64,000 bases of DNA from Maribacter polysiphoniae (GTDB lineage Bacteria > Bacteroidota > Bacteroidia > Flavobacteriales > Flavobacteriaceae), in contig NZ_QGGQ01000003.1 of assembly GCF_003148665.1 (NCBI RefSeq), forward strand, positions 124,001 through 188,000. The letters are read 5' to 3'. Shown here one piece after another: positions 1 through 64,000 of the stretch. Below the pieces are notes generated by a model. That model did no database searches. It had not been told where the DNA came from and worked only from the letters and a program-made list of their open reading frames with translations. Numbering within the stretch: the stretch's first letter is position 1; the number at the start of each line of letters is the position of its first letter. The translations under genes were made by a program, and so were the position numbers.

Positions 1-1
1 C

Positions 2-1408
2 CATCGCGATGAATTATTGCATTTATCGGTGAGTGAACACCTCGATTGGGGATTTATGGAGTTTCCGCCCTTTATCGCCTTCCTCGGTAAATTATCGTAT
101 TGGTTTTTTGATTATGCCCTGTTGGGTGTACGCCTATTCCCTACACTTGCAGGGGTTGCCATCCTCATTCTTTGTTGTCTTATGGCCAAGGAACTCGGAG
201 GTGGTTTTAGGGCCGTTTTACTTGCAGGTATCTGTATTCTTGCATTTTTGCCTTTTTACCGCAACCACACCTTGTTTCAACCCGTGGCCTTCAATCAATT
301 ATTCTGGACCATGGGATTTTATTTTATCATCAGGTTTATCAATTCCCAAAACAAAAAGTTCCTGATTCTTTTGGGGTTTACGATAGGGTTGGGGCTATTG
401 AACAAATACACCATGTTCGTTTGGGCCTTTGGGGTATTCATAGGATTGTTTTTCTACCAAAAGGGAACCCTCTTTAAAAACAAATGGCTCTATATCCCAG
501 CATTACTGGCACTGCTGGTTTTCTTGCCCAACTTTATTTGGCAAGTGCAGCACGACTTTCCGCTTTTAGCCCATTTAAGGGCGCTTAAAGACAGTCAATT
601 GGACGAAATAGACCCCATGGAGTTTGGTCGTGAACAATTGGAATTACCCTTCACCCTAATTGTTGGTCTTTTTGGTTTAGGGGCCATGATATTCGGTAAA
701 AACCTAAGCAAATACAGGGGGGTAGGGGTAGCCGTCTTGGTTGTTTTTTGCACCCTATGGGCGTTACATTCCAAGGCGTATTATGTGTTTGGTATATATC
801 CGGTCCTTTTTGCGGCCGGGGCGGTTAAATTGGAGGCCTTACTGGTGAAAAAACCAGTCTGGATGTATGTGATTGCGACGGTAGTTTTAGCGCCTTCCCT
901 TTATTTTATACCACAACTAACCCCTGTATTGCCCATTGGGGAATTTGTGGCCTATAAGGGTCTTAAGGAAGATGAAAATGGTCGGATAGCATTGACGAGT
1001 GACTATGCCGATATGTTCGGGTGGGAAGAACAAGTAAAATCGGTAGATAGTGTGTACCGCATTTTGAGTGATGATGAACGGGCCCATTGCGTATTGTGGG
1101 CGGGGAACTATGGTGAGGCCGGGGCACTTAAGATATTGGGGAAGAAATACGGTCTTCCAGATCCCATAAGCCGGCATGGTTCTTTCTGGACATGGGGCTA
1201 TGGCGATAAGGATGCCAAGGTTTGGATCAGTCTAGGCAACGGGAAACCAGTGGTGGAGCATGTTTTTGGGGATGTTGAATTGGTGAAAATAATTACCCAT
1301 AAATATGCCATTGGGGAAGAGAACGGTATACCGCTTTACATTTGCAGAAACCCTAAAGTCGATATCGATACATGGTGGAAAGACTATAGGGAACATATCT
1401 TTGATTGA
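2..1408 (+). CDS. GT39-family membrane glycosyltransferase, 5' truncated by window edge
   Basis: Integral-membrane glycosyltransferase of the ArnT/PMT (GT39) type, which moves a sugar from a polyprenyl-phosphate donor to lipid or protein on the outer face of the inner membrane. The reading frame is open to the left edge, and its first codons read HRDELLHLSVSEHLDWGF, matching the acidic D-E loop and the EHLDWG(Y/F)xxxPP signature right after the first membrane helix of this family. The true start therefore lies upstream; an internal TTG at 17 is not the start. Several hydrophobic segments follow (for example around nucleotides 110-230, 360-450, 500-540 and 720-900), then a soluble C-terminal part. 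About 469 residues are visible. Substrate unknown. Family confident, function general. Confidence 0.85.
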   Translation, partial: HRDELLHLSVSEHLDWGFMEFPPFIAFLGKLSYWFFDYALLGVRLFPTLAGVAILILCCLMAKELGGGFRAVLLAGICILAFLPFYRNHTLFQPVAFNQLFWTMGFYFIIRFINSQNKKFLILLGFTIGLGLLNKYTMFVWAFGVFIGLFFYQKGTLFKNKWLYIPALLALLVFLPNFIWQVQHDFPLLAHLRALKDSQLDEIDPMEFGREQLELPFTLIVGLFGLGAMIFGKNLSKYRGVGVAVLVVFCTLWALHSKAYYVFGIYPVLFAAGAVKLEALLVKKPVWMYVIATVVLAPSLYFIPQLTPVLPIGEFVAYKGLKEDENGRIALTSDYADMFGWEEQVKSVDSVYRILSDDERAHCVLWAGNYGEAGALKILGKKYGLPDPISRHGSFWTWGYGDKDAKVWISLGNGKPVVEHVFGDVELVKIITHKYAIGEENGIPLYICRNPKVDIDTWWKDYREHIFD

Positions 1409-1639
1409 AACGACATCGGGTAACATCTCCTTAAAATAAAGGATATTGATTCATAAAAAAGGGTTGCCCAGTGCTTTACGATCCCAAGGGCAAGGTATCG
1501 TCGACGAAATTAGTGACGTTGATGAAATGGATGTAGGGCTTCCTTGAATTATAGGCCATGGGGTACGCCAATTTCCCTACAATTACTTAATTTTATAAGG
1601 TTTATTGTATATACGCTCGAACCATAATTCAAAATCCCA

Positions 1640-2497
1640 ATGAGAAAGAACATAAAATCAAAAACCCTCCTAGTCCTAGCAATAGCAGTTACTTTAGTCT
1701 CTTTTACAACGGATTGTTCCAATACCCAGAACCCAAGACCAAAGGGCTTTACTATTGAAAAGGACCTATTGTTGGTGCAATTGGATTGTAAGACGGATGT
1801 AGACGACCTTCACACGGCTGCTGCATTGGCAACTTTAGTGGCTGGGTCCGATTTTTCACGTTTGAAGTACCATGCGGTAGCCGGTACCTATGGAGTACAA
1901 GAAGGTTTATATGTTCCACCGAATGGATTGCTCCAGCTTTCCTTTGGAAGTAATTGGACAGATGCACATAATAGTAGTGTCGCAGCGGTTGAAAAAGTCA
2001 AGACAATTGCCAAAGAGACCCTCAATGGTCAGGGCGATATATGGATTGCAGAGGCGGGTCAGTCCGATTTTACGGCTGAACTGGTAAAAGTCCTTCAGCA
2101 TGATTTGCCTGAATTAAACACAACTGATCGTATACATGTCGTGCAGCATAGTGATTGGAATGAGAAATCAACTTCCCCGGGGGACCTTGATTTCGTCAAG
2201 CAAAACACGGATTATAGGAAAATTCCTGATGGTAATGCCGTCGGAAACGGATCCCCAGGGTTTCGAGATCCTGAATACACCAATTGGCAGGACGATGTTA
2301 AGGATCCAAAATTGCAGGAAATATGGAAGTATGCCATAGATTTATCAAACAAATACAACGGGAAGGAGGGGAGATATAACAATAAGGCTGTTTCTTCTGG
2401 AGGATTGGACTTCTCCGACTTGTCCGAAGTTTGTGCAATTTTAGGTATTGCGGATATCAAGGATGTTGGGGAATTTTTCGATCGGTATGGGAATTGA
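1640..2497 (+). CDS. exported nucleoside-hydrolase-like protein
   Basis: 285-residue protein with an N-terminal hydrophobic signal (residues 8-24). A Cys at 26 follows Asp, so the lipobox is poor and plain secretion is as likely as lipidation. Residues 49-56 (D49-C-K-T-D53-V-D55-D56) after a hydrophobic strand resemble the calcium-binding DxDxxxDD cluster of inosine-uridine nucleoside hydrolases and the related nucleoside-hydrolase-like domain of DUF1593 proteins. The later HVVQHSDWN and DFVKQN parts could form the second half of the site. The usual ribose-binding motifs are not clear, so the substrate may not be a nucleoside. Stands alone, with about 230 bases before it and 186 after. Fold assignment is inference. 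Confidence 0.6.
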   Translation: MRKNIKSKTLLVLAIAVTLVSFTTDCSNTQNPRPKGFTIEKDLLLVQLDCKTDVDDLHTAAALATLVAGSDFSRLKYHAVAGTYGVQEGLYVPPNGLLQLSFGSNWTDAHNSSVAAVEKVKTIAKETLNGQGDIWIAEAGQSDFTAELVKVLQHDLPELNTTDRIHVVQHSDWNEKSTSPGDLDFVKQNTDYRKIPDGNAVGNGSPGFRDPEYTNWQDDVKDPKLQEIWKYAIDLSNKYNGKEGRYNNKAVSSGGLDFSDLSEVCAILGIADIKDVGEFFDRYGN

Positions 2498-2683
2498 ACC
2501 GTTCTAGTCCCTTTTTTGAACGTACTCCGGACTAATATAAGGAAGGGCTTGGACCCGAATTAAATTGCCTTGGTTTTTTTGAAAATCAACTACATTTGCG
2601 GTGTCGAAATCAGGATTTATTTCGAACCATATATTACATCAATAAACCTTTCCACACAATAGAAACCATAAAGACCAAATTGA

Positions 2684-3973
2684 ATGGTACAAAGAAATGT
2701 CATATACCTCCTTATCGTAATCTTGATTACCTTAAGTTTTTCATCCTGTAAATCCAGTTCCAATCTAACGGAACCAACATTGACCAGGAATTCAAAAGCT
2801 TCATTACAAAAACCATATGTGATCTTGGTTTCCCTTGATGGTTTCCGTTGGGATTATGTCGATAAATACAAACCTCCCCATCTTACCGAATTTATAGCGA
2901 AAGGGGTGCGGTCCGAGTCGTTGATCCCATCGTTTCCTTCCAAAACATTTCCGAACCATTATACCATTGCAACAGGGATGTACCCTGATAAGCATGGTAT
3001 AATCGGGAATTATTTTTATAGTTATAAAAAGGATGTCACCTATAAGTTGGGCAATAGGGAAATGGTAGAGGATGGCACCTTTTATGGCGGTACGCCTCTT
3101 TGGGTGCAAGCGGATAAGGCGAATATGGTATCTGCGAGTTACTTTTTTGTGGGTTCGGAAGCTGATATCCAGGGAATAAGACCCACCTATTATCAGATAT
3201 ACGATGCATCAACCAAAAATGAGGTTCGTGTAGCCGAGACCTTAAAATGGTTTGGGTTGCCCAAAAAGGAGAGACCACATATGATAACGTTGTATTTTTC
3301 CGATATGGATGATGTCGGACATCGCTTTAGTCTGGATAATGAGAGAGAATTGAAAAAAGCTCTTTTCGCTTTGGATAGGGATTTAGGGGAGTTGTTCAAG
3401 GGTGTTGAAGCCATTGGCCTCCCGATTAACATCGTCATAGTTTCAGATCATGGAATGGCTACCTTGCCAACGGCGAACATGCTAGCTGTTGAGGATATCG
3501 AGAATAACGATTTATATACCGTAATCGCCAATGGGGCAATCCTGAACATCCACCCCAAAAAAAATACGACCATCGATGCTGTTTTTGAATACCTGAAACC
3601 CAAGGAAAATCACTTTAAAGTGTATACGACCGAAAACACCCCCGGTTTTGAATACAAGCCAAGAAACAAGGACTGGGGAAGCATTCAGGTTATTCCCGAT
3701 TTTGGATATTATTTTTCAGGTAAGGAACGTATTGAAACCCTGAGGAAAAAATCGATTACAGCGGTGGGAGTACATGGGTACGATCCCAAGTATAAGGACA
3801 TGCATGGTATTTTTTACGCCAATGGTCCCGCATTTAAGGAAGGATATGTTATCCCTTCAATAAAAAACATCCATATCTATCCTTTGGTATGTCAGATTTT
3901 AGGTCTTGAAATCCCAAAGGAAATCGATGGGGATTTAAACGAAATACAAAGCGTTTTAAAAACCGATCAATGA
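2684..3973 (+). CDS. NPP-type phosphodiesterase/nucleotide pyrophosphatase lipoprotein
   Basis: 429-residue member of the alkaline-phosphatase superfamily, close to ecto-nucleotide pyrophosphatase/phosphodiesterases. Residues 6-22 form a lipoprotein signal ending SFSSC22. The two-zinc site is visible: Asp52 in SLDGFRWDY, the Thr88 nucleophile in PSKTFPNHYTIATG, the DMDDVGHRF segment, VSDHGM, and the late VGVHGYD His. These are the canonical NPP residues in the expected order. Likely a periplasmic or surface enzyme hydrolysing phosphodiester or pyrophosphate bonds of nucleotides or phospholipid head groups. No operon partner is evident. Family assignment strong, substrate open. Confidence 0.88.
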   Translation: MVQRNVIYLLIVILITLSFSSCKSSSNLTEPTLTRNSKASLQKPYVILVSLDGFRWDYVDKYKPPHLTEFIAKGVRSESLIPSFPSKTFPNHYTIATGMYPDKHGIIGNYFYSYKKDVTYKLGNREMVEDGTFYGGTPLWVQADKANMVSASYFFVGSEADIQGIRPTYYQIYDASTKNEVRVAETLKWFGLPKKERPHMITLYFSDMDDVGHRFSLDNERELKKALFALDRDLGELFKGVEAIGLPINIVIVSDHGMATLPTANMLAVEDIENNDLYTVIANGAILNIHPKKNTTIDAVFEYLKPKENHFKVYTTENTPGFEYKPRNKDWGSIQVIPDFGYYFSGKERIETLRKKSITAVGVHGYDPKYKDMHGIFYANGPAFKEGYVIPSIKNIHIYPLVCQILGLEIPKEIDGDLNEIQSVLKTDQ

Positions 3974-4175
3974 TTCCGTAAATTCCTTTTGGTTTCGAGG
4001 CAGTACCTAATGGGGCCAATGAAAAAAATGGGATCACAGCTTTAAAATTCATAAAATAATTTAAAGATCGATTAAATTAGTACTGTAGGTAAGATCAATG
4101 GATTACATTCTAATCGTGCTGATATACAGTTGTTTTTGCATCATGTAAGTGAAATATTCAATAGGGGAAGGAAAG

Positions 4176-4973
4176 ATGATCAATAACTATTTTGAAAAGG
4201 AATTTGAATTACGATATTTTGAAATGAATGAATTTGGTTTTGCATCGCCGACGACCATCTTAACCCTTTTGGAGGAAACGGCAGCAGAACATTGTTATTC
4301 CATTAATCATAGCCTGTATCAGTTGGGAGGACAAAATATTGGATGGGTTTTGGTTTCTGGGATGATGCAAATGGAGCGGTATCCAAGATATAAGGAAAAG
4401 ATCACGATTAGGACTTGGATGTCAAAATATACATTGATCAAAGGTTTCAGGGATAATATTATATACGACGAACAGAATAATATTATTGGAAGGGCCAAGG
4501 GCCTTTGGGTCTTCTTTGATATTAAAAGAAGAAAACCAGTTCGAATATTCGATGATATAATCAAAAAATGGTCGTGCTGTAAAGAAGAAAGTATCGATTA
4601 CGATATATCTACAAAAATCGAGGAATTTGACAATCCGGATTACCAACTGGAATTCAAGGTAAATAGATATGATACCGATATGGTGAGGCATGTCAATAAT
4701 ATCAGGTATTTACAATGGGTAGTTGAGTCAGTTCCCATAGGGATTATCACTGATTATTATCTGTATGCCATAGATGGCCGATTTATGGTGGAAGCGAATT
4801 ATGGTCAAACGATTGTTTCCTTGACAAAGGATGATACCGGGAACACATCATTTTTACACACTATAAAAATTAAAGGAACGGATAAGGTATGCGCAACGGC
4901 AAAGACGATTTGGAAGAAAAAGGAAACAGGCAGGCACAAAACGGAAAACCTTGGGCAAGCCTATGGTATTTAA
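4176..4973 (+). CDS. acyl-ACP thioesterase (FatA/FatB-like, double hot-dog)
   Basis: Hydrolyses acyl-ACP to free fatty acid in the cytoplasm. The N-terminal hot-dog begins YFEKEFELRYFEMNEFG and includes LEETAAEHC; the second contains KVNRYDTDMVRHVNNIRYLQWV, whose D-x-x-x-H-V-N-N pattern is the conserved Asn/His catalytic region of bacterial acyl-ACP thioesterases. Length 265 residues, as usual for bacterial members. I chose ATG 4176 because it follows GGGGAAGGAAAG, a good ribosome site, and aligns with family starts; an in-frame GTG at 4149 would add nine residues of no conservation. Stands alone. Confidence 0.85.
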   Translation: MINNYFEKEFELRYFEMNEFGFASPTTILTLLEETAAEHCYSINHSLYQLGGQNIGWVLVSGMMQMERYPRYKEKITIRTWMSKYTLIKGFRDNIIYDEQNNIIGRAKGLWVFFDIKRRKPVRIFDDIIKKWSCCKEESIDYDISTKIEEFDNPDYQLEFKVNRYDTDMVRHVNNIRYLQWVVESVPIGIITDYYLYAIDGRFMVEANYGQTIVSLTKDDTGNTSFLHTIKIKGTDKVCATAKTIWKKKETGRHKTENLGQAYGI

Positions 4974-5264
4974 TGTATCATTGATTCAAGTCGCTTCCGC
5001 GCCTATTTTTCACACAACCAAAGGAAAAGCTGACTTTCGATGCCTTGTTAGAATATTTACAGGTATTTAAAGGTGCTTTCCGGAAAAGTTGACAAAGCAA
5101 ACTGCCGTGTTTTACCTTGATATTTTACATAAAGTTCAATAAGTGATTAAAAATCAACTATTTTAGGGGTCTTACTAATTTGGATTTATGGCCATCGTGT
5201 GTACATAGGACTGTTGGACCTGATATTTGATAAACATCGGGGATATAAATAAGAATCACCATTT

Positions 5265-6128
5265 ATGAATAAAACGCTAAAACGGGTCATCGATTTTCCC
5301 CTTATGAAAATCATATTGGGAATCGGGATTTGCTTATTGATTCTTATTGGTTTCCAGAATTTTATATCGAAACCGTTTTTTTACTTTTTAATTGATTCCA
5401 AACCTATAGCGGATACATTCATCAATTATACGTCTGTCGCGGTATTATTGCTTACGTATTATTATCTCTTTGGATTGTATGAGAAAAGACAGATTAATGA
5501 GTTGTCCAGAAAGGGAATAGTAAAGATGCTATCTGGTGGTTTCTTATTGGGCTTTTCGATTTTATCCTTTGTTATTTTGGTTTTATACCTCTTGGGCTAT
5601 TATAAAATCATACAATTTTCGGGATTCTCTTACTTTTTGGCCCCTTTCTCCTTTTTGGTTATTGCGGCCTTAATTGAAGAAATTTTGTTTAGGGCTATTT
5701 TGTATAGGATTTTGGAAAACTGGCTAGGGACTTATATTGTTTTGGTTATTGTATCCATTATGTTTGAACTGCCCCATGTCTTTAATGATAATGTAACCCT
5801 CTTATCGGTGGTTTTAGGTCTTCTTTTTGGTTTTGCCCATGGCATAATGTATACTTATACCAAAAGGGTTTGGTTGCCGTTTGCATTTCATTTGGGATGG
5901 AATTTCGCCCAACCGTTTTATGATTCAAATTTGTCCGGACTAGAGGATGTTGGGTCTGTATTTAAGGCTGAATTCAATGGTCCGGAATTGATCACGGGAA
6001 GTATCTATGGGATTGAGGATTCTATTTTGTCTATATCTTTACTGTTTATAGTGTGTTTGGTGTTTTTAAGATTAGCGATAAAACATAATAAAATAGTCAA
6101 AAGGAAGCTATTGGGAGGTGCCCAATAA
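5265..6128 (+). CDS. CPBP-family intramembrane metalloprotease
   Basis: 287-residue multi-pass membrane protein of the CPBP/CAAX-protease (Abi) family. Hydrophobic segments run from about residue 15 onward. The three signature motifs are present in order: EEILFR (E138, E139, R143), FELPHVFND with a zinc-ligand type His, and the last helix LPFAFHLGWNF with the conserved H-x-x-x-N. These glutamic-type proteases cleave within membranes; bacterial members act in bacteriocin immunity, prenyl-protein processing or unknown roles. Nothing nearby identifies the substrate. Confidence 0.87.
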   Translation: MNKTLKRVIDFPLMKIILGIGICLLILIGFQNFISKPFFYFLIDSKPIADTFINYTSVAVLLLTYYYLFGLYEKRQINELSRKGIVKMLSGGFLLGFSILSFVILVLYLLGYYKIIQFSGFSYFLAPFSFLVIAALIEEILFRAILYRILENWLGTYIVLVIVSIMFELPHVFNDNVTLLSVVLGLLFGFAHGIMYTYTKRVWLPFAFHLGWNFAQPFYDSNLSGLEDVGSVFKAEFNGPELITGSIYGIEDSILSISLLFIVCLVFLRLAIKHNKIVKRKLLGGAQ

Positions 6129-6349
6129 AAGCTTTGGTCCATTGCTTCCAGATTTTAAAGAAGGATTACAGGAATAATGTTGGTATAGCATGTATAGGCC
6201 ATCGTATGTAAACAGGGTTGTGCGGAACAATACTGAAGAACAAAACCCCAATTTTTGAAGACCATTCCCATATTTACCATTCTTAGGCAAGAATTTACCT
6301 TTTGAATTGGATAAACACAACGGAACTTTGTCCAATAAAAAATAAAATT

Positions 6350-6550
6350 ATGAGTCAAGTAGTACTGTGCCCCAAATGTGGTGGTAAATCAAAGATCAAG
6401 GAAGAGGATGGGGTCGTTTCTTATCAGGCAATTCAAGATGAAGAAGCTATTAAGAAAATAGGTCAACTTAAAAAGGCCATGGAAAAGTTCAAAGCAAAGG
6501 CAGAGCAACTTGAAAAGGAGTTGGAGGCCATTAAGTCAAAGCAAAATTAA
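6350..6550 (+). CDS. small zinc-ribbon/coiled-coil protein
   Basis: 66-residue protein starting MSQVVLCPKCGGKSKIK: a single CPKCGG knuckle followed by a charged heptad-rich helix (about residues 30-64, rich in Lys/Glu). A single CxxC could bind zinc only as a dimer, which the coiled coil would allow. ATG 6350 was chosen over an in-frame upstream ATG at 6302, since the family-like CPKCGG normally lies within the first ten residues. It ends 5 bases before the reductase at 6556, so the two are probably cotranscribed. Function unknown. Confidence 0.7.
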   Translation: MSQVVLCPKCGGKSKIKEEDGVVSYQAIQDEEAIKKIGQLKKAMEKFKAKAEQLEKELEAIKSKQN

Positions 6551-6555
6551 CGGTT

Positions 6556-7404
6556 ATGAAGATTGCAGTAACATCAGCTAGCGGGCATTTGGGGTCGGCC
6601 ATCGTACGACAACTAATAAAGGAAATCGGGAAAGAGAATGTTATAGGTATTGCACGGACCCCCGAAAAAGCACATCGTCTGGGAATCGAAATCCGAGAGG
6701 GGGACTACAATAACCGAGAGCATTTTAATAAAGCATTACAAGGTATTGATGCGGTTCTTTTGGTTTCAGGTATGGATGACCCACAGAAAAGGATACAGCA
6801 GCATAGAAATGTCATTGAAGCGGCAAAACTGAACGGGGTTCATAAGATTGTTTATACCAGCATTATTGGAGACGAAAACAAAACGGCCTTTAGTCCTGTA
6901 GTGCAAAGTAACCGCCAAACAGAAAGGGATATACAGGAATCCGGCCTTGCGTGGGTAATTGGTAGAAATGGAATTTATATCGAACCCGATTTGGAATACA
7001 TAGACCAGTATGTCAAAGCGGGTGAAATCAGGAATTGTGCAGGGATAGGGAAATGTGCCTATACCAGTAGGGAAGAATTGGGTTACGCCTATGCACAAAT
7101 GCTGTTGCATGAAAAGCATAATGGGCAGGTGTACAATTTGGTAGGTGAGCCTATCACCCAAGAGAACCTGGCCAAATTGATCAATCAGGCATATGGGACA
7201 AGCCTGTCTTATAATCCTGTTTCAGTTGAAGCTTATGCGGAAGACAGAAAAGAGGAGTTGGGGGAATTCATGGGAACCATCATCACCGGAATTTACGAAG
7301 GAATCAAGAATGGATCCAACGATGTACCATCTGATTTCGAAACAGCCGCTGGAAGACCACATAAGTTCCCTATGGAAATGATCGAATTATTTAAAAACAG
7401 ATAA
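6556..7404 (+). CDS. NmrA-type SDR, NAD(P)H:quinone oxidoreductase-like (QorB-like)
   Basis: 282-residue atypical short-chain reductase. The N-terminal Rossmann motif TSASGHLGSAIVRQL (residues 7-21) and the following GIARTPEKA, which reads like an NADPH-selecting Arg, match the NmrA/QorB (YtfG) group. KIVYTSIIGDE and the ERDIQESGLAWVIGRNGIY stretch are typical of this group, which lacks the classical YxxxK site. Likely reduces quinones or senses NADPH in the cytoplasm. Tightly behind the zinc-ribbon gene and ends before a strong terminator hairpin. Family good, substrate unproven. Confidence 0.82.
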   Translation: MKIAVTSASGHLGSAIVRQLIKEIGKENVIGIARTPEKAHRLGIEIREGDYNNREHFNKALQGIDAVLLVSGMDDPQKRIQQHRNVIEAAKLNGVHKIVYTSIIGDENKTAFSPVVQSNRQTERDIQESGLAWVIGRNGIYIEPDLEYIDQYVKAGEIRNCAGIGKCAYTSREELGYAYAQMLLHEKHNGQVYNLVGEPITQENLAKLINQAYGTSLSYNPVSVEAYAEDRKEELGEFMGTIITGIYEGIKNGSNDVPSDFETAAGRPHKFPMEMIELFKNR

Positions 7405-7514
7405 GGAAAAAGGAAATTAAAGCGCTGGGTTAAGAGGTATTGATAAAGCCGGTTGTTTGTATTGTCCCTAAAGAATAGCGTTGGACTAGGTCTTGTCTTT
7501 TTAGTTGTGAATAT

Positions 7515-7556
7515 AAAAACCCGTGGTCTGAATATAGATTCATACCACGGGTTTTA
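7515..7556. terminator. bidirectional rho-independent terminator
   Basis: A perfect 12-bp stem, AAAACCCGTGGT (7516-7527) with ACCACGGGTTTT (7544-7555), flanked by A and T runs, lies between two convergent genes, so it can end both the NmrA-type reductase transcript and the glycerol operon transcript. Confidence 0.85.
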
Positions 7557-7583
7557 TGCTAAGTTTGGGGAAACTACCTAATA

Positions 7584-8351
7584 TTAAAATAAGCTAACCG
7601 CTAATTGTACCCTTGCTATTTTTTGGGAAGGGTTCCAAAGTGTTGTTGCTGAAACCGGGAAGCTTAAATCTGAAAATCTTAGGGTTTTTGTGGCTGTTAA
7701 ACCTACATTCACAAAATCGAAATTCTGCTCGCCATCGCCGTATAAATGCGTATCCCCGTTAAAAGAGAATGCACCACCTACAAAGCCCCTTAAATTCACT
7801 TTTGATTCACTGATCAACGGATAAGACACTTCCACATAGGTAGAATAACGCTGCTCTAGATCTCCATCGTCATTCAATTGGGCATCGCCACTACCGTACA
7901 ACAATACATCGGCTTCCAATCGTAAAGGGAAACTTTCGTTGAAGGTATAAGAGGTTCTAAGATCCAATAAATGCGTGGTGGTGTTCTTGTCGTAATTCCA
8001 CACATCGGGGGTAGCTACGTTACGGGTATTGAATAAATCCCACAGACCAATGGAAAAGCCATTTTCGGCATATTGGACATAGTAGTTTATTTCTTTGTAA
8101 TAAGTACCGTCGGCATCATTCGAGAATGACATTCCACCCCAAAAACCAGTGGTGAAACTACCCGATTCATTCAATCTCAATTGAGAGAAAACAGCGACCA
8201 TGGGTTTATCGGTAATGACCAAACCCCTCCATAAATGGTTCGTTTTTACATCAACATTAAAGTCGATCGGACTGTCTTTCAACTCTGTTTCTTGGGCACG
8301 GCCCATTTGCACTGTGATCAGCGCTACGAATACTATAAGTATTTTTTTCAT
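7584..8351 (-). CDS. outer-membrane beta-barrel protein in glycerol operon
   Basis: 255 residues with a Sec signal (MKKILIVFVALITVQMGRAQ, cleaved after RAQ) and a body of alternating polar/hydrophobic strands ending in Phe (AVSLF), as outer-membrane barrels do. The sequence after the signal (VDVKTNHLWRGLVITDKPMV) resembles TorF-family putative porins, which start with a similar N-x-x-WRG strand. It is the last gene behind glpD-glpK-glpF with a 24-base gap from glpF, so a role in glycerol or glycerophosphodiester entry across the outer membrane is inferred from position. No enzymatic motif seen. Confidence 0.7.
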   Translation of the reverse strand: MKKILIVFVALITVQMGRAQETELKDSPIDFNVDVKTNHLWRGLVITDKPMVAVFSQLRLNESGSFTTGFWGGMSFSNDADGTYYKEINYYVQYAENGFSIGLWDLFNTRNVATPDVWNYDKNTTTHLLDLRTSYTFNESFPLRLEADVLLYGSGDAQLNDDGDLEQRYSTYVEVSYPLISESKVNLRGFVGGAFSFNGDTHLYGDGEQNFDFVNVGLTATKTLRFSDLSFPVSATTLWNPSQKIARVQLAVSLF

Positions 8352-8375
8352 TGTAATTTACTTAAGGGGAATTTT

Positions 8376-9113
8376 CTACATTAAGGCCATATATAACAAG
8401 GCAGCGATAACACATCCGATAATGGGGCCTACCACGGGAATCCAAGCATAACCCCAGTCACTTTTGCCTTTGACCGGTAAAATGGTGTGCATGATCCTTG
8501 GTCCTAGATCCCGGGCAGGGTTAATGGCATAGCCTGTTGTTCCTCCCAAGGACAAACCAATGACCCATACAAGAAAGGCTACGGGTACTGCCCCAATAGA
8601 GCCTAAACCAATGATGGCCCGAGCTTCTACATCTCCTGTGATATCTAATTCCGGACCAGCCAAATAGAATATGACAAAGACCAAAACGAAGGTTCCTATA
8701 ATCTCACTGATTAAGTTGGAAAAGGTGTTCTTAATTGCCGGACCTGTACTGAAACAAGCTAATTTACCGCCTTCATCATCTGTAATCTTAAAATGGTCCT
8801 TATAAAATAACCAGACTAAGAAGGCGCCTAACATGGCACCGATCATTTCACCTGCTAAATATTCCGGGACTACATCCCAGGCAATCTTTCCTGCAGTGGC
8901 CAAACCTATGGTTACCGCTGGGTTCAAATGCGCGCCACTATAGGGGCCTGCTACGATCACACCTACAAATACGCCCAAGGCCCAACCTGTAGTTATTACA
9001 ATCCATCCTGAATTGTTTCCCTTCGTATCGTTTAAGACGACATTGGCAACCACACCGTTCCCTAATAAAATAAGGAGCATGGTACCTAATATTTCTGCTA
9101 CTAATATTGACAT
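8376..9113 (-). CDS. glpF: glycerol facilitator, aquaglyceroporin (MIP family)
   Basis: 245-residue six-helix channel for glycerol across the inner membrane. Both NPA boxes are present: HLNPAVTIG (N64-A66) and AINPARDLG (N198-A200). Asp202 right after the second box is the residue that marks glycerol-conducting aquaglyceroporins rather than strict water channels. Length and the internal two-fold repeat fit GlpF. It sits 31 bases downstream of glpK in the same operon, the usual pairing. Confidence 0.95.
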   Translation of the reverse strand: MSILVAEILGTMLLILLGNGVVANVVLNDTKGNNSGWIVITTGWALGVFVGVIVAGPYSGAHLNPAVTIGLATAGKIAWDVVPEYLAGEMIGAMLGAFLVWLFYKDHFKITDDEGGKLACFSTGPAIKNTFSNLISEIIGTFVLVFVIFYLAGPELDITGDVEARAIIGLGSIGAVPVAFLVWVIGLSLGGTTGYAINPARDLGPRIMHTILPVKGKSDWGYAWIPVVGPIIGCVIAALLYMALM

Positions 9114-9144
9114 GATTATCTATTTAATGGTTGTTGGTCAGTGA

Positions 9145-10641
9145 TTATTCTTCAATCCAATGCTGTGCACACTTAACGGCTTTATGCCAGTAATGCAACA
9201 TATTGTCGACTTTCTCCTTAGGGGCTTCTGGATAGAACTCCTTATCAACAACCCATTGGGATTGGATATCATCGATACTATCCCAGTAACCAACAGCCAA
9301 ACCTGCCAAATAGGCGGCGCCCATAACTGTTGTTTCCAAGGTTTTAGGTCGTATGATCTTAAATCCGAACAAATCGGCTTGGATCTGCATTAATAAATTA
9401 CTGGCACTTGCACCACCATCTACGCGTAGTTCAATACTTTTTTCACCAGCATCGGCTTCCATTGCCCTTACGATGTCGTATACTTGAAATGCAATACCCT
9501 CTATCGTTGCCCTAGCAATATGGGCATCTGTGGTACCACGGGTGATACCCAACATGGCACCCCGGGCATATTGGTCCCAATAAGGGGCTCCCAATCCCGT
9601 TAGGGCAGGTACAAAATAAACGCCTCCGTTATCTTCCACGGTTTCTGCCAAATGGTTGATACCTGGGGCTGTTTTTACCATTTTCGCGCCGTCGCGTAAC
9701 CATTGGATAGCGGCTCCACCAACAAAAACACTTCCTTCAAGGGCATAGGTGGTTTTACCGTTGATTTTCCAAGCAACAGTGGTCAAAAGATTGTTTTCTG
9801 AGTACACCGCTTTATCACCGGTATTCATTAATAGGAAACATCCTGTACCGTATGTATTTTTAACCATTCCCGGTTTGGTACACATTTGACCGAACAAGGC
9901 TGCTTGTTGATCCCCTGCAATACCCGCAATCGGAATTTTGGATGAGAATAGGGTGGTAGCCGTAGTACCATAAATTTCACTACTTTCCTTAACCTCGGGT
10001 AACATGGCTTTTGGTATGTTGAACAATTCCATCAATTCATTGTCCCACGCCATGGTATGAATATTGAACAACATGGTCCTACTTGCGTTGGATACATCGG
10101 TAATGAACATTTTTCCCCTTGAAAGTTTCCAGATAAGCCACGTATCAATGGTTCCAAAACAAAGTTTTCCTGCTTCCGCTTTTTCCCTGGCACCTTCTAC
10201 ATTGTCCAAGATCCATTTAAGTTTGGTTGCTGAAAAATAGGCATCGATTACCAATCCTGTTTTCTTTTTGATCATATCGATATGACCGGCATCCTTTAAC
10301 TCATCGCAATATCGCGAGGTCCTTCTGTCTTGCCATACGATCGCATTGTATATGGGTTCGCTGGTTTCACGGTCCCAGACAACCACGGTTTCCCTTTGGT
10401 TGGTAATACCTATGGCTGCAATGCCATCGCCTGAAATACCTTGTTGGGCTACTACCTCGGCCGCAACGGAAATTTGGGAAGACCAAATATCATTGGGGTT
10501 ATGCTCTACCCATCCTGGTTTTGGAAAAATCTGTTCAAACGGTTTTTGGGAAACTCGAACGATCTCACCGTCGTGATTGAATAAAATCGCACGGGAGGAG
10601 GTCGTCCCTTGATCAAGTGCTAAAATCAGTTTGTTCTTCAT
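9145..10641 (-). CDS. glpK: glycerol kinase
   Basis: 498-residue FGGY kinase that phosphorylates glycerol to sn-glycerol 3-phosphate with ATP. The N-terminal phosphate-binding loop [15 protein letters not shown] (D10-R17) and the glycerol-kinase features [31 protein letters not shown] and QWLRDG are all present. Length equals that of characterised GlpK (about 500). Middle gene of the glpD-glpK-glpF operon, 54 bases after glpD. Confidence 0.97.
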
Positions 10642-10695
10642 GTTTAATTGATTAAGTAGTTTTAATTGTTTCTAGGGGACAATTAAAACCGTGGT

Positions 10696-12255
10696 TTATA
10701 AAATATAGTTAGAGGTTACTTCGATATAGTCAGCAACTTGCTTGGTTTGCCAATCGGCATCCTTTCCAAGTTCCTTTGCCATAATTTTGGCTACCTCAGG
10801 AGCCATTTTAATACTCTCTTTGGCATCTAAAAGTTGACAACGGGTTCTACGTGCAAGAAAATCTTCCACAGTGCGCGCCATTTCATTTCTTACGGCCCAA
10901 ACCACTTGGGCCTCTATAACCCCCAAGGAGGTACTTAAGGATTTGTTCCATCCGTTCACTTTGGCCAGATCGACTATGGCATCTTCGTCACTGCCATAGA
11001 AATATAAGGGGTTATCAAAGTTGACATTTTCTTTATAGCCATGGATCTTAAGGTGTCTTGTTTTTGTGGGAATGTGTTTCCATTCATGGTTCTTCTCAGC
11101 CTTATCGACCAAATCTTGACCCATTCTCCTAAAGGTTGTCCATTTACCACCCACGATAGTCAAAAGTCCGGATTTGGACGTATAGATCTTATGGCTTCGG
11201 GAAATCTCTTTCGTTTTGTTTCCTTTGCCATTCGTAGCGGCCAAAGGTCGCAAACCGGCAAATACACTTAATACATCGCTTCTTTTCGGTGCCTTGGTTA
11301 GATACCTACTTGCCGTGCTAAGGATGAAACCAATCTCTTCTTCCAGTGCCACGGGCTCCAATGATTCTTTTTCGATTGGGGTATCTGTGGTGCCAACGAT
11401 TACCTTATTATGCCATGGTACTAAAAACAAGACCCTACCATCATCTGTTTTGGGAATCGTAATAGCATCATCCCCAGGTAAAAAGGATTTGTCCAATATT
11501 AAATGTACCCCTTGACTTGGGGCAATGGTTTTTTCAGCTCCAGGGGAATCCATTTGCAAAACGTCATCGGCAAAAACACCGGTAGCATTCACTACCTGCT
11601 TTCCTTTGATTTCGAATGATACATCTTCTTCCTCATCATGTACCTTAACACCCGTTAGGTTGCCATCGTTATCTTTGACCAAACCATCAACAGCACAATA
11701 ATTCAGTACTATCGCTCCCATCTCAACAGCGCTCTGCAAGGTATTAATGGCCATTCGTGAATCATCGAATTGACCATCATAATAAACCACACCCGCTGAG
11801 ATTTTATCCGGGTTGATAAGCGAAATACGTTTTAAGGTTTTTGATTTTGAAATACGTCTAGATCGTCCAAGGCTCAATTTTCCGGCCAATAGATCATAAA
11901 AAGTTAATCCAACGGTATACAATATTTCATCATATAAACCATGTGTCGGAATTATAAATGATTGACTTTTGGTTATATGGGGGGCATTCTTCAACATTAA
12001 GCCCCTTTCTACGACGGCCTCCCTTACCAAACCTATATCGCCTTGTGCCAAGTATCGCACACCACCGTGTACCAATTTGGTTGCCTTACTTGAGGTGGAT
12101 TTTGTAAAATCCGATTTTTCCAATAATACAACGGAGTATCCCCTGGCAGATGCCTCAAGAGCAATGCCGATGCCTGTTGCCCCGCCTCCTATAACTATGA
12201 AATCGTACGTTTTAGATTCCTCTTTTAACCTATCGATCATTGCTTTTCTGTTCAT
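10696..12255 (-). CDS. glpD: FAD-dependent glycerol-3-phosphate dehydrogenase/oxidase
   Basis: 519-residue flavoprotein oxidising glycerol 3-phosphate to dihydroxyacetone phosphate, passing electrons to the quinone pool at the membrane face. The FAD dinucleotide motif DFIVIGGGATGIGIALEA (G23-G30) opens the protein, followed by KSTSSKATKLVHGGVRYL, a GlpD hallmark. The C-terminal domain (WAVRNEMARTVEDFLARRTR) is the DAO_C helical part. First gene of the operon; a probable promoter and regulator site lie in the 317-base divergent gap upstream. An oxidase rather than dehydrogenase cannot be excluded from sequence. Confidence 0.95.
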   Translation of the reverse strand: MNRKAMIDRLKEESKTYDFIVIGGGATGIGIALEASARGYSVVLLEKSDFTKSTSSKATKLVHGGVRYLAQGDIGLVREAVVERGLMLKNAPHITKSQSFIIPTHGLYDEILYTVGLTFYDLLAGKLSLGRSRRISKSKTLKRISLINPDKISAGVVYYDGQFDDSRMAINTLQSAVEMGAIVLNYCAVDGLVKDNDGNLTGVKVHDEEEDVSFEIKGKQVVNATGVFADDVLQMDSPGAEKTIAPSQGVHLILDKSFLPGDDAITIPKTDDGRVLFLVPWHNKVIVGTTDTPIEKESLEPVALEEEIGFILSTASRYLTKAPKRSDVLSVFAGLRPLAATNGKGNKTKEISRSHKIYTSKSGLLTIVGGKWTTFRRMGQDLVDKAEKNHEWKHIPTKTRHLKIHGYKENVNFDNPLYFYGSDEDAIVDLAKVNGWNKSLSTSLGVIEAQVVWAVRNEMARTVEDFLARRTRCQLLDAKESIKMAPEVAKIMAKELGKDADWQTKQVADYIEVTSNYIL

Positions 12256-12296
12256 GATTCCTCTTTTATTTTTTGATATTGATTTCTAATTCGATA

Positions 12297-12328
12297 TAAA
12301 TATACAACAAAACGAAACAAAACAAAAC
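12297..12328 (-). promoter_or_regulatory. probable glpD promoter with overlapping GlpR-type operator
   Basis: On the minus strand TATATTTA (12304-12297) resembles the Bacteroidota -7 box TAnnTTTG, and a TTG at 12325-12323 lies 18 bases upstream as a -33 element. The intervening DNA holds CAAAACGAAACAAAACAAAAC (12308-12328, plus strand). A repressor bound there would block polymerase. Promoter consensus is established for the phylum; the assignment here is inference. Confidence 0.5.
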
Positions 12329-12480
12329 CTTTTTTTGGTTGTGAAATGTTATTTTTTGTAAACTATGATTTTTGTCATAAAATCGAAGCCAAATGTTCCA
12401 AATAATTGGTATTTCATCGAAATATTTCAATTTTCGTATTATTTATTGTTTCTTTTTTAGGATAATGTGATGTGTGATGG

Positions 12481-12490
12481 TTTCGTTTTG
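12481..12490 (-). promoter_or_regulatory. second GlpR-type operator half-site (inverted)
   Basis: TTTCGTTTTG on the plus strand is the reverse complement of CAAAACGAAA found at 12308-12317, about 165 bases away. Placement between the divergent genes suggests a second regulator site, perhaps for looping. Confidence 0.45.
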
Positions 12491-12548
12491 ATTACGGATA
12501 GTTCTGTCAAAAGTGATATCCAAGCTTTATTTTGATTACTTGATGTTG

Positions 12549-12573
12549 TACCTTTGTGTAAAACGAAACAAAA
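12549..12573 (+). promoter_or_regulatory. probable glpR promoter and autoregulatory operator
   Basis: TACCTTTG (12549-12556) fits the TAnnTTTG -7 consensus exactly and is followed at once by AAAACGAAACAAAA (12560-12573), the third copy of the shared word, which runs into the ATG. The mRNA leader would be very short (about ten bases), and the regulator could shut its own gene by covering the start site. Confidence 0.5.
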
Positions 12574-13340
12574 TGTCATTGAATATTATCGATCGCCACA
12601 GGCTTATCCTGGAGAAGCTTGAAGAGGATGGCTTTGTAAACGTTAACGAATTGAGTAAGGAGTTTAATGTTTCTTTGGTTACAATTCGAAAGGACTTAAA
12701 GTTACTTGAAGAGCGGAAGCTGTTGTTCAGGTCGCACGGGAAAGCTATTCCGGTGAATCCGTACATTACGGAACACCCCGTAAATATCAAGGAAAAAATA
12801 CATACCAAGGAAAAAAACAAGATAGCGATAGCTGCTGCCCTAACCCTAGAGCCGCATGACAGTATTATAATTGCTTCAGGAACCTCGGTCATCGAATTTG
12901 CCAGGCATATTAGACCTATTGAGGGATTGACCGTATTAACCGCTTCTTTGAACACGGCCATTATCTTGGCCGAACACAAAGAGATTGATGTTATGCAATT
13001 GGGAGGCATTGTTCGATCGAGTTCCTCCTCCGTTGTGGGGCCTATTGGTGAAAAAATGTTGGCCGAATTTACGTTTACCAAATTGTTTTTAGGGGTTGAT
13101 GGGATTGATCTCGAATATGGCCTCACGACCACAAGTTCTATGGAGGCTTCCTTAAATAAGGAAATGATCAAAGCGGCACATAAGATCATTGTCTTGGCCG
13201 ATTCTTCAAAATTCAACAAAAAGGGGTTTGGAAGGATTTGTGGGTTGGATGAGGTTGATCAGATCATTACCGATGATGGTATTGATGAGAAAACAAAGAA
13301 CAGATTGGTTGAATTGGGTGTTGAGTTAACGATTGTCTAA
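12573..13340 (+). CDS. glpR: DeoR/GlpR-family transcriptional regulator of the glycerol operon
   Basis: 255-residue DeoR-type repressor: N-terminal winged helix (residues 3-58, with VNVNELSKEFNVSLVTIRKD as the helix-turn-helix) and a C-terminal sugar-phosphate sensor domain of the isomerase fold (SIIIASGTSVIEFARHI, ADSSKFNKKGF). GlpR members respond to glycerol 3-phosphate. ATG 12573 was chosen because it aligns with the start of the DNA-binding domain; an in-frame upstream ATG at 12513 would place the promoter-like TACCTTTG box inside the coding region. Divergent from glpD, which it most likely controls. Ligand is inference from position. Confidence 0.85.
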   Translation: MSLNIIDRHRLILEKLEEDGFVNVNELSKEFNVSLVTIRKDLKLLEERKLLFRSHGKAIPVNPYITEHPVNIKEKIHTKEKNKIAIAAALTLEPHDSIIIASGTSVIEFARHIRPIEGLTVLTASLNTAIILAEHKEIDVMQLGGIVRSSSSSVVGPIGEKMLAEFTFTKLFLGVDGIDLEYGLTTTSSMEASLNKEMIKAAHKIIVLADSSKFNKKGFGRICGLDEVDQIITDDGIDEKTKNRLVELGVELTIV

Positions 13341-13481
13341 ACGAAATACCAATACAAAAACACTCCCCGGGTATTTAGGTCTATGGCCTTAAACGTAGGG
13401 GTAGTATTGGGTAGGGGACCCAAATGTTCCATACCGGAATATAACTAAAGGAAGATCCACTTCATTTGTTTTTTATAAATG

Positions 13482-13520
13482 AAACGGGGGTTTGACCTTA
13501 TTAGGCTCAAACCCCCGTTT
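13482..13520. terminator. bidirectional rho-independent terminator
   Basis: A perfect 14-bp stem, AAACGGGGGTTTGA (13482-13495) with TCAAACCCCCGTTT (13507-13520), between the convergent glpR and the 1159-residue gene. GC-rich core with short A/T flanks; serves as an end point for either transcript. Confidence 0.8.
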
Positions 13521-13572
13521 AGGCTTAATGTGTACAATGCTTGGAAAAGGGTCTTTACATTACTAATAAAAC

Positions 13573-16500
13573 CTATTTCCTGTATAAAGGGTCGGCGCCA
13601 ATAGTACCTTCCAAGCTTTTCAGGTAGGTAGGGGAACTGACTTCCTTAAGCGATTTTTCTACATGCTGTAAACGGGTGTTCAAATCCATCTTCGCAACCA
13701 ATACCGCATTGTTGGGGTCGGAAATAAAACCTTTTAGATAATTGATTTGTTTGGTGTAGAATTGGATGTCCTTCTGCTGTTTTAGCTTTAACCGTTCGGC
13801 ATACCAATCGCTATGGATAATATACTCCCTTTCAAAATACCCCCGTAATTCAGGGTCGCTCATGTTCTTACCTTCATAATGGCCATAAGCCATGATATGC
13901 AATAATATTTTCAAGGGAGGTATCGCCGCCTCGATACTACCATCCTCAAAATACCGCAGTGCAACTTTCTGTTGCGCTTCTACAATATTGGCAATACCGT
14001 CAACAAAGTCTTCCATGCCCTGTAATTCCGGTTTTAGCATCTTTTCGTTGAATACGGCATTGGGTTCATCGAACAATCGATTTAAACAGCGTAAAGAGAA
14101 GGTACTTGTAATGCGGTACCCTAATCTACTGGCCAATACTTTTTTACCGTTATACTCAAAGTCCTCCAATTTTTCCAGTGAACCATTCGCAATCAAAGCC
14201 TTGGGGTCACGATCCTTAGCTTCTAGACGCGCCCAGATTTCAGGGATTAAAAGACTGATGTCATGATCTACCTTATTTTGACCACCCACATAACCGGCGG
14301 CCGTACTAAATGCATTGGACTCGGTTAGAATATGGGATAATAGGGCATTATTCAGATCACTTGTAGGGGTGAGCATATTAAACGGCCCTTTGGTCAAGGC
14401 TCCTTCGGAGCCCGCGCCTGTGGTTGAGGGGGATTTACCGGTTAGACTGCAAATGAAGTCCATGAACAACTCCGGTGTTTCCTGATAATGGATAGGGTTA
14501 TAGACGGCTAAAGGTCGTATGCCCGCTTTTTTATCCACGGGATTGTTCCTTCTTCCTGGCAAAACCGCATTTACTACATGGGTCACGGGGTCTTCCGATT
14601 TTACCTTTCGGTATAGACGCACGCCTATTTCGCCTAAATAACTGTCTTCGGTTTCATCAATAAATATATTGGGTTCTAAATATCGGGGGTTTTTGGTAGG
14701 TTCGCCATTAACGATCCTAGTATGGGAAGGCAATGCGAAGTACTCCTCTTCATTCGGACTATTTACGACACTTACAATCAAGTCTTTAACAGGTTGGGTG
14801 TATTTGTCAAAATTGATTGTGTCCTCGTATATTTCAATCGCATCTTTTTTAGTCAACAACTCGTAGTTGGTCAAAAAGACATTGTCTGAAACCAAATCGC
14901 GTTCCGCACCCTCATCATAGCCCCTTACAATAGCCTCATCCGGCCGTTGAAACAAATAGGATTCACAGTTGGCAACGACTTTAAGACTTTTGTTCGGATA
15001 GGATGGATTTAAATTTTTAAGCTGAGTCCTAGGTAGGGTAATCGATGCCGAGATATCGTCCTCCATTTGGATTTTCGTTGAAGCGGAGAAGTCGGACCGT
15101 AGTTTGTTCAGCATCCAACTTCCTTCTTGGTTGAATCCTATACGCACATAGCTACCGACAACCGGATTGTTGTAATACCATAGTTCGGTTCCTTTTTGTC
15201 CGTTGATGATTTGAACGGACATGCAGTCCTTCCAGTTCAACTCATCGTGATCCTGTCGATATAACCTTTTTACAAATAAGACCAAGGATCTGATATGCAC
15301 TGGAATATTGGATATGAATGCATTGTACTCATCATTGTTCTTATCCGATGGTGTCAATAATTTAACGGCGGACCCCAAGGTTCTTCCTTTATCTAAAAAA
15401 GATCTTGATGGGGGTAGTGTAGGGTCGTAATCTTTCCAGCGTTTTGAATAATCATATTCAATGATCTCATCGGCCTTTTTAAAGTCCTCTTCAATATTTA
15501 TGACATTGAACGAATTATAGGTTATGGCATTCAACATCGATTTGGAAATCTCGGATTTCCCCCCGCCGGAAACCGTACAGGGCTTGTGGCAAAAGACTCC
15601 CTCGGGAGAGGTATTGACAATTCGCCATAATGAAATTGCCTTGTGTTTCTCTAATCTGAATTTATTTCCTGTGGGGTGTATATACGTTTTAAGCGGTGAT
15701 AAGATCAGTTTTTGGGTCTTGTTGTTGTACGTCCAGGTAATGCTATTGGTATTTGTGTTGATATAGGCATCCTCGGGTATATAGATCAGGTTTGGATAAT
15801 TCCTGTCAATCGCATAATTTGAAGTTTTAACCTCGATCCTGTCGCCCAATAATGTTTTAACATCCTCAAAACTGAACTTGTTCCCGAATTTTTCCGAAAA
15901 GGCACTGCCATCGACAATGTCTCCCATAACCCCCCTTGGATAGGCTATTGCCCCACCGGAGTGTTCTTCTTCGACCAAACCGAATAAGTTTGCCGAATAG
16001 CTGATTTGGGTTTTGATTTCCTTTTTGGAATACCCAAAATAATTGTCGGCAATGAGCGTAACGACCACACCTCGGTCATCCCTACATGTTATTTTAAAGG
16101 CACTGCCATCGTTGTACAACTCTTTTTCATCCTTCCAGCACATTCCGTCATTTTTTTGACGCTCCGTCGCATCATTAAAATGGGGTAAGCCTACTTCTTT
16201 CTTGGTCAGGGTCTTTAATTGGGGGGCAAGGACGATGCAGCCGGTGTGTCCGGTCCAATGTTCAGTATCCAATGCCGCATCATTTTCTGCCAAATAGGGG
16301 TCGCCGGCATTTCCGAAAATGGATTCCACAAAATCCAAATTACTGACCAGGCTTCCTGGGGCAAAAAAACGAACCTCTAAACTCTTTTTAGAAATAACAC
16401 CCTTGACTTCGGGACATACCATGGGGCGCATTAGAAGTGAAACCATTAATTTGGCCCGATCTTCCTGATTAGCGGTAAAAGGCAATATTTTTAGTTTATC

Positions 16501-17052
16501 CGAAGGGTTGAAGGCCGCCTTCAAAAAATGCATGAAGGCAATTTTGGGTACTTCCTTTTTGTCTAATGGAACAGGTAGTGTTCCTTCAACGATATGGAAC
16601 GTTCCTTTGGTAGTCCTTTTGTCATTGACCGGGTTATTTAAAATACCCTGTTTTATACGATACGATGAAATATCGTCACTGATAAACGTGGTGCCATTAG
16701 GAGGTAGACTTACTTCCCTGGCATGCCCTTTTTGGTTTAAAACCAAGGTGTCATTGGGTAAACGTATGGTGTCTCCCATCAATACGTCGGCCAAATAATC
16801 ATTCAAGAATTGTTGGATCCTGGAATCGGCAGGGGAAAGATGGGTTGATAACAATCTTGATTTTTCGCGAAAATTCTGGATCAATCCGTTCGTCAACTCC
16901 TGGAATTTCGGATTACAGAACTTTTCTTCTGAATTATCATCGTCTTGGTAAATGGGTTGCCCAAGTGTCGATAATTGTAGGTTAATATATTGTATGGTAT
17001 CTTTTCTACTCTGTTTGCGCTGTTCAGGATTCGAATTGCCTTCTTTACTCAT
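13573..17052 (-). CDS. large P-loop-like protein, candidate PPi-type phosphoenolpyruvate carboxykinase
   Basis: 1159-residue cytoplasmic protein with no signal or membrane segment. Its length (about 1150), single-polypeptide build and a glycine-rich loop KPCTVSGGGKSEISKSM (S495-G496-G497-G498-K499-S500) recall the diphosphate-dependent PEP carboxykinase of Propionibacterium and Entamoeba, which converts oxaloacetate and PPi to PEP. The N-terminal region (IQQFLNDYLADVL, LVLNQKGHAREVSLP, DKRTTKGTFHIVEG, LPVPLDKKEVP) is, from memory, like those proteins; I cannot run a search. Classical ATP- or GTP-PEPCK motifs are absent. Transcribed alone, ending at a strong terminator, with an 18-bp palindrome near its promoter identical to that before the alginate operon. 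What is seen: a big conserved-looking enzyme; the name is inference. Confidence 0.55.
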   Translation of the reverse strand: MSKEGNSNPEQRKQSRKDTIQYINLQLSTLGQPIYQDDDNSEEKFCNPKFQELTNGLIQNFREKSRLLSTHLSPADSRIQQFLNDYLADVLMGDTIRLPNDTLVLNQKGHAREVSLPPNGTTFISDDISSYRIKQGILNNPVNDKRTTKGTFHIVEGTLPVPLDKKEVPKIAFMHFLKAAFNPSDKLKILPFTANQEDRAKLMVSLLMRPMVCPEVKGVISKKSLEVRFFAPGSLVSNLDFVESIFGNAGDPYLAENDAALDTEHWTGHTGCIVLAPQLKTLTKKEVGLPHFNDATERQKNDGMCWKDEKELYNDGSAFKITCRDDRGVVVTLIADNYFGYSKKEIKTQISYSANLFGLVEEEHSGGAIAYPRGVMGDIVDGSAFSEKFGNKFSFEDVKTLLGDRIEVKTSNYAIDRNYPNLIYIPEDAYINTNTNSITWTYNNKTQKLILSPLKTYIHPTGNKFRLEKHKAISLWRIVNTSPEGVFCHKPCTVSGGGKSEISKSMLNAITYNSFNVINIEEDFKKADEIIEYDYSKRWKDYDPTLPPSRSFLDKGRTLGSAVKLLTPSDKNNDEYNAFISNIPVHIRSLVLFVKRLYRQDHDELNWKDCMSVQIINGQKGTELWYYNNPVVGSYVRIGFNQEGSWMLNKLRSDFSASTKIQMEDDISASITLPRTQLKNLNPSYPNKSLKVVANCESYLFQRPDEAIVRGYDEGAERDLVSDNVFLTNYELLTKKDAIEIYEDTINFDKYTQPVKDLIVSVVNSPNEEEYFALPSHTRIVNGEPTKNPRYLEPNIFIDETEDSYLGEIGVRLYRKVKSEDPVTHVVNAVLPGRRNNPVDKKAGIRPLAVYNPIHYQETPELFMDFICSLTGKSPSTTGAGSEGALTKGPFNMLTPTSDLNNALLSHILTESNAFSTAAGYVGGQNKVDHDISLLIPEIWARLEAKDRDPKALIANGSLEKLEDFEYNGKKVLASRLGYRITSTFSLRCLNRLFDEPNAVFNEKMLKPELQGMEDFVDGIANIVEAQQKVALRYFEDGSIEAAIPPLKILLHIMAYGHYEGKNMSDPELRGYFEREYIIHSDWYAERLKLKQQKDIQFYTKQINYLKGFISDPNNAVLVAKMDLNTRLQHVEKSLKEVSSPTYLKSLEGTIGADPLYRK

Positions 17053-17134
17053 TTTTTAAGATTTGAATTGTGCATTACACTGCTTGTTAAAATAAGAACA
17101 TGCACAACCCTTCTTATCTTTAACCTGGTCAACT

Positions 17135-17152
17135 AAATTGGTTAACCAATTT
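17135..17152. promoter_or_regulatory. 18-bp palindromic operator, copy 1
   Basis: AAATTGGTTAACCAATTT is a perfect palindrome lying about 80 bases upstream of the 1159-residue gene. On the minus strand it begins 9 bases after TATTTTTG (17169-17162), a match to the TAnnTTTG -7 box, so it covers the expected transcription start. The same 18 bases occur at 22576-22593. The shape fits a GntR- or LacI-type repressor site. Confidence 0.7.
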
Positions 17153-17161
17153 TTAAAATTA

Positions 17162-17169
17162 CAAAAATA
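17162..17169 (-). promoter_or_regulatory. -7-like promoter box for the 1159-residue gene
   Basis: Read on the minus strand this is TATTTTTG, an exact TAnnTTTG match, placed 110 bases ahead of the ATG. No convincing TTG -33 element was found at the usual distance, so the promoter may depend on an activator or be weak. Confidence 0.4.
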
Positions 17170-17343
17170 ACTTATGGGGAGGGGTATTTTTAGGGAAAAG
17201 TCTTGTTGGGTTTGGTATGGAAATATAAATAATCACAAAATTCATTGAACTAAGGCTATTTATAAATAATTTTATAAGCAGCTGCACGGTAAGATGGTTT
17301 TTTTTGAGTCAATTTAAAAAAATATCACATAAAAATAATTAGC

Positions 17344-17691
17344 ATGGAAGCCCAGGACAATCATATAAATTATATTGAATTCAAAGCGAAAGACCTTCAG
17401 GAAATAAAGGGATTTTACAAAGCCTCGTTTGATTGGACTTTTGTTGATTACGGGGAAACCTATATTGCTTTTTCGGATAGTGGTCTTGAAGGTGGATTTG
17501 AAAAAACTGAAAATGAGATAGTAAACGGGGCATTGATTGTTTTATATCATCACAATATTGAATCGATAAAGAATAAGATCATAGAGGTTGGGGGTAGGAT
17601 CACAAAGGATATTTTTTCTTTTCCTGGCGGTCGTAGATTTCATTTTATGGATCCCTCGGGTAATGAATTGGCAGTGTGGTCAGATAGTTAG
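17344..17691 (+). CDS. VOC-superfamily (glyoxalase/bleomycin-resistance-like) protein
   Basis: 115-residue protein with two beta-alpha-beta-beta-beta modules: the first around HINYIEFKAKDLQEIKGFYKASFDWTF, the second ending RFHFMDPSGNELAVWSD, a characteristic VOC C-terminal DPxGNxxxV motif with the metal-ligand type Glu. This subgroup usually appears as a stand-alone small enzyme or binding protein for hydrophobic or antibiotic-like compounds. Substrate unknown. It lies 291 bases after the start of the large minus-strand gene, divergently oriented. Confidence 0.83.
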   Translation: MEAQDNHINYIEFKAKDLQEIKGFYKASFDWTFVDYGETYIAFSDSGLEGGFEKTENEIVNGALIVLYHHNIESIKNKIIEVGGRITKDIFSFPGGRRFHFMDPSGNELAVWSDS

Positions 17692-17791
17692 ATTCCATAC
17701 CTTAAAGAAGGTCGCTAATCTGATCGGTTGTTTGGTTCTATAATACAACATGCCTTATAATCAGTGTTTTGTGAACAAATTGTCATTCATA

Positions 17792-18655
17792 ATGTTAAAG
17801 GGTCAATTGACATCGAAGTTTATTTATGGTATCGCTTTTGTAATGATATTTTTTTATTCTTGCAATAAGCGCATGTATCATGCTATTTACAATCATGATG
17901 ATCTGGACAGAACATACGTTCTGTATAAACCGGTCAATTTGCCGGAGAATGCACCTTTGGTTTTCGTTCTTCATAGTTATGGGCGTTATGCAAAGGACCA
18001 TGTGCAAAGTTTACAGCTTGATAGCATCGCTGAGGCAAACAAATTTGCGGTGTGTTATCCGCAAGGGACTATTGATGTCAATACGGGAAAACCATATTGG
18101 ACCGGAGGGTTGCCTTCTTCCAAAATTGATGATGTGGGATTCTTGACAGGTCTGGCAAAGCATTTGCAAACCAAGTATAACCTCGACCCCAACAGGACTT
18201 TCGTCTGTGGTATTTCCAATGGTGGTTTTATGGGCTATACCTTGGCCTGTGAATCCCCGGATGTATTTAAGGCACTCGCTTCCGTTACGGGAACAATGAC
18301 CGGTCATATTTGGGAAAACCGAAATTCCACACCTCACCCCATACCCGTTCTGCAAATATCCGGAATGACCGATACTGTCGTCCCTATAGATGGAAGCATG
18401 TCAACGGAATTTGGTTGGGGCGGGGCACCACATATGGATACCATAATGGATTATTGGGGAGAATTCAATGGGTGTAACCAAGTGGATACCTTATCGATTG
18501 CACCCAACATACACGCTTATCGTTACACCAAGGGTTTGAACGATAACGAAGTGTGGTATTATAAGTTGGAAGGTTTTGGCCATGATTTACCCACATTGGA
18601 TAATTCGGGATTAAACGCTAATGAATTGATATGGCAATTTTTCAGCAGATTTTAA
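17792..18655 (+). CDS. PHB-depolymerase/feruloyl-esterase-like alpha/beta hydrolase lipoprotein
   Basis: 287-residue esterase of the LpqC/CE1-like group. The nucleophile lies in GISNGGFMG, after the oxyanion strand PLVFVLHSYG. The acid is probably Asp in GMTDTVVP and the base His in GFGHDLP, completing the triad in order. Starting at ATG 17792 gives a lipoprotein signal MLKGQLTSKFIYGIAFVMIFFYSC, whose Cys would be lipidated. An in-frame ATG at 17750 would add 14 non-signal residues and is less likely. Probably acts on esterified plant or algal polysaccharides or on short polyesters at the cell surface. Specificity inferred only. Confidence 0.78.
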   Translation: MLKGQLTSKFIYGIAFVMIFFYSCNKRMYHAIYNHDDLDRTYVLYKPVNLPENAPLVFVLHSYGRYAKDHVQSLQLDSIAEANKFAVCYPQGTIDVNTGKPYWTGGLPSSKIDDVGFLTGLAKHLQTKYNLDPNRTFVCGISNGGFMGYTLACESPDVFKALASVTGTMTGHIWENRNSTPHPIPVLQISGMTDTVVPIDGSMSTEFGWGGAPHMDTIMDYWGEFNGCNQVDTLSIAPNIHAYRYTKGLNDNEVWYYKLEGFGHDLPTLDNSGLNANELIWQFFSRF

Positions 18656-18906
18656 TCTTGCACAAGAATTGTTTTAAAACTGGAAGCAATGCTTTTTGGT
18701 TGTTGAAATGGGAAGCGTTGATAATTAGGGCATGGGTATTTGTCCCTGATCATGGTATTGATTCAGAAGAGGGATTTTTCTAATTAAAAGATGATTTTAG
18801 GGATGATTGAAGTACATTGGTAACTCCTAATAAAATCCTCCCAAGGGGTAAAATGAAATAAACTTGTCTTCCGTCAGACGGTAAAAGGGCTTGAGCAAAA
18901 TACAAT

Positions 18907-19770
18907 ATGGAAACAATAAAGAATTTTTTAGAAATAGAGTTGATTCATATAGGGGAATTCAACCTGCGGGTGTATACACTCGTAACCATCTTGATGATTT
19001 TTCTAATGACCAAATTGATATTGTCCCTAATTAAGAAAACACTTTACAGCGGTAGGTATGGGAAACTTGACAAGGGGTCCAGTTATGCGTTATTTCAGAT
19101 TGTTAAATATGTGTTATGGGTGATTGCCATTGGCTTTGTTTTAGAAACCCTTGGAATAAAATTAACGGTGTTGATAGCAGGGTCCGCAGCCTTACTTGTG
19201 GGCATAGGTTTGGGGTTGCAGCAAACCTTTAACGATATCCTGTCGGGGATAATCCTGCTTTCGGAAAAATCCATTAAAATAGAGGATGTCCTGGAAATAG
19301 ATGGTGATATCGTAAAGATCCAAAGTATTGGACTGCGAACCTCCAAGGCTTTAAATACCGATGATGTTTCCATAATTATTCCAAATTCATTGATTACGAC
19401 CAATAAGGTTATCAACTGGAGCCATCAGACCATGAAGGCACGTTTTAGAATTGACGTAGGTGTGGCCTACGGTAGTGATATTGATCTGGTCATAAAGGTT
19501 CTGGAGGAAAGTGCGTTTGAACATCCTGATGTTTATGATAGGGAATCAACGGAGGCACGATTAGTGAATTTCGGAAATTCATCGTTGGATTTTCAGGTTT
19601 TGTTTTTTAGCCAAAGTATTTTCCGAATAGGTAAGGTGAAAAGTGATATACGAAGAAGTATTAGCAGGAAATTCGCGGATCACCATATCGATATACCTTT
19701 CCCTCAAGTAGATTTACATGTGAAGTCAAGTTATACTGAAAATAAAAACGCACAGAATAAGATGCCTTAG
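18907..19770 (+). CDS. small-conductance mechanosensitive channel, MscS family
   Basis: 287-residue MscS-type channel: three membrane helices (about residues 20-42, 62-84, 88-110), the pore helix with the Gly/Ala-rich LIAGSAALLVGIGLGLQQTFNDILSGIILL signature running through residue 120, then the cytoplasmic beta domain (KIEDVLEIDGDIVKIQSIGLRTSKALNTDD) and the alpha/beta cage. Opens on membrane tension to release solutes during osmotic downshift. Monocistronic, with 251 bases of gene-free DNA before it. Confidence 0.92.
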   Translation: METIKNFLEIELIHIGEFNLRVYTLVTILMIFLMTKLILSLIKKTLYSGRYGKLDKGSSYALFQIVKYVLWVIAIGFVLETLGIKLTVLIAGSAALLVGIGLGLQQTFNDILSGIILLSEKSIKIEDVLEIDGDIVKIQSIGLRTSKALNTDDVSIIIPNSLITTNKVINWSHQTMKARFRIDVGVAYGSDIDLVIKVLEESAFEHPDVYDRESTEARLVNFGNSSLDFQVLFFSQSIFRIGKVKSDIRRSISRKFADHHIDIPFPQVDLHVKSSYTENKNAQNKMP

Positions 19771-19823
19771 CCCGGTGTCTTTGTAATAAAATCGGGAATG
19801 TTCATATCAAAACGTGGAAAATA

Positions 19824-20357
19824 ATGCAAAAGGTAATTTATTATGTAGCGAGTTCCCTGGATGGGTTTATTGCCGGTGTTAATGATGATATAAGCAAATT
19901 TGTTCCCAAAGGTAAGGGGGTGGAAAAGTATTTATCCGATCTACAAAACTTCCAAACCGTTATAATGGGGCGTAGGACTTATGAATTTGGGTATCAATAT
20001 GGACTCGTACCGGGGCAGCCGGCGTATCCCCATATGGAGCATCATATTTTTTCCGAGACGCTTAAGATCGACACACTTGCCAGTAATGTTCGAATTGAAA
20101 GGAAATCGATCGAACGGATCAAGGAAATCAAGGAAGAATCCAAAACAGACATCTATCTATGTGGTGGTGGTCAATTTGCGGGATGGCTTTTAGACCATGG
20201 ATTGATCGATATCTTGAAGCTAAAATTGAATCCGATCATACTCGGGGATGGAATTCCCCTTTTTGGAAACTCGAAATCCTCATTGGTCGGACATCTGATC
20301 GAAAGGGAATCGTTTGATTATGGATTTGAGATCCTAACCTATGACCTGAAAAAATAG
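19824..20357 (+). CDS. dihydrofolate reductase-family (RibD C-terminal-like) protein
   Basis: 177-residue reductase-fold protein opening MQKVIYYVASSLDGFIAG, the standard N-terminus of the YyaP/YwjB-like RibD-C group. NADPH-site features follow: TVIMGRRTYEFG and IYLCGGGQFAGWLL. These proteins lack proven folate activity in most cases; the substrate is unknown. Only 53 bases separate it from the MscS gene upstream, so readthrough is possible. Confidence 0.85.
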   Translation: MQKVIYYVASSLDGFIAGVNDDISKFVPKGKGVEKYLSDLQNFQTVIMGRRTYEFGYQYGLVPGQPAYPHMEHHIFSETLKIDTLASNVRIERKSIERIKEIKEESKTDIYLCGGGQFAGWLLDHGLIDILKLKLNPIILGDGIPLFGNSKSSLVGHLIERESFDYGFEILTYDLKK

Positions 20358-20528
20358 CACTGGCCACAATAGGGAATAAAATTATTGTTGGGATCTTGTT
20401 TATTCGCAGCGCTGTGCTTACTTTGTATTGTGGCTATTTTTTGAAATGGGGAATCCTTATTTACAAAGCCGTACCGATCTTATACGCAGTACGTAATCTA
20501 AGTTGGGTATTCGTAACAAACAAAAGGA

Positions 20529-21194
20529 ATGGAAGAACGGAGTACAATGTTGAAACCTGATGCCTTACTATTCGATATGGATGGGACATTATGGGATGGG
20601 GTAAATGCTTATGCACAAGGATTCAATGATTTCTTTAAGGCCCATAAAATTAATCGAACAGTCACAAAAAAGGATTTGTTCAAATATATGGGGATGGAAG
20701 AAGAACCCTTTTTGGCGATGATCCTTCCGGAATTCACCGCTATTGAAAGAAAAACTATCTACCAAGAAATAATCGAATTACAATATAAACGTATTGAAAC
20801 TGATGGGGGTGAATTGTATGAGGGTGTAAAGGCAGGATTATCAAAACTGGCAGAAAAACACAAACTATTTATCGTTAGTAATTGCCCGGAATTTACAATC
20901 CAATACTTTATGGATTGGGCCCATATTGGAGCATATATTACGGATACCATGGCCCATGGTATGAATTACAGACCAAAGCATGAAAATATTAAATTCCTCA
21001 TCGATAAATATCATTTACAAGCACCGATATACATAGGTGATACCGATTCGGACAGAAAGCAATGTGACCTGTTGGATATCCCCTTTGGATTTGTAAGCTA
21101 TGGATTTGGGGACACGGAGGATTATAATTTACGGTTTGATTCATTTGATGAATTGACGAACTATTTTTATACAGATACGTTGAAAACCATTTAA
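20529..21194 (+). CDS. HAD-family phosphatase (phosphoglycolate-phosphatase-like)
   Basis: 221-residue HAD hydrolase with motif I DALLFDMDGTLWDG (the first Asp of DMDGT is the nucleophile), motif II in FIVSNC, and motif IV in YIGDTDSDRKQCD. The helical cap between motifs I and II is of the C1 type used by beta-phosphoglucomutase- and phosphoglycolate-like enzymes. The start at 20529 or the internal ATG at 20547 are both possible. Its stop lies only 2 bases before the next ATG, so the two genes form an operon. Substrate probably a small sugar phosphate. Confidence 0.85.
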   Translation: MEERSTMLKPDALLFDMDGTLWDGVNAYAQGFNDFFKAHKINRTVTKKDLFKYMGMEEEPFLAMILPEFTAIERKTIYQEIIELQYKRIETDGGELYEGVKAGLSKLAEKHKLFIVSNCPEFTIQYFMDWAHIGAYITDTMAHGMNYRPKHENIKFLIDKYHLQAPIYIGDTDSDRKQCDLLDIPFGFVSYGFGDTEDYNLRFDSFDELTNYFYTDTLKTI

Positions 21195-21196
21195 GG

Positions 21197-22216
21197 ATGA
21201 CCGAGGAAGCCATACGAATTACGTCCGAACAAATGCAGGATGTGTTTTACAAACTGTTTGTAAAATATGAATTCGCGGAAGGGAAAGCCAAATTACTGGC
21301 CAAGGTCTTCACGGAGAGTACTTTGGTTGGCGTAAATTCCCATGGAATCAATAGGCTGCCCCTATTTATTGATTATGTCGAAAAAGGGCTGGTTAAAATT
21401 GATGCCGAAGCGGAAAAGGTGGCGACTTTTGGTAGTTTGGAACGCTGGGATGGTAACCTTGGCCCAGGCATTATCAATGCAACAAAGTGTACTAATAGAG
21501 CCATAGCATTGGCAAAATCACACGGAATGGGATTGGTGGCATTACGCAATACCAATCACTGGATGAGGGGAGGAACCTACGGCAGGCAGGCAGCAGATGC
21601 CGATTGTATTTCAATCCTTTTTACAAATACGCAACCGAACATGCCGCCTTGGGGAGGGAAGGACAGCCGTATAGGCAATAATCCCCTTGTCGTATCAATA
21701 CCTAGGGAGCAGGGGCATGTGGTGTTGGATATGTCGATTTCACAATTTGCATTCGGTAAGATCAACGACTATAGGTTGAAGGGTGAAAAGCTGCCTTTCC
21801 CTGGAGGTTGGGATGCCAATGATGAACTTTCCAATGATCCGGAAAAGATTCTGACAAAAGAACGTGGATTGCCCATTGGCTACTGGAAAGGTTCCGCCCT
21901 TTCCATAGTTTTGGATATGCTGGCCACTTTATTATCGGCAGGTGACTCTACAAGTAAAATCGGGACAAGGGAATTTGAAACAGGCATTTCCCAGGTGTAT
22001 CTCTGTATTTACCCCGCGGTTTTTGGCGATAAAAACCTACAACAAAAGCTCATCGACGAAATCATAACATATACCCATGATGTAGCGCCCATGAATCCCG
22101 GGGATAAAACCTATTATCCAGGAGAGCGGAGTGCAATGACCCGAACAAGGAACCTGAAGGAGGGAATCCCTGTCAACAGCAATATTTGGAAAAAGATAAT
22201 GGCGCTGTCATCGTAA
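21197..22216 (+). CDS. Ldh/YiaK-family NAD(P)-dependent oxidoreductase (2,3-diketo-L-gulonate reductase-like)
   Basis: 339-residue member of the malate/L-lactate dehydrogenase family, separate from the Rossmann LDHs. Family marks are VGVNSHGINRLP (catalytic His region), GLVALRNTNHWMRGGTYGRQAA, NTQPNMPPWGG and the C-terminal PGERSAMTRTRNLKEGI. Members reduce 2-keto acids such as 2,3-diketogulonate or ureidoglycolate. Lying beside alginate-lyase genes, a role on a uronate-derived keto acid is possible, but the terminator after it separates it from that operon. Cytoplasmic. Confidence 0.88.
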   Translation: MTEEAIRITSEQMQDVFYKLFVKYEFAEGKAKLLAKVFTESTLVGVNSHGINRLPLFIDYVEKGLVKIDAEAEKVATFGSLERWDGNLGPGIINATKCTNRAIALAKSHGMGLVALRNTNHWMRGGTYGRQAADADCISILFTNTQPNMPPWGGKDSRIGNNPLVVSIPREQGHVVLDMSISQFAFGKINDYRLKGEKLPFPGGWDANDELSNDPEKILTKERGLPIGYWKGSALSIVLDMLATLLSAGDSTSKIGTREFETGISQVYLCIYPAVFGDKNLQQKLIDEIITYTHDVAPMNPGDKTYYPGERSAMTRTRNLKEGIPVNSNIWKKIMALSS

Positions 22217-22274
22217 AAAAATCTTTTCGGATCATTTAATAAGCAAGAATTCAATTCGGACACAACCATATGTA

Positions 22275-22307
22275 AAAACCTGTTATAGGGTTTTTGAAAC
22301 AGGTTTT
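22275..22307 (+). terminator. rho-independent terminator
   Basis: AAAACCTGTT (22275-22284) pairs with AACAGGTTTT (22298-22307), followed by a T-rich tail, 59 bases after the reductase stop. Ends the HAD/reductase transcript. Confidence 0.75.
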
Positions 22308-22537
22308 ATTCTGTTTTCAATGATTTTTTATACCTGCCATACATCTGTATCGTAACCGCTAAGTAATTCAATAATCAATAAGGGAATATTTGGAAACGAG
22401 TAGGTTTTGATATGCTATACAGCGCTATTATAAAAACTTGGACTTCATTTTTTGCCAACGCCGGACACAGAGGACACTGGTGTGTGGTGCCTAACTATGA
22501 ACATTCAAATATAATTGACAAGATAATTAGCCAATGA

Positions 22538-22568
22538 TTGGGCTAACTGAATAATGTTTGTACATTTA
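22538..22568 (+). promoter_or_regulatory. probable promoter of the alginate-lyase operon
   Basis: TTG (22538-22540), a 20-base spacer, then TACATTTA (22561-22568), one base off the TAnnTTTG -7 consensus. It sits 7 bases before the 18-bp palindrome, giving the same arrangement as in front of the 1159-residue gene. Confidence 0.5.
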
Positions 22569-22575
22569 TAAAATG

Positions 22576-22593
22576 AAATTGGTTAACCAATTT
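22576..22593. promoter_or_regulatory. 18-bp palindromic operator, copy 2
   Basis: AAATTGGTTAACCAATTT, identical to 17135-17152, over the expected transcription start of the alginate operon. Likely bound by the same repressor; no GntR- or LacI-type gene is present in the window, so the regulator is encoded elsewhere. Confidence 0.7.
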
Positions 22594-22651
22594 TTATGTA
22601 TCGTATAAACCTATGTTTTATTCTAGAATATCCGTAGTAAATAAACCGGTT

Positions 22652-22728
22652 TTAAAGTCCATTCCCTTTCGGTTGCCGAGCAGTCGAATACCAGCTATTG
22701 GTTTAAAGGGAATGTGTTCCGACTTTAA
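22652..22728 (+). promoter_or_regulatory. leader hairpin upstream of the alginate-lyase start
   Basis: TTAAAGTC-CATTCCCTTT (22652-22669) pairs with AAAGGGAATG (22705-22714) and, after a 6-base bulge TGTTCC, with GACTTTAA (22721-22728), giving 18 base pairs around a 35-base loop. It lies in the transcribed leader some 75 bases before the ATG. No uridine tract follows, so it is not a plain terminator; a regulatory RNA structure is possible. Confidence 0.45.
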
Positions 22729-22801
22729 TGTTCTTCGTCAAACTTTAAATGGCGGTCACCGATCATCAAATAGAAACATAACAAATCAATTATATAAATT
22801 C

Positions 22802-25117
22802 ATGAAATATTCTGTAATCCTCTCTCTTGTTTTTCTTCTAATCAGCAGTTGTAAAGATTCAGGAACCCAATCTTCCTCGATGGTCACTACCAAAGACGAG
22901 CTGCATAATGCGCTGACGAACGCCAAGCCCGGTGATGAAATAGTACTCGCCAATGGGGTTTGGGAAGACGTTGAAATCCGCATGACGTCCAGTGGTACAA
23001 AAGATAAACCAATTACCTTAAGGGCCGAAACATCGGGACAAGTCTTGATTCAAGGAGAGTCTGACCTCAAATTGGGGGGCGATTATCTTATCGTTGACGG
23101 ATTGTACTTTGTCAACGGTCATTCCCCCTCCAATGCGGTAATAGAATACGCAGTGAGCAAAGACAGCGTGGCTAATCATAGCAAAGTCACCAATTGTGTG
23201 ATCAAAGACTTTAATAAACCACAACGAAACCTGAAGGATCTATGGGTCTTGTTCAAGGGAAGAAACAACCAATTGGATCATAGTTATTTGGCAGGTAAGT
23301 CCAATGGAGGGCCAACAGTACGTGTAGACTTGGCCGGTAACCAGAATATAAACAACCATCACAAGATCATTAACAACCATTTTGGTCCACGGCCACCGAA
23401 AGGAGGACCCAGCGCTGAGAGTATTCAATTGGGTAATAGTTTTACCTCTATGTGTCCCAGTTATACGTTGGTGGCCAATAATTTGTTTGAAAAGTGTGAC
23501 GGTGAGGTTGAGATCATATCCAGTAAAACAAACTTCAATGAATTTAGGAACAACGTATTTTATAAAAGTGAAGGCTCTTTGGTCACCAGACATGGAAATT
23601 ACTGTACCATCGATGGTAATTACTTCATTGGTGACGGGGTGTCCCCGAATTATGGTGGAATTAGGCTAATAGGTACAGGGCATATAGCAACCAATAACTA
23701 TTTCTATAATCTAAGAGGGCAGAATTTCAGAAGTCCATTGGCTGTAATGAACGGCATTCCCAAGTCCCCATTAAATAGGTATATACAAGTGACCGATGTT
23801 GTTGTCGCTTATAATTCATGGGTCGATTGTACTTCGCCATGGCAATTTGGCGTGGGAACCAATGTGAGCCAGAAAGATGTGTTGCCTGCTTCCGAGATCC
23901 GTTCTGCCCGACCAATCAGGACTCTAATGGCCAATAATCTTATCTATAATGCGAAAGGGGACAAAGCCCCGATTGTCGCCCATGACCTTCTGGATGGTAT
24001 CGAATTTAAAAATAATATCATCAACAATCAGGGTGTGGCTTTTGAGCCTAGTGATGCACTAGAGTCAAAATCCTTTACTTTGACTGAGTTAAGTGAAAAT
24101 ATTTGGGTACCCAGTACCGATTTTCCGGACGTACCCGTCTATAATGGTTTTGGATTTGATGAATTTGAAAAAGACCTGTTCGGGGTCTCTAGGAAGGACA
24201 ATAATGCTGTGGGAGCAATCGTAGGAAAACCCAATGAAGCCCCATCTATCCTTGATAATGGCCATTATGGTCCAACGTGGTATGATGCAAATCCGTCTAA
24301 AGCGGAGCCAAAAACACATGTGGTAAATCCTTCAATGAACTTGGCGGATGTTATTTCAAAAGCCCAAGATGGAGATATTATAACACTTGAAACTGGTGAT
24401 TATGAAATCGCTTCTTCGTTGAATATTGATAAAACCTTGATCATACAATCAGGTATATCCGACGGAAGTGCCACCCTTTTTTATAAAGGAGCTATGAGAA
24501 CACCCTTGTTCCAAATGAACCCTAAAGGAAACCTTACAATAAAAGGAGTGAGCCTTAGCGGGGATATGGAGCAATATGCTTTTGCGAGCCTGAAGGAGAA
24601 CATGTCCAGCAAGTACGATTTAACGGTTGAAAATTGCAACATCGAAACGTTTGATTATATCCTAAAAGCCTATAAATATTCCTTTGCGGAAAATATTACC
24701 TTTAACAACACCATCTTTAAGAATTGCCAAAACGGAATGGAATTATCCGAGGAAAAGGAGGATAAGGGAGAATACAATGCGGAAAATATCACGATTAAGA
24801 ATTGTTATTTCGACGGGGTAAAAGAAAATGTAATAGACTATTACCGGGGAGGTTATGACGAGTCTACCGTTGGAGGAACGTTGTTGGTCAACAACAGTAC
24901 GTTTTCAAACTGTGGGGCAGAGGAGAAAAATGGCATTTTATTGAATACCTATGGTATCGTCAATGTGGATATTTCAGGGAATACTTTTGTCGACAATAAT
25001 GTTAAACTGATAGCCCAACTTTGGGGAGCGAAGAACAATACACATTCCAACAATAAAATCAATAACTCAGGAAAAATAGCGGTAGAAGAAAACCTGAAAC
25101 TCAATTTACTCTATTAA
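22802..25117 (+). CDS. PL6-family alginate lyase lipoprotein with second beta-helix domain
   Basis: 771-residue lipoprotein: signal MKYSVILSLVFLLISSC with lipidated Cys17, then an N-terminal PL6 (chondroitinase-B-like) right-handed beta-helix over roughly residues 30-480. Marks of the family are TTKDELHNALTNAKPGDEIVL at the first rung, HSYLAGKSNGGPTVRVD and PKGGPSAESIQLGNS, the catalytic groove region. After a linker (GHYGPTWYDANPS) a second parallel beta-helix (about 505-765) with NLTIKGVSLSG-type rungs follows, as in two-domain PL6 enzymes. Degrades alginate by beta-elimination at the cell surface. ATG 22802 was chosen because it gives a clean signal peptide; an in-frame ATG at 22613 would bury it behind 63 residues. 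One base separates its stop from the PL17 gene. Confidence 0.9.
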   Translation: MKYSVILSLVFLLISSCKDSGTQSSSMVTTKDELHNALTNAKPGDEIVLANGVWEDVEIRMTSSGTKDKPITLRAETSGQVLIQGESDLKLGGDYLIVDGLYFVNGHSPSNAVIEYAVSKDSVANHSKVTNCVIKDFNKPQRNLKDLWVLFKGRNNQLDHSYLAGKSNGGPTVRVDLAGNQNINNHHKIINNHFGPRPPKGGPSAESIQLGNSFTSMCPSYTLVANNLFEKCDGEVEIISSKTNFNEFRNNVFYKSEGSLVTRHGNYCTIDGNYFIGDGVSPNYGGIRLIGTGHIATNNYFYNLRGQNFRSPLAVMNGIPKSPLNRYIQVTDVVVAYNSWVDCTSPWQFGVGTNVSQKDVLPASEIRSARPIRTLMANNLIYNAKGDKAPIVAHDLLDGIEFKNNIINNQGVAFEPSDALESKSFTLTELSENIWVPSTDFPDVPVYNGFGFDEFEKDLFGVSRKDNNAVGAIVGKPNEAPSILDNGHYGPTWYDANPSKAEPKTHVVNPSMNLADVISKAQDGDIITLETGDYEIASSLNIDKTLIIQSGISDGSATLFYKGAMRTPLFQMNPKGNLTIKGVSLSGDMEQYAFASLKENMSSKYDLTVENCNIETFDYILKAYKYSFAENITFNNTIFKNCQNGMELSEEKEDKGEYNAENITIKNCYFDGVKENVIDYYRGGYDESTVGGTLLVNNSTFSNCGAEEKNGILLNTYGIVNVDISGNTFVDNNVKLIAQLWGAKNNTHSNNKINNSGKIAVEENLKLNLLY

Positions 25118-25118
25118 T

Positions 25119-27377
25119 ATGAAGTGCTATCAACGACTAGGTCTTTTACTTCTTTTTTTGACTCTTGTTCATTCAGAAGTCAAGGCACAGGTACTACCTG
25201 ATCAACGGGTATTGGACATCGAAGAGCTTGCCGATTATTTGAAACCCGAGACGCGTGGACAATTACAGGCAAACGGGGAAATAACAACGGAATCGCTGGC
25301 TGCATATTTTCGGGAACGGTTTTCGGAACGTTTCTTTTATGATTACAAAGGGTTTGATGGTCGTCTTGAGACCTACAATTCGCTTTATGGGAATGAAGCT
25401 GCGCATAAAGCCAGGGCCATGGATCACTTTAATAAATACCCTGCCGCCACCCAGTGGGTATTGCCTTTTGATTATTTGAATGGGGAGCCGGTAAATGCGT
25501 ATGCGCTACGTCATTTGGCAAGGCAGCATAAAATGGTAGACCTAGCCTTGCTATATTTTAATGAAGGTAGGGATCCGAAATACATAAAGTATTTTGTGAA
25601 TCAGATGAAGTCCATGAATACGGCGTTGGAGTTGGGCGATTATGAGAAAATCGAAGATGGAAATGGCATTTATGAAACCTTTCGTTCTGGTTATCGGATT
25701 TCGAATTGGCTTTGGATCCATAATATGTTCTTAAGCGAACCGGCGTATACCGATGCAGATCAGTTACAGACGGTTGCGACCTTATTGCAACATGGCCAAC
25801 ATTTATACGAACGTAATGAAGGGTTTGTGCCAGGTAATCATCAAACCAAGGGAATGTCGGGTCTAGCCGTTTTGTCGATCCTGTTTCGTGATTTTGAAGG
25901 TACCGATAAATGGTACGATAGGGCAATGTTGAGGTTAAGTGAGCATTTGGATAAAGAGATCAATCCGGATGGATTCCAGTTCGAAAGGTCAGTACATTAC
26001 CATATGAGCGATATCAACAATTATTTCTATGTGTATCAATTGGCTCAAATCAATAAGATAACCGTTGCTGAAACTTGGGAGCAAAAACTCAAGTCCCTGT
26101 TCAGTACCCTTGTGAAAATTGCGTATCCGGACAAAAGTGCTCCTGTACTCCAGGATGATACTGAAATTCCATGGGCAGAAAAAAATGATATCTCAGGGGC
26201 AATGACACTCGGGTATGTTTTGTTCAACGATCCTGAATTTGGATACTTTGCGACAGATAAGGTCGATGAAGGCATGTATTGGTTTTTAAGTAATCGGCAA
26301 GTAGAACAATTAAGGGATATTGGGAAGAAGCGACCCTCCTACGGATCACTTGCTTTAGAGGATACCCACTATTATATCATGAGGCAAGGGTGGGAGCCCA
26401 ATGATAAAATGATGGTGGTCAGTGCCGGATTGGATGCTGATAAACCGGACCACCAACATGGCGATATGTTGGGAATACAGGCGATTGCCAACGGTCAAGT
26501 GGTATTGCCCAACTACCAGGTACGCTACTCCCTTGATGATTTTGAACTGTTCAAAAATTCAATGGTGAAGAATGTGGCCCTTATTGACGATGAATTACAG
26601 GGTAAGCAATGGACCTCCAATAAAGGTGGGAGTGGATTTGGTAAGTTTAAGGAATTGCCCCATCCGAAAGTAATTGCATGGGAAAGTAATGATAGGTTCG
26701 ATCTCTTTGTGGGGAGTCATGATGGGTTCGAGACAAAGGATGTAGCCTATACAAGGCAGGTTCTTTATTGTAAGGATGGATTCTGGATTGTCAAGGACAA
26801 TTTCCAATCGAATGGCACCCACGATTACAAACAAGTTTGGCAGGGACATTATACTACCGAATTGGCCCCAAAAATCTTAAGGGCCTCTTTTCCGGATGCG
26901 GCATGTTGTGATATACTTCAATTGAATGAGGTGGATACGGCAAAAACCTCAGGAAGCCGTGGTAAGAATTGGACAGTGGTCTCCAAAGCAAAGGAGGGGG
27001 ATTTCAACTTCCTGACCATAATTTTCCCCTACAAAGGTTATAGTAATCGCATTGATGAAACCAAGCAGCAGGTCTTGCTCAATGATTGGGTGGTGAATGA
27101 TGGTACATGGCAATTGGAAGGATCAAGAGCAAATGTCATCCATAAAGGGGATGAAGCCTTCCTCTTCGGAATAAGGCAAGTAAAACTAGAGCAGCTTACC
27201 ATTCAGGCTTCCCAAGAAACGGACCTCTATATTTCATTGCAAGGGAATAAACTGGAAGCGTGGTTGCTGGGGGATTCAAAAACAACCCTAACCTTTAAAA
27301 AAGGAAAGAAAAGGAATAAAAATATGACTACCGTTGAGCTTGTACCTGGGGAGCATTCTTTTGTTGATTTGGATTAA
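25119..27377 (+). CDS. PL17-family oligoalginate lyase (heparinase II/III fold)
   Basis: 752 residues with a Sec signal (MKCYQRLGLLLLFLTLVHSEVKAQ). The N-terminal alpha/alpha barrel contains N240-H241 in PGNHQTKGMSGLAVL, matching the catalytic Asn-His of Alg17C-type enzymes, and the Tyr-rich FERSVHYHMSDINNYFYVYQL segment with the likely catalytic Tyr. The C-terminal heparinase II/III beta-sheet domain starts near DTHYYIMRQGW and includes ADKPDHQHGDMLG with its metal or substrate His residues. Such enzymes release unsaturated uronate monomers from alginate oligomers exolytically, so it should act after the PL6 lyase encoded just upstream. Probably periplasmic. Confidence 0.9.
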   Translation: MKCYQRLGLLLLFLTLVHSEVKAQVLPDQRVLDIEELADYLKPETRGQLQANGEITTESLAAYFRERFSERFFYDYKGFDGRLETYNSLYGNEAAHKARAMDHFNKYPAATQWVLPFDYLNGEPVNAYALRHLARQHKMVDLALLYFNEGRDPKYIKYFVNQMKSMNTALELGDYEKIEDGNGIYETFRSGYRISNWLWIHNMFLSEPAYTDADQLQTVATLLQHGQHLYERNEGFVPGNHQTKGMSGLAVLSILFRDFEGTDKWYDRAMLRLSEHLDKEINPDGFQFERSVHYHMSDINNYFYVYQLAQINKITVAETWEQKLKSLFSTLVKIAYPDKSAPVLQDDTEIPWAEKNDISGAMTLGYVLFNDPEFGYFATDKVDEGMYWFLSNRQVEQLRDIGKKRPSYGSLALEDTHYYIMRQGWEPNDKMMVVSAGLDADKPDHQHGDMLGIQAIANGQVVLPNYQVRYSLDDFELFKNSMVKNVALIDDELQGKQWTSNKGGSGFGKFKELPHPKVIAWESNDRFDLFVGSHDGFETKDVAYTRQVLYCKDGFWIVKDNFQSNGTHDYKQVWQGHYTTELAPKILRASFPDAACCDILQLNEVDTAKTSGSRGKNWTVVSKAKEGDFNFLTIIFPYKGYSNRIDETKQQVLLNDWVVNDGTWQLEGSRANVIHKGDEAFLFGIRQVKLEQLTIQASQETDLYISLQGNKLEAWLLGDSKTTLTFKKGKKRNKNMTTVELVPGEHSFVDLD

Positions 27378-27451
27378 AGGCAAGTTTAAGTGCCAGGAGT
27401 CGTAGCGGGAAGCAGTAACAATCCTTATATTGCCACTGCAAGAAGTATTCA

Positions 27452-28666
27452 ATGAGCAAGAGTTTGGAAGCACTTACGATTCAACAAGCGAGAAAATTGG
27501 TGTTACTGTCCCAAAGGGTCCCGCCGATAAAACACCAAGGGAATGCCTTGGAAGCAACCTTAAATGCCATTGAGCATCTTGGGTATATACAGATCGACAC
27601 AATATCGGCCGTTCAACGGGCACACCACCATACCCTGTATAGTCGGAACCCTCGATATAAAACGACCCACCTTGAAACGTTGATGGGTCAAAAACGGATT
27701 TTCGAATATTGGTCCCATGCGGCGGCCTATTTACCCATGAAGGATTTCCGTTTTAGCTTGCCAAGAAAACAGGCTATTGCAACAGGTAAAGAGAACCATT
27801 GGTATAAGCGTAACGAACGGTTAATGCAGTCGGTACTTCGTAGAATAACTGACGAAGGACCTTTGATGGCCAGGGATTTTAATCATAAAGGTAATAAATT
27901 AGGGGCTTGGGAGACTAAATCGGCCAAACAGGCCTTAGAGAACCTGTATATGCAAGGTGAGCTTATGGTTTCATCCAGAAATAATTTTCATAAAATCTAT
28001 GACCTGACCGAACGGGTATTGCCCGAACATGTGGATACTACCATGCCGGGAGAAGTAGAATATGCACGTTTTTTGATTACCCGATTTCTTGGGGCAAACG
28101 GTTTGGGACTAGCTTCTGAAATAGCCTATTTGTTAAAGAACACCAAGCAACAGGTGCGTCATACCTTGGAAGAAATGACCTTGAATGGGGAAGTACTCCA
28201 AATTATGGTCAACAATACCGTTTACTATGCCTTAGCAACATCACTAGAGCTCTTGAACAGACCCTTGGGGCGAAGTAAACTCAAAATATTATCACCTTTC
28301 GATAATCTTCTTATTCAGCGTAAACGAACAAAGCAGCTGTTTGGTTTCGACTATTTACTCGAATGTTATGTGCCCGGCCCAAAACGAAAATTCGGATATT
28401 TCGTTCTTCCGATACTGTGGAAGGGTAGGTTAATGGCCCGTATGGATTGTAAGGCGGACAGGAAAAATTCCGTACTACATATCCATTCGATTTTCCTAGA
28501 GCCAGAACTTATTGATATAGAGGGTTTTGTAGCGGCATTTATTAAGGAATTGGCGGCATTTATGCAATTCAATGATTGTGAAACCATACAGCTTCACACC
28601 GTTAGTCCGACTAATTTAAAAACCATATTCCAAAAATCGATTGACCAAATGGTTTCTTTGGAGTAA
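27452..28666 (+). CDS. YcaQ/AlkX-like winged-helix DNA glycosylase
   Basis: 404-residue member of the HTH_42 (AlkZ/AlkX/YcaQ) superfamily, made of tandem winged helices. The catalytic loop reads GYIQIDTISAVQRAHHHTLYSR; Q47-I48-D49 fits the QxD motif that marks the YcaQ-like glycosylases, which unhook interstrand crosslinks and remove bulky alkyl adducts, while AlkZ proteins use QxQ. The later HAAAYLPM and LSPFDNLLIQRKRTKQLFGFDY segments are family-conserved. Cytoplasmic repair enzyme; adjacency to alginate genes looks incidental. Functional call rests on family knowledge. Confidence 0.85.
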   Translation: MSKSLEALTIQQARKLVLLSQRVPPIKHQGNALEATLNAIEHLGYIQIDTISAVQRAHHHTLYSRNPRYKTTHLETLMGQKRIFEYWSHAAAYLPMKDFRFSLPRKQAIATGKENHWYKRNERLMQSVLRRITDEGPLMARDFNHKGNKLGAWETKSAKQALENLYMQGELMVSSRNNFHKIYDLTERVLPEHVDTTMPGEVEYARFLITRFLGANGLGLASEIAYLLKNTKQQVRHTLEEMTLNGEVLQIMVNNTVYYALATSLELLNRPLGRSKLKILSPFDNLLIQRKRTKQLFGFDYLLECYVPGPKRKFGYFVLPILWKGRLMARMDCKADRKNSVLHIHSIFLEPELIDIEGFVAAFIKELAAFMQFNDCETIQLHTVSPTNLKTIFQKSIDQMVSLE

Positions 28667-28736
28667 CTTGCTTTTTTAAGGGAGTACAAGGGATTTCCAA
28701 GAATGGATTATTGAATTATATACGCATACAAAAAGG

Positions 28737-29831
28737 ATGTTGGCAAGAAAAAGAAGCATTTTCGTATTAATGGGACTATGGGTCATTGCGGCTTGTTCGA
28801 GTACAGAGAAAGTCCAGGTTGTGGAGTACTCCCATTCAAAAATACAGTACGAAGGGAGGATCGATACGACAAAAAGTGGGGCTGCGGTATTGTATTGGTC
28901 AGGAACTTCGATAAAAATGAATTTTGAGGGGGAGTCAATCGCTGCGATCATGCAAGATGAAGAAGGGGATAATTATTTCAACGTGATCGTTGATAATGAG
29001 GAACCTTTTATTTTACGTCCCGATACGATTAAAAAGTCCTATCCTTTGGCATCCGGATTATCAAAAGGGAAACATACCATAGAGGTTTTTAAAAGAACCG
29101 AATGGGATCGGGGAAAGACCCTATTTTATGGTTTTAATATAGCAGGAAGTGCAACCGTACTGCCCAAACCCTTGCCTAAGAAAAGGAAAATCGAGTTTTA
29201 TGGGAATTCGATCACCGCGGGCAATGCCGTTGAGGATACCTCGGGTGCTGATTTATCAGATAGTACGTATACCAATAATTATCGTAGCTATGCACGATTA
29301 ACGGCTAAACATTTTGATGCGGAATATCGCTGCATATGCAGAAGTGGTATTGGGATTACCATCAGTTGGTTTCCATTGACAATGCCAGAACTTTACGATA
29401 GACTGGATCCCGAAGACCCGACGAGTACATGGGATTTTTCAAAATACACTCCCGATATTGTAGTAATCAATTTGATGCAGAACGATTCCTGGTTGGTAGG
29501 GATGCCTGATCATGCGGAATTCAAGGCTAAATTTGGTACCCAACCGCCCACCGAGGAGTTTATAGTGGATGCGTATGCACAATTTGTACGTAACATCCGA
29601 AAAGAGTACCCCAAGGCACATATTGTTTGTATGCTGGGTAATATGGATGTTACCGATAAAGGCTCTAAATGGCCAGGGTATGTTGAACGGGCTGTTGGGG
29701 CGATAAATGATCCGAAGATATATACCCATTTTGTACCGTACAAAAACACGCCAGGGCATCCGAATATAGCCGAACAGAAAGAATTATCCCAAAGCCTGAT
29801 TCAATTTATTGAAGGACATATAGCTTGGTAA
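28737..29831 (+). CDS. SGNH/GDSL hydrolase, CE2-like acetyl esterase lipoprotein
   Basis: 364-residue lipoprotein (signal ending VIAAC, about residue 20) with a jelly-roll N-terminal domain (residues 30-145) and a C-terminal SGNH domain, the layout of carbohydrate esterase family 2. Block I is EFYGNSITAGNAVED with the Ser nucleophile; block III NLMQNDSW; the late NTPGHPNIAEQKELSQ carries the catalytic His. CE2 enzymes remove acetyl groups from polysaccharides. Given the alginate lyases close by, deacetylation of bacterial (acetylated) alginate or another glycan is plausible but unproven. Confidence 0.85.
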   Translation: MLARKRSIFVLMGLWVIAACSSTEKVQVVEYSHSKIQYEGRIDTTKSGAAVLYWSGTSIKMNFEGESIAAIMQDEEGDNYFNVIVDNEEPFILRPDTIKKSYPLASGLSKGKHTIEVFKRTEWDRGKTLFYGFNIAGSATVLPKPLPKKRKIEFYGNSITAGNAVEDTSGADLSDSTYTNNYRSYARLTAKHFDAEYRCICRSGIGITISWFPLTMPELYDRLDPEDPTSTWDFSKYTPDIVVINLMQNDSWLVGMPDHAEFKAKFGTQPPTEEFIVDAYAQFVRNIRKEYPKAHIVCMLGNMDVTDKGSKWPGYVERAVGAINDPKIYTHFVPYKNTPGHPNIAEQKELSQSLIQFIEGHIAW

Positions 29832-29885
29832 GTACGGCGAAAAAAAGAAGTTGCTTGTCTCTTCGCGTAATGTGAATGTAACGAT

Positions 29886-30206
29886 TCAGGAATTCTCAAT
29901 ACTTTTTTCGAAAAGGATTCCGCCTTTGTACATTCCTTTTAGAACAGGGTGGATTTCCCTGCCCAGGGCCGTTAGACTATATTCAACACGTGGAGGAACC
30001 TCGGGATAAGCTTTTCGGTCTATTAAACCATCCTCTTCCAATTCCTTAAGTTGTTTGGTAAGCATTCGTTCACTAATATCGGTCAACAATTTGGCCAATT
30101 CATTATACCTTTTGTTGCCTTGAAAAAGGTGAAGAATAATGGTAGCTTTTCTTTTTCCTTTAACCACATTTACAAACGTATCGATCGGGCAATAACTTTT
30201 TTTCAT
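29886..30206 (-). CDS. HxlR-family transcriptional regulator
   Basis: 106-residue MarR-like winged-helix regulator of the HxlR type: Cys6 near the N-terminus (KKSYCPIDTFVNVVKGKRKATIILHLF), the recognition region LAKLLTDISERMLTKQLKELEEDGLIDRKAYPEVPPRVEYSLTALG, and a short dimer helix. The lone conserved Cys often senses electrophiles or redox change in this family. It is divergent from the AcuI/YhdH-type reductase gene over a 137-base gap, a common arrangement for self-regulated reductases. Confidence 0.9.
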   Translation of the reverse strand: MKKSYCPIDTFVNVVKGKRKATIILHLFQGNKRYNELAKLLTDISERMLTKQLKELEEDGLIDRKAYPEVPPRVEYSLTALGREIHPVLKGMYKGGILFEKSIENS

Positions 30207-30343
30207 TTTTTTTCTGTCTTCAAAGCGTTGAAAATGTTCAATTCGGAACTAAATGTTCGTAAGTGTATAATTTGTAAGTTGTTGATAATTAATGCTTTTA
30301 TGTTGATATTTGCCAAATATAAGGGTTTTTAAATATACTAAAG

Positions 30344-31345
30344 ATGAAGCTAAACACCATTGCGTTCAAAGCGTTTGTAGTTGAAGAGAAAGATGGAGCC
30401 TATGTAAGGGAAATAAAAATGAGGACAGTAAATGATTTGCCAGAAGGGGATGTGTTGATAAAAGTACATTATTCTGCCCTTAATTATAAAGATGCCTTGT
30501 CGGCTAGTGGTAACAAAGGGGTGACGAGAAACTATCCGCATACACCTGGCGTAGATGCGGTAGGTACCGTGGTAGCCTCGAATTCCGAAACATTTAGGCC
30601 AGACGATAAGGTAATCGTAACCAGTTATGATTTGGGAATGAATACCGATGGCGGTTTTGGGGAATATATTAGAGTGCCGAAAGATTGGGTGGTTAAACTA
30701 CCGGAAAATTTGGACATGAAAGAGGCGATGATTATTGGTACGGCGGGTTTGACTGCGGGAATGTCAGTTTTAAGACTTTCACAATTGACCAAACCGGAAG
30801 ATGGTAAAATCGTTGTTTCAGGAGCGACGGGTGGGGTTGGAGCTTTAAGTGTATCAATTTTAAGCAAATTGGGATATACGGTTGTAGCGATTACCGGAAA
30901 GGAATCGGAACGTGATTACCTCCATAAATTAGGGGCCAAAGAAATACTATTGCGTGGCGAAATTGAGAATTTTGATAAAAAACCATTGTTGAGACCTTTG
31001 TTTGCCGGGGGTGTAGATACGGTGGGGGGCGTAATTTTAGAGAACATAATCAAAGCGACCCAGCCGATGGGCGTGGTTACTGCCTGTGGTAATGTTGCTT
31101 CGCCAAAGCTTGAATTGACGGTATTCCCTTTTATTTTAAGAGGGGTGACTTTAATTGGGATAGATTCTCAGGATTATCCAATGGCTTACCGGGAACAAGT
31201 GTGGAAAAAACTTTCCAAGGATTGGAAACCCGAAACATTGGGGGATACCTGCACTGTAATAACATTGAAAGAATTGGATGAAAAGATCGACCTAATGCTT
31301 GCTGGAAAATTAAAGGGAAGAACGGTGATTGATATGGGGGTGTAA
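30344..31345 (+). CDS. acuI: YhdH/AcuI-family NADPH-dependent quinone oxidoreductase (acryloyl-CoA reductase-like)
   Basis: 333-residue medium-chain reductase without the zinc ligands of alcohol dehydrogenases. YhdH marks are LNYKDALSASGNKGVTRNYPHTPGVDAVG near the N-terminus, and a Rossmann motif VSGATGGVGALSVSILSKLGY with NADPH-type GKESERDYL following. AcuI enzymes reduce acryloyl-CoA to propionyl-CoA, used by marine bacteria to detoxify acrylate from DMSP. The start at 30344 gives the normal N-terminus with a few extra residues. Probably controlled by the divergent HxlR protein. Substrate inferred from family. Confidence 0.85.
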   Translation: MKLNTIAFKAFVVEEKDGAYVREIKMRTVNDLPEGDVLIKVHYSALNYKDALSASGNKGVTRNYPHTPGVDAVGTVVASNSETFRPDDKVIVTSYDLGMNTDGGFGEYIRVPKDWVVKLPENLDMKEAMIIGTAGLTAGMSVLRLSQLTKPEDGKIVVSGATGGVGALSVSILSKLGYTVVAITGKESERDYLHKLGAKEILLRGEIENFDKKPLLRPLFAGGVDTVGGVILENIIKATQPMGVVTACGNVASPKLELTVFPFILRGVTLIGIDSQDYPMAYREQVWKKLSKDWKPETLGDTCTVITLKELDEKIDLMLAGKLKGRTVIDMGV

Positions 31346-31427
31346 ATGGGCAGTCTTGTAAGAGGCATATGAAGAAGATCTAGGAGTTAGCCCCCATTTT
31401 TTTTAAGAAGCACTTAGGTAAATAACA

Positions 31428-31460
31428 AAAAAAGCAAGAACAATCTGTTCTTGCTTTTTT
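31428..31460. terminator. bidirectional rho-independent terminator
   Basis: AAAAAAGCAAGAACA (31428-31442) pairs perfectly with TGTTCTTGCTTTTTT (31446-31460) between the convergent reductase and dps genes, with A/T runs on both sides. Confidence 0.88.
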
Positions 31461-31481
31461 TTATGGATGATTTTCGATGTA

Positions 31482-31958
31482 TTAACTTAAGAATGACTCG
31501 AGCATCCAAATGTGTTTCTCTTGATTCGAAATGAAATCGCTCACCAAATTGGCAGTGGCCTCATCGGAACTTTCACCGGCTTTTTCCAAAATTTCCCGCT
31601 CTTTTCGTAATAGGAATTTCAAATTCCCCAAAACTAAGGCTACACCTTCTTCGCCCTTGGATACATGCTTTGCAACTTCAAGGGTTTTGTTGGACAAATA
31701 ATCTTCATAGGTATGTAAGGGACTTGAGCCAATGGCCAAAATACGTTCTGCGATTTCATCGATCATCTCGTCAGCCTCATTGTACAATTCCTCATATTTT
31801 TCATGTAATAAGAAGAAGTTTCTTCCTTTTATGTTCCAATGCAATCCCCTCAGATTCATATTGTAGATTTGTGCATCGGATAAGAGTGCATTGAGGTCTT
31901 TGGTTATTGTAGTTTTATAATCCTGTGTTTTTACTGTTGTTACTTCCAAGGTTTCCAT
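31482..31958 (-). CDS. dps: Dps-family ferritin-like DNA-protecting protein
   Basis: 158-residue Dps protein that oxidises and stores iron and protects DNA. The ferroxidase centre is shared between subunits; the first half appears as NMNLRGLHWNIKGRNFFLLHEKYEELYNEADEMIDEIAER, with His, Asp and Glu in the expected places. ATG 31958 was chosen because it gives the usual short N-terminus before the first helix; an upstream in-frame start at 32000 would precede a less conserved extension. Monocistronic and followed by a shared terminator. Usually induced by stress or starvation. Confidence 0.93.
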   Translation of the reverse strand: METLEVTTVKTQDYKTTITKDLNALLSDAQIYNMNLRGLHWNIKGRNFFLLHEKYEELYNEADEMIDEIAERILAIGSSPLHTYEDYLSNKTLEVAKHVSKGEEGVALVLGNLKFLLRKEREILEKAGESSDEATANLVSDFISNQEKHIWMLESFLS

Positions 31959-32199
31959 ATGTTTATGTTTTATGGGTGTAAAGGTACTTCCAGGCCTCAT
32001 GCTTAAGTGTAACCTTGGTTACCTAGGTCATCATTATTGGTTATTTGTGTATTTGTAAAATCTATGTGAATAAGAAATAGTATAATCTATTTCTATTCAT
32101 CCTCTTTTCTGTTATGTTCCCAATTTCATTCTAATAAGTTAACTTTAAAGGATTGGAATAGGTCGGTCATCATAATAACAATACCTAAATTTTTATACC

Positions 32200-33735
32200 A
32201 TGAAAAAGTTTCTTTATCTCTTTATTTTCTCTTTCTTTATTTCGATAGGTATTCAAGGACAGGAAAAAAAGCAAGTAGATCTTAAGGCCCTTGATAACTA
32301 TTTTGCCAAAATGGTTAAGGATTGGGATGTGCCAGGAGCGTCAATAGGTATTGTAAAGGATGGGAAACTTGTTTTTACGGGAAACTATGGTGTTTTGGAA
32401 AAAGGGAAGAAAGGAAAGCCCAATGCCCAGACCCTATATGCCATTGCTTCCAACTCCAAGGCATTTACCTCGGCCATTATAGGGATGTTGGTACAGGAAG
32501 GTAAATTGGATTGGAATGATAAGGTAAAGAAGTACTTGCCTTATTTTGCCATGTACGATCCATGGGTGAGCGAACATATTACCATTCGGGATATTCTAAG
32601 CCATCGTGTGGGTTTGGGTACTTTCAGTGGCGATAATATTTGGTATAAGTCGAATTTTACGGCCAAGGAAATCATAGAACGGATCCAATATGTGCCACAG
32701 GCCTACGAATTTAGGTCTGGTTATGGGTATTCCAACCTAATGTATATTACGGCTGGCGAAATCATTAAGACCATAACGGGTAAAAGTTGGGGGGAAAATG
32801 TGAAAGAACGCATTTTAGAACCCCTAGGGATGGATCGTAGCATCTATTCCTTGAAAGATCTGGATAGTAAGGGCAACTATGCCCAACCACATGCCAGAAA
32901 GAATGATGAGAATTATGTGATTCCTTGGGTAGATTGGGAAAATGTGGGGGCTACGGGTGGACTCATTTCCAGCGTTGGGGATATTTCAAAATGGATGATC
33001 TTTAATTTGAACAATGGTGTTCACAACGGCGATACCCTTTTGACCAAGGCTACCCGGAATATGGTGTGGACACCCCACAACAATTTTAAGGTGGACCATA
33101 CTGCCGATAACGACTTCGATAGGCATTTTAGTGGTTACGGACTGGGATGGGGCCTTAGTGATTATCATGGGAGAATGCGGGTAGGTCATACCGGGGGATA
33201 TGATGGATTTATCACTGCCATTAATTTGATTCCTGATGAAAATTTGGGCGTGGTTGTATTGACGAACGGAGTGAAAAGTCCGATCATGGCGGCATCCTAT
33301 TATGCCTTGGATACCTTTTTAGGTATCGAAAATGGCAAAGATTGGTCTGCCGATTTGCTGGAAAGAACCAATAAGCATGCAGCCTCCGATACCCGTATTG
33401 CCGACCGAAAGTCAAAAAGGGTCCTTGGTACCAAACCTTCCGTAGCGTTAGATAAAATGGTAGGGGATTACACTTCTGATTTATGTGGCAAGATCAGTAT
33501 TGGGGAAAACAATGGGGAATTGAGATTGGTGTTTGATAATCATCCCTTATTGTCCGCAAAACTCACCCATTGGCATTATGATGTCTGGGAAATACATTGG
33601 GACCACCCACAGGCATGGTTTGGTTTTGGTACCATCAAATTGAGGACCGACAATAACTTAAAGGTACTCGGTTTTGATTTTGACGTACCGAATGATGATT
33701 TCTTTTTTGAGGAATTAAAACCTTATAAGCGATAA
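32200..33735 (+). CDS. class C beta-lactamase-like serine hydrolase
   Basis: 511-residue exported protein (signal MKKFLYLFIFSFFISIGIQGQ) with a penicillin-binding-like domain over residues 30-390: S84-N-S-K87 (SxxK), the Y-S-N motif in GYGYSNLMY, and HTG in GHTGGYDGF. The C-terminal part (about 400-511) resembles the DUF3471 lipocalin-like add-on of many Bacteroidota members. Family members include esterases, D-aminopeptidases and few true beta-lactamases, so resistance should not be assumed. Periplasmic. Confidence 0.87.
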   Translation: MKKFLYLFIFSFFISIGIQGQEKKQVDLKALDNYFAKMVKDWDVPGASIGIVKDGKLVFTGNYGVLEKGKKGKPNAQTLYAIASNSKAFTSAIIGMLVQEGKLDWNDKVKKYLPYFAMYDPWVSEHITIRDILSHRVGLGTFSGDNIWYKSNFTAKEIIERIQYVPQAYEFRSGYGYSNLMYITAGEIIKTITGKSWGENVKERILEPLGMDRSIYSLKDLDSKGNYAQPHARKNDENYVIPWVDWENVGATGGLISSVGDISKWMIFNLNNGVHNGDTLLTKATRNMVWTPHNNFKVDHTADNDFDRHFSGYGLGWGLSDYHGRMRVGHTGGYDGFITAINLIPDENLGVVVLTNGVKSPIMAASYYALDTFLGIENGKDWSADLLERTNKHAASDTRIADRKSKRVLGTKPSVALDKMVGDYTSDLCGKISIGENNGELRLVFDNHPLLSAKLTHWHYDVWEIHWDHPQAWFGFGTIKLRTDNNLKVLGFDFDVPNDDFFFEELKPYKR

Positions 33736-34018
33736 ACAGAAAGTTCATCCATACAATACTTCATGTTTTTACCATAGTCAAGATAGCTAGGATTGTGGAC
33801 AAAGCTCTAAAGGGTTCTTGCATTCCTAAAGAGACAAGCTCCCACATATCAAGGGTGACCCCTGTTTATCAATAGGGTAATGTTTTGGTGCTGTTGGTGG
33901 AACCAACCCCTGTTTCCAAAATCAATACTGACCATGCCACCGGTTCCATGGTTTTTTAAAATGCCATACACCCATGGGGGAAAATAGGAATGCAATAATA
34001 TTTTAATTTTTTAGTATT

Positions 34019-34034
34019 ATGAGAATATTCTCAT
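34019..34034. promoter_or_regulatory. 16-bp palindromic operator of the DUF134/MinD block
   Basis: ATGAGAATATTCTCAT is a perfect palindrome ending one base before the -7-like box TACTTTTG, so it would sit between the -33 and -7 elements, a classic repression site. The first gene of the block encodes a DNA-binding DUF134 protein that could bind here; this is inference. Confidence 0.55.
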
Positions 34035-34042
34035 TACTTTTG
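34035..34042 (+). promoter_or_regulatory. -7-like promoter box of the DUF134/MinD block
   Basis: TACTTTTG matches the TAnnTTTG consensus exactly and lies 38 bases before the DUF134 start codon, leaving a short leader. Confidence 0.55.
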
Positions 34043-34080
34043 TTGTGTCAATAGTTCGAATCAATAATCCAATTGACTGT

Positions 34081-34485
34081 ATGTCTAGACCAAAAACATT
34101 GCGCAAAGTAGTCGCACCGCCCAATTTTAAAGGATATAAGCCTTATGGAACCCATGCGGGGACCAGGGATTCCGTGGAATTGTTATATGAGGAGTATGAA
34201 GCTATTAAACTGGCTGATTATGATTTGATGAATCACTTGGAAGCCTCTAAGCTCATGGGGATATCAAGGCCGACTTTTGCACGGATTTATGAAACGGCAA
34301 GAAGAAAGATTGCCAAGGCTTTTGTTGAGGCAATAGAAATCAAAACGGTTTACGGGGATGCGCTCTTGGATAAACATTGGTATGTCTGTGATGATTGTCA
34401 AACGCGGTTTACCATACCAAAGACCATAGAGGAACATCAATGCCCTTTGTGTAAATCCGAACAGATAGAACTTTTAAACACCTAG
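34081..34485 (+). CDS. DUF134 (UPF0251) helix-turn-helix protein
   Basis: 134-residue DNA-binding protein opening MSRPKTLRKVVAPPNFKGYKP, the standard UPF0251 start. YEEYEAIKLADYDLMNHLEASKLMGISRPTFARIYETARRKIAKAFVEA is the sigma-region-4-like HTH of that family. A C-terminal CxxC pair of pairs (CDDCQ and CPLCK) makes a rubredoxin-like metal knuckle. ATG 34081 follows family starts; the frame is open upstream to 34045. First gene of a nine-gene same-strand block; in anaerobes this family is regularly found with NifX-like and MinD-like genes. Probable regulator of the block. Confidence 0.88.
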   Translation: MSRPKTLRKVVAPPNFKGYKPYGTHAGTRDSVELLYEEYEAIKLADYDLMNHLEASKLMGISRPTFARIYETARRKIAKAFVEAIEIKTVYGDALLDKHWYVCDDCQTRFTIPKTIEEHQCPLCKSEQIELLNT

Positions 34486-34494
34486 TATTAGATT

Positions 34495-34812
34495 ATGAAA
34501 ACTGTAATAACATCTTCCGGAGAGAATAATTTGGCCCAATTCGACAAAAGATTTGGAAGGGCTGCTTGGTTTTGTGTTTTTGATGAAGAAACAAAAGAGA
34601 CCATTTTTATAAAAAACACAAATACCAATTCTAGCAATGGAGCGGGAACAAAGGCTGCGGAACAAATTGTGTCCATGAATGTCCAAAAAGTCATTTCCGG
34701 CGATTTTGGTCCTAAGGCCAAAGACCTTTTGGATAAGTTTAATGTGCAAATGGTCATTATCCAAGATAATGATGTAACCGTCCAAGGGATTATTGAAAAA
34801 TTAACAACGTAA
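34495..34812 (+). CDS. NifX/NifB-like dinitrogenase iron-molybdenum cofactor domain protein, copy 1
   Basis: 105-residue single-domain protein of the Nitro_FeMo-Co family (RNase-H-like fold), which binds metal-sulfur clusters in nif biogenesis and is widely encoded outside nitrogen fixers. The sequence follows the family pattern: MKTVITSSGENNLAQFDKRFGRA at the start, then ASNGAGTKAAEQIV-like helix and KVISGDFGPKAKDLL. Nine bases after the DUF134 stop. No nif structural genes are in the window, so nitrogen fixation is not implied; role presumably cluster carriage. Confidence 0.85.
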   Translation: MKTVITSSGENNLAQFDKRFGRAAWFCVFDEETKETIFIKNTNTNSSNGAGTKAAEQIVSMNVQKVISGDFGPKAKDLLDKFNVQMVIIQDNDVTVQGIIEKLTT

Positions 34813-34817
34813 AAACG

Positions 34818-35057
34818 ATGCCAGGATTAAATAGAAAAGGCCCACAGGGACAAGGTCCACGTACGGGCAAGGGATTAGGGAAATGCAATTCCAAAAACAG
34901 GAACAATGATGGCGACAATGTAGCCGAGGATGGCCTTGGTGCTTCAGGCAGGGGGCATGGACACGGTAGGGGACAAGGACAAGGACACGGAAGAGGAAAA
35001 GGTCAGGGCTGCGGATGCGGACAGCATAAAAGTAGTTCGGTCGACAATGAAGGGTAG
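34818..35057 (+). CDS. DUF5320-like Gly/His/Cys-rich small protein
   Basis: 79-residue protein beginning MPGLNRKGPQGQGPRTGKGLGKC, the recognisable GPxGxGPxTGxGxGxC head of DUF5320 proteins. The tail is a low-complexity run of GHGRGQGQGHGRGKGQ followed by CGCGQH, with three histidines and three cysteines in about 30 residues, suited to metal binding. Five bases behind copy 1 of the NifX-like gene and part of the same block; in anaerobes DUF5320 genes commonly flank NifX/MinD pairs. Function unknown. Confidence 0.8.
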   Translation: MPGLNRKGPQGQGPRTGKGLGKCNSKNRNNDGDNVAEDGLGASGRGHGHGRGQGQGHGRGKGQGCGCGQHKSSSVDNEG

Positions 35058-35159
35058 TTTCCTTTTATCCCTTAAAAAGTGAATACGGTGATATCAATCA
35101 CAATAAAATAAATCGATAAACCAAACCCCGAATACAATTTGGGGATTAAAATGTAAACA

Positions 35160-35525
35160 ATGAAAAAAATCGCAATACCAGTTGATGGGGAAGGAATGCT
35201 TGATGCTCATTTTGGGCATTGCAAGTTCTTTATGGTTTTTACCGAGGAAAATGGGCAGATTATTGCCCAAGACAGAATAATACCTCCACCCCACGAACCT
35301 GGGGTATTGCCTAAATGGCTTTCGGAAAAGGGTGTTACCGATATTATTACCGGAGGTATGGGGAAAATGGCCTTGGATTTATTCAATCAAAGAGGGGTAA
35401 ATACATTTGTCGGGGCACCACAAAAATCATCCTTCGATTTGGTACAGGGTTTTATGGGCAATACATTGAGCCTTACAGCCAATTATTGTAACCATGAACA
35501 CGAGGAAGGCTGTAGTGGTCACTGA
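35160..35525 (+). CDS. NifX/NifB-like dinitrogenase iron-molybdenum cofactor domain protein, copy 2
   Basis: 121-residue second Nitro_FeMo-Co protein: MKKIAIPVDGEGMLDAHFGHCKFF with the HFGHC metal-ligand type motif, and ITGGMGKMALDLFNQRGVNTFVGA, the family's conserved GGMG strand-helix. It ends in a histidine/cysteine tail CNHEHEEGCSGH likely to chelate metal. It differs from copy 1 in having the HxGHC motif, so the two are not simple duplicates and may carry different clusters. About 100 bases separate it from the DUF5320-like gene. Confidence 0.88.
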   Translation: MKKIAIPVDGEGMLDAHFGHCKFFMVFTEENGQIIAQDRIIPPPHEPGVLPKWLSEKGVTDIITGGMGKMALDLFNQRGVNTFVGAPQKSSFDLVQGFMGNTLSLTANYCNHEHEEGCSGH

Positions 35526-35620
35526 TCGTAAATACTACAACCCCAGAGCGTAACCACCAGGGATTTTCTTATGAATTCCCTGGTTTTTAAAAGAGATGAA
35601 CTTCCATAAGCATTTAAAGT

Positions 35621-36520
35621 ATGTCCTATAAAATTGCCATAGCAAGTGGTAAAGGTGGTACCGGTAAAACAACGGTCTCCGTAAATCTTTTTAAGGGCTT
35701 CAATGAGCTTCGTGGAAAAAAGGTGCAACTGGTGGATTGTGATGTTGAGGAGCCCAATGATGCCATATTCTTCTGTGATGCAGAAGTTGTTGATGTACAG
35801 GAAGTATCGCAAATGGTTCCTGTTATTGATAGTGAAAAATGTACTTTTTGCAGAAAGTGTGTGGAGTACTGTGAGTTTAATGCAATCGTGGTCTTACCTC
35901 CAGTTCCTTTTGCTGAGATAAACCCTAGTTTGTGTCATTCATGCGGAGCCTGTTCAGTAGCTTGTGAAGATGGGGCCATTACAGAGCACCCTAAACCCAT
36001 CGGTACGTTGAATTTTTACAAAACCGATGAAAATAATGGGTTGGTAGAAGGTAGATTGGAGATAGGTTCTACGATGCAGACCATGCTCATCCGCGAACTC
36101 AAGAAAGCCATTCCCGGAATAAACGATATCATAATCTATGACGCCCCTCCAGGTACCAGTTGTCCAGTGGTAGAGACCATTCATGATGTCAATTATTTGA
36201 TATTGGTTGCCGAGCCCACTTTGTTCGGTCTGCACGACTTAAAACTAATGGTTGCCTTGGTTAGGGAATTGGGCTTGGAATTCGGTGTTGTAATTAATAA
36301 AGTAGGGTTGGGAGACAATGCTATTTATGATTATTTGGATAAGGAATGCATTGAAGTATTGGGGGAAATACCCTTTGATAAGGCATATGCAAGTCTCTAT
36401 GCGGTAGGGGAAATAACAGGGGTTATTCCGGATGCTATACACCAAAGCTATACGGAAATACTCGACGTACTGAATCAGAAAATAACGCATCATGAAGGAA
36501 ATAACCGTATTAAGTGGTAA
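35621..36520 (+). CDS. MinD-superfamily P-loop ATPase with inserted ferredoxin domain, copy 1
   Basis: 299-residue SIMIBI-class ATPase. The deviant Walker A is SGKGGTGKTT (residues 9-18), switch II IIYDAPPGTSC. Between them two [4Fe-4S] motifs are inserted: CTFCRKCVEYC and CHSCGACSVAC, with four Cys each (CxxCxxCxxxC). Such proteins are common in methanogens and sulfate reducers and are proposed to couple ATP hydrolysis to Fe-S transfer or electron flow, but no member has a firm function. Its last 29 bases overlap the next gene, which is paralogous, pointing to coupled translation and probable heterodimer formation. Confidence 0.92.
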   Translation: MSYKIAIASGKGGTGKTTVSVNLFKGFNELRGKKVQLVDCDVEEPNDAIFFCDAEVVDVQEVSQMVPVIDSEKCTFCRKCVEYCEFNAIVVLPPVPFAEINPSLCHSCGACSVACEDGAITEHPKPIGTLNFYKTDENNGLVEGRLEIGSTMQTMLIRELKKAIPGINDIIIYDAPPGTSCPVVETIHDVNYLILVAEPTLFGLHDLKLMVALVRELGLEFGVVINKVGLGDNAIYDYLDKECIEVLGEIPFDKAYASLYAVGEITGVIPDAIHQSYTEILDVLNQKITHHEGNNRIKW

Positions 36521-37379
36521 AGGGGGTACCGGTAAAACTTCAATTACCGCGGCTCTAGCCTCCGTGGCAGGAAAGGCCGTTTTTTGCGATAATGATGTGG
36601 ATGCGGCGGACCTACATTTGATTTTTCAGCCAGATATACAGGAAGTATTTCCTTTTAGTAGTGGTACTAAGGCCTCGATCAATTCCATGGAATGTACAAA
36701 TTGTGGTATTTGTATGGATCATTGTCGTTTTGATGCCATTGATTATAACAATGAGGGTACATTGGTCATCGATCCTTATCAATGTGAAGGGTGTAGACTT
36801 TGCGAACGGGTATGTCCAGAGCAAGCCATAAGTGCATTGGAAAATACTAACAATCAGTGGTTTGTGTCCACTTCCCGCTTTGGCGATTTTGTGCATGCCG
36901 AGATGGGCCCAGGGGAAGAGAATTCAGGAAAACTGGTAAGCCAGATACGAAAAAAAGCTATGGAAATAGCTAAAAGTACCCAATCGGAATACATTATCAA
37001 TGATGGCCCTCCGGGGATTGGCTGTGCCACCATTTCCTCAATTTCGGGGAGCAATGCCGTACTTGTTATTATAGAACCCACGATATCGGGATTTAATGAT
37101 GCCCAACGGTTGGTGGCATTGATTCGGCTTTTCAATATCCCCACCTATGCCGTTATCAACAAATATGATATTAACCTGACCATGACCAAGAACATAGAGG
37201 AATATCTGATTCTTGAAAATATTGACCTGTTGGCCAAGATTCCTTTCGATGTTGAGATGGTAAAATCAATGACCTTGGGAAAAACCATTATTGAGTACAA
37301 TCCGGCTTCAATAATATCGGGACAGATACAGGAGATTTGGAATAAGGTTAAAGTAAGTCAAGAGGTTGTGCCTCAATAA
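36492..37379 (+). CDS. MinD-superfamily P-loop ATPase with inserted ferredoxin domain, copy 2
   Basis: 295-residue paralogue of the preceding protein: Walker A LSGKGGTGKTS (residues 7-17), two cluster motifs CTNCGICMDHC and CEGCRLCERVC, and switch II IINDGPPGIGC. ATG 36492 lies inside the upstream gene, which ends at 36520. Sequence identity to copy 1 looks moderate and the spacing between motifs differs, so the pair is ancient rather than recent. Usual partners in other genomes are NifX-like and MBL-fold proteins, both present here. Confidence 0.92.
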   Translation: MKEITVLSGKGGTGKTSITAALASVAGKAVFCDNDVDAADLHLIFQPDIQEVFPFSSGTKASINSMECTNCGICMDHCRFDAIDYNNEGTLVIDPYQCEGCRLCERVCPEQAISALENTNNQWFVSTSRFGDFVHAEMGPGEENSGKLVSQIRKKAMEIAKSTQSEYIINDGPPGIGCATISSISGSNAVLVIIEPTISGFNDAQRLVALIRLFNIPTYAVINKYDINLTMTKNIEEYLILENIDLLAKIPFDVEMVKSMTLGKTIIEYNPASIISGQIQEIWNKVKVSQEVVPQ

Positions 37380-37428
37380 GTACGATTGTTGGGGTTAAAC
37401 AAAAAGAAATGGAACAAAAAGGGAATGG

Positions 37429-38046
37429 ATGAGCGCTGATAATATAAAGATCGAACAAGGTGAAAGAGTGGGACTCCCTACGAAATATGGTTATTTTGAA
37501 ATCATCCCTTTTTTGGAAATAGATAGTAATGAGGAGCATATCGCATTGGTGAAAGGTGATTTCACCCCCAATGAAGCGATACTGACCCGCATACATTCCG
37601 CCTGTGCCACAGGGGATTTGTTCGGTTCGTTGCGATGTGATTGTGGAGAACAGTTGGAAATGTCCCTTCAACGCATTGAAGCGGAAGGAAAAGGGCTTTT
37701 GGTTTATCTGCAACAAGAAGGTAGGGGCATCGGGCTAATGAATAAAATCAAGGCTTACAAGCTACAACAAGAGGGGTATGACACCGTAGATGCCAATATA
37801 CATTTGGGCTTTAAGCCCGATGAGCGGAACTATACCATAGGGGCTGAGATTCTGAAAGCACTTGGGGTTTGTAACGTGCGGCTAATGACCAATAATCCCG
37901 ATAAGATATCCGGAATGGAATTGGCCGGAATTACGGTGGAAGAACGTATTCCACTGGAAATAAAGCAAAATAAATTTAATGTGGATTACTTAACGACCAA
38001 GCAGGGGAGAATGAACCATCTTTTAAACCATTTGAAACATAGTTAA
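37429..38046 (+). CDS. ribA: stand-alone GTP cyclohydrolase II
   Basis: 205-residue enzyme that opens GTP to 2,5-diamino-6-ribosylamino-pyrimidinone 5'-phosphate, formate and pyrophosphate, the first step of riboflavin synthesis. Zinc ligands are C59, C70 and C72 (HSACATGDLFGSLRCDCG), and the GTP-binding arginines lie in YLQQEGRGIGL; VRLMTNNPDK completes the family signature. Unlike most Bacteroidota RibBA it lacks a DHBP-synthase half. Fifty bases after the second MinD-type ATPase and before an MBL-fold gene, so it may supply this block rather than bulk flavin. Confidence 0.93.
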   Translation: MSADNIKIEQGERVGLPTKYGYFEIIPFLEIDSNEEHIALVKGDFTPNEAILTRIHSACATGDLFGSLRCDCGEQLEMSLQRIEAEGKGLLVYLQQEGRGIGLMNKIKAYKLQQEGYDTVDANIHLGFKPDERNYTIGAEILKALGVCNVRLMTNNPDKISGMELAGITVEERIPLEIKQNKFNVDYLTTKQGRMNHLLNHLKHS

Positions 38047-38095
38047 GTTGCCACGTTTGTGAAATTGGTTAGGGCATAACAAAATAATAGGGAAT

Positions 38096-38878
38096 ATGAA
38101 ACTCACCGTCTTGACAGAGAATGTTGCCGGACCCGGTTTTTTGGCTGAACACGGACTGTCTTATTTAATTGAGGTTAAAGGGGAAACCATTTTATTCGAT
38201 ACCGGGAGTAGCGATGTTTTTTTAAAAAACGGGAAACGACTAGGTATTGATGTCGATAAGGTGGTCAATACGATTGTCCTTAGTCATGGGCATTGGGACC
38301 ATGGTAACGGACTTCGGTTTATCGGTAATAAGACATTGATAACCCATCCCGATTCCTTTATGAAACGATATCGAAAAAAAGACCATTCCGCGATAGGGTT
38401 ACAATTATCCAAGGAAGAACTGTCAGAAAAGTTCAAGGTCATCACTTCCAAAAAACCATATAAGATAAATGAACATATCATATTTCTAGGGGAAATACCG
38501 CGACTGACCGATTTTGAGGCTAAAACGTCCGAACATATCAATGAGGAAGGAGCACTTGATTTTGTTCCTGATGATTCAGCTTTGGCCATAGTAGAGGATG
38601 ATGTGTTGCATGTAGTGACGGGTTGTTCCCATGCGGGCATATGCAACATAGTCAATTATGCAATCCAAGTAACAGGGGTCCATAATGTAAAAACCGTAAT
38701 TGGTGGTTTTCATTTAAAGAAAGACAACAAGCAGACAGAAGAGGCCATTCGGTGTTTTAAGGAGTTGCATATCCAAAGTGTTTTTCCCTCCCACTGTACA
38801 GAACTACCAGCCTTAGTGGCATTTTCCAAGGGTTTCCCAATTTCCCAGCTTAAGACAGGTATGGTTTTGACACTATAG
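38096..38878 (+). CDS. MBL-fold metallohydrolase
   Basis: 260-residue metallo-beta-lactamase-fold enzyme with the metal motif LSHGHWDHGNG (H64-x-H66-x-D68-H69), later VTGCSHAGICN and GGFHL supplying further ligands, and a C-terminal SHCTE. The order matches the archaeal-type 7,8-dihydropterin-6-yl-methyl-4-(beta-D-ribofuranosyl)aminobenzene 5'-phosphate synthase-like family, whose members are frequently beside MinD/ferredoxin ATPases. A pterin-related substrate would suit the neighbouring GTP cyclohydrolase, but that link is inference. Confidence 0.87.
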   Translation: MKLTVLTENVAGPGFLAEHGLSYLIEVKGETILFDTGSSDVFLKNGKRLGIDVDKVVNTIVLSHGHWDHGNGLRFIGNKTLITHPDSFMKRYRKKDHSAIGLQLSKEELSEKFKVITSKKPYKINEHIIFLGEIPRLTDFEAKTSEHINEEGALDFVPDDSALAIVEDDVLHVVTGCSHAGICNIVNYAIQVTGVHNVKTVIGGFHLKKDNKQTEEAIRCFKELHIQSVFPSHCTELPALVAFSKGFPISQLKTGMVLTL

Positions 38879-38959
38879 GACAAGGAAGGTGATCCATTGA
38901 GGAAAAATAAATTGAAAGGAGCGTATTTAAACAGAATGTGAACATAATAGGTTGATCTA

Positions 38960-40648
38960 ATGAGTAAAAAAATAATTGTGATAGGTGGTTCCGCCGCGGG
39001 GCCAAAAGCGGCAGCAAAGGCTCGCCGCATGGATGAATTTGCCGAAATAACCATGTTTCAAAAAGGCCCGGACCTCTCTATGGCCTCATGTGGTTTCCCA
39101 TATTTCATAGGAGGTTTTTTTGATGACCGAAATAAACTCCTTTGCACACCGGCAGGAGCGGTTCGTGATCCTAAATTCTATTGGAATGCCAAAGGTATTG
39201 TAGCCAAAGTGAACACGGAGGTCACCCGAATAGATAGGCAACATAAAAAAGTTGAATTCACGGATTTGATGACGGGCAAAAAAGGGAGTCAATCCTATGA
39301 CAAGTTGATTATTTCCACGGGGGCAACTGCCAATATGCCTCCAATACCCGGCTCGGATTTGGACGGTATCACCAACCTGCAATCCATGCAAGATGCTGAC
39401 TATTTGAGAAAAATAAGGGATGAAGGCAAAATTAAAAAAGCGGTTGTTATTGGGGGTGGCCTCATCGGCATTGAAACCCTTGAAGCGCTTCATTTGGCGG
39501 GAATTGAGTTGACCATGGTTGAGCTTTTACCACAATTATTGACTTTCCTGGATTGGAAAATGGCCAAACTTGTCCAGAATTACCTAAAAACCAAAGCCAA
39601 TGTTATCACCAAAAATGGAGTAGCCGAATTCAAAGGGGAAAACGGAAAAATTACGGGTGTAAAACTTCAAAATGGAACTGAAATTCCCTGTGAATTGGCA
39701 GTGGTCGCCATTGGGGTTCGCCCAAATATTGGACTTGCCAAAGAAGCGCTCCTCGATATTGGCAGCCTTGGGGGTATTACCGTGAACGAATACATGCAAA
39801 CCTCGGATCCCGATATATATGCGGTGGGGGATTGTTGTGAAATAAAGAATATCATTACGGGTAAGAATGTCCTTGCGCCGTATGGTGACTTGGCCAACCT
39901 TGAAGGACGTGTCGCAGGGGAAAATGTGATCAAGGGGAATGTAGCCTCCTTTCCAGGTACGATTCAAACCGGTATATGCAAATTGTTCGATTACGGAATC
40001 GGTATTACGGGTTTATCGGAAACCAAGGCAAAGGAAGCTGGTTTCGATTTTGTGAAAGTAATCAATGCGAGTCCGGATAAACCGGGATTTATGGATGGTA
40101 AAATGCTTATTACCAAACTTATTGCGGAAAAGGAATCAGGGAAGATCTTAGGGGCACAATGCATTGGCCCCGGTGATGTAAGTAAGCAATTGGCCATTTG
40201 GGCGACAGCCATAAAAGGGAATTTAAACGTTGAGGATATGGTAAATGCCGATCTTCCTTATGCACCGCCATTTTCTTTGGCCATTGACCATAGTATAGCC
40301 TCTGCCCATATTTTACAGAATAAGATGAATGGTGTTTTTGAGGGAATTTCCGGGGTCGATTTAATGGAGAAATTAAATAATAATGAGGATATATTCTTAT
40401 TGGATGTACGTGGTCCGGATGAATATGAACAAACACGCCTAGGTTTGGGGGAGACCCTTATACCTTTGGGGACATTGAGAATGCGACTCGATGAAATGCC
40501 CCAAGATAAAAATATGGAGATCATCACGTATTGTAAAATATCCTTGAGGGGGTATGAGGCAGCTGTTCTATTAAAGGCCCATGGATATACGAAGGTAAAA
40601 GTGTTGGAAGGCGGAATTACGGCTTGGCCTTTTGATAAGGAAAAATAA
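38960..40648 (+). CDS. CoA-disulfide/persulfide reductase fused to a rhodanese domain
   Basis: 562-residue flavoenzyme: FAD motif IVIGGSAAGPKAAAKARR at the N-terminus, the single redox Cys44 in SMASCGFPYFIGG typical of CoA-disulfide reductases, and an NADH/NADPH motif VVIGGGLIGIETLEAL near residue 160. The C-terminal 100 residues form a rhodanese-like domain (FLLDVRGPDEYEQTRL) whose active Cys525 lies in YCKISLRG. CoADR-Rhd fusions reduce CoA persulfide or polysulfide in sulfur-respiring or sulfur-tolerant bacteria. Last gene of the 34-40.6 kb block, 82 bases after the MBL gene, which points to sulfur chemistry for the whole set. Confidence 0.9.
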   Translation: MSKKIIVIGGSAAGPKAAAKARRMDEFAEITMFQKGPDLSMASCGFPYFIGGFFDDRNKLLCTPAGAVRDPKFYWNAKGIVAKVNTEVTRIDRQHKKVEFTDLMTGKKGSQSYDKLIISTGATANMPPIPGSDLDGITNLQSMQDADYLRKIRDEGKIKKAVVIGGGLIGIETLEALHLAGIELTMVELLPQLLTFLDWKMAKLVQNYLKTKANVITKNGVAEFKGENGKITGVKLQNGTEIPCELAVVAIGVRPNIGLAKEALLDIGSLGGITVNEYMQTSDPDIYAVGDCCEIKNIITGKNVLAPYGDLANLEGRVAGENVIKGNVASFPGTIQTGICKLFDYGIGITGLSETKAKEAGFDFVKVINASPDKPGFMDGKMLITKLIAEKESGKILGAQCIGPGDVSKQLAIWATAIKGNLNVEDMVNADLPYAPPFSLAIDHSIASAHILQNKMNGVFEGISGVDLMEKLNNNEDIFLLDVRGPDEYEQTRLGLGETLIPLGTLRMRLDEMPQDKNMEIITYCKISLRGYEAAVLLKAHGYTKVKVLEGGITAWPFDKEK

Positions 40649-40667
40649 TAGTGGTTGTTTGTTAAGG

Positions 40668-40714
40668 AGTGGATGGTTTACGGGTTTATAACTCTTGGCC
40701 ATCCACTTTTTCTT
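40668..40714 (+). terminator. rho-independent terminator of the DUF134/MinD block
   Basis: AGTGGATGG (40668-40676) pairs with CCATCCACT (40699-40707) followed by TTTTCTTT, 20 bases after the CoADR-rhodanese stop. Confidence 0.75.
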
Positions 40715-40788
40715 TAGTAAAATGGCAACTGTAATTGCTTTAAAGGCAAGTCTTACGTAAACGCACTATGGGAAAGGGAACTATTTCC

Positions 40789-41064
40789 TTACTCCCTCAG
40801 GTATTTTTTGTCAATATAAAATGTGGCAAAGGGTAGGAGTGAAGCCGCGAAAAGAACAATCAATCTTTTTAAACCCCATTTTTGCGACTGTGTCAATACC
40901 ACAGCCAGAATAATATAGGCAATGAATAAGAAGCCATGGGCATATCCTATGTATTTGTTGGGTTCCCCAAGTCCTGCCAAGTATTTCAAAGGCATGCTTA
41001 TAGCGAATAGGGACAAGTATGAAATGCCCTCTAAAATGGCAGTATATCTGAAGGTTTTTAGCAT
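40789..41064 (-). CDS. DUF3817 small integral-membrane protein
   Basis: 91-residue protein with three hydrophobic helices and the DUF3817 pattern: RYTAILEGISYLSLFAISMPLKYLAG with the conserved Glu, then GYAHGFLFIAYIILAV with a His in the second helix. The family is widespread in Actinobacteria and Bacteroidota and uncharacterised. Minus strand, convergent with the CoADR-rhodanese gene. Confidence 0.83.
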   Translation of the reverse strand: MLKTFRYTAILEGISYLSLFAISMPLKYLAGLGEPNKYIGYAHGFLFIAYIILAVVLTQSQKWGLKRLIVLFAASLLPFATFYIDKKYLRE

Positions 41065-41211
41065 AGCTTAGTTGATATCCAATTGGATTTTTTGCTGGTT
41101 TTGAAATCTTAAAACCAACGTTTCCCAAATGATTTGAAGTTATCGGTACCTTCTCTGAAAAAATACGGAATCACTACCCAAATCATTTGGGGCTTACGTT
41201 AGTGGTTGGTC

Positions 41212-42603
41212 TTATAGATGGATAACTTCATCATAGGCATCGGCAACAGCTTCCATAACCGCCTCACTCATAGTGGGGTGAGGGTGTACGGCTTTAAGGA
41301 TTTCGTGACCTGTGGTTTCCAGTTTACGGGCCACAACAGCCTCTGCGATCATATCGGTTACGCCGGCACCAATCATATGGCAACCCAACCATTCCCCATA
41401 TTTGGCATCGAAGATTACCTTAACGAATCCATCTGAATTACCGGATGCTTTTGCTTTTCCACTTGCGGAAAAAGGAAATTTACCAACTTTTATTTCGTGA
41501 CCGGCATCTATGGCCTGTTGTTCGGTAAGACCAACGGAGGCTATCTCCGGTGTACAATAGGTACAACCTGGTATATTGCCATAATCCAATGGTTCAACAT
41601 GCATTCCGGCAATTTTTTCAACACAAAGTATACCTTCTGCCGAGGCAACATGCGCCAAGGCTTGTCCTGGGGTTACATCCCCAATGGCGTAATAACCCGG
41701 TATATTGGTTTGGTAGTAATCGTTCACCAAGATCTTATCGCGATCGGTAGCAATACCAACATCCTCAAGACCGATATTTTCGATATTTGTTTTGATACCT
41801 ACTGCGGAAAGTACGATATCGGCTTCTAATACTTCTTCCCCTTTGGCGGTCTTAACTGTCGCTTTTACTCCCTCACCGGAAGTGTCCACTCCAGTAACCT
41901 CTGCGGAGGTTTTTATTTTGACACCGATTTTCTTAAAGCTACGTTCCAATTGTTTTGAAACATCGATATCCTCAACAGGAACAATTTTAGGTAGATATTC
42001 GACTACGGTTACCTCTGTACCCATAGCATTATAGAAATATGCGAATTCGATACCAATGGCACCACTACCCACAACAATCATTTTCTTGGGTTGTTTCTCT
42101 AAGGTCATAGCCTCTCTATACCCAATGATTTTTTTACCATCCTGGGGCAAACTTGGCAATTCCCTACTACGGGCTCCGGTCGCAATCACAATATGATCGG
42201 CGCTATATTCGGTTTCCTTGCCTTCGGCATCCTTTACGGAAACTTTCTTACCGGGTTTAAGGGTACCGTATCCATTGATAACCTCAATCTTGTTTTTTTT
42301 CATCAAAAACTGAACCCCTTTGCTCATGCCCTCGGCAACATTGCGACTTCTTTTGACTACGGCATTGAAATCCTTGTCAACACCTTCAGCGGAAAGTCCG
42401 TAATCACCGGCATGCTGCAAGTATTCAAAAACCTGGGCCGATTTCAATAATGCTTTTGTAGGTATACAACCCCAATTTAAACAAATACCACCTAATTTTT
42501 CCTTTTCGATAATTGCGGTTTTCAATCCAAGTTGTGAGGCACGTATCGCAGTAACATATCCTCCTGGGCCACTCCCCAAAACAATAACATCAAAATTGCT
42601 CAT
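41212..42603 (-). CDS. lpdA: dihydrolipoyl dehydrogenase (E3)
   Basis: 463-residue flavoprotein reoxidising dihydrolipoamide of pyruvate and 2-oxoglutarate dehydrogenase complexes with NAD. FAD motif VLGSGPGGYVTAIRA, redox disulfide GGICLNWGCIPTK (C41, C46), NAD motif VGSGAIGIEFA and the C-terminal HPHPTMSEAV with the catalytic His-Glu pair are complete. Monocistronic; a CCTGC-type short repeat lies just upstream. Confidence 0.97.
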   Translation of the reverse strand: MSNFDVIVLGSGPGGYVTAIRASQLGLKTAIIEKEKLGGICLNWGCIPTKALLKSAQVFEYLQHAGDYGLSAEGVDKDFNAVVKRSRNVAEGMSKGVQFLMKKNKIEVINGYGTLKPGKKVSVKDAEGKETEYSADHIVIATGARSRELPSLPQDGKKIIGYREAMTLEKQPKKMIVVGSGAIGIEFAYFYNAMGTEVTVVEYLPKIVPVEDIDVSKQLERSFKKIGVKIKTSAEVTGVDTSGEGVKATVKTAKGEEVLEADIVLSAVGIKTNIENIGLEDVGIATDRDKILVNDYYQTNIPGYYAIGDVTPGQALAHVASAEGILCVEKIAGMHVEPLDYGNIPGCTYCTPEIASVGLTEQQAIDAGHEIKVGKFPFSASGKAKASGNSDGFVKVIFDAKYGEWLGCHMIGAGVTDMIAEAVVARKLETTGHEILKAVHPHPTMSEAVMEAVADAYDEVIHL

Positions 42604-42762
42604 ATTTATAGTCTTTGATTTTTTTAATTAGAGGCTTGCCTGCCGACAAGCAGGTGCAAAAATACAAAACCAAATCGAGGTATTTAAAAATTGCATTTTA
42701 AAATAACAAATTGAAATGGGATTGGTAAATCGGTAAATAAGTAAAGATTTGGGTCAAAGCGA

Positions 42763-43299
42763 CTAACGGTTGAATTTCTCCTTGTTATAGGTTTCGGATT
42801 GGCCTTTGGGAATCGATAGGGATATCCATTCCTGACCCTTGATCATCTTACCCAGATACACGATTTGTCCAACATGTGCGGCGTAATGGGTCATTTGACG
42901 ATTTATGGCCTCTATCAATGAATGTTCCTCATTCCTGATTTTTATTTGTTCATGAAAATTTGTGGCATTAATGGTGCCCAAAGTGTTGAACAGGCATTGC
43001 CAGGCATTTTCCCATGAAGCGATCATTGCTTCCTTTGAGGTAAAGGGATCTTCGAATTCTTGATCCCTATCCCGCCATGGTTTTTCACCATCCTCAGTAA
43101 AAATGTTGGTCCACCTACTCAATAGGTTTCCGGAAATATGTTTAACGATTTGCGAAACACTGTTATCGTCGTCATTGTATTTCCATAGAATTTCATCGTT
43201 GGTCAGTTGGAAAAAGGTCTTATCACCCATTTGTTTGTACTTGTGAAATTCAAAACGTACGCTCTTTAGATAATGATCAATAAACTCCATACCAAACAT
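42763..43299 (-). CDS. DUF1572/DinB-superfamily four-helix protein
   Basis: 178-residue predicted four-helix bundle of the DUF1572 part of the DinB/YfiT superfamily. Likely metal ligands are His in SQIVKHISGNL and the pair in INRQMTHYAAHVGQIVYLG. Related proteins are thiol-dependent or metal-dependent enzymes such as bacillithiol transferases, but this subgroup is uncharacterised. Upstream of it the msrB gene follows on the same strand with a 13-base gap, suggesting cotranscription. Confidence 0.82.
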   Translation of the reverse strand: MFGMEFIDHYLKSVRFEFHKYKQMGDKTFFQLTNDEILWKYNDDDNSVSQIVKHISGNLLSRWTNIFTEDGEKPWRDRDQEFEDPFTSKEAMIASWENAWQCLFNTLGTINATNFHEQIKIRNEEHSLIEAINRQMTHYAAHVGQIVYLGKMIKGQEWISLSIPKGQSETYNKEKFNR

Positions 43300-43312
43300 A
43301 ATTATACTTTAA

Positions 43313-43819
43313 CTACCGATCGCTTGAAGGGATGAACTTGAGTGCCGCCCCATTGACACAATGTCTTAGCCCTGTGGTCTGTTGTGGCCCATCATTAAAA
43401 ACGTGGCCTAAGTGCCCTCCACAGACGGCACAATGTTCCTCTGTGCGTTTATGGCCAATTTTGTAATCGACATCGAAGGCGACATTACCTTTGATTTCGC
43501 GGTCAAAACTGGGCCAACCCGAACCGGAATCATATTTGTGCTCACTTTTAAAAAGTTGGGTATTGCATGCGGCACAGACATAAACGCCCTTCTTTTTGTT
43601 CTCTAAAAAGGCACTGGTACCTGCGGGTTCGGTACCTGCCTTTCGCAATACATAATACTGTAGGTCCGAAAGTTGCTTCCGCCATTCCGCATCACTTTTG
43701 GTCACTTGGTAAGTGGGTTCCCCTGGAGTATTGGGTTCCTGGGTACTCGGATTATCCTGGGAATTCCCTTTGCACCCCATAAGGACGAGGCATAATGCAA
43801 AAAACATTTTCTTGATCAT
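43313..43819 (-). CDS. msrB: peptide methionine-(R)-S-oxide reductase, lipoprotein
   Basis: 168-residue MsrB that reduces methionine-R-sulfoxide in proteins. Zinc-binding pairs CAACN and CAVCGG, and the catalytic Cys154 in GLRHCVNGAALKF, are all present. Unlike cytoplasmic MsrB it carries a lipoprotein signal (MIKKMFFALCLVLMGC), so it should repair envelope proteins facing the periplasm. Thirteen bases before the DUF1572 gene on the minus strand. Confidence 0.94.
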   Translation of the reverse strand: MIKKMFFALCLVLMGCKGNSQDNPSTQEPNTPGEPTYQVTKSDAEWRKQLSDLQYYVLRKAGTEPAGTSAFLENKKKGVYVCAACNTQLFKSEHKYDSGSGWPSFDREIKGNVAFDVDYKIGHKRTEEHCAVCGGHLGHVFNDGPQQTTGLRHCVNGAALKFIPSSDR

Positions 43820-43932
43820 CTATTCTTTTTTGTTTTAGGTCGATGAAAGGCGACCATCCTTTCAAATATAAGGAAATGGAAGGTATAAAAGCATTAAGGC
43901 TTTGTTAATGGGGCTTTAGGATTCAGGAATAA

Positions 43933-43961
43933 AAAAACCTGCTTTATTGGAGCAGGTTTTT
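43933..43961 (-). terminator. rho-independent terminator
   Basis: AAAAACCTGCT (43933-43943) pairs with AGCAGGTTTTT (43951-43961) right downstream of the collagen-like lipoprotein gene on the minus strand. Confidence 0.82.
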
Positions 43962-43980
43962 GTCGAGATACTATTTTCCG

Positions 43981-44559
43981 TTAATTAATGCTAATCTCTT
44001 TTATCTCCTTATCTGAAATCTGAAGGGAGTTCATTACAGCTCCAAAGTTTGACTTATCCACATCGGAACCATCCAAAAATACACTCGGAACGATAACGAT
44101 TCTAAAAAACTGATTATCGGTAAAATCCTGGTTTAAAGTAGCTAAATTAAAATCACCATCGATAAATAGTTCCATATCAACAAAAGTGTGTGCCGCAGTG
44201 TATTGAATTATTCCTTCTGGCAAAAAGAAGTTTTGGGGTATCAAACTCCATGCATCGGCATCGCTTCCATCTTGAAAATCGACAATGCCATCGAACCTGT
44301 AGACCAAAACAGCATCTGATTCAAATATTTCGAAATCAGTATAATCCGAAAAAGTTAAAAGGCTTGAATATAAGTTCGCATCTGGGTCATATTCAAAATC
44401 CACCCCATCAATCTGTAAAACCTGGCCCTGGATTCCATCCTCGCCGTCCAATCCGTCATATCCATCAAGTCCATCATACCCAGGAGGGCCTTGGGGACCT
44501 TCGCAAGCAACAATAAATAGTGTTAAAAGGGCTCCAAGTACTAAGCTAAATTTTTTCAT
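43981..44559 (-). CDS. lipoprotein with short collagen-like Gly-X-Y stretch
   Basis: 192 residues: a lipoprotein signal ending IVACE (Cys19), then directly a run of Gly-X-Y triplets (GPQGPPGYDGLDGYDGLDGEDG, residues 21-42) and a C-terminal domain of about 140 residues, rich in Phe and Asp with no recognised family. The triplets have collagen-like charge and proline patterns and are followed by GIQGQVLQIDG. Probably an outer-membrane, surface-facing stalk. Similar proteins occur across the Flavobacteriaceae without assigned function. Confidence 0.75.
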   Translation of the reverse strand: MKKFSLVLGALLTLFIVACEGPQGPPGYDGLDGYDGLDGEDGIQGQVLQIDGVDFEYDPDANLYSSLLTFSDYTDFEIFESDAVLVYRFDGIVDFQDGSDADAWSLIPQNFFLPEGIIQYTAAHTFVDMELFIDGDFNLATLNQDFTDNQFFRIVIVPSVFLDGSDVDKSNFGAVMNSLQISDKEIKEISIN

Positions 44560-44738
44560 AAATTCTGGTTTTAATTGTTTGTTTCAATAGTCTTATTGTT
44601 ATTTCTTCAAAAAGTGTTCCATTTTTCTATTTCTTCTTATTTTTATATTTACGAATCAATGGTGGTTCAAAGTAAATACTTTAATCCCACGCACTTTATA
44701 CAAAGTTGATTAGCTTTGTATTAAAATATAACCTGGTT

Positions 44739-46634
44739 ATGTCTAAAGTTATTGTACATTCTCTTTTTTCTGATTTTGATATTGATCTTTTCAAATCGGG
44801 TAAGCATTTTAAACTGTATGAGAAATTGGGGTCGCACCCAATGGAATTGGACGGGGTACAAGGTACCTATTTTGCTGTTTGGGCACCAACGGCCAATTCT
44901 GTTTCCGTGGTAGGGGATTTCAATAATTGGAGGGATTTGGAACATCCGCTTAACGTGCGCTGGGATGGAAGTGGTATCTGGGAAGGATTCATTCCCGGAA
45001 TCGGATCTGGGACCCTCTATAAGTATAATATACATTCCAATAATTTTGGAATAGTCACCGAAAAGGCGGATCCTTTCGCTAAGTATTGTGAGCATCCTCC
45101 AAAAACGGCCTCCGTGGTCTGGGATGGGGATTATACATGGAAAGATGAAAAATGGATGGATGTCCGAGGGGATAAAAATTCATTGGACAAACCTTATTCG
45201 GTCTATGAAGTGCATTTAGGTTCTTGGAAACGCAAAGAAAACAATGATTTTCTGACGTATAGCGAACTGGCTGAGGATTTGGTCAAATACGTTAAGGAGA
45301 TGGGCTTTACCCATGTGGAGTTCATGCCAATCATGGAGTTTCCATTCGACCCTTCCTGGGGCTACCAATTAACGGGCTATTTTGCCCCTACATCACGTTT
45401 TGGGAATCCAGAGGAATTTAAATTTTTAGTCGATAAATTGCATCAGGCCGGTGTCGGGGTAATCCTCGATTGGGTACCTTCCCACTTTCCGGAAGATGCC
45501 CACGGACTTGGATTTTTCGATGGATCCCATTTATATGAACACCCCGATCGAAGAAGAGGATATCACCCCGATTGGAAGAGCCTTATTTTTAATTATGGGA
45601 GAAATGAGGTACGGGCGTTCTTAATCAGTAATGCATTGTTTTGGTTAGATCAATACCATGTTGATGGCTTGCGGGTAGATGCTGTGGCTTCGATGCTCTA
45701 TTTGGACTATTCTAGGGAAGAAGGGGAGTGGGAACCTAATATCTATGGTAATAACGAGAACCTCGAGGCGATTTCCTTTATTCGCGAATTGAACGAGACT
45801 GTTTATGGGAATTTCCCCGATGTACAGACCATTGCAGAGGAATCCACTTCATTCGCCATGGTTTCCAAACCTGTGAATATTGGTGGATTGGGCTTTGGAA
45901 TGAAATGGATGATGGGTTGGATGCACGATACCTTGGAGTATTTTAAGAAAGAACCTATTTACAGAAAGCACCACCAGAATGACTTAACCTTCAGTATGAC
46001 CTATGCCTTTACGGAAAACTTTATGCTACCGTTTTCGCATGATGAGGTTGTCTATGGTAAGCAATCACTTTTGTATAAAATGCCTGGTGATGAATGGCAG
46101 AAATTTGCCAATCTACGGTTGTTGTATAGCTATATGTTTACCCATCCGGGTACGAATCTGATTTTCCAGGGAGGGGAATTCGCCCAATCCTCGGAATGGA
46201 ACTATAACCAAAGTTTGGACTGGCATTTGACCCAGTACGAATTTCATGCCGGTATTCAGGAATTGATCAAGGACCTCAATAAAATATACAAATCATACCC
46301 TGCCTTATATGAAAAGCAATTTAGTCAGGAAGGGTTCCAATGGATCGATTATGGTGACGCGGCAAATTCGGTTTTGACCTATATTAGAAAAGGTCATAAA
46401 CAGGAAGACGATTTGATTGTTGCGGCAAACTTCACCCCGGTTCCAAGGGAAAAGTATCGTATAGGTGTTCCTAAAAGTGGCACGCTGAAACAAGTCTTCA
46501 ATAGTGATGCCAAAAAGTATGGAGGGTCTGGCTCTAGGAAATCTTCAGTGAAAACAGAAAAAAAATCATGGCATGGTTTTGATGATTCCATCGAAATTAC
46601 AATTCCCCCATTGGGAATCGTTATTTTTCAATAA
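44739..46634 (+). CDS. glgB: 1,4-alpha-glucan branching enzyme
   Basis: 631-residue GH13 enzyme forming alpha-1,6 branches in glycogen. N-terminal CBM48 (GVQGTYFAVWAPTANSVSVVGDFNNW), then the barrel with GLRVDAVASMLYLD (nucleophile D314), TIAEEST (acid/base E367) and SHDEVV (transition-state His-Asp). ATG 44739 gives the normal start; a TTG-like upstream extension to 44706 is not conserved. Followed on the same strand by a GH31 glucosidase, a pairing that suits cytoplasmic storage-glucan handling. Confidence 0.96.
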   Translation: MSKVIVHSLFSDFDIDLFKSGKHFKLYEKLGSHPMELDGVQGTYFAVWAPTANSVSVVGDFNNWRDLEHPLNVRWDGSGIWEGFIPGIGSGTLYKYNIHSNNFGIVTEKADPFAKYCEHPPKTASVVWDGDYTWKDEKWMDVRGDKNSLDKPYSVYEVHLGSWKRKENNDFLTYSELAEDLVKYVKEMGFTHVEFMPIMEFPFDPSWGYQLTGYFAPTSRFGNPEEFKFLVDKLHQAGVGVILDWVPSHFPEDAHGLGFFDGSHLYEHPDRRRGYHPDWKSLIFNYGRNEVRAFLISNALFWLDQYHVDGLRVDAVASMLYLDYSREEGEWEPNIYGNNENLEAISFIRELNETVYGNFPDVQTIAEESTSFAMVSKPVNIGGLGFGMKWMMGWMHDTLEYFKKEPIYRKHHQNDLTFSMTYAFTENFMLPFSHDEVVYGKQSLLYKMPGDEWQKFANLRLLYSYMFTHPGTNLIFQGGEFAQSSEWNYNQSLDWHLTQYEFHAGIQELIKDLNKIYKSYPALYEKQFSQEGFQWIDYGDAANSVLTYIRKGHKQEDDLIVAANFTPVPREKYRIGVPKSGTLKQVFNSDAKKYGGSGSRKSSVKTEKKSWHGFDDSIEITIPPLGIVIFQ

Positions 46635-46733
46635 ACCTATTAATTATATCGCATTTGTTGGCAATTGGACGCTTTACATTTCTTAATTCCAGGGTAATGT
46701 GCGTATTTTGCCATGCTTTTAAATTAATCATAT

Positions 46734-49133
46734 ATGATAACTAATACAGAACTGGAGTATAAGGGAAACCTTTATCCCAATCAAATAGTGGATTTTAAAC
46801 AGGATGTAGATAAGTTCTATTTCACTACCGAAAATGGGGTTATCTTACAGATTACTGTTTTACGTAATAGTGCTTTACGTTTTAGATATGCCACAGAGAA
46901 TGTATTTGAACCTGATTTTTCCTATGCCATAAGTGAAGATGCGAATAGAGGGTATGGTAGTTTGGATGTAGAGGAAAAAGAGGACTATTATCTGATTTTG
47001 ACTTCAAAACTTCGGGTGTTGGTCGATAAATCGACATTGCGTATCCAGATTTCAGATACCGAAGGAAATATCATCAATGAGGATGAACTTGGTTTTCATT
47101 GGGAAGAAAACTATGAATATGGTGGCAATACGGTGAAAATGAGTAAGATCACCCAAAATGCGGAAAGTTATTTCGGTATGGGTGACAAGGCAACGCATTC
47201 CAACCTCAAAGGAAAAAGGGTCAATAATTGGTGTATGGATCAATATGCCTACGGTAAGGATCAAGATCCATTATATAAGGCCATACCATTCTATATGGGG
47301 CTACATAAGAATCAGGCCTATGGTATTTTCTTTGACAATACCTTTAGGACCTATTTTGATTTTGCCCATGAACGAAGAAATGTTACCAGCTTTTGGGCTG
47401 ATGGTGGCGAAATGAACTACTACTTTTTCTATGGGCCGGAAATGTCCAAAGTAGTAAAAGCGTATACGAACTTAACCGGTACACCGGAATTGCCACCGAT
47501 GTGGGCTATGGGATACCATCAATCGAAATGGAGTTATTTCCCGGAAAGTAATGTAAAGGAATTGGCCAGTAAGTTCCGGGAATTGAGAATACCCTGTGAT
47601 GCATTGTACCTTGATATTGATTACATGGACGGATTTCGCTGTTTCACTTGGGACAAGAAGAAATTCCCCGATCCCAAACGAATGATTTCTGAATTGAATG
47701 AGGACGGTTTTAAGACTGTCGTCATGATTGATCCAGGTATTAAAATAGATAAGGACTATTGGATATTCCAGGAGGCCATGGAGAAGGATTACTTCTGCAA
47801 ACGGGGTGATGGTCCTTATATGAAAGGTAAGGTTTGGCCTGGCGAATGCCACTTTCCCGATTTCACCAATCCAGAAGTTCGCGAATGGTGGGCAGAACTC
47901 TATAAAGAGTTTATGTCGGAATTGGGCGTTCATGCGGTTTGGAACGATATGAATGAACCTGCTGTCATGGAAGTGCCTACAAAAACGGCACCTTTGGATA
48001 CTAGGCATAATTACGACGGGCACCCGTGTACCCATCGTAAGGCGCACAATATATACGGAATGCAAATGGTTCGGGCCACCTATGAGGGAATCAAGAAATA
48101 CGTGTATCCCAAAAGACCTTTTGTGATTACAAGGGCAGCCTATGCCGGCACACAACGCTATTCATCTACATGGACAGGGGATAATGTGGCGACTTGGGAA
48201 CATTTATGGTTGGCCAATGTTCAGGTACAACGGATGTGTATGAGCGGAATGTCGTTCGTTGGTTCCGATATCGGCGGATTTGCAGAACAACCCAATGGGG
48301 AGCTTTTTGCCCGATGGATCCAATTAGGGGTTTTCCATCCTTTCTGCCGGGTACATTCAAGTGGTGACCACGGCGATCAAGAGCCTTGGTCCTTTGATAC
48401 CGATGTAACCGATATTGTACGTAAGTTCATAGAACTACGGTATCAACATCTTCCCTATATCTATACCATGTTCTGGAAATATTCAAAATTTGGGGAGCCC
48501 ATGTTGAAGCCTTTGGTCTATTTCGACCAAGAAGACCCACAAACGCATTTCAGGACCGATGAATTCATTTTTGGCGATCATATATTGGTTTGCCCGGTAC
48601 AGGAACCAAACGCCCAAGGAAGGCGTATGTATATCCCAAGGGGAAAATGGTACAATTATTGGGATAATACAATCGTGAAAGGAGGGAAAGAGCAATGGGT
48701 AGATGCTGATATCGATATTATGCCCCTATTCGTCAAGGAAGGTTCCATAATTCCTAAGTTCCCGGTACAGCAGTATGTTGGGGAGTTGGTCATTGAGGAA
48801 TTGGATTTGGATGTGTACTATAAACTGGGAACAGAGAGTTCAACAGTATATGAGGATGATCAGGATGGTTATGATTACAATAAAGGAAATTTCAGCCTAA
48901 GGAACTTCAAATTGAATGGAAAGGCAAATAGCCTTGCCATACAACAGTTTAAGGATGGGGCATTCACTACCTCTTATGATACTTTCCGAATCAACTTGCA
49001 TGGATTGCCCTTTGCAATCGAATCGGTAGAGGTGGATAATGAGGAGGTTTTGTTGAAGGATGTAAAACCCAATGGGGATGACGTCATTCGAATTGGTAAG
49101 GATTTCACACAAGTAATCATCAAAGGGAAATAA
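46734..49133 (+). CDS. cytoplasmic GH31 alpha-glucosidase
   Basis: 799-residue family GH31 glucosidase with nucleophile D405 in WNDMNEPAV, the earlier DALYLDIDYMDG strand, and FVGSDIGGFAEQP for the acid/base region. The N-terminal beta-sandwich and proximal and distal C-terminal sandwiches are of normal length. No signal peptide is visible, so it acts inside the cell, most likely on maltodextrin or glycogen-derived oligosaccharides, in keeping with glgB 100 bases upstream. Confidence 0.93.
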   Translation: MITNTELEYKGNLYPNQIVDFKQDVDKFYFTTENGVILQITVLRNSALRFRYATENVFEPDFSYAISEDANRGYGSLDVEEKEDYYLILTSKLRVLVDKSTLRIQISDTEGNIINEDELGFHWEENYEYGGNTVKMSKITQNAESYFGMGDKATHSNLKGKRVNNWCMDQYAYGKDQDPLYKAIPFYMGLHKNQAYGIFFDNTFRTYFDFAHERRNVTSFWADGGEMNYYFFYGPEMSKVVKAYTNLTGTPELPPMWAMGYHQSKWSYFPESNVKELASKFRELRIPCDALYLDIDYMDGFRCFTWDKKKFPDPKRMISELNEDGFKTVVMIDPGIKIDKDYWIFQEAMEKDYFCKRGDGPYMKGKVWPGECHFPDFTNPEVREWWAELYKEFMSELGVHAVWNDMNEPAVMEVPTKTAPLDTRHNYDGHPCTHRKAHNIYGMQMVRATYEGIKKYVYPKRPFVITRAAYAGTQRYSSTWTGDNVATWEHLWLANVQVQRMCMSGMSFVGSDIGGFAEQPNGELFARWIQLGVFHPFCRVHSSGDHGDQEPWSFDTDVTDIVRKFIELRYQHLPYIYTMFWKYSKFGEPMLKPLVYFDQEDPQTHFRTDEFIFGDHILVCPVQEPNAQGRRMYIPRGKWYNYWDNTIVKGGKEQWVDADIDIMPLFVKEGSIIPKFPVQQYVGELVIEELDLDVYYKLGTESSTVYEDDQDGYDYNKGNFSLRNFKLNGKANSLAIQQFKDGAFTTSYDTFRINLHGLPFAIESVEVDNEEVLLKDVKPNGDDVIRIGKDFTQVIIKGK

Positions 49134-49171
49134 TTTTTTTGTATTTTAACTATACTAAACACTATAATAAA

Positions 49172-49981
49172 ATGAAAAAATTTCTATTGGTCATTGCCAT
49201 ATTTATGGGGGTGGCGGCTTGTAAGGTTAATCCCTTTACAGGTAAAAAGGTGCTTAATTTCTATCCCAACAGTCAAATATTTCCAACGGCTTTTGCCCAG
49301 TATGATCAGTTTTTGACTGAGAATAAGGTTATCGAGGATACACCCGATGCGCGAATGATCACCAAAGTCGGCCAGCGGATTTCCTCTGCAGCGGAAAGAT
49401 GGTTGTCTGCCAATGGTTATCCGGGATATTTGAACGATTATAAGTGGGAATATAACCTGGTTGACGACAAGACGGTAAATGCTTGGTGTATGCCCGGTGG
49501 TAAGATTGTTTTTTATACGGGTATATTGCCCATTGCCCAATCAGAAAGGGGAATCGCAGTGATTATGGGACATGAGGTCGCCCATGCCTTGGCTGATCAC
49601 GGTGCACAACGAATGAGTGCAGGTACCTTACAACAATTAGGTGCCGTTGCCGGAAATGTGGCCATTCAGGATGAACAGAAAAGAAATATGTTCAATCAGG
49701 CCTACGGGTTGGGTTCTTCAGTCGGATTAATGCTTCCTTTCAGTAGAAGTCATGAGACCGAAGCAGATAGAATTGGTCTTCAGATCATGGCCATTGCGGG
49801 CTATGATCCAGCGGAAGCTGCTGAATTATGGAAAAGAATGAAAGCCAATAGTGATGGTCAGGCCCCACCGGAGTTTCTAAGTACACACCCTTCGAATGAT
49901 ACCAGAATCGCCAATTTAACAGAATGGGCCCCTGCAGCGAAACAAGAGGCCAGGAAGTTCGGCGTTACTTCTTTTGAGTAA
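49172..49981 (+). CDS. M48-family zinc metalloprotease lipoprotein (LoiP/YcaL-like)
   Basis: 269-residue lipoprotein: signal MKKFLLVIAIFMGVAAC (lipidated Cys17), then an M48 domain with H134-E-V-A-H138 zinc motif in IMGHEVAHALADHG and the third ligand in HETEADRIG. Members degrade misfolded outer-membrane proteins or assist assembly. ATG 49172 was chosen over an in-frame start at 49139, which would add eleven residues before the signal. 38 bases after the GH31 gene. Confidence 0.92.
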   Translation: MKKFLLVIAIFMGVAACKVNPFTGKKVLNFYPNSQIFPTAFAQYDQFLTENKVIEDTPDARMITKVGQRISSAAERWLSANGYPGYLNDYKWEYNLVDDKTVNAWCMPGGKIVFYTGILPIAQSERGIAVIMGHEVAHALADHGAQRMSAGTLQQLGAVAGNVAIQDEQKRNMFNQAYGLGSSVGLMLPFSRSHETEADRIGLQIMAIAGYDPAEAAELWKRMKANSDGQAPPEFLSTHPSNDTRIANLTEWAPAAKQEARKFGVTSFE

Positions 49982-50053
49982 TCCGTTCAAGGTTTTGGGT
50001 AATAATTGTATATTGAAAGCTGTTCTGTAATAGAGCAGCTTTTATTTTTACAT

Positions 50054-51412
50054 ATGACAAGAACTTTGGCCCAAAAGGGCAGTAAAAAACTATTGAATGC
50101 GTGGGCCTTTTATGATTGGGCAAATTCAGTATACACCTTAACAATAGCCTCTTCGATATTTCCGATTTATTATTCTGCATTATTTTCATCCAAAGGGCAA
50201 TTGGTGTCCGCTTTTGGTTTCGAAATGAAGCAAACGGTATTGATCTCGATCATTACCGCCTTTACTTTTCTAATGGTCGCTATCTTATCGCCGATTTTGT
50301 CGGGTATAGCCGATTATGTTGGGAACAAGAAGAGTTTTATGAAGTTTTTCTGCTATGTTGGGGGAGTGGGGTGTATCGGACTCTATTGGTTTAGTCTCGA
50401 AAACATTCATATAAGCCTATTGTTTTATTTTATGGGGCTTATCGGATATTGGGGCAGTTTGGTATTCTATAATTCTTACCTGCCCGATATTGCCTATGAA
50501 GACCAACAAGATCGTATTAGTGCCAAAGGTTTTTCGTTGGGGTATATCGGTAGTGTGCTGCTTCTGTTGTTTAATTTGGCCATGGTTATGAAGCCCGAAT
50601 GGTTTGGCTTTGATATTGGGACTACGGAGCAAGAACTGGGGTTGTCCAAGATCAAGGCAATGAAAGTCTCTTTTATTACTGTCGGTCTATGGTGGGTTTT
50701 ATTCAGTCAATATACGTTTTATGTGCTTCCTAAAGGTATTTCCAATGGACATAAGGTTACTAGTCGGGTATTTCTCAATGGATTCCGCGAATTGAGATCG
50801 GTCTGGTGGCAGTTGAAACAGAATGTCAGGTTAAAACGATATTTAGGGGCCTTTTTTGTTTTCAGTATGGCCGTTCAGACCATTATGCTCATGGCGGTTT
50901 ATTTTGGAGAGAAAGAGATTGCTTGGACTACGGATTCCGAAAAAACAACAGGACTCATCATCAGTATCCTCGTAATACAATTGGTGGCGGTGATCGGGGC
51001 TATTGTTACGTCTAGGGCTTCGGATAAATATGGGAATATCAAAACCTTGATCGTGGTGAACATGATTTGGTTGTGTCTATGCTTCTATGCCTATTTTATG
51101 ATAACGCCCATGCAGTTCTATATCGCAGCGGGTTTGGTCGGTTTGGTAATGGGGGGCATACAGGCCTTGGCCCGGTCTACCTATTCGAAATTCCTTCCTG
51201 AAACAGAGGACACCACATCGTATTTTAGTTTTTATGATGTGGCTGAAAAAATAGGGATTGTAATAGGTATGGCAATTTTTGCATTGGTAGATCAGATCAG
51301 TACGATGCGGTATGCCATATTGTTCCTGTTTGTTTTCTTCTTGGTCGGTATTATTTTATTGTTTCGGGTGCCAAAAGAAAAAGCCCCTTTGTTAAAGAGG
51401 CTTTTCCCATGA
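50054..51412 (+). CDS. MFS transporter of the UMF1 (Atg22-like) group
   Basis: 452-residue membrane protein with about twelve helices. The head KLLNAWAFYDWANSVYTLTIASSIFPIYY is diagnostic for the UMF1/vacuole-effluxer-like MFS group, and GLVGLVMGGIQALARSTYSKFLPE is the conserved late loop. Substrates are unknown in bacteria; the fungal relative exports amino acids from the vacuole. ATG 50054 fits the family start; an upstream in-frame start (50006) is unlikely. Its last codons form part of a hairpin (51379-51405). Confidence 0.88.
   Translation: MTRTLAQKGSKKLLNAWAFYDWANSVYTLTIASSIFPIYYSALFSSKGQLVSAFGFEMKQTVLISIITAFTFLMVAILSPILSGIADYVGNKKSFMKFFCYVGGVGCIGLYWFSLENIHISLLFYFMGLIGYWGSLVFYNSYLPDIAYEDQQDRISAKGFSLGYIGSVLLLLFNLAMVMKPEWFGFDIGTTEQELGLSKIKAMKVSFITVGLWWVLFSQYTFYVLPKGISNGHKVTSRVFLNGFRELRSVWWQLKQNVRLKRYLGAFFVFSMAVQTIMLMAVYFGEKEIAWTTDSEKTTGLIISILVIQLVAVIGAIVTSRASDKYGNIKTLIVVNMIWLCLCFYAYFMITPMQFYIAAGLVGLVMGGIQALARSTYSKFLPETEDTTSYFSFYDVAEKIGIVIGMAIFALVDQISTMRYAILFLFVFFLVGIILLFRVPKEKAPLLKRLFP
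51379..51405. terminator. hairpin at end of MFS gene, possible terminator
   Basis: AAAAGCCCCTTT (51379-51390) pairs, with one mismatch, with AAAGAGGCTTTT (51394-51405), inside the final codons of the MFS gene, between convergent transcripts. A weak T tract follows. Confidence 0.55.
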
Positions 51413-51450
51413 TTGCTATTCGCTTTTTGATGTGCCTGTATACAAACAGG

Positions 51451-52176
51451 TTATGCTTTTGTGATATCGCCAGACCCCGAGGTTTTGGTATTTACTTTTT
51501 CGGGATTGCCCCTGTAGTGGATATCCCCAGAACCGGAAACCCTTGCTTTTAGGCTTTTGTTTGCGGTTACCCTAATGTCCGCTGATCCCGAAACATTGGC
51601 ATTGACATTTTCAGCTTCCAATCCATAGGCTTTGATATCACCGCTTCCCGAAATGGTAGCATCAAAATCGGTGGTCGTCCCACTTAACTCTATGTCCCCG
51701 GAACCTGACATGGAAGCGTCTATGGACCGGGTTTTAAGGTCAAGCGTAATATCGCCGGAACCAGACATTGAAGTTTTAAAATCATCGGCCGTAATTGTAG
51801 TCTTGCCCACAATGTCACCAGAACCGGAAAGTGAAATCGCATCGATACTTTCTACCGGTACGGTGATGAGGATTCCGTTTTTCCATGTCGAGGGTTTCAA
51901 GTTCATCCCTTTCTCAACCTTGATGACCAATTTGCCGTCCTTGACTTCGGTGATGATGTGCTCCAACAGGTTTTCTTCCCCTTTTAAAGAAATATCCCCT
52001 TCATTGCCCGCAACAAGGTCTACATCAAACCATCCTGAAACCGATATCGCATCATAATCCCTTGTTGATCGTTCTATGGTCACCACGTTGCCGTTTCCTT
52101 TGACTCTTTTGCCCCATTGTGCCGAACAGGACAGGGTGAATAATGCCACCAAACTTAATGTTGCTATTTTTTTCAT
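51451..52176 (-). CDS. head-GIN/DUF2807 beta-helical surface protein
   Basis: 241 residues with a lipoprotein-like signal (LVALFTLSCSAQ) and a DUF2807 domain built from repeated SGSGDI units: at least seven occur, one every 14-24 residues, in the last 130 residues. These form a right-handed beta-helix. The head-GIN family is abundant in Bacteroidota; function unknown, presumed envelope. Last gene of the sigma-factor operon, 28 bases after the larger repeat protein. Confidence 0.85.
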   Translation of the reverse strand: MKKIATLSLVALFTLSCSAQWGKRVKGNGNVVTIERSTRDYDAISVSGWFDVDLVAGNEGDISLKGEENLLEHIITEVKDGKLVIKVEKGMNLKPSTWKNGILITVPVESIDAISLSGSGDIVGKTTITADDFKTSMSGSGDITLDLKTRSIDASMSGSGDIELSGTTTDFDATISGSGDIKAYGLEAENVNANVSGSADIRVTANKSLKARVSGSGDIHYRGNPEKVNTKTSGSGDITKA

Positions 52177-52204
52177 CTTTTATAATTTAATCCTGGTTTT
52201 ATAT

Positions 52205-53293
52205 TTAATTTTTTGTGAAGGAGATACCTCCGTATTCACTGTTTATAGTGATGTAGTTACCACTGTTGGCGGCGCCATAGTAGCCTTTGTAATAACGGTT
52301 GTTCGATTTTTCGGTACTGACGTTTATTTCAAAATCATCCTTACCACTTACCCCGGCATATTCGGCCCGGATTTCAAAATCAAAGTAATATTGAGGGGAG
52401 TACCCTATCTTGATTCCGGTGTAGTCCGAGCTGATGTGGAGGTTGCCCGCATCTTCGGCCATTTCGTTTATCCGTAAGGAGCCATAGTCGGAATTTATAT
52501 CCACATTGCCGTGAATGGTCCCTAATTTAACATTGATGTAATCCCCGTTGCCATCTACGTTATTGGCTTCCCCAACTTCTATATTCCCATAGTCACAGGA
52601 GTATTGAAGGTTTTCCATATGGTGTATGGTAGAGTTCGTGTAATCGGCATTTAAAATCAAATTTCCTGCTTTTTCAATGGTAAATCCGGAATAATCGGCC
52701 TTTATTTCACCACTGTTGATATAGCCAATACTGGATTTGGAGGTGTAATCAAAATTTAAATAGTTGTTTCTGCCATGGAGTTCACCGATCTCCAATCGTC
52801 CGTAGTCGCAGTTGATTTTGGCATGGCCATCGATCCTGTCCAGAATGATATTGCCATAATCGTTATCCAGGTGGACACTGTTTTTTACGGGCAATTTTAC
52901 GGTATAGTTGATTTGCATATTCACGTTGTTGTTGCCCCAGTTCCAGCCCCAACTACTTTTGTTCTTGTTGAAGATGGTCTTGGCAGAGACCATATCCATT
53001 GAGGCTTCAAAATCAACGGTAATATCATCTAATTTCTTTTGCACCTTTTCTTCATTGTTGCCGCTGGTCTTGATATGTACCTCGATCAAGATACGGTCTT
53101 CGTCCCAAGAGGTGATATTGAGATTGCCATAGCTGTTATTCACTTTGAGTAGGGCTGTTGGATTTACACTGTATTCTTTCTTTATGGATTTTTCCTTGGA
53201 ATATCGTCCCTTGATTTTGCCATCGCTGGCAGCAAGGATCATTGGGGCTATAAAGAATAGCACGGTAACATATTTATATAATAAAGTTCGCAT
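52205..53293 (-). CDS. DUF4097-like repeat protein with DYG/DYT rungs
   Basis: 362-residue exported protein (signal LLYKYVTVLFFIAPMILAA). From about residue 130 onward it is built of 18-22-residue units, each ending in a D-Y-G or D-Y-T/S triplet (DNDYGNI, NCDYGRL, NFDYTSK, KADYSGF, NADYTNS, SCDYGNI, NSDYGSL, SSDYTGI), alternating G and T/S, a regular beta-helix. Resembles DUF4097 adhesin-like proteins. Its start overlaps the end of the anti-sigma-like gene by 20 bases. Confidence 0.78.
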   Translation of the reverse strand: MRTLLYKYVTVLFFIAPMILAASDGKIKGRYSKEKSIKKEYSVNPTALLKVNNSYGNLNITSWDEDRILIEVHIKTSGNNEEKVQKKLDDITVDFEASMDMVSAKTIFNKNKSSWGWNWGNNNVNMQINYTVKLPVKNSVHLDNDYGNIILDRIDGHAKINCDYGRLEIGELHGRNNYLNFDYTSKSSIGYINSGEIKADYSGFTIEKAGNLILNADYTNSTIHHMENLQYSCDYGNIEVGEANNVDGNGDYINVKLGTIHGNVDINSDYGSLRINEMAEDAGNLHISSDYTGIKIGYSPQYYFDFEIRAEYAGVSGKDDFEINVSTEKSNNRYYKGYYGAANSGNYITINSEYGGISFTKN

Positions 53294-53834
53294 CGTTTTG
53301 ATTTTTTAAATTTTTGATTGTTTCAATTTGATTGATGACATCCTGTAAGAGGTCTATCCGTGTTTGAAAGTTCGTTATCATGGCACTTAAGATCAGTTTG
53401 TTGTTTCCTCCATTGATCAGGTCGGTTTCCAATTGCTTGTAATTGGTTTCCAGTTTTTTCAATTGATCCATGGTGTCACTGATGATCTTTTGTGTTTCGG
53501 GGGAACTTTCTTTTTCAAGCTGTTTTACCTGATCTTCGATAAGGCTGGCAAAATAGACCTGTGTATTGCTTACCTCAGGGGAAATCTGTGCGACTTGCTC
53601 GTCTAAGGAAGGCCAGGATGTATATATCCCAATGGCCAATAGACTAATAACGGCCACGGAGGCAGCGATAGAAAGGGGTCTCCACCAATTTCCCTTCTTT
53701 TTGTGTAAGGTTATTGTTTTGTTGGCTTGGTTCAGTTTTTCAAGAAACCGCTCTTGATGCCCGGCTTTGGGTTCCCCGGTGTCAAAAGTGCCTTCCAGGC
53801 CATTGAACAACTCTTTTAATTTATCTTTTTCCAT
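53274..53834 (-). CDS. membrane protein, probable anti-sigma factor
   Basis: 186 residues: a cytoplasmic N-terminus (about 1-48, KLKELFNGLEGTFDTGEPKAGHQERFLEKL), one hydrophobic helix (PLSIAASVAVISLLAIGIYTSW, about 49-70) and a periplasmic tail with coiled-coil heptads. Lacks a clear zinc-binding anti-sigma (HxxxCxxC) motif. Its ATG shares one base with the stop of the ECF sigma gene (TAATG), and the topology fits an anti-sigma factor or membrane sensor. Inferred from position and layout; direct sequence family not recognised. Confidence 0.65.
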   Translation of the reverse strand: MEKDKLKELFNGLEGTFDTGEPKAGHQERFLEKLNQANKTITLHKKKGNWWRPLSIAASVAVISLLAIGIYTSWPSLDEQVAQISPEVSNTQVYFASLIEDQVKQLEKESSPETQKIISDTMDQLKKLETNYKQLETDLINGGNNKLILSAMITNFQTRIDLLQDVINQIETIKNLKNQNDANFII

Positions 53835-54388
53835 TAGTAGGTGTTTATCATTTTTTTACGTAGACTTTCCTTTGCCCTAGATATCATTGTGCGGCAATTG
53901 GCATAGCTTATATTCATTATTTTACTTATTTCTTCATAATCATACCCCTCTATTAAGTATAAGGTCAAAGAAATTCTGTAATTATCTTTTAGTTGTTTCA
54001 TGGTTTCCATCACTTTTTGAGCCTTCAGTTCGGTAAACACATGATCCGAAACAATTCCGTCATTATCTTCGACCTTGTACATTATATCATCCAACGCAAC
54101 CTCATTTTTCTTTTGTTGCTTTCGGTAATGATAGATACTGTTGTTTATGACAATGCGTTTCAACCAGGATCCAAAGGTCACTTCTCCTTTAAAAGTATGC
54201 AGTTTCGTAAACGCGTTTAGAAACGATTCCTGCATAATATCTTCGGCTTCGGCGCTGTCCTTTACAATGCGTACCGATGTGTTGTACATGGCTTTGTAAT
54301 AACGATTGTAAATTTCCATTTGCGCACTTTGGTTTCCGGCAAGACACAATGGTATCAATTCATCAGTATGTTCTTTTATGTGGCTCAA
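53834..54388 (-). CDS. ECF RNA polymerase sigma factor
   Basis: 184-residue extracytoplasmic-function sigma factor: region 2 (MYNTSVRIVKDSAEAEDIMQESFLNAFTKLHTF) and region 4 (DNYRISLTLYLIEGYDYEEISKIMNISYANCRTMISRAKESLRKKM). First gene of a four-gene minus-strand operon with the anti-sigma-like protein and the two beta-helix surface proteins, so it likely adjusts the cell envelope to an external signal. Confidence 0.93.
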   Translation of the reverse strand: MSHIKEHTDELIPLCLAGNQSAQMEIYNRYYKAMYNTSVRIVKDSAEAEDIMQESFLNAFTKLHTFKGEVTFGSWLKRIVINNSIYHYRKQQKKNEVALDDIMYKVEDNDGIVSDHVFTELKAQKVMETMKQLKDNYRISLTLYLIEGYDYEEISKIMNISYANCRTMISRAKESLRKKMINTY

Positions 54389-54605
54389 AAAGTGATTGAT
54401 TTGTTTAATAGATGTCCTAAATTACCCAATGTTACAGTTTATAAAAAATAATTAGGGCTGTTGGCACAGGAATTGCCAAATATAGGTTGTTATGAAGTGT
54501 CCTGGTGCCCAGAAACAAAGGCTACAGGCCTAAATAAAACTTTTTTTTAATACTAAAAATTGCCTATTGCTGTTAGAAATATGACAGAATGGCTGAAAAT
54601 ATACT

Positions 54606-57056
54606 ATGGGAGATTCTAAATTTTCAAATTTTGACAATATGTCCTTACAAGGTATTGACCAAGACGCGGAACTGATACCGCTATTGACCCCCGAGGACGA
54701 AGAGGAAATGAACAATGAGGGGCTGCCCGAAACTTTACCTATATTGCCTTTGCGCAATACCGTACTGTTTCCTGGGGTGGTTATTCCGATAACTGCAGGT
54801 AGGGATGCATCGATAAAATTGATCAAAGATGCCAATAACGGTTCAAAGGTCATCGGTGTCGTTGCCCAGAAAGATGAAAAGACCGAGAATCCAGGGATCA
54901 ATGATATACATACTTTGGGTACGGCGGCCCGTATCTTAAGGGTGCTTCAAATGCCCGATGGGAATACCACAGTGATCATACAGGGAAAAAAACGGTTTGA
55001 ATTGGCCGAGGTGCTTACCGAAAAGCCTTATATGACGGCAACCGTTAGGGAAACGGCTGAGGAACGCCCAGATAAGGACGGACAGGAATTCCTGGCGATT
55101 ATAGAGTCTATTAAGGATTTAGCCTTGAAAATCATTAAGGATAACCCGAACATTCCGAGTGAGGCATCCTTCGCCATAAAGAATATTCAAAGTAATTCAT
55201 TTCTGATAAATTTTGTTTCCTCCAACCTTAATCTTGATGTGAAAGAGAAACAGGAATTGTTGGAAATAGGGAACTTACAGGACAGGGCCTTGTCCACATT
55301 GAAATATATGAATGTGGAGCTTCAAAAATTGGAATTGAAGAATGTAATCCAATCCAAGGTCAGGAGCGATATGGATCAGCAGCAACGTGAATATTTCCTT
55401 CATCAACAAATGAAAACCATTCAAGAGGAATTGGGTGGGGTTTCCTATGATGAGGAAATTGAGGAAATGCGTCTAAAATCCGTGGATAAGAAATGGGATG
55501 CCAAGGTGGCGGAGCATTTTGAGAAGGAATTGGCGAAATTACAACGTATGAACCCACAGGTTGCGGAATATTCCATCCAACGAAATTATTTGGATCTGTT
55601 TTTGGAGTTGCCTTGGAACGAATTCTCAGAGGACAAGTTCGATTTAAAACGTGCCCAAAAAATCTTGGATCGGGACCATTATGGTTTGGAAGATGTAAAG
55701 AAACGTATTATCGAATACTTGGCGGTTTTGAAATTACGTAATGATATGAAGTCGCCCATACTTTGCCTATATGGCCCTCCAGGGGTTGGTAAGACCTCGT
55801 TGGGTAAATCGGTAGCCGAGGCTTTGGGTAGGGAATATGTGAGGATGTCCTTGGGTGGTTTACGCGATGAGGCCGAGATTAGGGGCCATCGTAAGACCTA
55901 TATCGGGGCCATGCCCGGTAGAATAATCCAGAGTATCAAAAAAGCAGGGACTTCAAATCCTGTTTTTATCCTTGATGAAATCGATAAATTGGCCAGTAGC
56001 CATCAAGGGGATCCTTCCTCAGCGATGCTCGAAGTATTGGATCCGGAACAGAATAGTGCGTTCCATGACAACTTCCTTGAAATGGGGTATGACCTTTCGA
56101 AGGTCATGTTCATTGCCACAGCCAATACGTTATCGACCATTCAACCTGCGTTAAGGGACCGTATGGAAATCATCAATGTTACCGGATATACCATTGAGGA
56201 GAAGGTAGAGATAGCGAAAAGACATTTGTTGCCCAAACAATTGAAAGAACACGGACTTACCACGAAAGACCTTAAAATAGGAAAACCCCAGATGGAAAAA
56301 ATCGTTGAGGGCTATACGAGGGAATCAGGGGTGCGTGCTCTGGAAAAACAAATTGCCAAAATGGTGCGTTATGCTGCAAAATCGATTGCCATTGGGGAAG
56401 AATACCACATTAAAATAAATAATGATGATGTTGAAAAAATTCTTGGTCCGGCCCGATTGGAAAGGGATAAGTATGAGAATAATGATGTGGCCGGTGTGGT
56501 AACAGGACTGGCATGGACCAGCGTAGGTGGTGATATTCTTTTTATCGAATCGATCCTTTCAAAAGGGAAGGGAATGTTGAACATTACCGGGAACTTGGGC
56601 AAAGTCATGAAAGAGTCGGCTACCATAGCCATGGAATATATAAAATCGAATGCCGAAAGTTTTGGTATCGATCCATCGGTTTTTGCCAAATACAATGTAC
56701 ATATCCATGTTCCTGAAGGAGCAACACCCAAAGATGGGCCAAGTGCCGGTGTAACCATGCTAACGTCCCTGGTCTCCTTGTTCACCCAGAAAAAAGTGAA
56801 GAAAAGTTTGGCGATGACAGGGGAGATTACCTTAAGGGGGAAAGTTCTTCCCGTAGGAGGAATCAAGGAAAAGATCCTGGCGGCGAAAAGAGCCCGGATC
56901 AAAGAGATCATATTATGTGAGGATAATAGAAAGGATATCATGGAAATTAAGGAGGAATACCTTAAAGGACTAACTTTCCATTATGTTACCGACATGAGTG
57001 AGGTTATCGACTTGGCGATTACAAACCAGAAAGTAAAGAACGCAAAAAAGCTTTAG
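54606..57056 (+). CDS. lon: ATP-dependent Lon protease
   Basis: 816-residue Lon: N-terminal LON domain ([19 protein letters not shown]), AAA module with Walker A GPPGVGKT (390-397) and FILDEIDKL, and a C-terminal protease with catalytic Ser713 in DGPSAGVTM and Lys756 in GGIKEK, 43 residues apart as in other Lon enzymes. Degrades misfolded and regulatory proteins in the cytoplasm. ATG 54606 follows a 217-base gap after the divergent sigma gene. Typical length. Confidence 0.97.
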
Positions 57057-57094
57057 TATTTTAAGACGTCCTTTTTTCTGTCTATTTTTGACCT

Positions 57095-57802
57095 ATGGAA
57101 AAAATCACCATTGCCATTGATGGGTATTCATCAACCGGAAAAAGTACCATTGCCAAACAATTGGCAAAGGCACTTAACTATATTTATGTAGACACAGGTG
57201 CTATGTATAGGGCTGTGACGCTTTACGCCATGCGGAATGGTTTTGTAAGCGAGAATGCCTGTGATGTTGAGGCATTGATAGCCTCGCTGCAAGATATTGA
57301 ACTACGATTTGTGTATAATGATGCCGCCGGTTTTGCCGAGATGTACCTGAATGATGAGAACGTAGAGCGTGAAATCAGGACGATGGAAGTCTCTAAATTG
57401 GTGAGTAAGGTGGCCACCATTGAGAATGTGCGACAGAAATTAGTGGCCATTCAGCAAAAAATGGGCTTGGAAAAAGGGATTGTCATGGACGGAAGGGACA
57501 TTGGCACCGTGGTGTTTCCCAATGCGGAACTAAAGATTTTTATGACAGCGTCCCCCGAAAAAAGGGCCACAAGGCGGTACAAGGAGTTGTTGGACAAAGG
57601 GGAGGAAGTGAAATACAGTGAGGTGTTGAAGAATGTGGAACATCGCGATTATGTAGATTCGCACCGTGAAATATCACCGCTGCGGAAAGCAGGGGACGCC
57701 ATTGTTTTCGATAATAGTGATATGGGACTTGAAGACCAGTTCTCAAGGATTCTGGATTTTGCGAATCGGGTCATCAACAAACAAAAAAAAGACGTTCATT
57801 AG
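57095..57802 (+). CDS. cmk: cytidylate kinase
   Basis: 235-residue NMP kinase phosphorylating CMP and dCMP. P-loop IAIDGYSSTGKSTIAKQLA at residues 4-22, YVDTGAMYRAVT for nucleotide-site residues, and MDGRDIGTVVFPNAELKIFMTAS, the Cmk signature. Follows lon by 38 bases and shares its direction; the stop overlaps the terminator stem. Confidence 0.96.
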   Translation: MEKITIAIDGYSSTGKSTIAKQLAKALNYIYVDTGAMYRAVTLYAMRNGFVSENACDVEALIASLQDIELRFVYNDAAGFAEMYLNDENVEREIRTMEVSKLVSKVATIENVRQKLVAIQQKMGLEKGIVMDGRDIGTVVFPNAELKIFMTASPEKRATRRYKELLDKGEEVKYSEVLKNVEHRDYVDSHREISPLRKAGDAIVFDNSDMGLEDQFSRILDFANRVINKQKKDVH

Positions 57803-57813
57803 AACGTCTTTTT
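57786..57813. terminator. bidirectional rho-independent terminator
   Basis: AAAAAGACGTTC (57786-57797) pairs perfectly with GAACGTCTTTTT (57802-57813), spanning the cmk stop codon between convergent cmk and the LysM gene. Confidence 0.85.
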
Positions 57814-57834
57814 CAATTTGAATAATATTATTCC

Positions 57835-58215
57835 TTATAGGTTAGGGATAACCAAAACCTGATCGGGATGAATCACATCCGGGTTCTTAAGGATATTGGT
57901 GTTAGCCTCGAAAATTTGTTTGTACTTCATAGGGTCACCATAGTACTTCTTGGCAATCTTGCTCAATGATTCCCCACTTTTTACAGTGTGTTTATGGAAA
58001 ATGGATTCGTCGGCCACCGTAATATTGGCTTTGAGGTCAGAGGGTTGTTCCCCTCCTATTTCCTTGATTTTATCCCACAAAAGATTCTTCTCGTATTGGG
58101 TGTTGGCAGTACCTTTTATTTTTAATACGCCATTCTCTTCGGTAACATTACCGTCCTTGATTGATAATTCTTCGCCAAGGTCTAAAACTGGCTGATATTT
58201 TGCTTTTACGCTCAT
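57835..58215 (-). CDS. BON-LysM protein (Kbp/YgaU-like)
   Basis: 126 residues: N-terminal BON-like domain (1-65) followed by a C-terminal LysM module (HTVKSGESLSKIAKKYYGDPMKYKQIFEANTNIL...VLVIPNL, about 72-126). No signal peptide, as in Escherichia coli Kbp, a potassium-binding cytoplasmic protein, which shares this two-domain order. Whether this homologue binds potassium is inference; a cell-wall role would require export, for which I see no signal. Confidence 0.85.
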   Translation of the reverse strand: MSVKAKYQPVLDLGEELSIKDGNVTEENGVLKIKGTANTQYEKNLLWDKIKEIGGEQPSDLKANITVADESIFHKHTVKSGESLSKIAKKYYGDPMKYKQIFEANTNILKNPDVIHPDQVLVIPNL

Positions 58216-58478
58216 AGTTGTAATTTACTTATGGTTAATATTTATTGGTGTGAAGATAAGGATTTATGCGTTATTTTCAGGAAAAACGAAAAAATACTCC
58301 TTTAACTGTCAATTGTGGTGGCCTAGTTGTTTGTAAATACATAATAAAATCGTAGTTTTGCACTCCTTTTTTACAGAGAATCAAGAGGAAAGGGGAAGAA
58401 AACAAAAATTCATATAACATCTTCTGTAGTAATTGTTTAACTCTTGTGGCACTATGGAATACAAATTTAAATCAGCAA

Positions 58479-60317
58479 ATGGCTGAAGAAAAAGAAACAA
58501 AAGCAGTAGAGGAAGCTATCGAAGCTACTCCGGAAACAAAGGTGGAAACACCTGTACAGGACCCAAAGGAATTTTTAGAAAATTTTGATTGGGAAAAGTA
58601 CGAACAAGGCATTGAACGTGTTGATGACTCTAAACTTCAAGAGTTTGAAACATTGGTTGCCGAAAACTTTGTCGATACAGCGGATGAAGAGGTTGTACAA
58701 GGTACCGTAGTGTACTTGACCGATCGGGAAGCTATTATCGATATCAATGCAAAATCAGAAGGCGTTATTTCGTTGAACGAATTTCGTTATAACCCAGACC
58801 TAAAAGTAGGTGATAAGGTAGAGGTGTTGATCGATATCCGTGAGGATAAAAGTGGTCAATTGGTACTTTCACACAGAAAGGCCCGAACCATTATGGCTTG
58901 GGATAGGGTGAATGCCGCACATGATAAGGAAGAAATTGTTAGTGGTTTCGTGAAATGTAGGACTAAAGGAGGTATGATCGTCGATGTATTCGGTATTGAA
59001 GCCTTCTTGCCAGGTTCACAGATCGATGTTAAACCTATTAGGGATTACGATCAATATGTCAATAAGACTATGGAATTCAAAGTGGTTAAGATCAACCACG
59101 AATTCAAAAACGTAGTAGTTTCGCATAAAGCACTTATCGAGGCTGATATTGAAGAACAGAAAAAAGAGATCATCAGCCAGTTGGAAAAAGGACAGGTACT
59201 TGAAGGTGTTGTTAAAAACATTACTTCTTACGGAGTCTTTATCGATCTTGGTGGTGTTGATGGTTTGGTACACATTACCGATCTTTCATGGAGCAGGATC
59301 AACCACCCGAATGAGGTTGTTGAATTGGATCAGAAATTGAATGTTGTTATCTTGGACTTTGATGAGAACAAATCAAGAATCCAATTGGGTCTTAAGCAAT
59401 TGGAGAAACATCCTTGGGATGCCTTGAGCGAGGACATCAAAATTGGTGACAAAGTCAAAGGAAAGGTTGTTGTTATAGCCGATTACGGTGCATTCATCGA
59501 AGTTGTAGAAGGTGTTGAAGGATTGATCCACGTTTCTGAAATGTCATGGTCAACCCATTTGCGTTCTGCACAGGACTTTGTAAAAGTCGGTGATGAAGTA
59601 GAGGCTGTAGTATTGACATTGGATAGGGAAGATCGTAAAATGTCCTTGGGCATTAAGCAATTGACTCCAGATCCATGGACCGATATTACTACCAAATACC
59701 CTGTAGGATCTAAACATAAAGGAATCGTTAGAAACTTTACCAATTTCGGTGTATTCTTGGAATTGGAAGAAGGAATCGACGGTTTGATTTATATCTCAGA
59801 TCTTTCTTGGACCAAGAAAATCAAGCACCCATCAGAATTTGTAGCTGTTGGTGATACCTTGGAAGTGGAAGTATTGGAGTTGGATGTTGAAGGACGTAAA
59901 TTAAGTTTAGGTCACAAACAGACTACCGAGAACCCTTGGGACAAATACGAAACTGAATTTGCTGTTGGTACCGTTCATAAAGCGGCCATTACCGATATCG
60001 TAGATAAAGGTGCAACGATTGACTTTAACGAGGATATCACTGCATTCGTTCCACAACGTCACTTGGAAAAAGAAGATGGTAAGAAAGTAGGTAAGGGCGA
60101 AGAAGCCGAATTCAAGATCATTGAGTTCAATAAAGACTTCAAACGTGTTGTAGCCAGTCATACCGCTATCTTTAGGGAAGAAGAGCAACGCAATGTAAAA
60201 GCCGCAGTTAAAAGAGCTGCAGCCAGTGCTGATGAGGCTAAACCTACTTTAGGGGATGCTAACGAGGCATTACAGGCATTGAAGGATAAAATGGAAGCTA
60301 ATTCCAAAAATAAATAA
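58479..60317 (+). CDS. rpsA: 30S ribosomal protein S1
   Basis: 612-residue protein with six S1 RNA-binding repeats, starting near EVVQGTVVYLTD, EIVSGFVKC, GQVLEGVVKNITSYGVF, GDKVKGKVVVIADYGAF, GSKHKGIVRNFTNFGVF and GTVHKAAITDIVDKGAT, the middle ones carrying the canonical G-hF(I/L)-hh-GLhHhSDhSW pattern. An acidic Glu/Lys N-terminal tail precedes them. ATG 58479 was chosen over GTG 58446. Preceded by a long AT-rich leader; ends in a strong terminator. Binds mRNA at initiation. Confidence 0.96.
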   Translation: MAEEKETKAVEEAIEATPETKVETPVQDPKEFLENFDWEKYEQGIERVDDSKLQEFETLVAENFVDTADEEVVQGTVVYLTDREAIIDINAKSEGVISLNEFRYNPDLKVGDKVEVLIDIREDKSGQLVLSHRKARTIMAWDRVNAAHDKEEIVSGFVKCRTKGGMIVDVFGIEAFLPGSQIDVKPIRDYDQYVNKTMEFKVVKINHEFKNVVVSHKALIEADIEEQKKEIISQLEKGQVLEGVVKNITSYGVFIDLGGVDGLVHITDLSWSRINHPNEVVELDQKLNVVILDFDENKSRIQLGLKQLEKHPWDALSEDIKIGDKVKGKVVVIADYGAFIEVVEGVEGLIHVSEMSWSTHLRSAQDFVKVGDEVEAVVLTLDREDRKMSLGIKQLTPDPWTDITTKYPVGSKHKGIVRNFTNFGVFLELEEGIDGLIYISDLSWTKKIKHPSEFVAVGDTLEVEVLELDVEGRKLSLGHKQTTENPWDKYETEFAVGTVHKAAITDIVDKGATIDFNEDITAFVPQRHLEKEDGKKVGKGEEAEFKIIEFNKDFKRVVASHTAIFREEEQRNVKAAVKRAAASADEAKPTLGDANEALQALKDKMEANSKNK

Positions 60318-60357
60318 GCTTTTATTTAATTGATTTTCCTATGTAAATAGGGATTCG

Positions 60358-60388
60358 AAAGCCCTGACGGTATCGTCAGGGCTTTTTT
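60358..60388 (+). terminator. rho-independent terminator of rpsA
   Basis: AAAGCCCTGACG (60358-60369), 4-base loop, CGTCAGGGCTTT (60374-60385) and a T run: a textbook terminator 40 bases after the rpsA stop. Confidence 0.93.
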
Positions 60389-60460
60389 GTTTCCATTCTT
60401 ATAAATGAATATTTGTAATAATTCCCTATTTTTGTCAAACAAAAGTGTTGCTGGCCTACT

Positions 60461-61000
60461 ATGAGTCAAAAAGTACTACTCTCCTCAAAAGAAATTAATA
60501 TCATCTTACATAGGTTGGCTTGCCAATTACTTGAAAATCATCTTGATTTTGCCGATACGGTATTGATTGGGATGCAACCCAGGGGCAAGTTCGTAGCCGA
60601 AAGACTTACCAAAATCCTTAAAGAGGAATATAAAGTAAAACATATTGAAGTCGGATTCTTGGATATCACCTTCTACAGGGACGACTTTAGAAGGGGCGAT
60701 AAGCCTCTTGAAGCCAATCAGACCAATATCGACTTTTTGGTCGAGGATAAGAAAGTGGTCTTGATTGACGATGTGCTGTATACCGGAAGAAGTATCCGGG
60801 CGGCTTTAACGGCCATCCAATCTTTTGGACGACCTTCCGAAATCGAATTATTGACCTTGATAGATAGGCGATTCAGTAGGCACTTACCCATACAACCGAC
60901 CTATAGGGGACGACAGGTCGACGCCATAAACAATGAAAAGGTTGTTGTACTTTGGGAAGAGAATGATGGTAAAGACCAAATCTATCTGATAAATAAATAA
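60461..61000 (+). CDS. pyrR: PyrR bifunctional pyrimidine regulator/uracil phosphoribosyltransferase
   Basis: 179-residue type I phosphoribosyltransferase with the PRPP loop VVLIDDVLYTGRSIRAAL and the PyrR-typical GMQPRGKFVAERL flexible loop and RHLPIQPTYRGRQVDA. PyrR proteins both convert uracil to UMP and bind pyr mRNA to attenuate transcription. It lies 3 bases before pyrB, the classic pair. No attenuator hairpin with antiterminator was recognised in the 73 bases between the rpsA terminator and this gene, so mRNA-binding is not supported here. Confidence 0.93.
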   Translation: MSQKVLLSSKEINIILHRLACQLLENHLDFADTVLIGMQPRGKFVAERLTKILKEEYKVKHIEVGFLDITFYRDDFRRGDKPLEANQTNIDFLVEDKKVVLIDDVLYTGRSIRAALTAIQSFGRPSEIELLTLIDRRFSRHLPIQPTYRGRQVDAINNEKVVVLWEENDGKDQIYLINK

Positions 61001-61003
61001 GCA

Positions 61004-61930
61004 ATGAGCGAACTGAGTGTAAATCACTTACTGGGTATAAAATATATCAACGAAAAAGATATTCAGCTCATTTTTGAAACCGCCGATCAATTTAAGGAGG
61101 TGATCAATCGATCCATTAAGAAAGTACCTTCGTTACGTGATATTACCATAGCCAATATATTTTTCGAAAATAGTACAAGGACAAGACTGTCGTTCGAGTT
61201 GGCTGAAAAACGACTTTCTGCCGATGTTATTAATTTCTCTGCAGGCCAGTCTTCCGTAAAGAAGGGGGAGACCTTGATCGATACCGTGAATAATATCCTA
61301 TCCATGAAAGTGGATATGGTCGTTATGCGGCACCCCAATCCTGGAGCCGGTATCTTCCTGTCAAAACATGTCAAGGCTGCCATAGTCAATGCCGGAGACG
61401 GTGCACATGAGCATCCTACACAGGCTTTGTTGGATTCCTTTTCAATACGGGAACGATTCGGGGATGTTGCAGGGAAGAAAGTCGTTATCGTCGGTGATAT
61501 ACTGCACTCCAGGGTGGCTCTTTCCAATATCTTTGCCCTGAAATTGCAAGGTGCCCAAGTAAAGGTTTGTGGACCAAAAACATTGATGCCCAAACATATT
61601 GGGTCATTGGGGGTTGAGGTAGAGACCGATTTGCGGAAAGCATTGAATTGGTGCGACGTAGCCAATATGCTTCGTATACAGAATGAGCGTTTGGATATTA
61701 GTTACTTTCCAACGACAAGGGAATATACACAGCAATTCGGGGTAAATAAAGCCTTACTCGATTCATTGGACAAAGAAATCGTAATCATGCACCCTGGTCC
61801 TATTAACCGTGGGGTGGAAATCACCAGTGATGTTGCGGATTCAAAACAATCGATTATATTGAACCAAGTTGAAAATGGGGTGGCCATACGTATGGCCGTG
61901 ATTTATTTATTGGCCTCAAAAATAAAATAA
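61004..61930 (+). CDS. pyrB: aspartate carbamoyltransferase catalytic chain
   Basis: 308-residue enzyme joining carbamoyl phosphate and aspartate in pyrimidine synthesis. Carbamoyl-phosphate loop FFENSTRTRLSFE, then VVMRHPNPGAG, HEHPTQALLDSF and the C-terminal HPGPINRGVEI with aspartate-binding residues. Length is standard. Starts 3 bases after pyrR stops, so the two are translated as one unit. Confidence 0.96.
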   Translation: MSELSVNHLLGIKYINEKDIQLIFETADQFKEVINRSIKKVPSLRDITIANIFFENSTRTRLSFELAEKRLSADVINFSAGQSSVKKGETLIDTVNNILSMKVDMVVMRHPNPGAGIFLSKHVKAAIVNAGDGAHEHPTQALLDSFSIRERFGDVAGKKVVIVGDILHSRVALSNIFALKLQGAQVKVCGPKTLMPKHIGSLGVEVETDLRKALNWCDVANMLRIQNERLDISYFPTTREYTQQFGVNKALLDSLDKEIVIMHPGPINRGVEITSDVADSKQSIILNQVENGVAIRMAVIYLLASKIK

Positions 61931-61935
61931 CTCCT

Positions 61936-62268
61936 ATGATATTTGATAAAGAGGGTACCACGACAATCGTATTTCAAGAGAATATTTCGATTCAGGAATT
62001 TTTAAAGAATCTTGAATCGGGTTACAACAAGATAAAAAACGATAATATCATTATTAACCTGTTTTCATTCTCAAAGCTTTCTTCAGGTGATATTTTGGAA
62101 TTTTTGCCTATTTCAAACAAGCATAGGGATACAAAAAAATCATTTGTATTGGTGACCGATAAAGTTTCTTTTGACGAAGTTCCCGAAGAATTATCTGTAG
62201 TGCCCACCATACAGGAAGCCAAGGATATTATCGAAATGGAAGAAATAGAAAGGGATCTTGATCTCTAA
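61936..62268 (+). CDS. hypothetical protein between pyrB and rnz
   Basis: 110-residue acidic protein, 5 bases after pyrB, 75 bases before rnz. Predicted alternating strands and helices (TTTIVFQENISIQEFLKNLESGYNKI, IIINLFSFSKLSSGDILEFL, KSFVLVTDKVSFDEVPEEL) recall a small STAS-like alpha/beta fold. No catalytic motif or signal peptide. In relatives a protein of this size is often kept beside rnz, but its role is unknown. Confidence 0.68.
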   Translation: MIFDKEGTTTIVFQENISIQEFLKNLESGYNKIKNDNIIINLFSFSKLSSGDILEFLPISNKHRDTKKSFVLVTDKVSFDEVPEELSVVPTIQEAKDIIEMEEIERDLDL

Positions 62269-62342
62269 AAACCCATAATGAAAAATGATTCCTTCATAGG
62301 GTTGTATCAATTACAATCTTTAACTTATTAATTTCCATTTTC

Positions 62343-63248
62343 ATGAAACTACAGATCTTGGGTTGTTATGCTGCGACCCCGCGTACGTTAACAAACCCAA
62401 CTTCACAGGTATTGGAAATCAAGAACCATATGTTTTTGATCGATTGTGGGGAGGGGACACAAGTACAGCTACGTAAGCATAAGATCAAATTTTCAAGGAT
62501 CAACCATATTTTTATTTCACACCTCCATGGCGATCATTTTTTTGGGTTGCCAGGATTGATTTCCACTTTTCGACTTTTGGGACGTGACAGGGAATTGCAT
62601 GTCTATGGCCCCAAAGGGATCAAAGAAGCGATTACTTTATTATTGAAATTAGGTGATTCATGGACAAATTATCCTTTGCTTTTCCATGAATTGACATCAA
62701 AGGAGCCCGAACTCCTTTTTGAAGATGATAAAATAACGGTTGAAACCATTCCTTTGAACCACAGGGTCTATACCAACGGTTTTCTTTTTAAGGAAAAACT
62801 GGGGGAACGAAAGCTCAATGTTAACGCGGTTGCACAATACAAAATAGACAAGTGCTATTTTCAGAATATCAAAAACGGAAAGGATATCACCTTGAATGAT
62901 GGTACACGGTTATCCAATACTTTACTGACATTCGATCCCCCAAAACCCAAAAGCTATGCGTTTTGCAGTGATACAAGTTTCTTTCCTGAAATTATCGGGC
63001 AAATACAGGAAGTTGACGTTTTGTATCACGAATCCACTTTTTTGGATTCTGAGGGACATTTGTCTGAAAGAACCAAGCATGCAACAGCCAAGGAAGCTGC
63101 AACGATTGCCCTAAAAGCCAATGTGGGTATGTTGATTTTAGGACACTATTCCACACGGTATAAGACCATTGACCTTTTTAAGGAGGAAGCAATGGAAATA
63201 TTTCCTAACGTGGCTTTGGCCGATGACGGAAAGGTGTTCGAGATGTAA
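62343..63248 (+). CDS. rnz: ribonuclease Z
   Basis: 301-residue tRNA 3'-processing endonuclease of the MBL fold. Metal motif ISHLHGDHFFGLPG (H60, H62, D64, H65), start LQILGCYAATPRTLTNPTSQVLEI with the substrate-positioning Asn/Thr region, and late SDTSFFPEI and LILGHYSTRY for the remaining ligands. Short-form length. Removes 3' trailers of pre-tRNA lacking CCA. Confidence 0.95.
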   Translation: MKLQILGCYAATPRTLTNPTSQVLEIKNHMFLIDCGEGTQVQLRKHKIKFSRINHIFISHLHGDHFFGLPGLISTFRLLGRDRELHVYGPKGIKEAITLLLKLGDSWTNYPLLFHELTSKEPELLFEDDKITVETIPLNHRVYTNGFLFKEKLGERKLNVNAVAQYKIDKCYFQNIKNGKDITLNDGTRLSNTLLTFDPPKPKSYAFCSDTSFFPEIIGQIQEVDVLYHESTFLDSEGHLSERTKHATAKEAATIALKANVGMLILGHYSTRYKTIDLFKEEAMEIFPNVALADDGKVFEM

Positions 63249-63303
63249 TTGGGAAGAATTGCGCAACCATAATAAAAAAAGGTATCTATCTAGAAAACCT
63301 GTA

Positions 63304-63807
63304 ATGCGGATTAAGCCCTTTTCGATTGTTCTCACTTTGTTTTTTCTTTTAGGCTCCTGTGAAAAGGAGAATGCCGTATCCGTGAATGGACTTGGGTCAG
63401 CAATCATAGGTGCCTGGAGTAGGACTGATGTTGTTCCAAGTGGTGTAACCTATACCGATTTACGATATTTTGATATAAAAACGACCTATACGTTCGATTC
63501 GGACAAAGCGTATTCATATCGTGTTGATTTTTATGGGTTTGAGGATGAAAATCCTGAAGCGATTATTGGTTCATCCGAGAATGTCGGTACATATGAGGTA
63601 AGGGGTGACAGCCTTTTTATAAAAGCAGTGGCCCATACCTCTTGGGAAAAAGGGTTTAAACCAGACCCGGAAACCACTAGGTTGGGCGGGAAAGCTTATG
63701 GTTATAAATTCGGGATCGTGGATGATGAACTGACACTGTATTATATTTCTTACCCAGCGGATGCTCCCGTACCTACACAAATGACCTTTGAAAGGGTGGT
63801 TCCTTAA
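63304..63807 (+). CDS. small lipoprotein of unknown function
   Basis: 167 residues starting MRIKPFSIVLTLFFLLGSCEKEN, a clear lipoprotein signal (lipidated Cys19), followed by a single domain with alternating strands (SAIIGAWSRTDVV, TTYTFDSDKAYSYRVDFYG, VGTYEVRGDSLFIKA, ELTLYYISY), which looks like a small lipocalin-type barrel of the kind common in Bacteroidota. ATG 63304 was chosen because it yields the signal; the open frame reaches up to 63169 but overlaps rnz. Confidence 0.78.
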   Translation: MRIKPFSIVLTLFFLLGSCEKENAVSVNGLGSAIIGAWSRTDVVPSGVTYTDLRYFDIKTTYTFDSDKAYSYRVDFYGFEDENPEAIIGSSENVGTYEVRGDSLFIKAVAHTSWEKGFKPDPETTRLGGKAYGYKFGIVDDELTLYYISYPADAPVPTQMTFERVVP

Positions 63808-63945
63808 ATGAAACTGACGTTGATGCGTGGTTTTTTAGGGTGGATATTTTTTTCACTTGATAATTCGTAATAAATACATCGGAAGCCTTCCCATTTACCG
63901 ATCTTTTAAGGAACTTTGTATATCTTGGTTTTAGATTACGATACA

Positions 63946-64000
63946 ATGGAAAAAGATTTAAGTAATTATAGGAAATCCTACGAAAAAAGTGCCCTTTTGG
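63946..64000 (+). CDS. pdxH: pyridoxamine 5'-phosphate oxidase, 3' truncated by window edge
   Basis: Only 18 codons are inside the window: MEKDLSNYRKSYEKSALL. The DLxxYRKSYEKxxL start is the typical N-terminus of flavobacterial PdxH, which oxidises pyridoxine or pyridoxamine 5'-phosphate to pyridoxal phosphate with FMN. The rest runs off the right edge, so the call rests on the N-terminus only. Confidence 0.75.
   Translation, partial: MEKDLSNYRKSYEKSALL

Follow-up and report, generated by a model that had tools for sequence, protein, structure and literature searches.

A horizontally distributed DUF134 operon in Maribacter polysiphoniae with likeness to the Desulfovibrio ORP system and a predicted palindromic operator

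Results

Gene content and layout of the locus

The window (the whole stretch of DNA analysed, 64,000 nucleotides) contains a block of nine genes, all on the plus strand, between a palindrome and a terminator-like hairpin (Table 1). An ORF check of the window recovered all nine genes as they had been listed in a first-pass annotation, whose gene count, palindrome, terminator and small intergenic gaps were likewise present as stated, the coordinates giving gaps of 9, 5, 102, 95, −29 (an overlap), 49, 49 and 81 bases. Pfam searches identified DUF134 (70.5 bits, cut-off 27), two Nitro_FeMo-Co domains (47 and 51 bits, cut-off 26.3), DUF5320 (36.9, cut-off 27), two CbiA/ParA ATPases with two Fer4 stretches in each, GTP_cyclohydro2 (225, the protein also scoring above the cut-off of the ribA models), Lactamase_B (35.1, cut-off 22.7) and, in the last gene, Pyr_redox_2 together with Rhodanese. 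The GTP cyclohydrolase II contains both of the motifs that we take to be the Zn-Cys and GRG motifs of this enzyme.

For DUF134, a start at 34081 is preferable to the mechanical GTG at 34045, and the 33-residue stretch past the second DUF134 start had no match among the ORFs compared. The final hairpin folds with −22.7 kcal/mol (z −5.2 relative to 200 shuffled sequences) and is not listed by a simple scan whose loop limit is 8 bases. In the same scan, sigma-70-type promoters were not in excess (23 versus 20.0 in shuffles), and an Rfam search returned nothing at gathering scores. At the other end of the block, TACTTTTG is a candidate match to the Bacteroidota −7 promoter consensus.

Table 1. Features of the nine-gene block (positions in the window)
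Feature	Position	Strand	Basis
Predicted DUF134 operator, 16-bp perfect palindrome ATGAGAATATTCTCAT	34019–34034	.	genome motif search
TGAGAATATTCTCA, core of the predicted DUF134 operator	34020–34033		palindrome core
TACTTTTG, putative Bacteroidota −7 promoter box, abutting the predicted operator	34035–34042	+	
DUF134 (UPF0251), predicted autorepressor, residue 67 Ala	34081–34485	+	Pfam
NifX1, Nitro_FeMo-Co domain	34495–34812	+	Pfam; matches ORP (2wfb), MTH1175 (1eo1)
DUF5320, small protein with variable cationic Gly-rich tail, pI 9.8	34818–35057	+	Pfam
NifX2, like the MrpORP C-terminal domain	35160–35525	+	Pfam
MinD/ferredoxin ATPase 1, Orp3/Orp4-like	35621–36520	+	Pfam, alignment
MinD/ferredoxin ATPase 2, Orp3/Orp4-like	36492–37379	+	Pfam, alignment
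Stand-alone GTP cyclohydrolase II	37429–38046	+	motifs GSLRCDCGEQ, QQEGRG
Metallo-beta-lactamase fold protein, 3h3e/2p4z type	38096–38878	+	SHGHWDHG motif
CoADR-rhodanese (Npsr/CoAPR type)	38960–40648	+	Cys44 and rhodanese Cys525
Terminator-like hairpin, T-rich 3' side	40664–40711	+	folding

Distribution, gain and loss of the block

The paired ATPases are full length in three of the twelve genomes of the genus and decayed in a fourth; the other eight, two of them only 68% complete, have no match, and elsewhere among the 149 sampled genomes of the family the ATPases are absent. The block formed by the first six genes (DUF134, NifX, DUF5320, NifX and the two MinD/ferredoxin ATPases) is found again in other Bacteroidota. 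Across 92 loci, both ATPase labels were found in 84 and two strong, close-set matches in 77, together with a NifX1-type gene in 81, DUF5320 in 50, DUF134 in 37 and GTP cyclohydrolase II in 4, while CoADR-type matches occurred in only 26, even with paralogues such as lipoamide dehydrogenase counted in. The order is most fully conserved in Sunxiuqinia (locus L094), which keeps almost all of the nine-gene arrangement. The conserved neighbourhood put forward in the first-pass annotation is supported, and the scattering of the genes in relatives, which would have spoken against it, was not seen.

In the ATPase tree, the copies of the genus were nested among those of Marinilabiliaceae and Prolixibacteraceae, and because of this placement the block is best read as gained horizontally and then lost in some lineages. 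Both the distribution within the family and the tree agree with the acquisition proposed earlier, and the tree shows transfer of the ATPases in place of vertical descent. A plasmid search gave three records only, with identity below 60%.

All nine genes are intact in genomes G000 and G149. In G152, however, only a stump of ATPase 1 is left and everything from there down to the CoADR gene is gone, and G153 has an empty site at the operon locus, both of which would fit a decaying, non-functional relic of transfer. We consider such a relic hardly credible, because dN/dS is low in the genes that were retained (0.019–0.117 against G151, indicating purifying selection). Given this purifying selection and the recurrence of the gene order, the block is not a product of chance.

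A palindrome as the predicted operator of DUF134

The most informative feature of the block is the palindrome, which the earlier annotation had left unexplained. Within one mismatch, ATGAGAATATTCTCAT has one other place in the genome, and this lies before a DUF134 remnant. A palindrome score, written after inspection of a set A of DUF134 genes, gave 15 for the window palindrome, upstream of its own DUF134 gene. It was applied to a set B of DUF134 genes chosen regardless of ATPases, namely 27 of 29 further above-cut-off places outside family f18 (those of G253 and G405 were not included, and a further four already belonged to set A). With corrected starts, a palindrome of this type was found upstream of 25 of the 27 genes at a score of at least 13, leaving two below it, and of 19 at a score of at least 14, compared with 5/540 and 1/540, respectively, in shuffled controls. 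The site of one member (L174) had been seen beforehand, and without it the counts are 24/26 and 18/26. Among 96 other upstream regions (first starts), only two reached a score of 14, both of them facing a DUF134 gene. The exact form TGAGCATATGCTCA occurs once in 13 of the 25 DUF134 genomes, always at the set B DUF134 gene and nowhere as a second exact copy; with one mismatch allowed, 7 of these 25 genomes hold nine sites that are not near DUF134. A degenerate scan with TGARMATATKYTCA over 395 genomes of the phylum matched 213 of them, the listed places being mostly TGAAAATATTTTCA, and was dropped as evidence because it was too loose.

The site is not universal. Of the 39 set A genes, 10 scored below 13, including some whose residue 67 is Ala or Gly, and in family f18 no site was found upstream at any of 27 loci, though the helix is the same and residue 67 is Gly. 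Family f18 was excluded from set B after a preliminary inspection of 30 DUF134 loci (L163–L192) had shown no site there, and set B is therefore no test on f18. As for promoter geometry, the palindrome often borders a −7-type promoter box: among 44 Bacteroidota sites, that of the window included, a TAnnTTTG box lies at +14 to +16 relative to the start of the site in 15 and at −11 in 15.

The DUF134 protein combines a sigma-4/DeoR-like helix-turn-helix with a C-terminal four-Cys ribbon. Residue 67, in its recognition helix, partitions the half-site classes: Ala or Gly goes with TGAG, Thr, Ser or His with TGAA, and Gln with TGTG, and all five sites found later obey this pattern. The half-site class changes just three times on the tree, and the two starred independent pairs give p 0.5. 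The missing sites, including those of the 27 f18 loci, would be understandable if the palindrome were the site of a different regulator, under whose control DUF134 genes happen to fall; we consider this improbable, since the half-site class tracks the recognition-helix residue of DUF134 itself. Judged by these sequence tests, the palindrome is probably the DUF134 operator, and because it lies upstream and its half-site follows the recognition-helix residue, DUF134 is probably a local autorepressor that switches the operon off at its own promoter. A Foldseek search with DUF134 gave no E-value below 0.001, the two top rows being MCM proteins with poor overlay.

Likeness to the ORP and IssA systems

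The ORP complex of Desulfovibrio vulgaris (Orp3/4/5/8/9), as described in excerpts of PMC6345978, shares with this operon two adjacent MinD-like ATPases, each carrying two [4Fe-4S] motifs, as well as an ORP-type NifX protein, the latter judged by a sequence match of NifX1 to the ORP structure 2wfb (E 5e-7). NifX2 scored 104.9 bits against the MrpORP family, whose cut-off is 450, and only separate NifX proteins were found, with no Mrp-NifX fusion; PF02579 matched the genome itself at the two NifX places only. Compared with the excerpted description in PMC6345978, the present system lacks the MrpORP fusion and a sigma-54 activator among its nine genes, is arranged as a single operon and not as two divergent ones, and adds DUF134, DUF5320, GTP cyclohydrolase II, the metallo-beta-lactamase fold protein and the CoADR-rhodanese.

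Eight ferredoxin cysteines are invariant in the 11 aligned rows of ATPase 1, and eight in the 12 of ATPase 2. Septum placement has been hypothesized for ORP proteins (excerpts of PMC4672049, PMC6345978 and PMC3897727), and the distant sequence matches of the ATPases include MinD structures, so a role of the pair in cell division or chromosome positioning, as proposed for Desulfovibrio, had to be weighed. The invariance of these cysteines, the sulfur redox enzyme among the linked genes and the lack of a match in eight of the genus genomes make it very unlikely. By homology to ORP proteins, the ATPases may instead serve as cluster-transfer motors and the NifX proteins as carriers.

The operon also resembles IssA, the thioferrate storage protein of Pyrococcus furiosus (excerpts of PMC5524996), in having a NifX-type domain and a cationic Gly-rich tail in a sulfur context, except that the tail here sits on a separate protein, DUF5320, and not in the NifX chain. 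Among the matches listed, 37 of 40 DUF5320 peptides have a pI of at least 9. The tail has no aromatic residue in G000, G149, G151 and G152, as against 14/70 in the IssA tail described in that text. Hence, while neighbourhood, transfer and the sulfur enzyme of the first-pass annotation held up, its idea of a His/Cys tail as carrier did not: the tail is not conserved, and the shorter proteins of G151 and G152 (58 and 42 residues) carry an Arg/Gly tail.

The CoADR-rhodanese and the persulfide link

The last gene encodes an Npsr-type sulfur enzyme, as judged by its structure-sequence relatives (6pfz, 3nta and 8a56), which shares with Npsr/CoAPR the CoADR core, the C-terminal rhodanese and both cysteines. 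According to excerpts of PMC7969121 and PMC9405070, Npsr and CoAPR are NADH-dependent persulfide reductases, and the E. faecalis gene is under CstR, whereas the present gene has DUF134 and ORP-type genes as its neighbours. By analogy, the CoADR-rhodanese may catalyse NADH-dependent persulfide reduction.

This enzyme could be the working part of a per- or polysulfide detoxification unit, with the NifX proteins and ATPases doing no more than sensing sulfide or metal on behalf of DUF134. In the comparison with G149 no gene has a lower dN/dS than CoADR (0.014), and in that with G151 only DUF134 falls below its value of 0.029. The CoADR product is 81–82% identical to the Mangrovibacterium and G497 copies, as compared with just 42–45% for ATPase 1. 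Furthermore, NifX directly follows DUF134 with no ATPase pair alongside in 21 of 25 displayed set B loci, and the two are fused in locus L158. However, two ATPases with 16 invariant ferredoxin cysteines would be a costly sensor, and CoADR-type matches are confined to the minority of loci counted above; we thus regard this reading as rather unlikely.

Discussion

The nine-gene set would work most like the Desulfovibrio ORP system joined to an NADH persulfide reductase, and it may handle iron-sulfur or persulfide species. Our proposal is a DUF134-controlled, ORP-type operon for the handling of reactive sulfur and of iron-sulfur or thiometallate species, repressed at TGAGAATATTCTCA and gained horizontally, and we hold the case for and against it to be about evenly balanced. 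One clade of the genus would have acquired the operon from Marinilabiliaceae-like Bacteroidota. DUF134 would bind its own promoter at TGAGAATATTCTCA, which it would prefer over TGAACATATGTTCA, beside the −7 box, and from this position would keep the operon repressed until it perceives a signal, which may reach it via the four-Cys ribbon or via the NifX proteins. When the operon is expressed, the CoADR-rhodanese would use NADH to reduce persulfides or polysulfides to sulfide. The iron- or metal-sulfide species formed in this way would be bound by the NifX proteins and by the cationic DUF5320 peptide, and the paired ferredoxin ATPases would assemble, move or release them. Thiometallate binding, the motor role, repression and the inducer are what we infer here.

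More broadly, and tentatively, with the balance against all four parts holding jointly, DUF134 may be a repressor family controlling a modular metal-sulfide system. In this joint reading, (i) DUF134/UPF0251 proteins would be widespread local repressors with a one-residue code for TGAG, TGAA or TGTG; (ii) DUF134 would sense the iron-sulfide or thiometallate load via a partner NifX-domain protein, once fused to it; (iii) NifX, DUF5320 and the paired ferredoxin ATPases would store and mobilize metal sulfides; and (iv) the window operon would couple this system to persulfide reduction, having moved into a family otherwise without it.

None of the literature matches listed (DUF134, DUF5320, UPF0251 with DNA-binding, COG names) gave an operator or regulatory role for DUF134, and four forms of the palindrome were not found in the literature. 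An insertion at a UPF0251 gene is listed in PMC5886521; PMC10434189 was rejected as a DUF134 paper, the passage in question concerning DUF1349. Relative to these matches, the predicted operator, the promoter geometry and the predicted specificity residue would be new for DUF134.

Genes for DUF134, NifX-like, DUF5320 and MinD/ferredoxin proteins recur in archaea and bacteria of many phyla with little assigned function. The predicted DUF134 operator makes this puzzle testable by gel shift or reporter assays and offers a route to what the system responds to. In this organism, the nine-gene set, which came from distant relatives, probably handles iron and reactive sulfur.

Content and conservation of the operon

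The nine-gene block has the genes, strand, spacing, upstream palindrome and terminator that the first-pass annotation had stated. Its products belong to the DUF134, Nitro_FeMo-Co (twice, NifX1 and NifX2), DUF5320, GTP cyclohydrolase II (GCH2), MBL (3h3e/2p4z type) and CoADR-rhodanese families, together with two ferredoxin-bearing MinD/ParA ATPases. The KGGTGKT motif and all eight ferredoxin cysteines are retained throughout the alignments of the two ATPases (11 and 12 rows), as is one further cysteine that follows the PPG or PG in the second nucleotide motif. A beta-lactamase-like serine hydrolase gene adjoins the operon in the window's own genome (G000) and in three genomes of the same genus (G149, G151 and G152); it also adjoins the empty site in a further one (G153), and is absent from the available flanks of six other genus members.

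Coordinates of the operon, its surroundings and related sites
Feature	Position	Remark
Serine hydrolase gene	window 32200-33735	adjoins operon
Palindrome	window 34019-34034	16 bp, predicted DUF134 operator
Nine-gene operon	window 34081-40648	+ strand
Hairpin	window 40664-40711	terminator-like
RibBA, own genome	G000:C10:63047-63490 (L272)	
One-mismatch palindrome	L065:2449-2606 (G000:C1:769948)	same site sequence in G149 (C12:147908)
Eroded locus	L073:9876-11504 (G152)	
Operator-like site	G172:C12:70068-70081	candidate second target
DUF134-NifX fusion	L158:1623-2264	alphaproteobacterial bin

The dN/dS ratios were 0.019-0.117 against G151 (eight genes compared), which are rough because synonymous distances to G151 are mostly >1, 0.014-0.183 against G149, with DUF5320 at 0.256, and 0.043-0.102 against G152 (three genes compared). 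G152, which has lost the greater part of ATPase 1 and all that followed it, shows low dN/dS in DUF134, NifX1 and NifX2.

The RibBA of the window's own genome (396 residues) has a second domain without the Zn-cysteine and GRG motifs, so the operon GCH2 is the only canonical copy found in this genome. Among 60 relatives, the canonical enzyme was matched strongly in 4 of the 37 same-family genomes (G000, G149, G151 and G018), and the remaining 33 gave only weak matches of 25-34% identity. The operon enzyme possibly supplies flavin for CoADR.

A palindrome upstream of DUF134 genes

The window palindrome recurs in its own genome at one place with at most one mismatch and at five more with at most two, as against one for the reversed control. 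The one-mismatch place is a near-perfect second copy of the putative operator before a truncated DUF134 start, and looks like a relic of another DUF134 gene. Related palindromes lie upstream of other DUF134 genes in several phyla. With these already seen, a score was defined for 14-mers within 150 bases upstream, adding palindromy (0-7) to an outer TGAR...YTCA match (0-8), and was applied to two groups of DUF134 genes: set A, 39 taken from the window and ATPase loci, and set B, 27 outside family f18, which had been left out after a siteless first look.

With the first gene starts, 22/39 set A genes reached 14, as against 9/1414 other upstreams (several of the nine being common to a DUF134) and 3/780 shuffles. 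In set B, 17/27 reached 14 and 22/27 reached 13, compared with 2/96 other upstreams at either score, both facing a DUF134, and 0/540 and 7/540 shuffles. When starts were corrected from the alignment, set A gave 24/39 at 14 and 29/39 at 13 (shuffles 1/780 and 11/780), or 21/36 and 26/36 minus three genus near-copies, while set B gave 19/27 and 25/27 (shuffles 1/540 and 5/540), TGTG forms making up 4 of the 25 sites. In the literature searched, the palindrome was not found in any of four forms tried, and no role was assigned to DUF134 among the matches listed.

The exact word TGAGCATATGCTCA occurs once in 13 of the 25 DUF134 genomes searched, each time as a set B site, and the lack of a second exact copy in any of those 13 points to a local regulator. 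One-mismatch places away from DUF134 number nine, in 7 of the 25 genomes. One site away from DUF134 in genome G172 is identical to that genome's own operator variant. In 21 of the 25 displayed set B loci, DUF134 has a NifX gene directly behind it, which suggests DUF134-NifX as the minimal unit. An alphaproteobacterial bin encodes DUF134 and a NifX-type domain as a single fusion protein, and TGAACATATGTTCA stands upstream of that gene.

Residue 67 and the half-site classes

At sites scoring at least 13, residue 67 is Ala or Gly where the half-site is TGAG (27/27), Thr, Ser or His where it is TGAA (16/16, the two His cases being weak sites) and Gln where it is TGTG (3/3); three sites have mixed halves. 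Of the alignment columns tested, none separated the classes as well as residue 67; the letters were grouped once they had been seen. All five sites gained by corrected starts fit the rule, two of them visible earlier (loci L159 and L228) and three not (L087, L240 and L246); L087 has a second site copy with a TGTG half. On the tree, the half-site class changes three times, with only two starred independent pairs, so the code is not significant by itself. Residue 67 falls within helix 63-83 of a confident predicted model (pLDDT 86.4), whose helix-turn-helix superposes on sigma region 4 and on the DNA-binding domain of DeoR; for isolated domains, target-normalised TM-scores are about 0.6-0.7 with an rmsd of <1 in most cases, and none of the E-values reaches significance.

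Promoter geometry

The geometry was read from 44 Bacteroidota sites in 46 hand-listed loci. The box TAnnTTTG, which we take to be the -7 promoter consensus, begins 14-16 bases past the start of the site in 15 of the 44, including the window and its three genus near-copies; another 15 have it 11 bases ahead of that start. A protein on the site would block polymerase; hence, from the position of the site next to the box, DUF134 is read as a putative repressor. Family f18 counts against this reading: none of its 27 loci, which have Gly67 and a different N-terminus, has a palindrome site upstream of DUF134, and a 14-scoring word occurs elsewhere in the locus in two. These proteins are either not autoregulated or beyond the reach of the rule.

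Origin, probable gain and erosion

In a tree built by a quick method on the two ATPases concatenated (78 rows), the window clade adjoins Plebeiobacterium and genome G222 (fork support 93, not starred), within a 10-row set of Marinilabiliaceae, one Prolixibacteraceae and other Bacteroidota (support 100) and a wider 21-row Bacteroidota set (support 99). For five of the first six operon genes (DUF5320 left out), the best matches outside the genus, 59-67% identical, came from Plebeiobacterium (L083), a Bacteroidales bin (L084) or G222. The CoADR is closest to copies in Mangrovibacterium and G497 (81-82% identity), whose ATPase 1 is only 42-45% identical to that of the window, so the operon looks, by these sequence comparisons, like a mosaic.

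The gene content was compared across 92 loci, 12 taken individually and 80 by profile scan; as the latter are the best 80 of 317 relatives, the counts describe nearer relatives. Both ATPase labels were present in 84 loci, two strong ATPases close together in 77, NifX1-type genes in 81, NifX2-type in 66, DUF5320 in 50, DUF134 in 37, CoADR-type matches in 26 (including paralogues such as lipoamide dehydrogenase), MBL in 23 and GCH2 in 4. A Sunxiuqinia locus has the window's order plus one extra gene (NifX1-DUF5320-NifX2-ATPase1-ATPase2-NUBPL-GCH2-MBL-CoADR); DUF134 was not found within its available stretch, nor a rhodanese domain by Pfam in its 452-residue CoADR.

Among 149 family genomes, full-length ATPase 2 was found in the window's own genome only, matches listed in the others being at most 27 bits and mostly over the ferredoxin segment. 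Full-length ATPase 1 occurs in 3 of 12 genus genomes, and a fourth, G152, has a 69-residue match with a stop. At E 1e-15, 10 of 395 phylum genomes, the window's included, have ATPase matches, two adjacent in each; the other nine are related to the window at phylum level only.

The whole gene set lies at the same chromosomal site in G149 and G151. What G152 retains there is DUF134, NifX1, DUF5320 in shortened form and NifX2, followed by an ATPase 1 stump and nothing beyond; in G153 (68% complete), the same neighbours are about 430 bases apart. With the window's lipoamide dehydrogenase, encoded next to this site, the copies in these four genomes share 97-99% identity and those of six other genus members 93.5-95.8% (genome G156 yielded no locus); in these six, the operon-side neighbours differ in the available flanks. 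A single gain before the split of the five genomes (the window's own, G149, G151, G152 and G153), with erosion afterwards, fits best.

Likeness to known sulfur and metal systems

The ORP complex includes Orp3 and Orp4, with two [4Fe-4S] motifs apiece, Orp8, a homologue of a Mo-Cu sulfide protein, and Orp9, a cluster donor in vitro (PMC6345978). Sigma-54 control, described for Desulfovibrio ORP operons (PMC3897727), sets these apart from the window operon, which has no sigma-54 activator among its nine genes. IssA, which combines a NifX-type domain with a cationic Gly-rich tail, stores thioferrate under abundant sulfur and iron (PMC5524996). Where IssA has its own tail, DUF5320 could provide a separate cationic one in the window operon: its pI is 9.8 in the window, 11.2 in G151 and 10.8 in G152, and 37 of the 40 peptides printed have a pI of 9 or more, the other three being near 6.5. 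Npsr carries out NADH-driven reduction of persulfides and polysulfides (PMC7969121); like Npsr, the window CoADR-rhodanese contains the two cysteines, and among solved structures the closest to it by sequence is 6pfz. Together, the parallels to ORP, IssA and Npsr lead us to propose a DUF134-repressed, ORP-type operon that would serve iron-sulfur or thiometallate species and, through its Npsr-type CoADR-rhodanese, NADH-dependent persulfide reduction.
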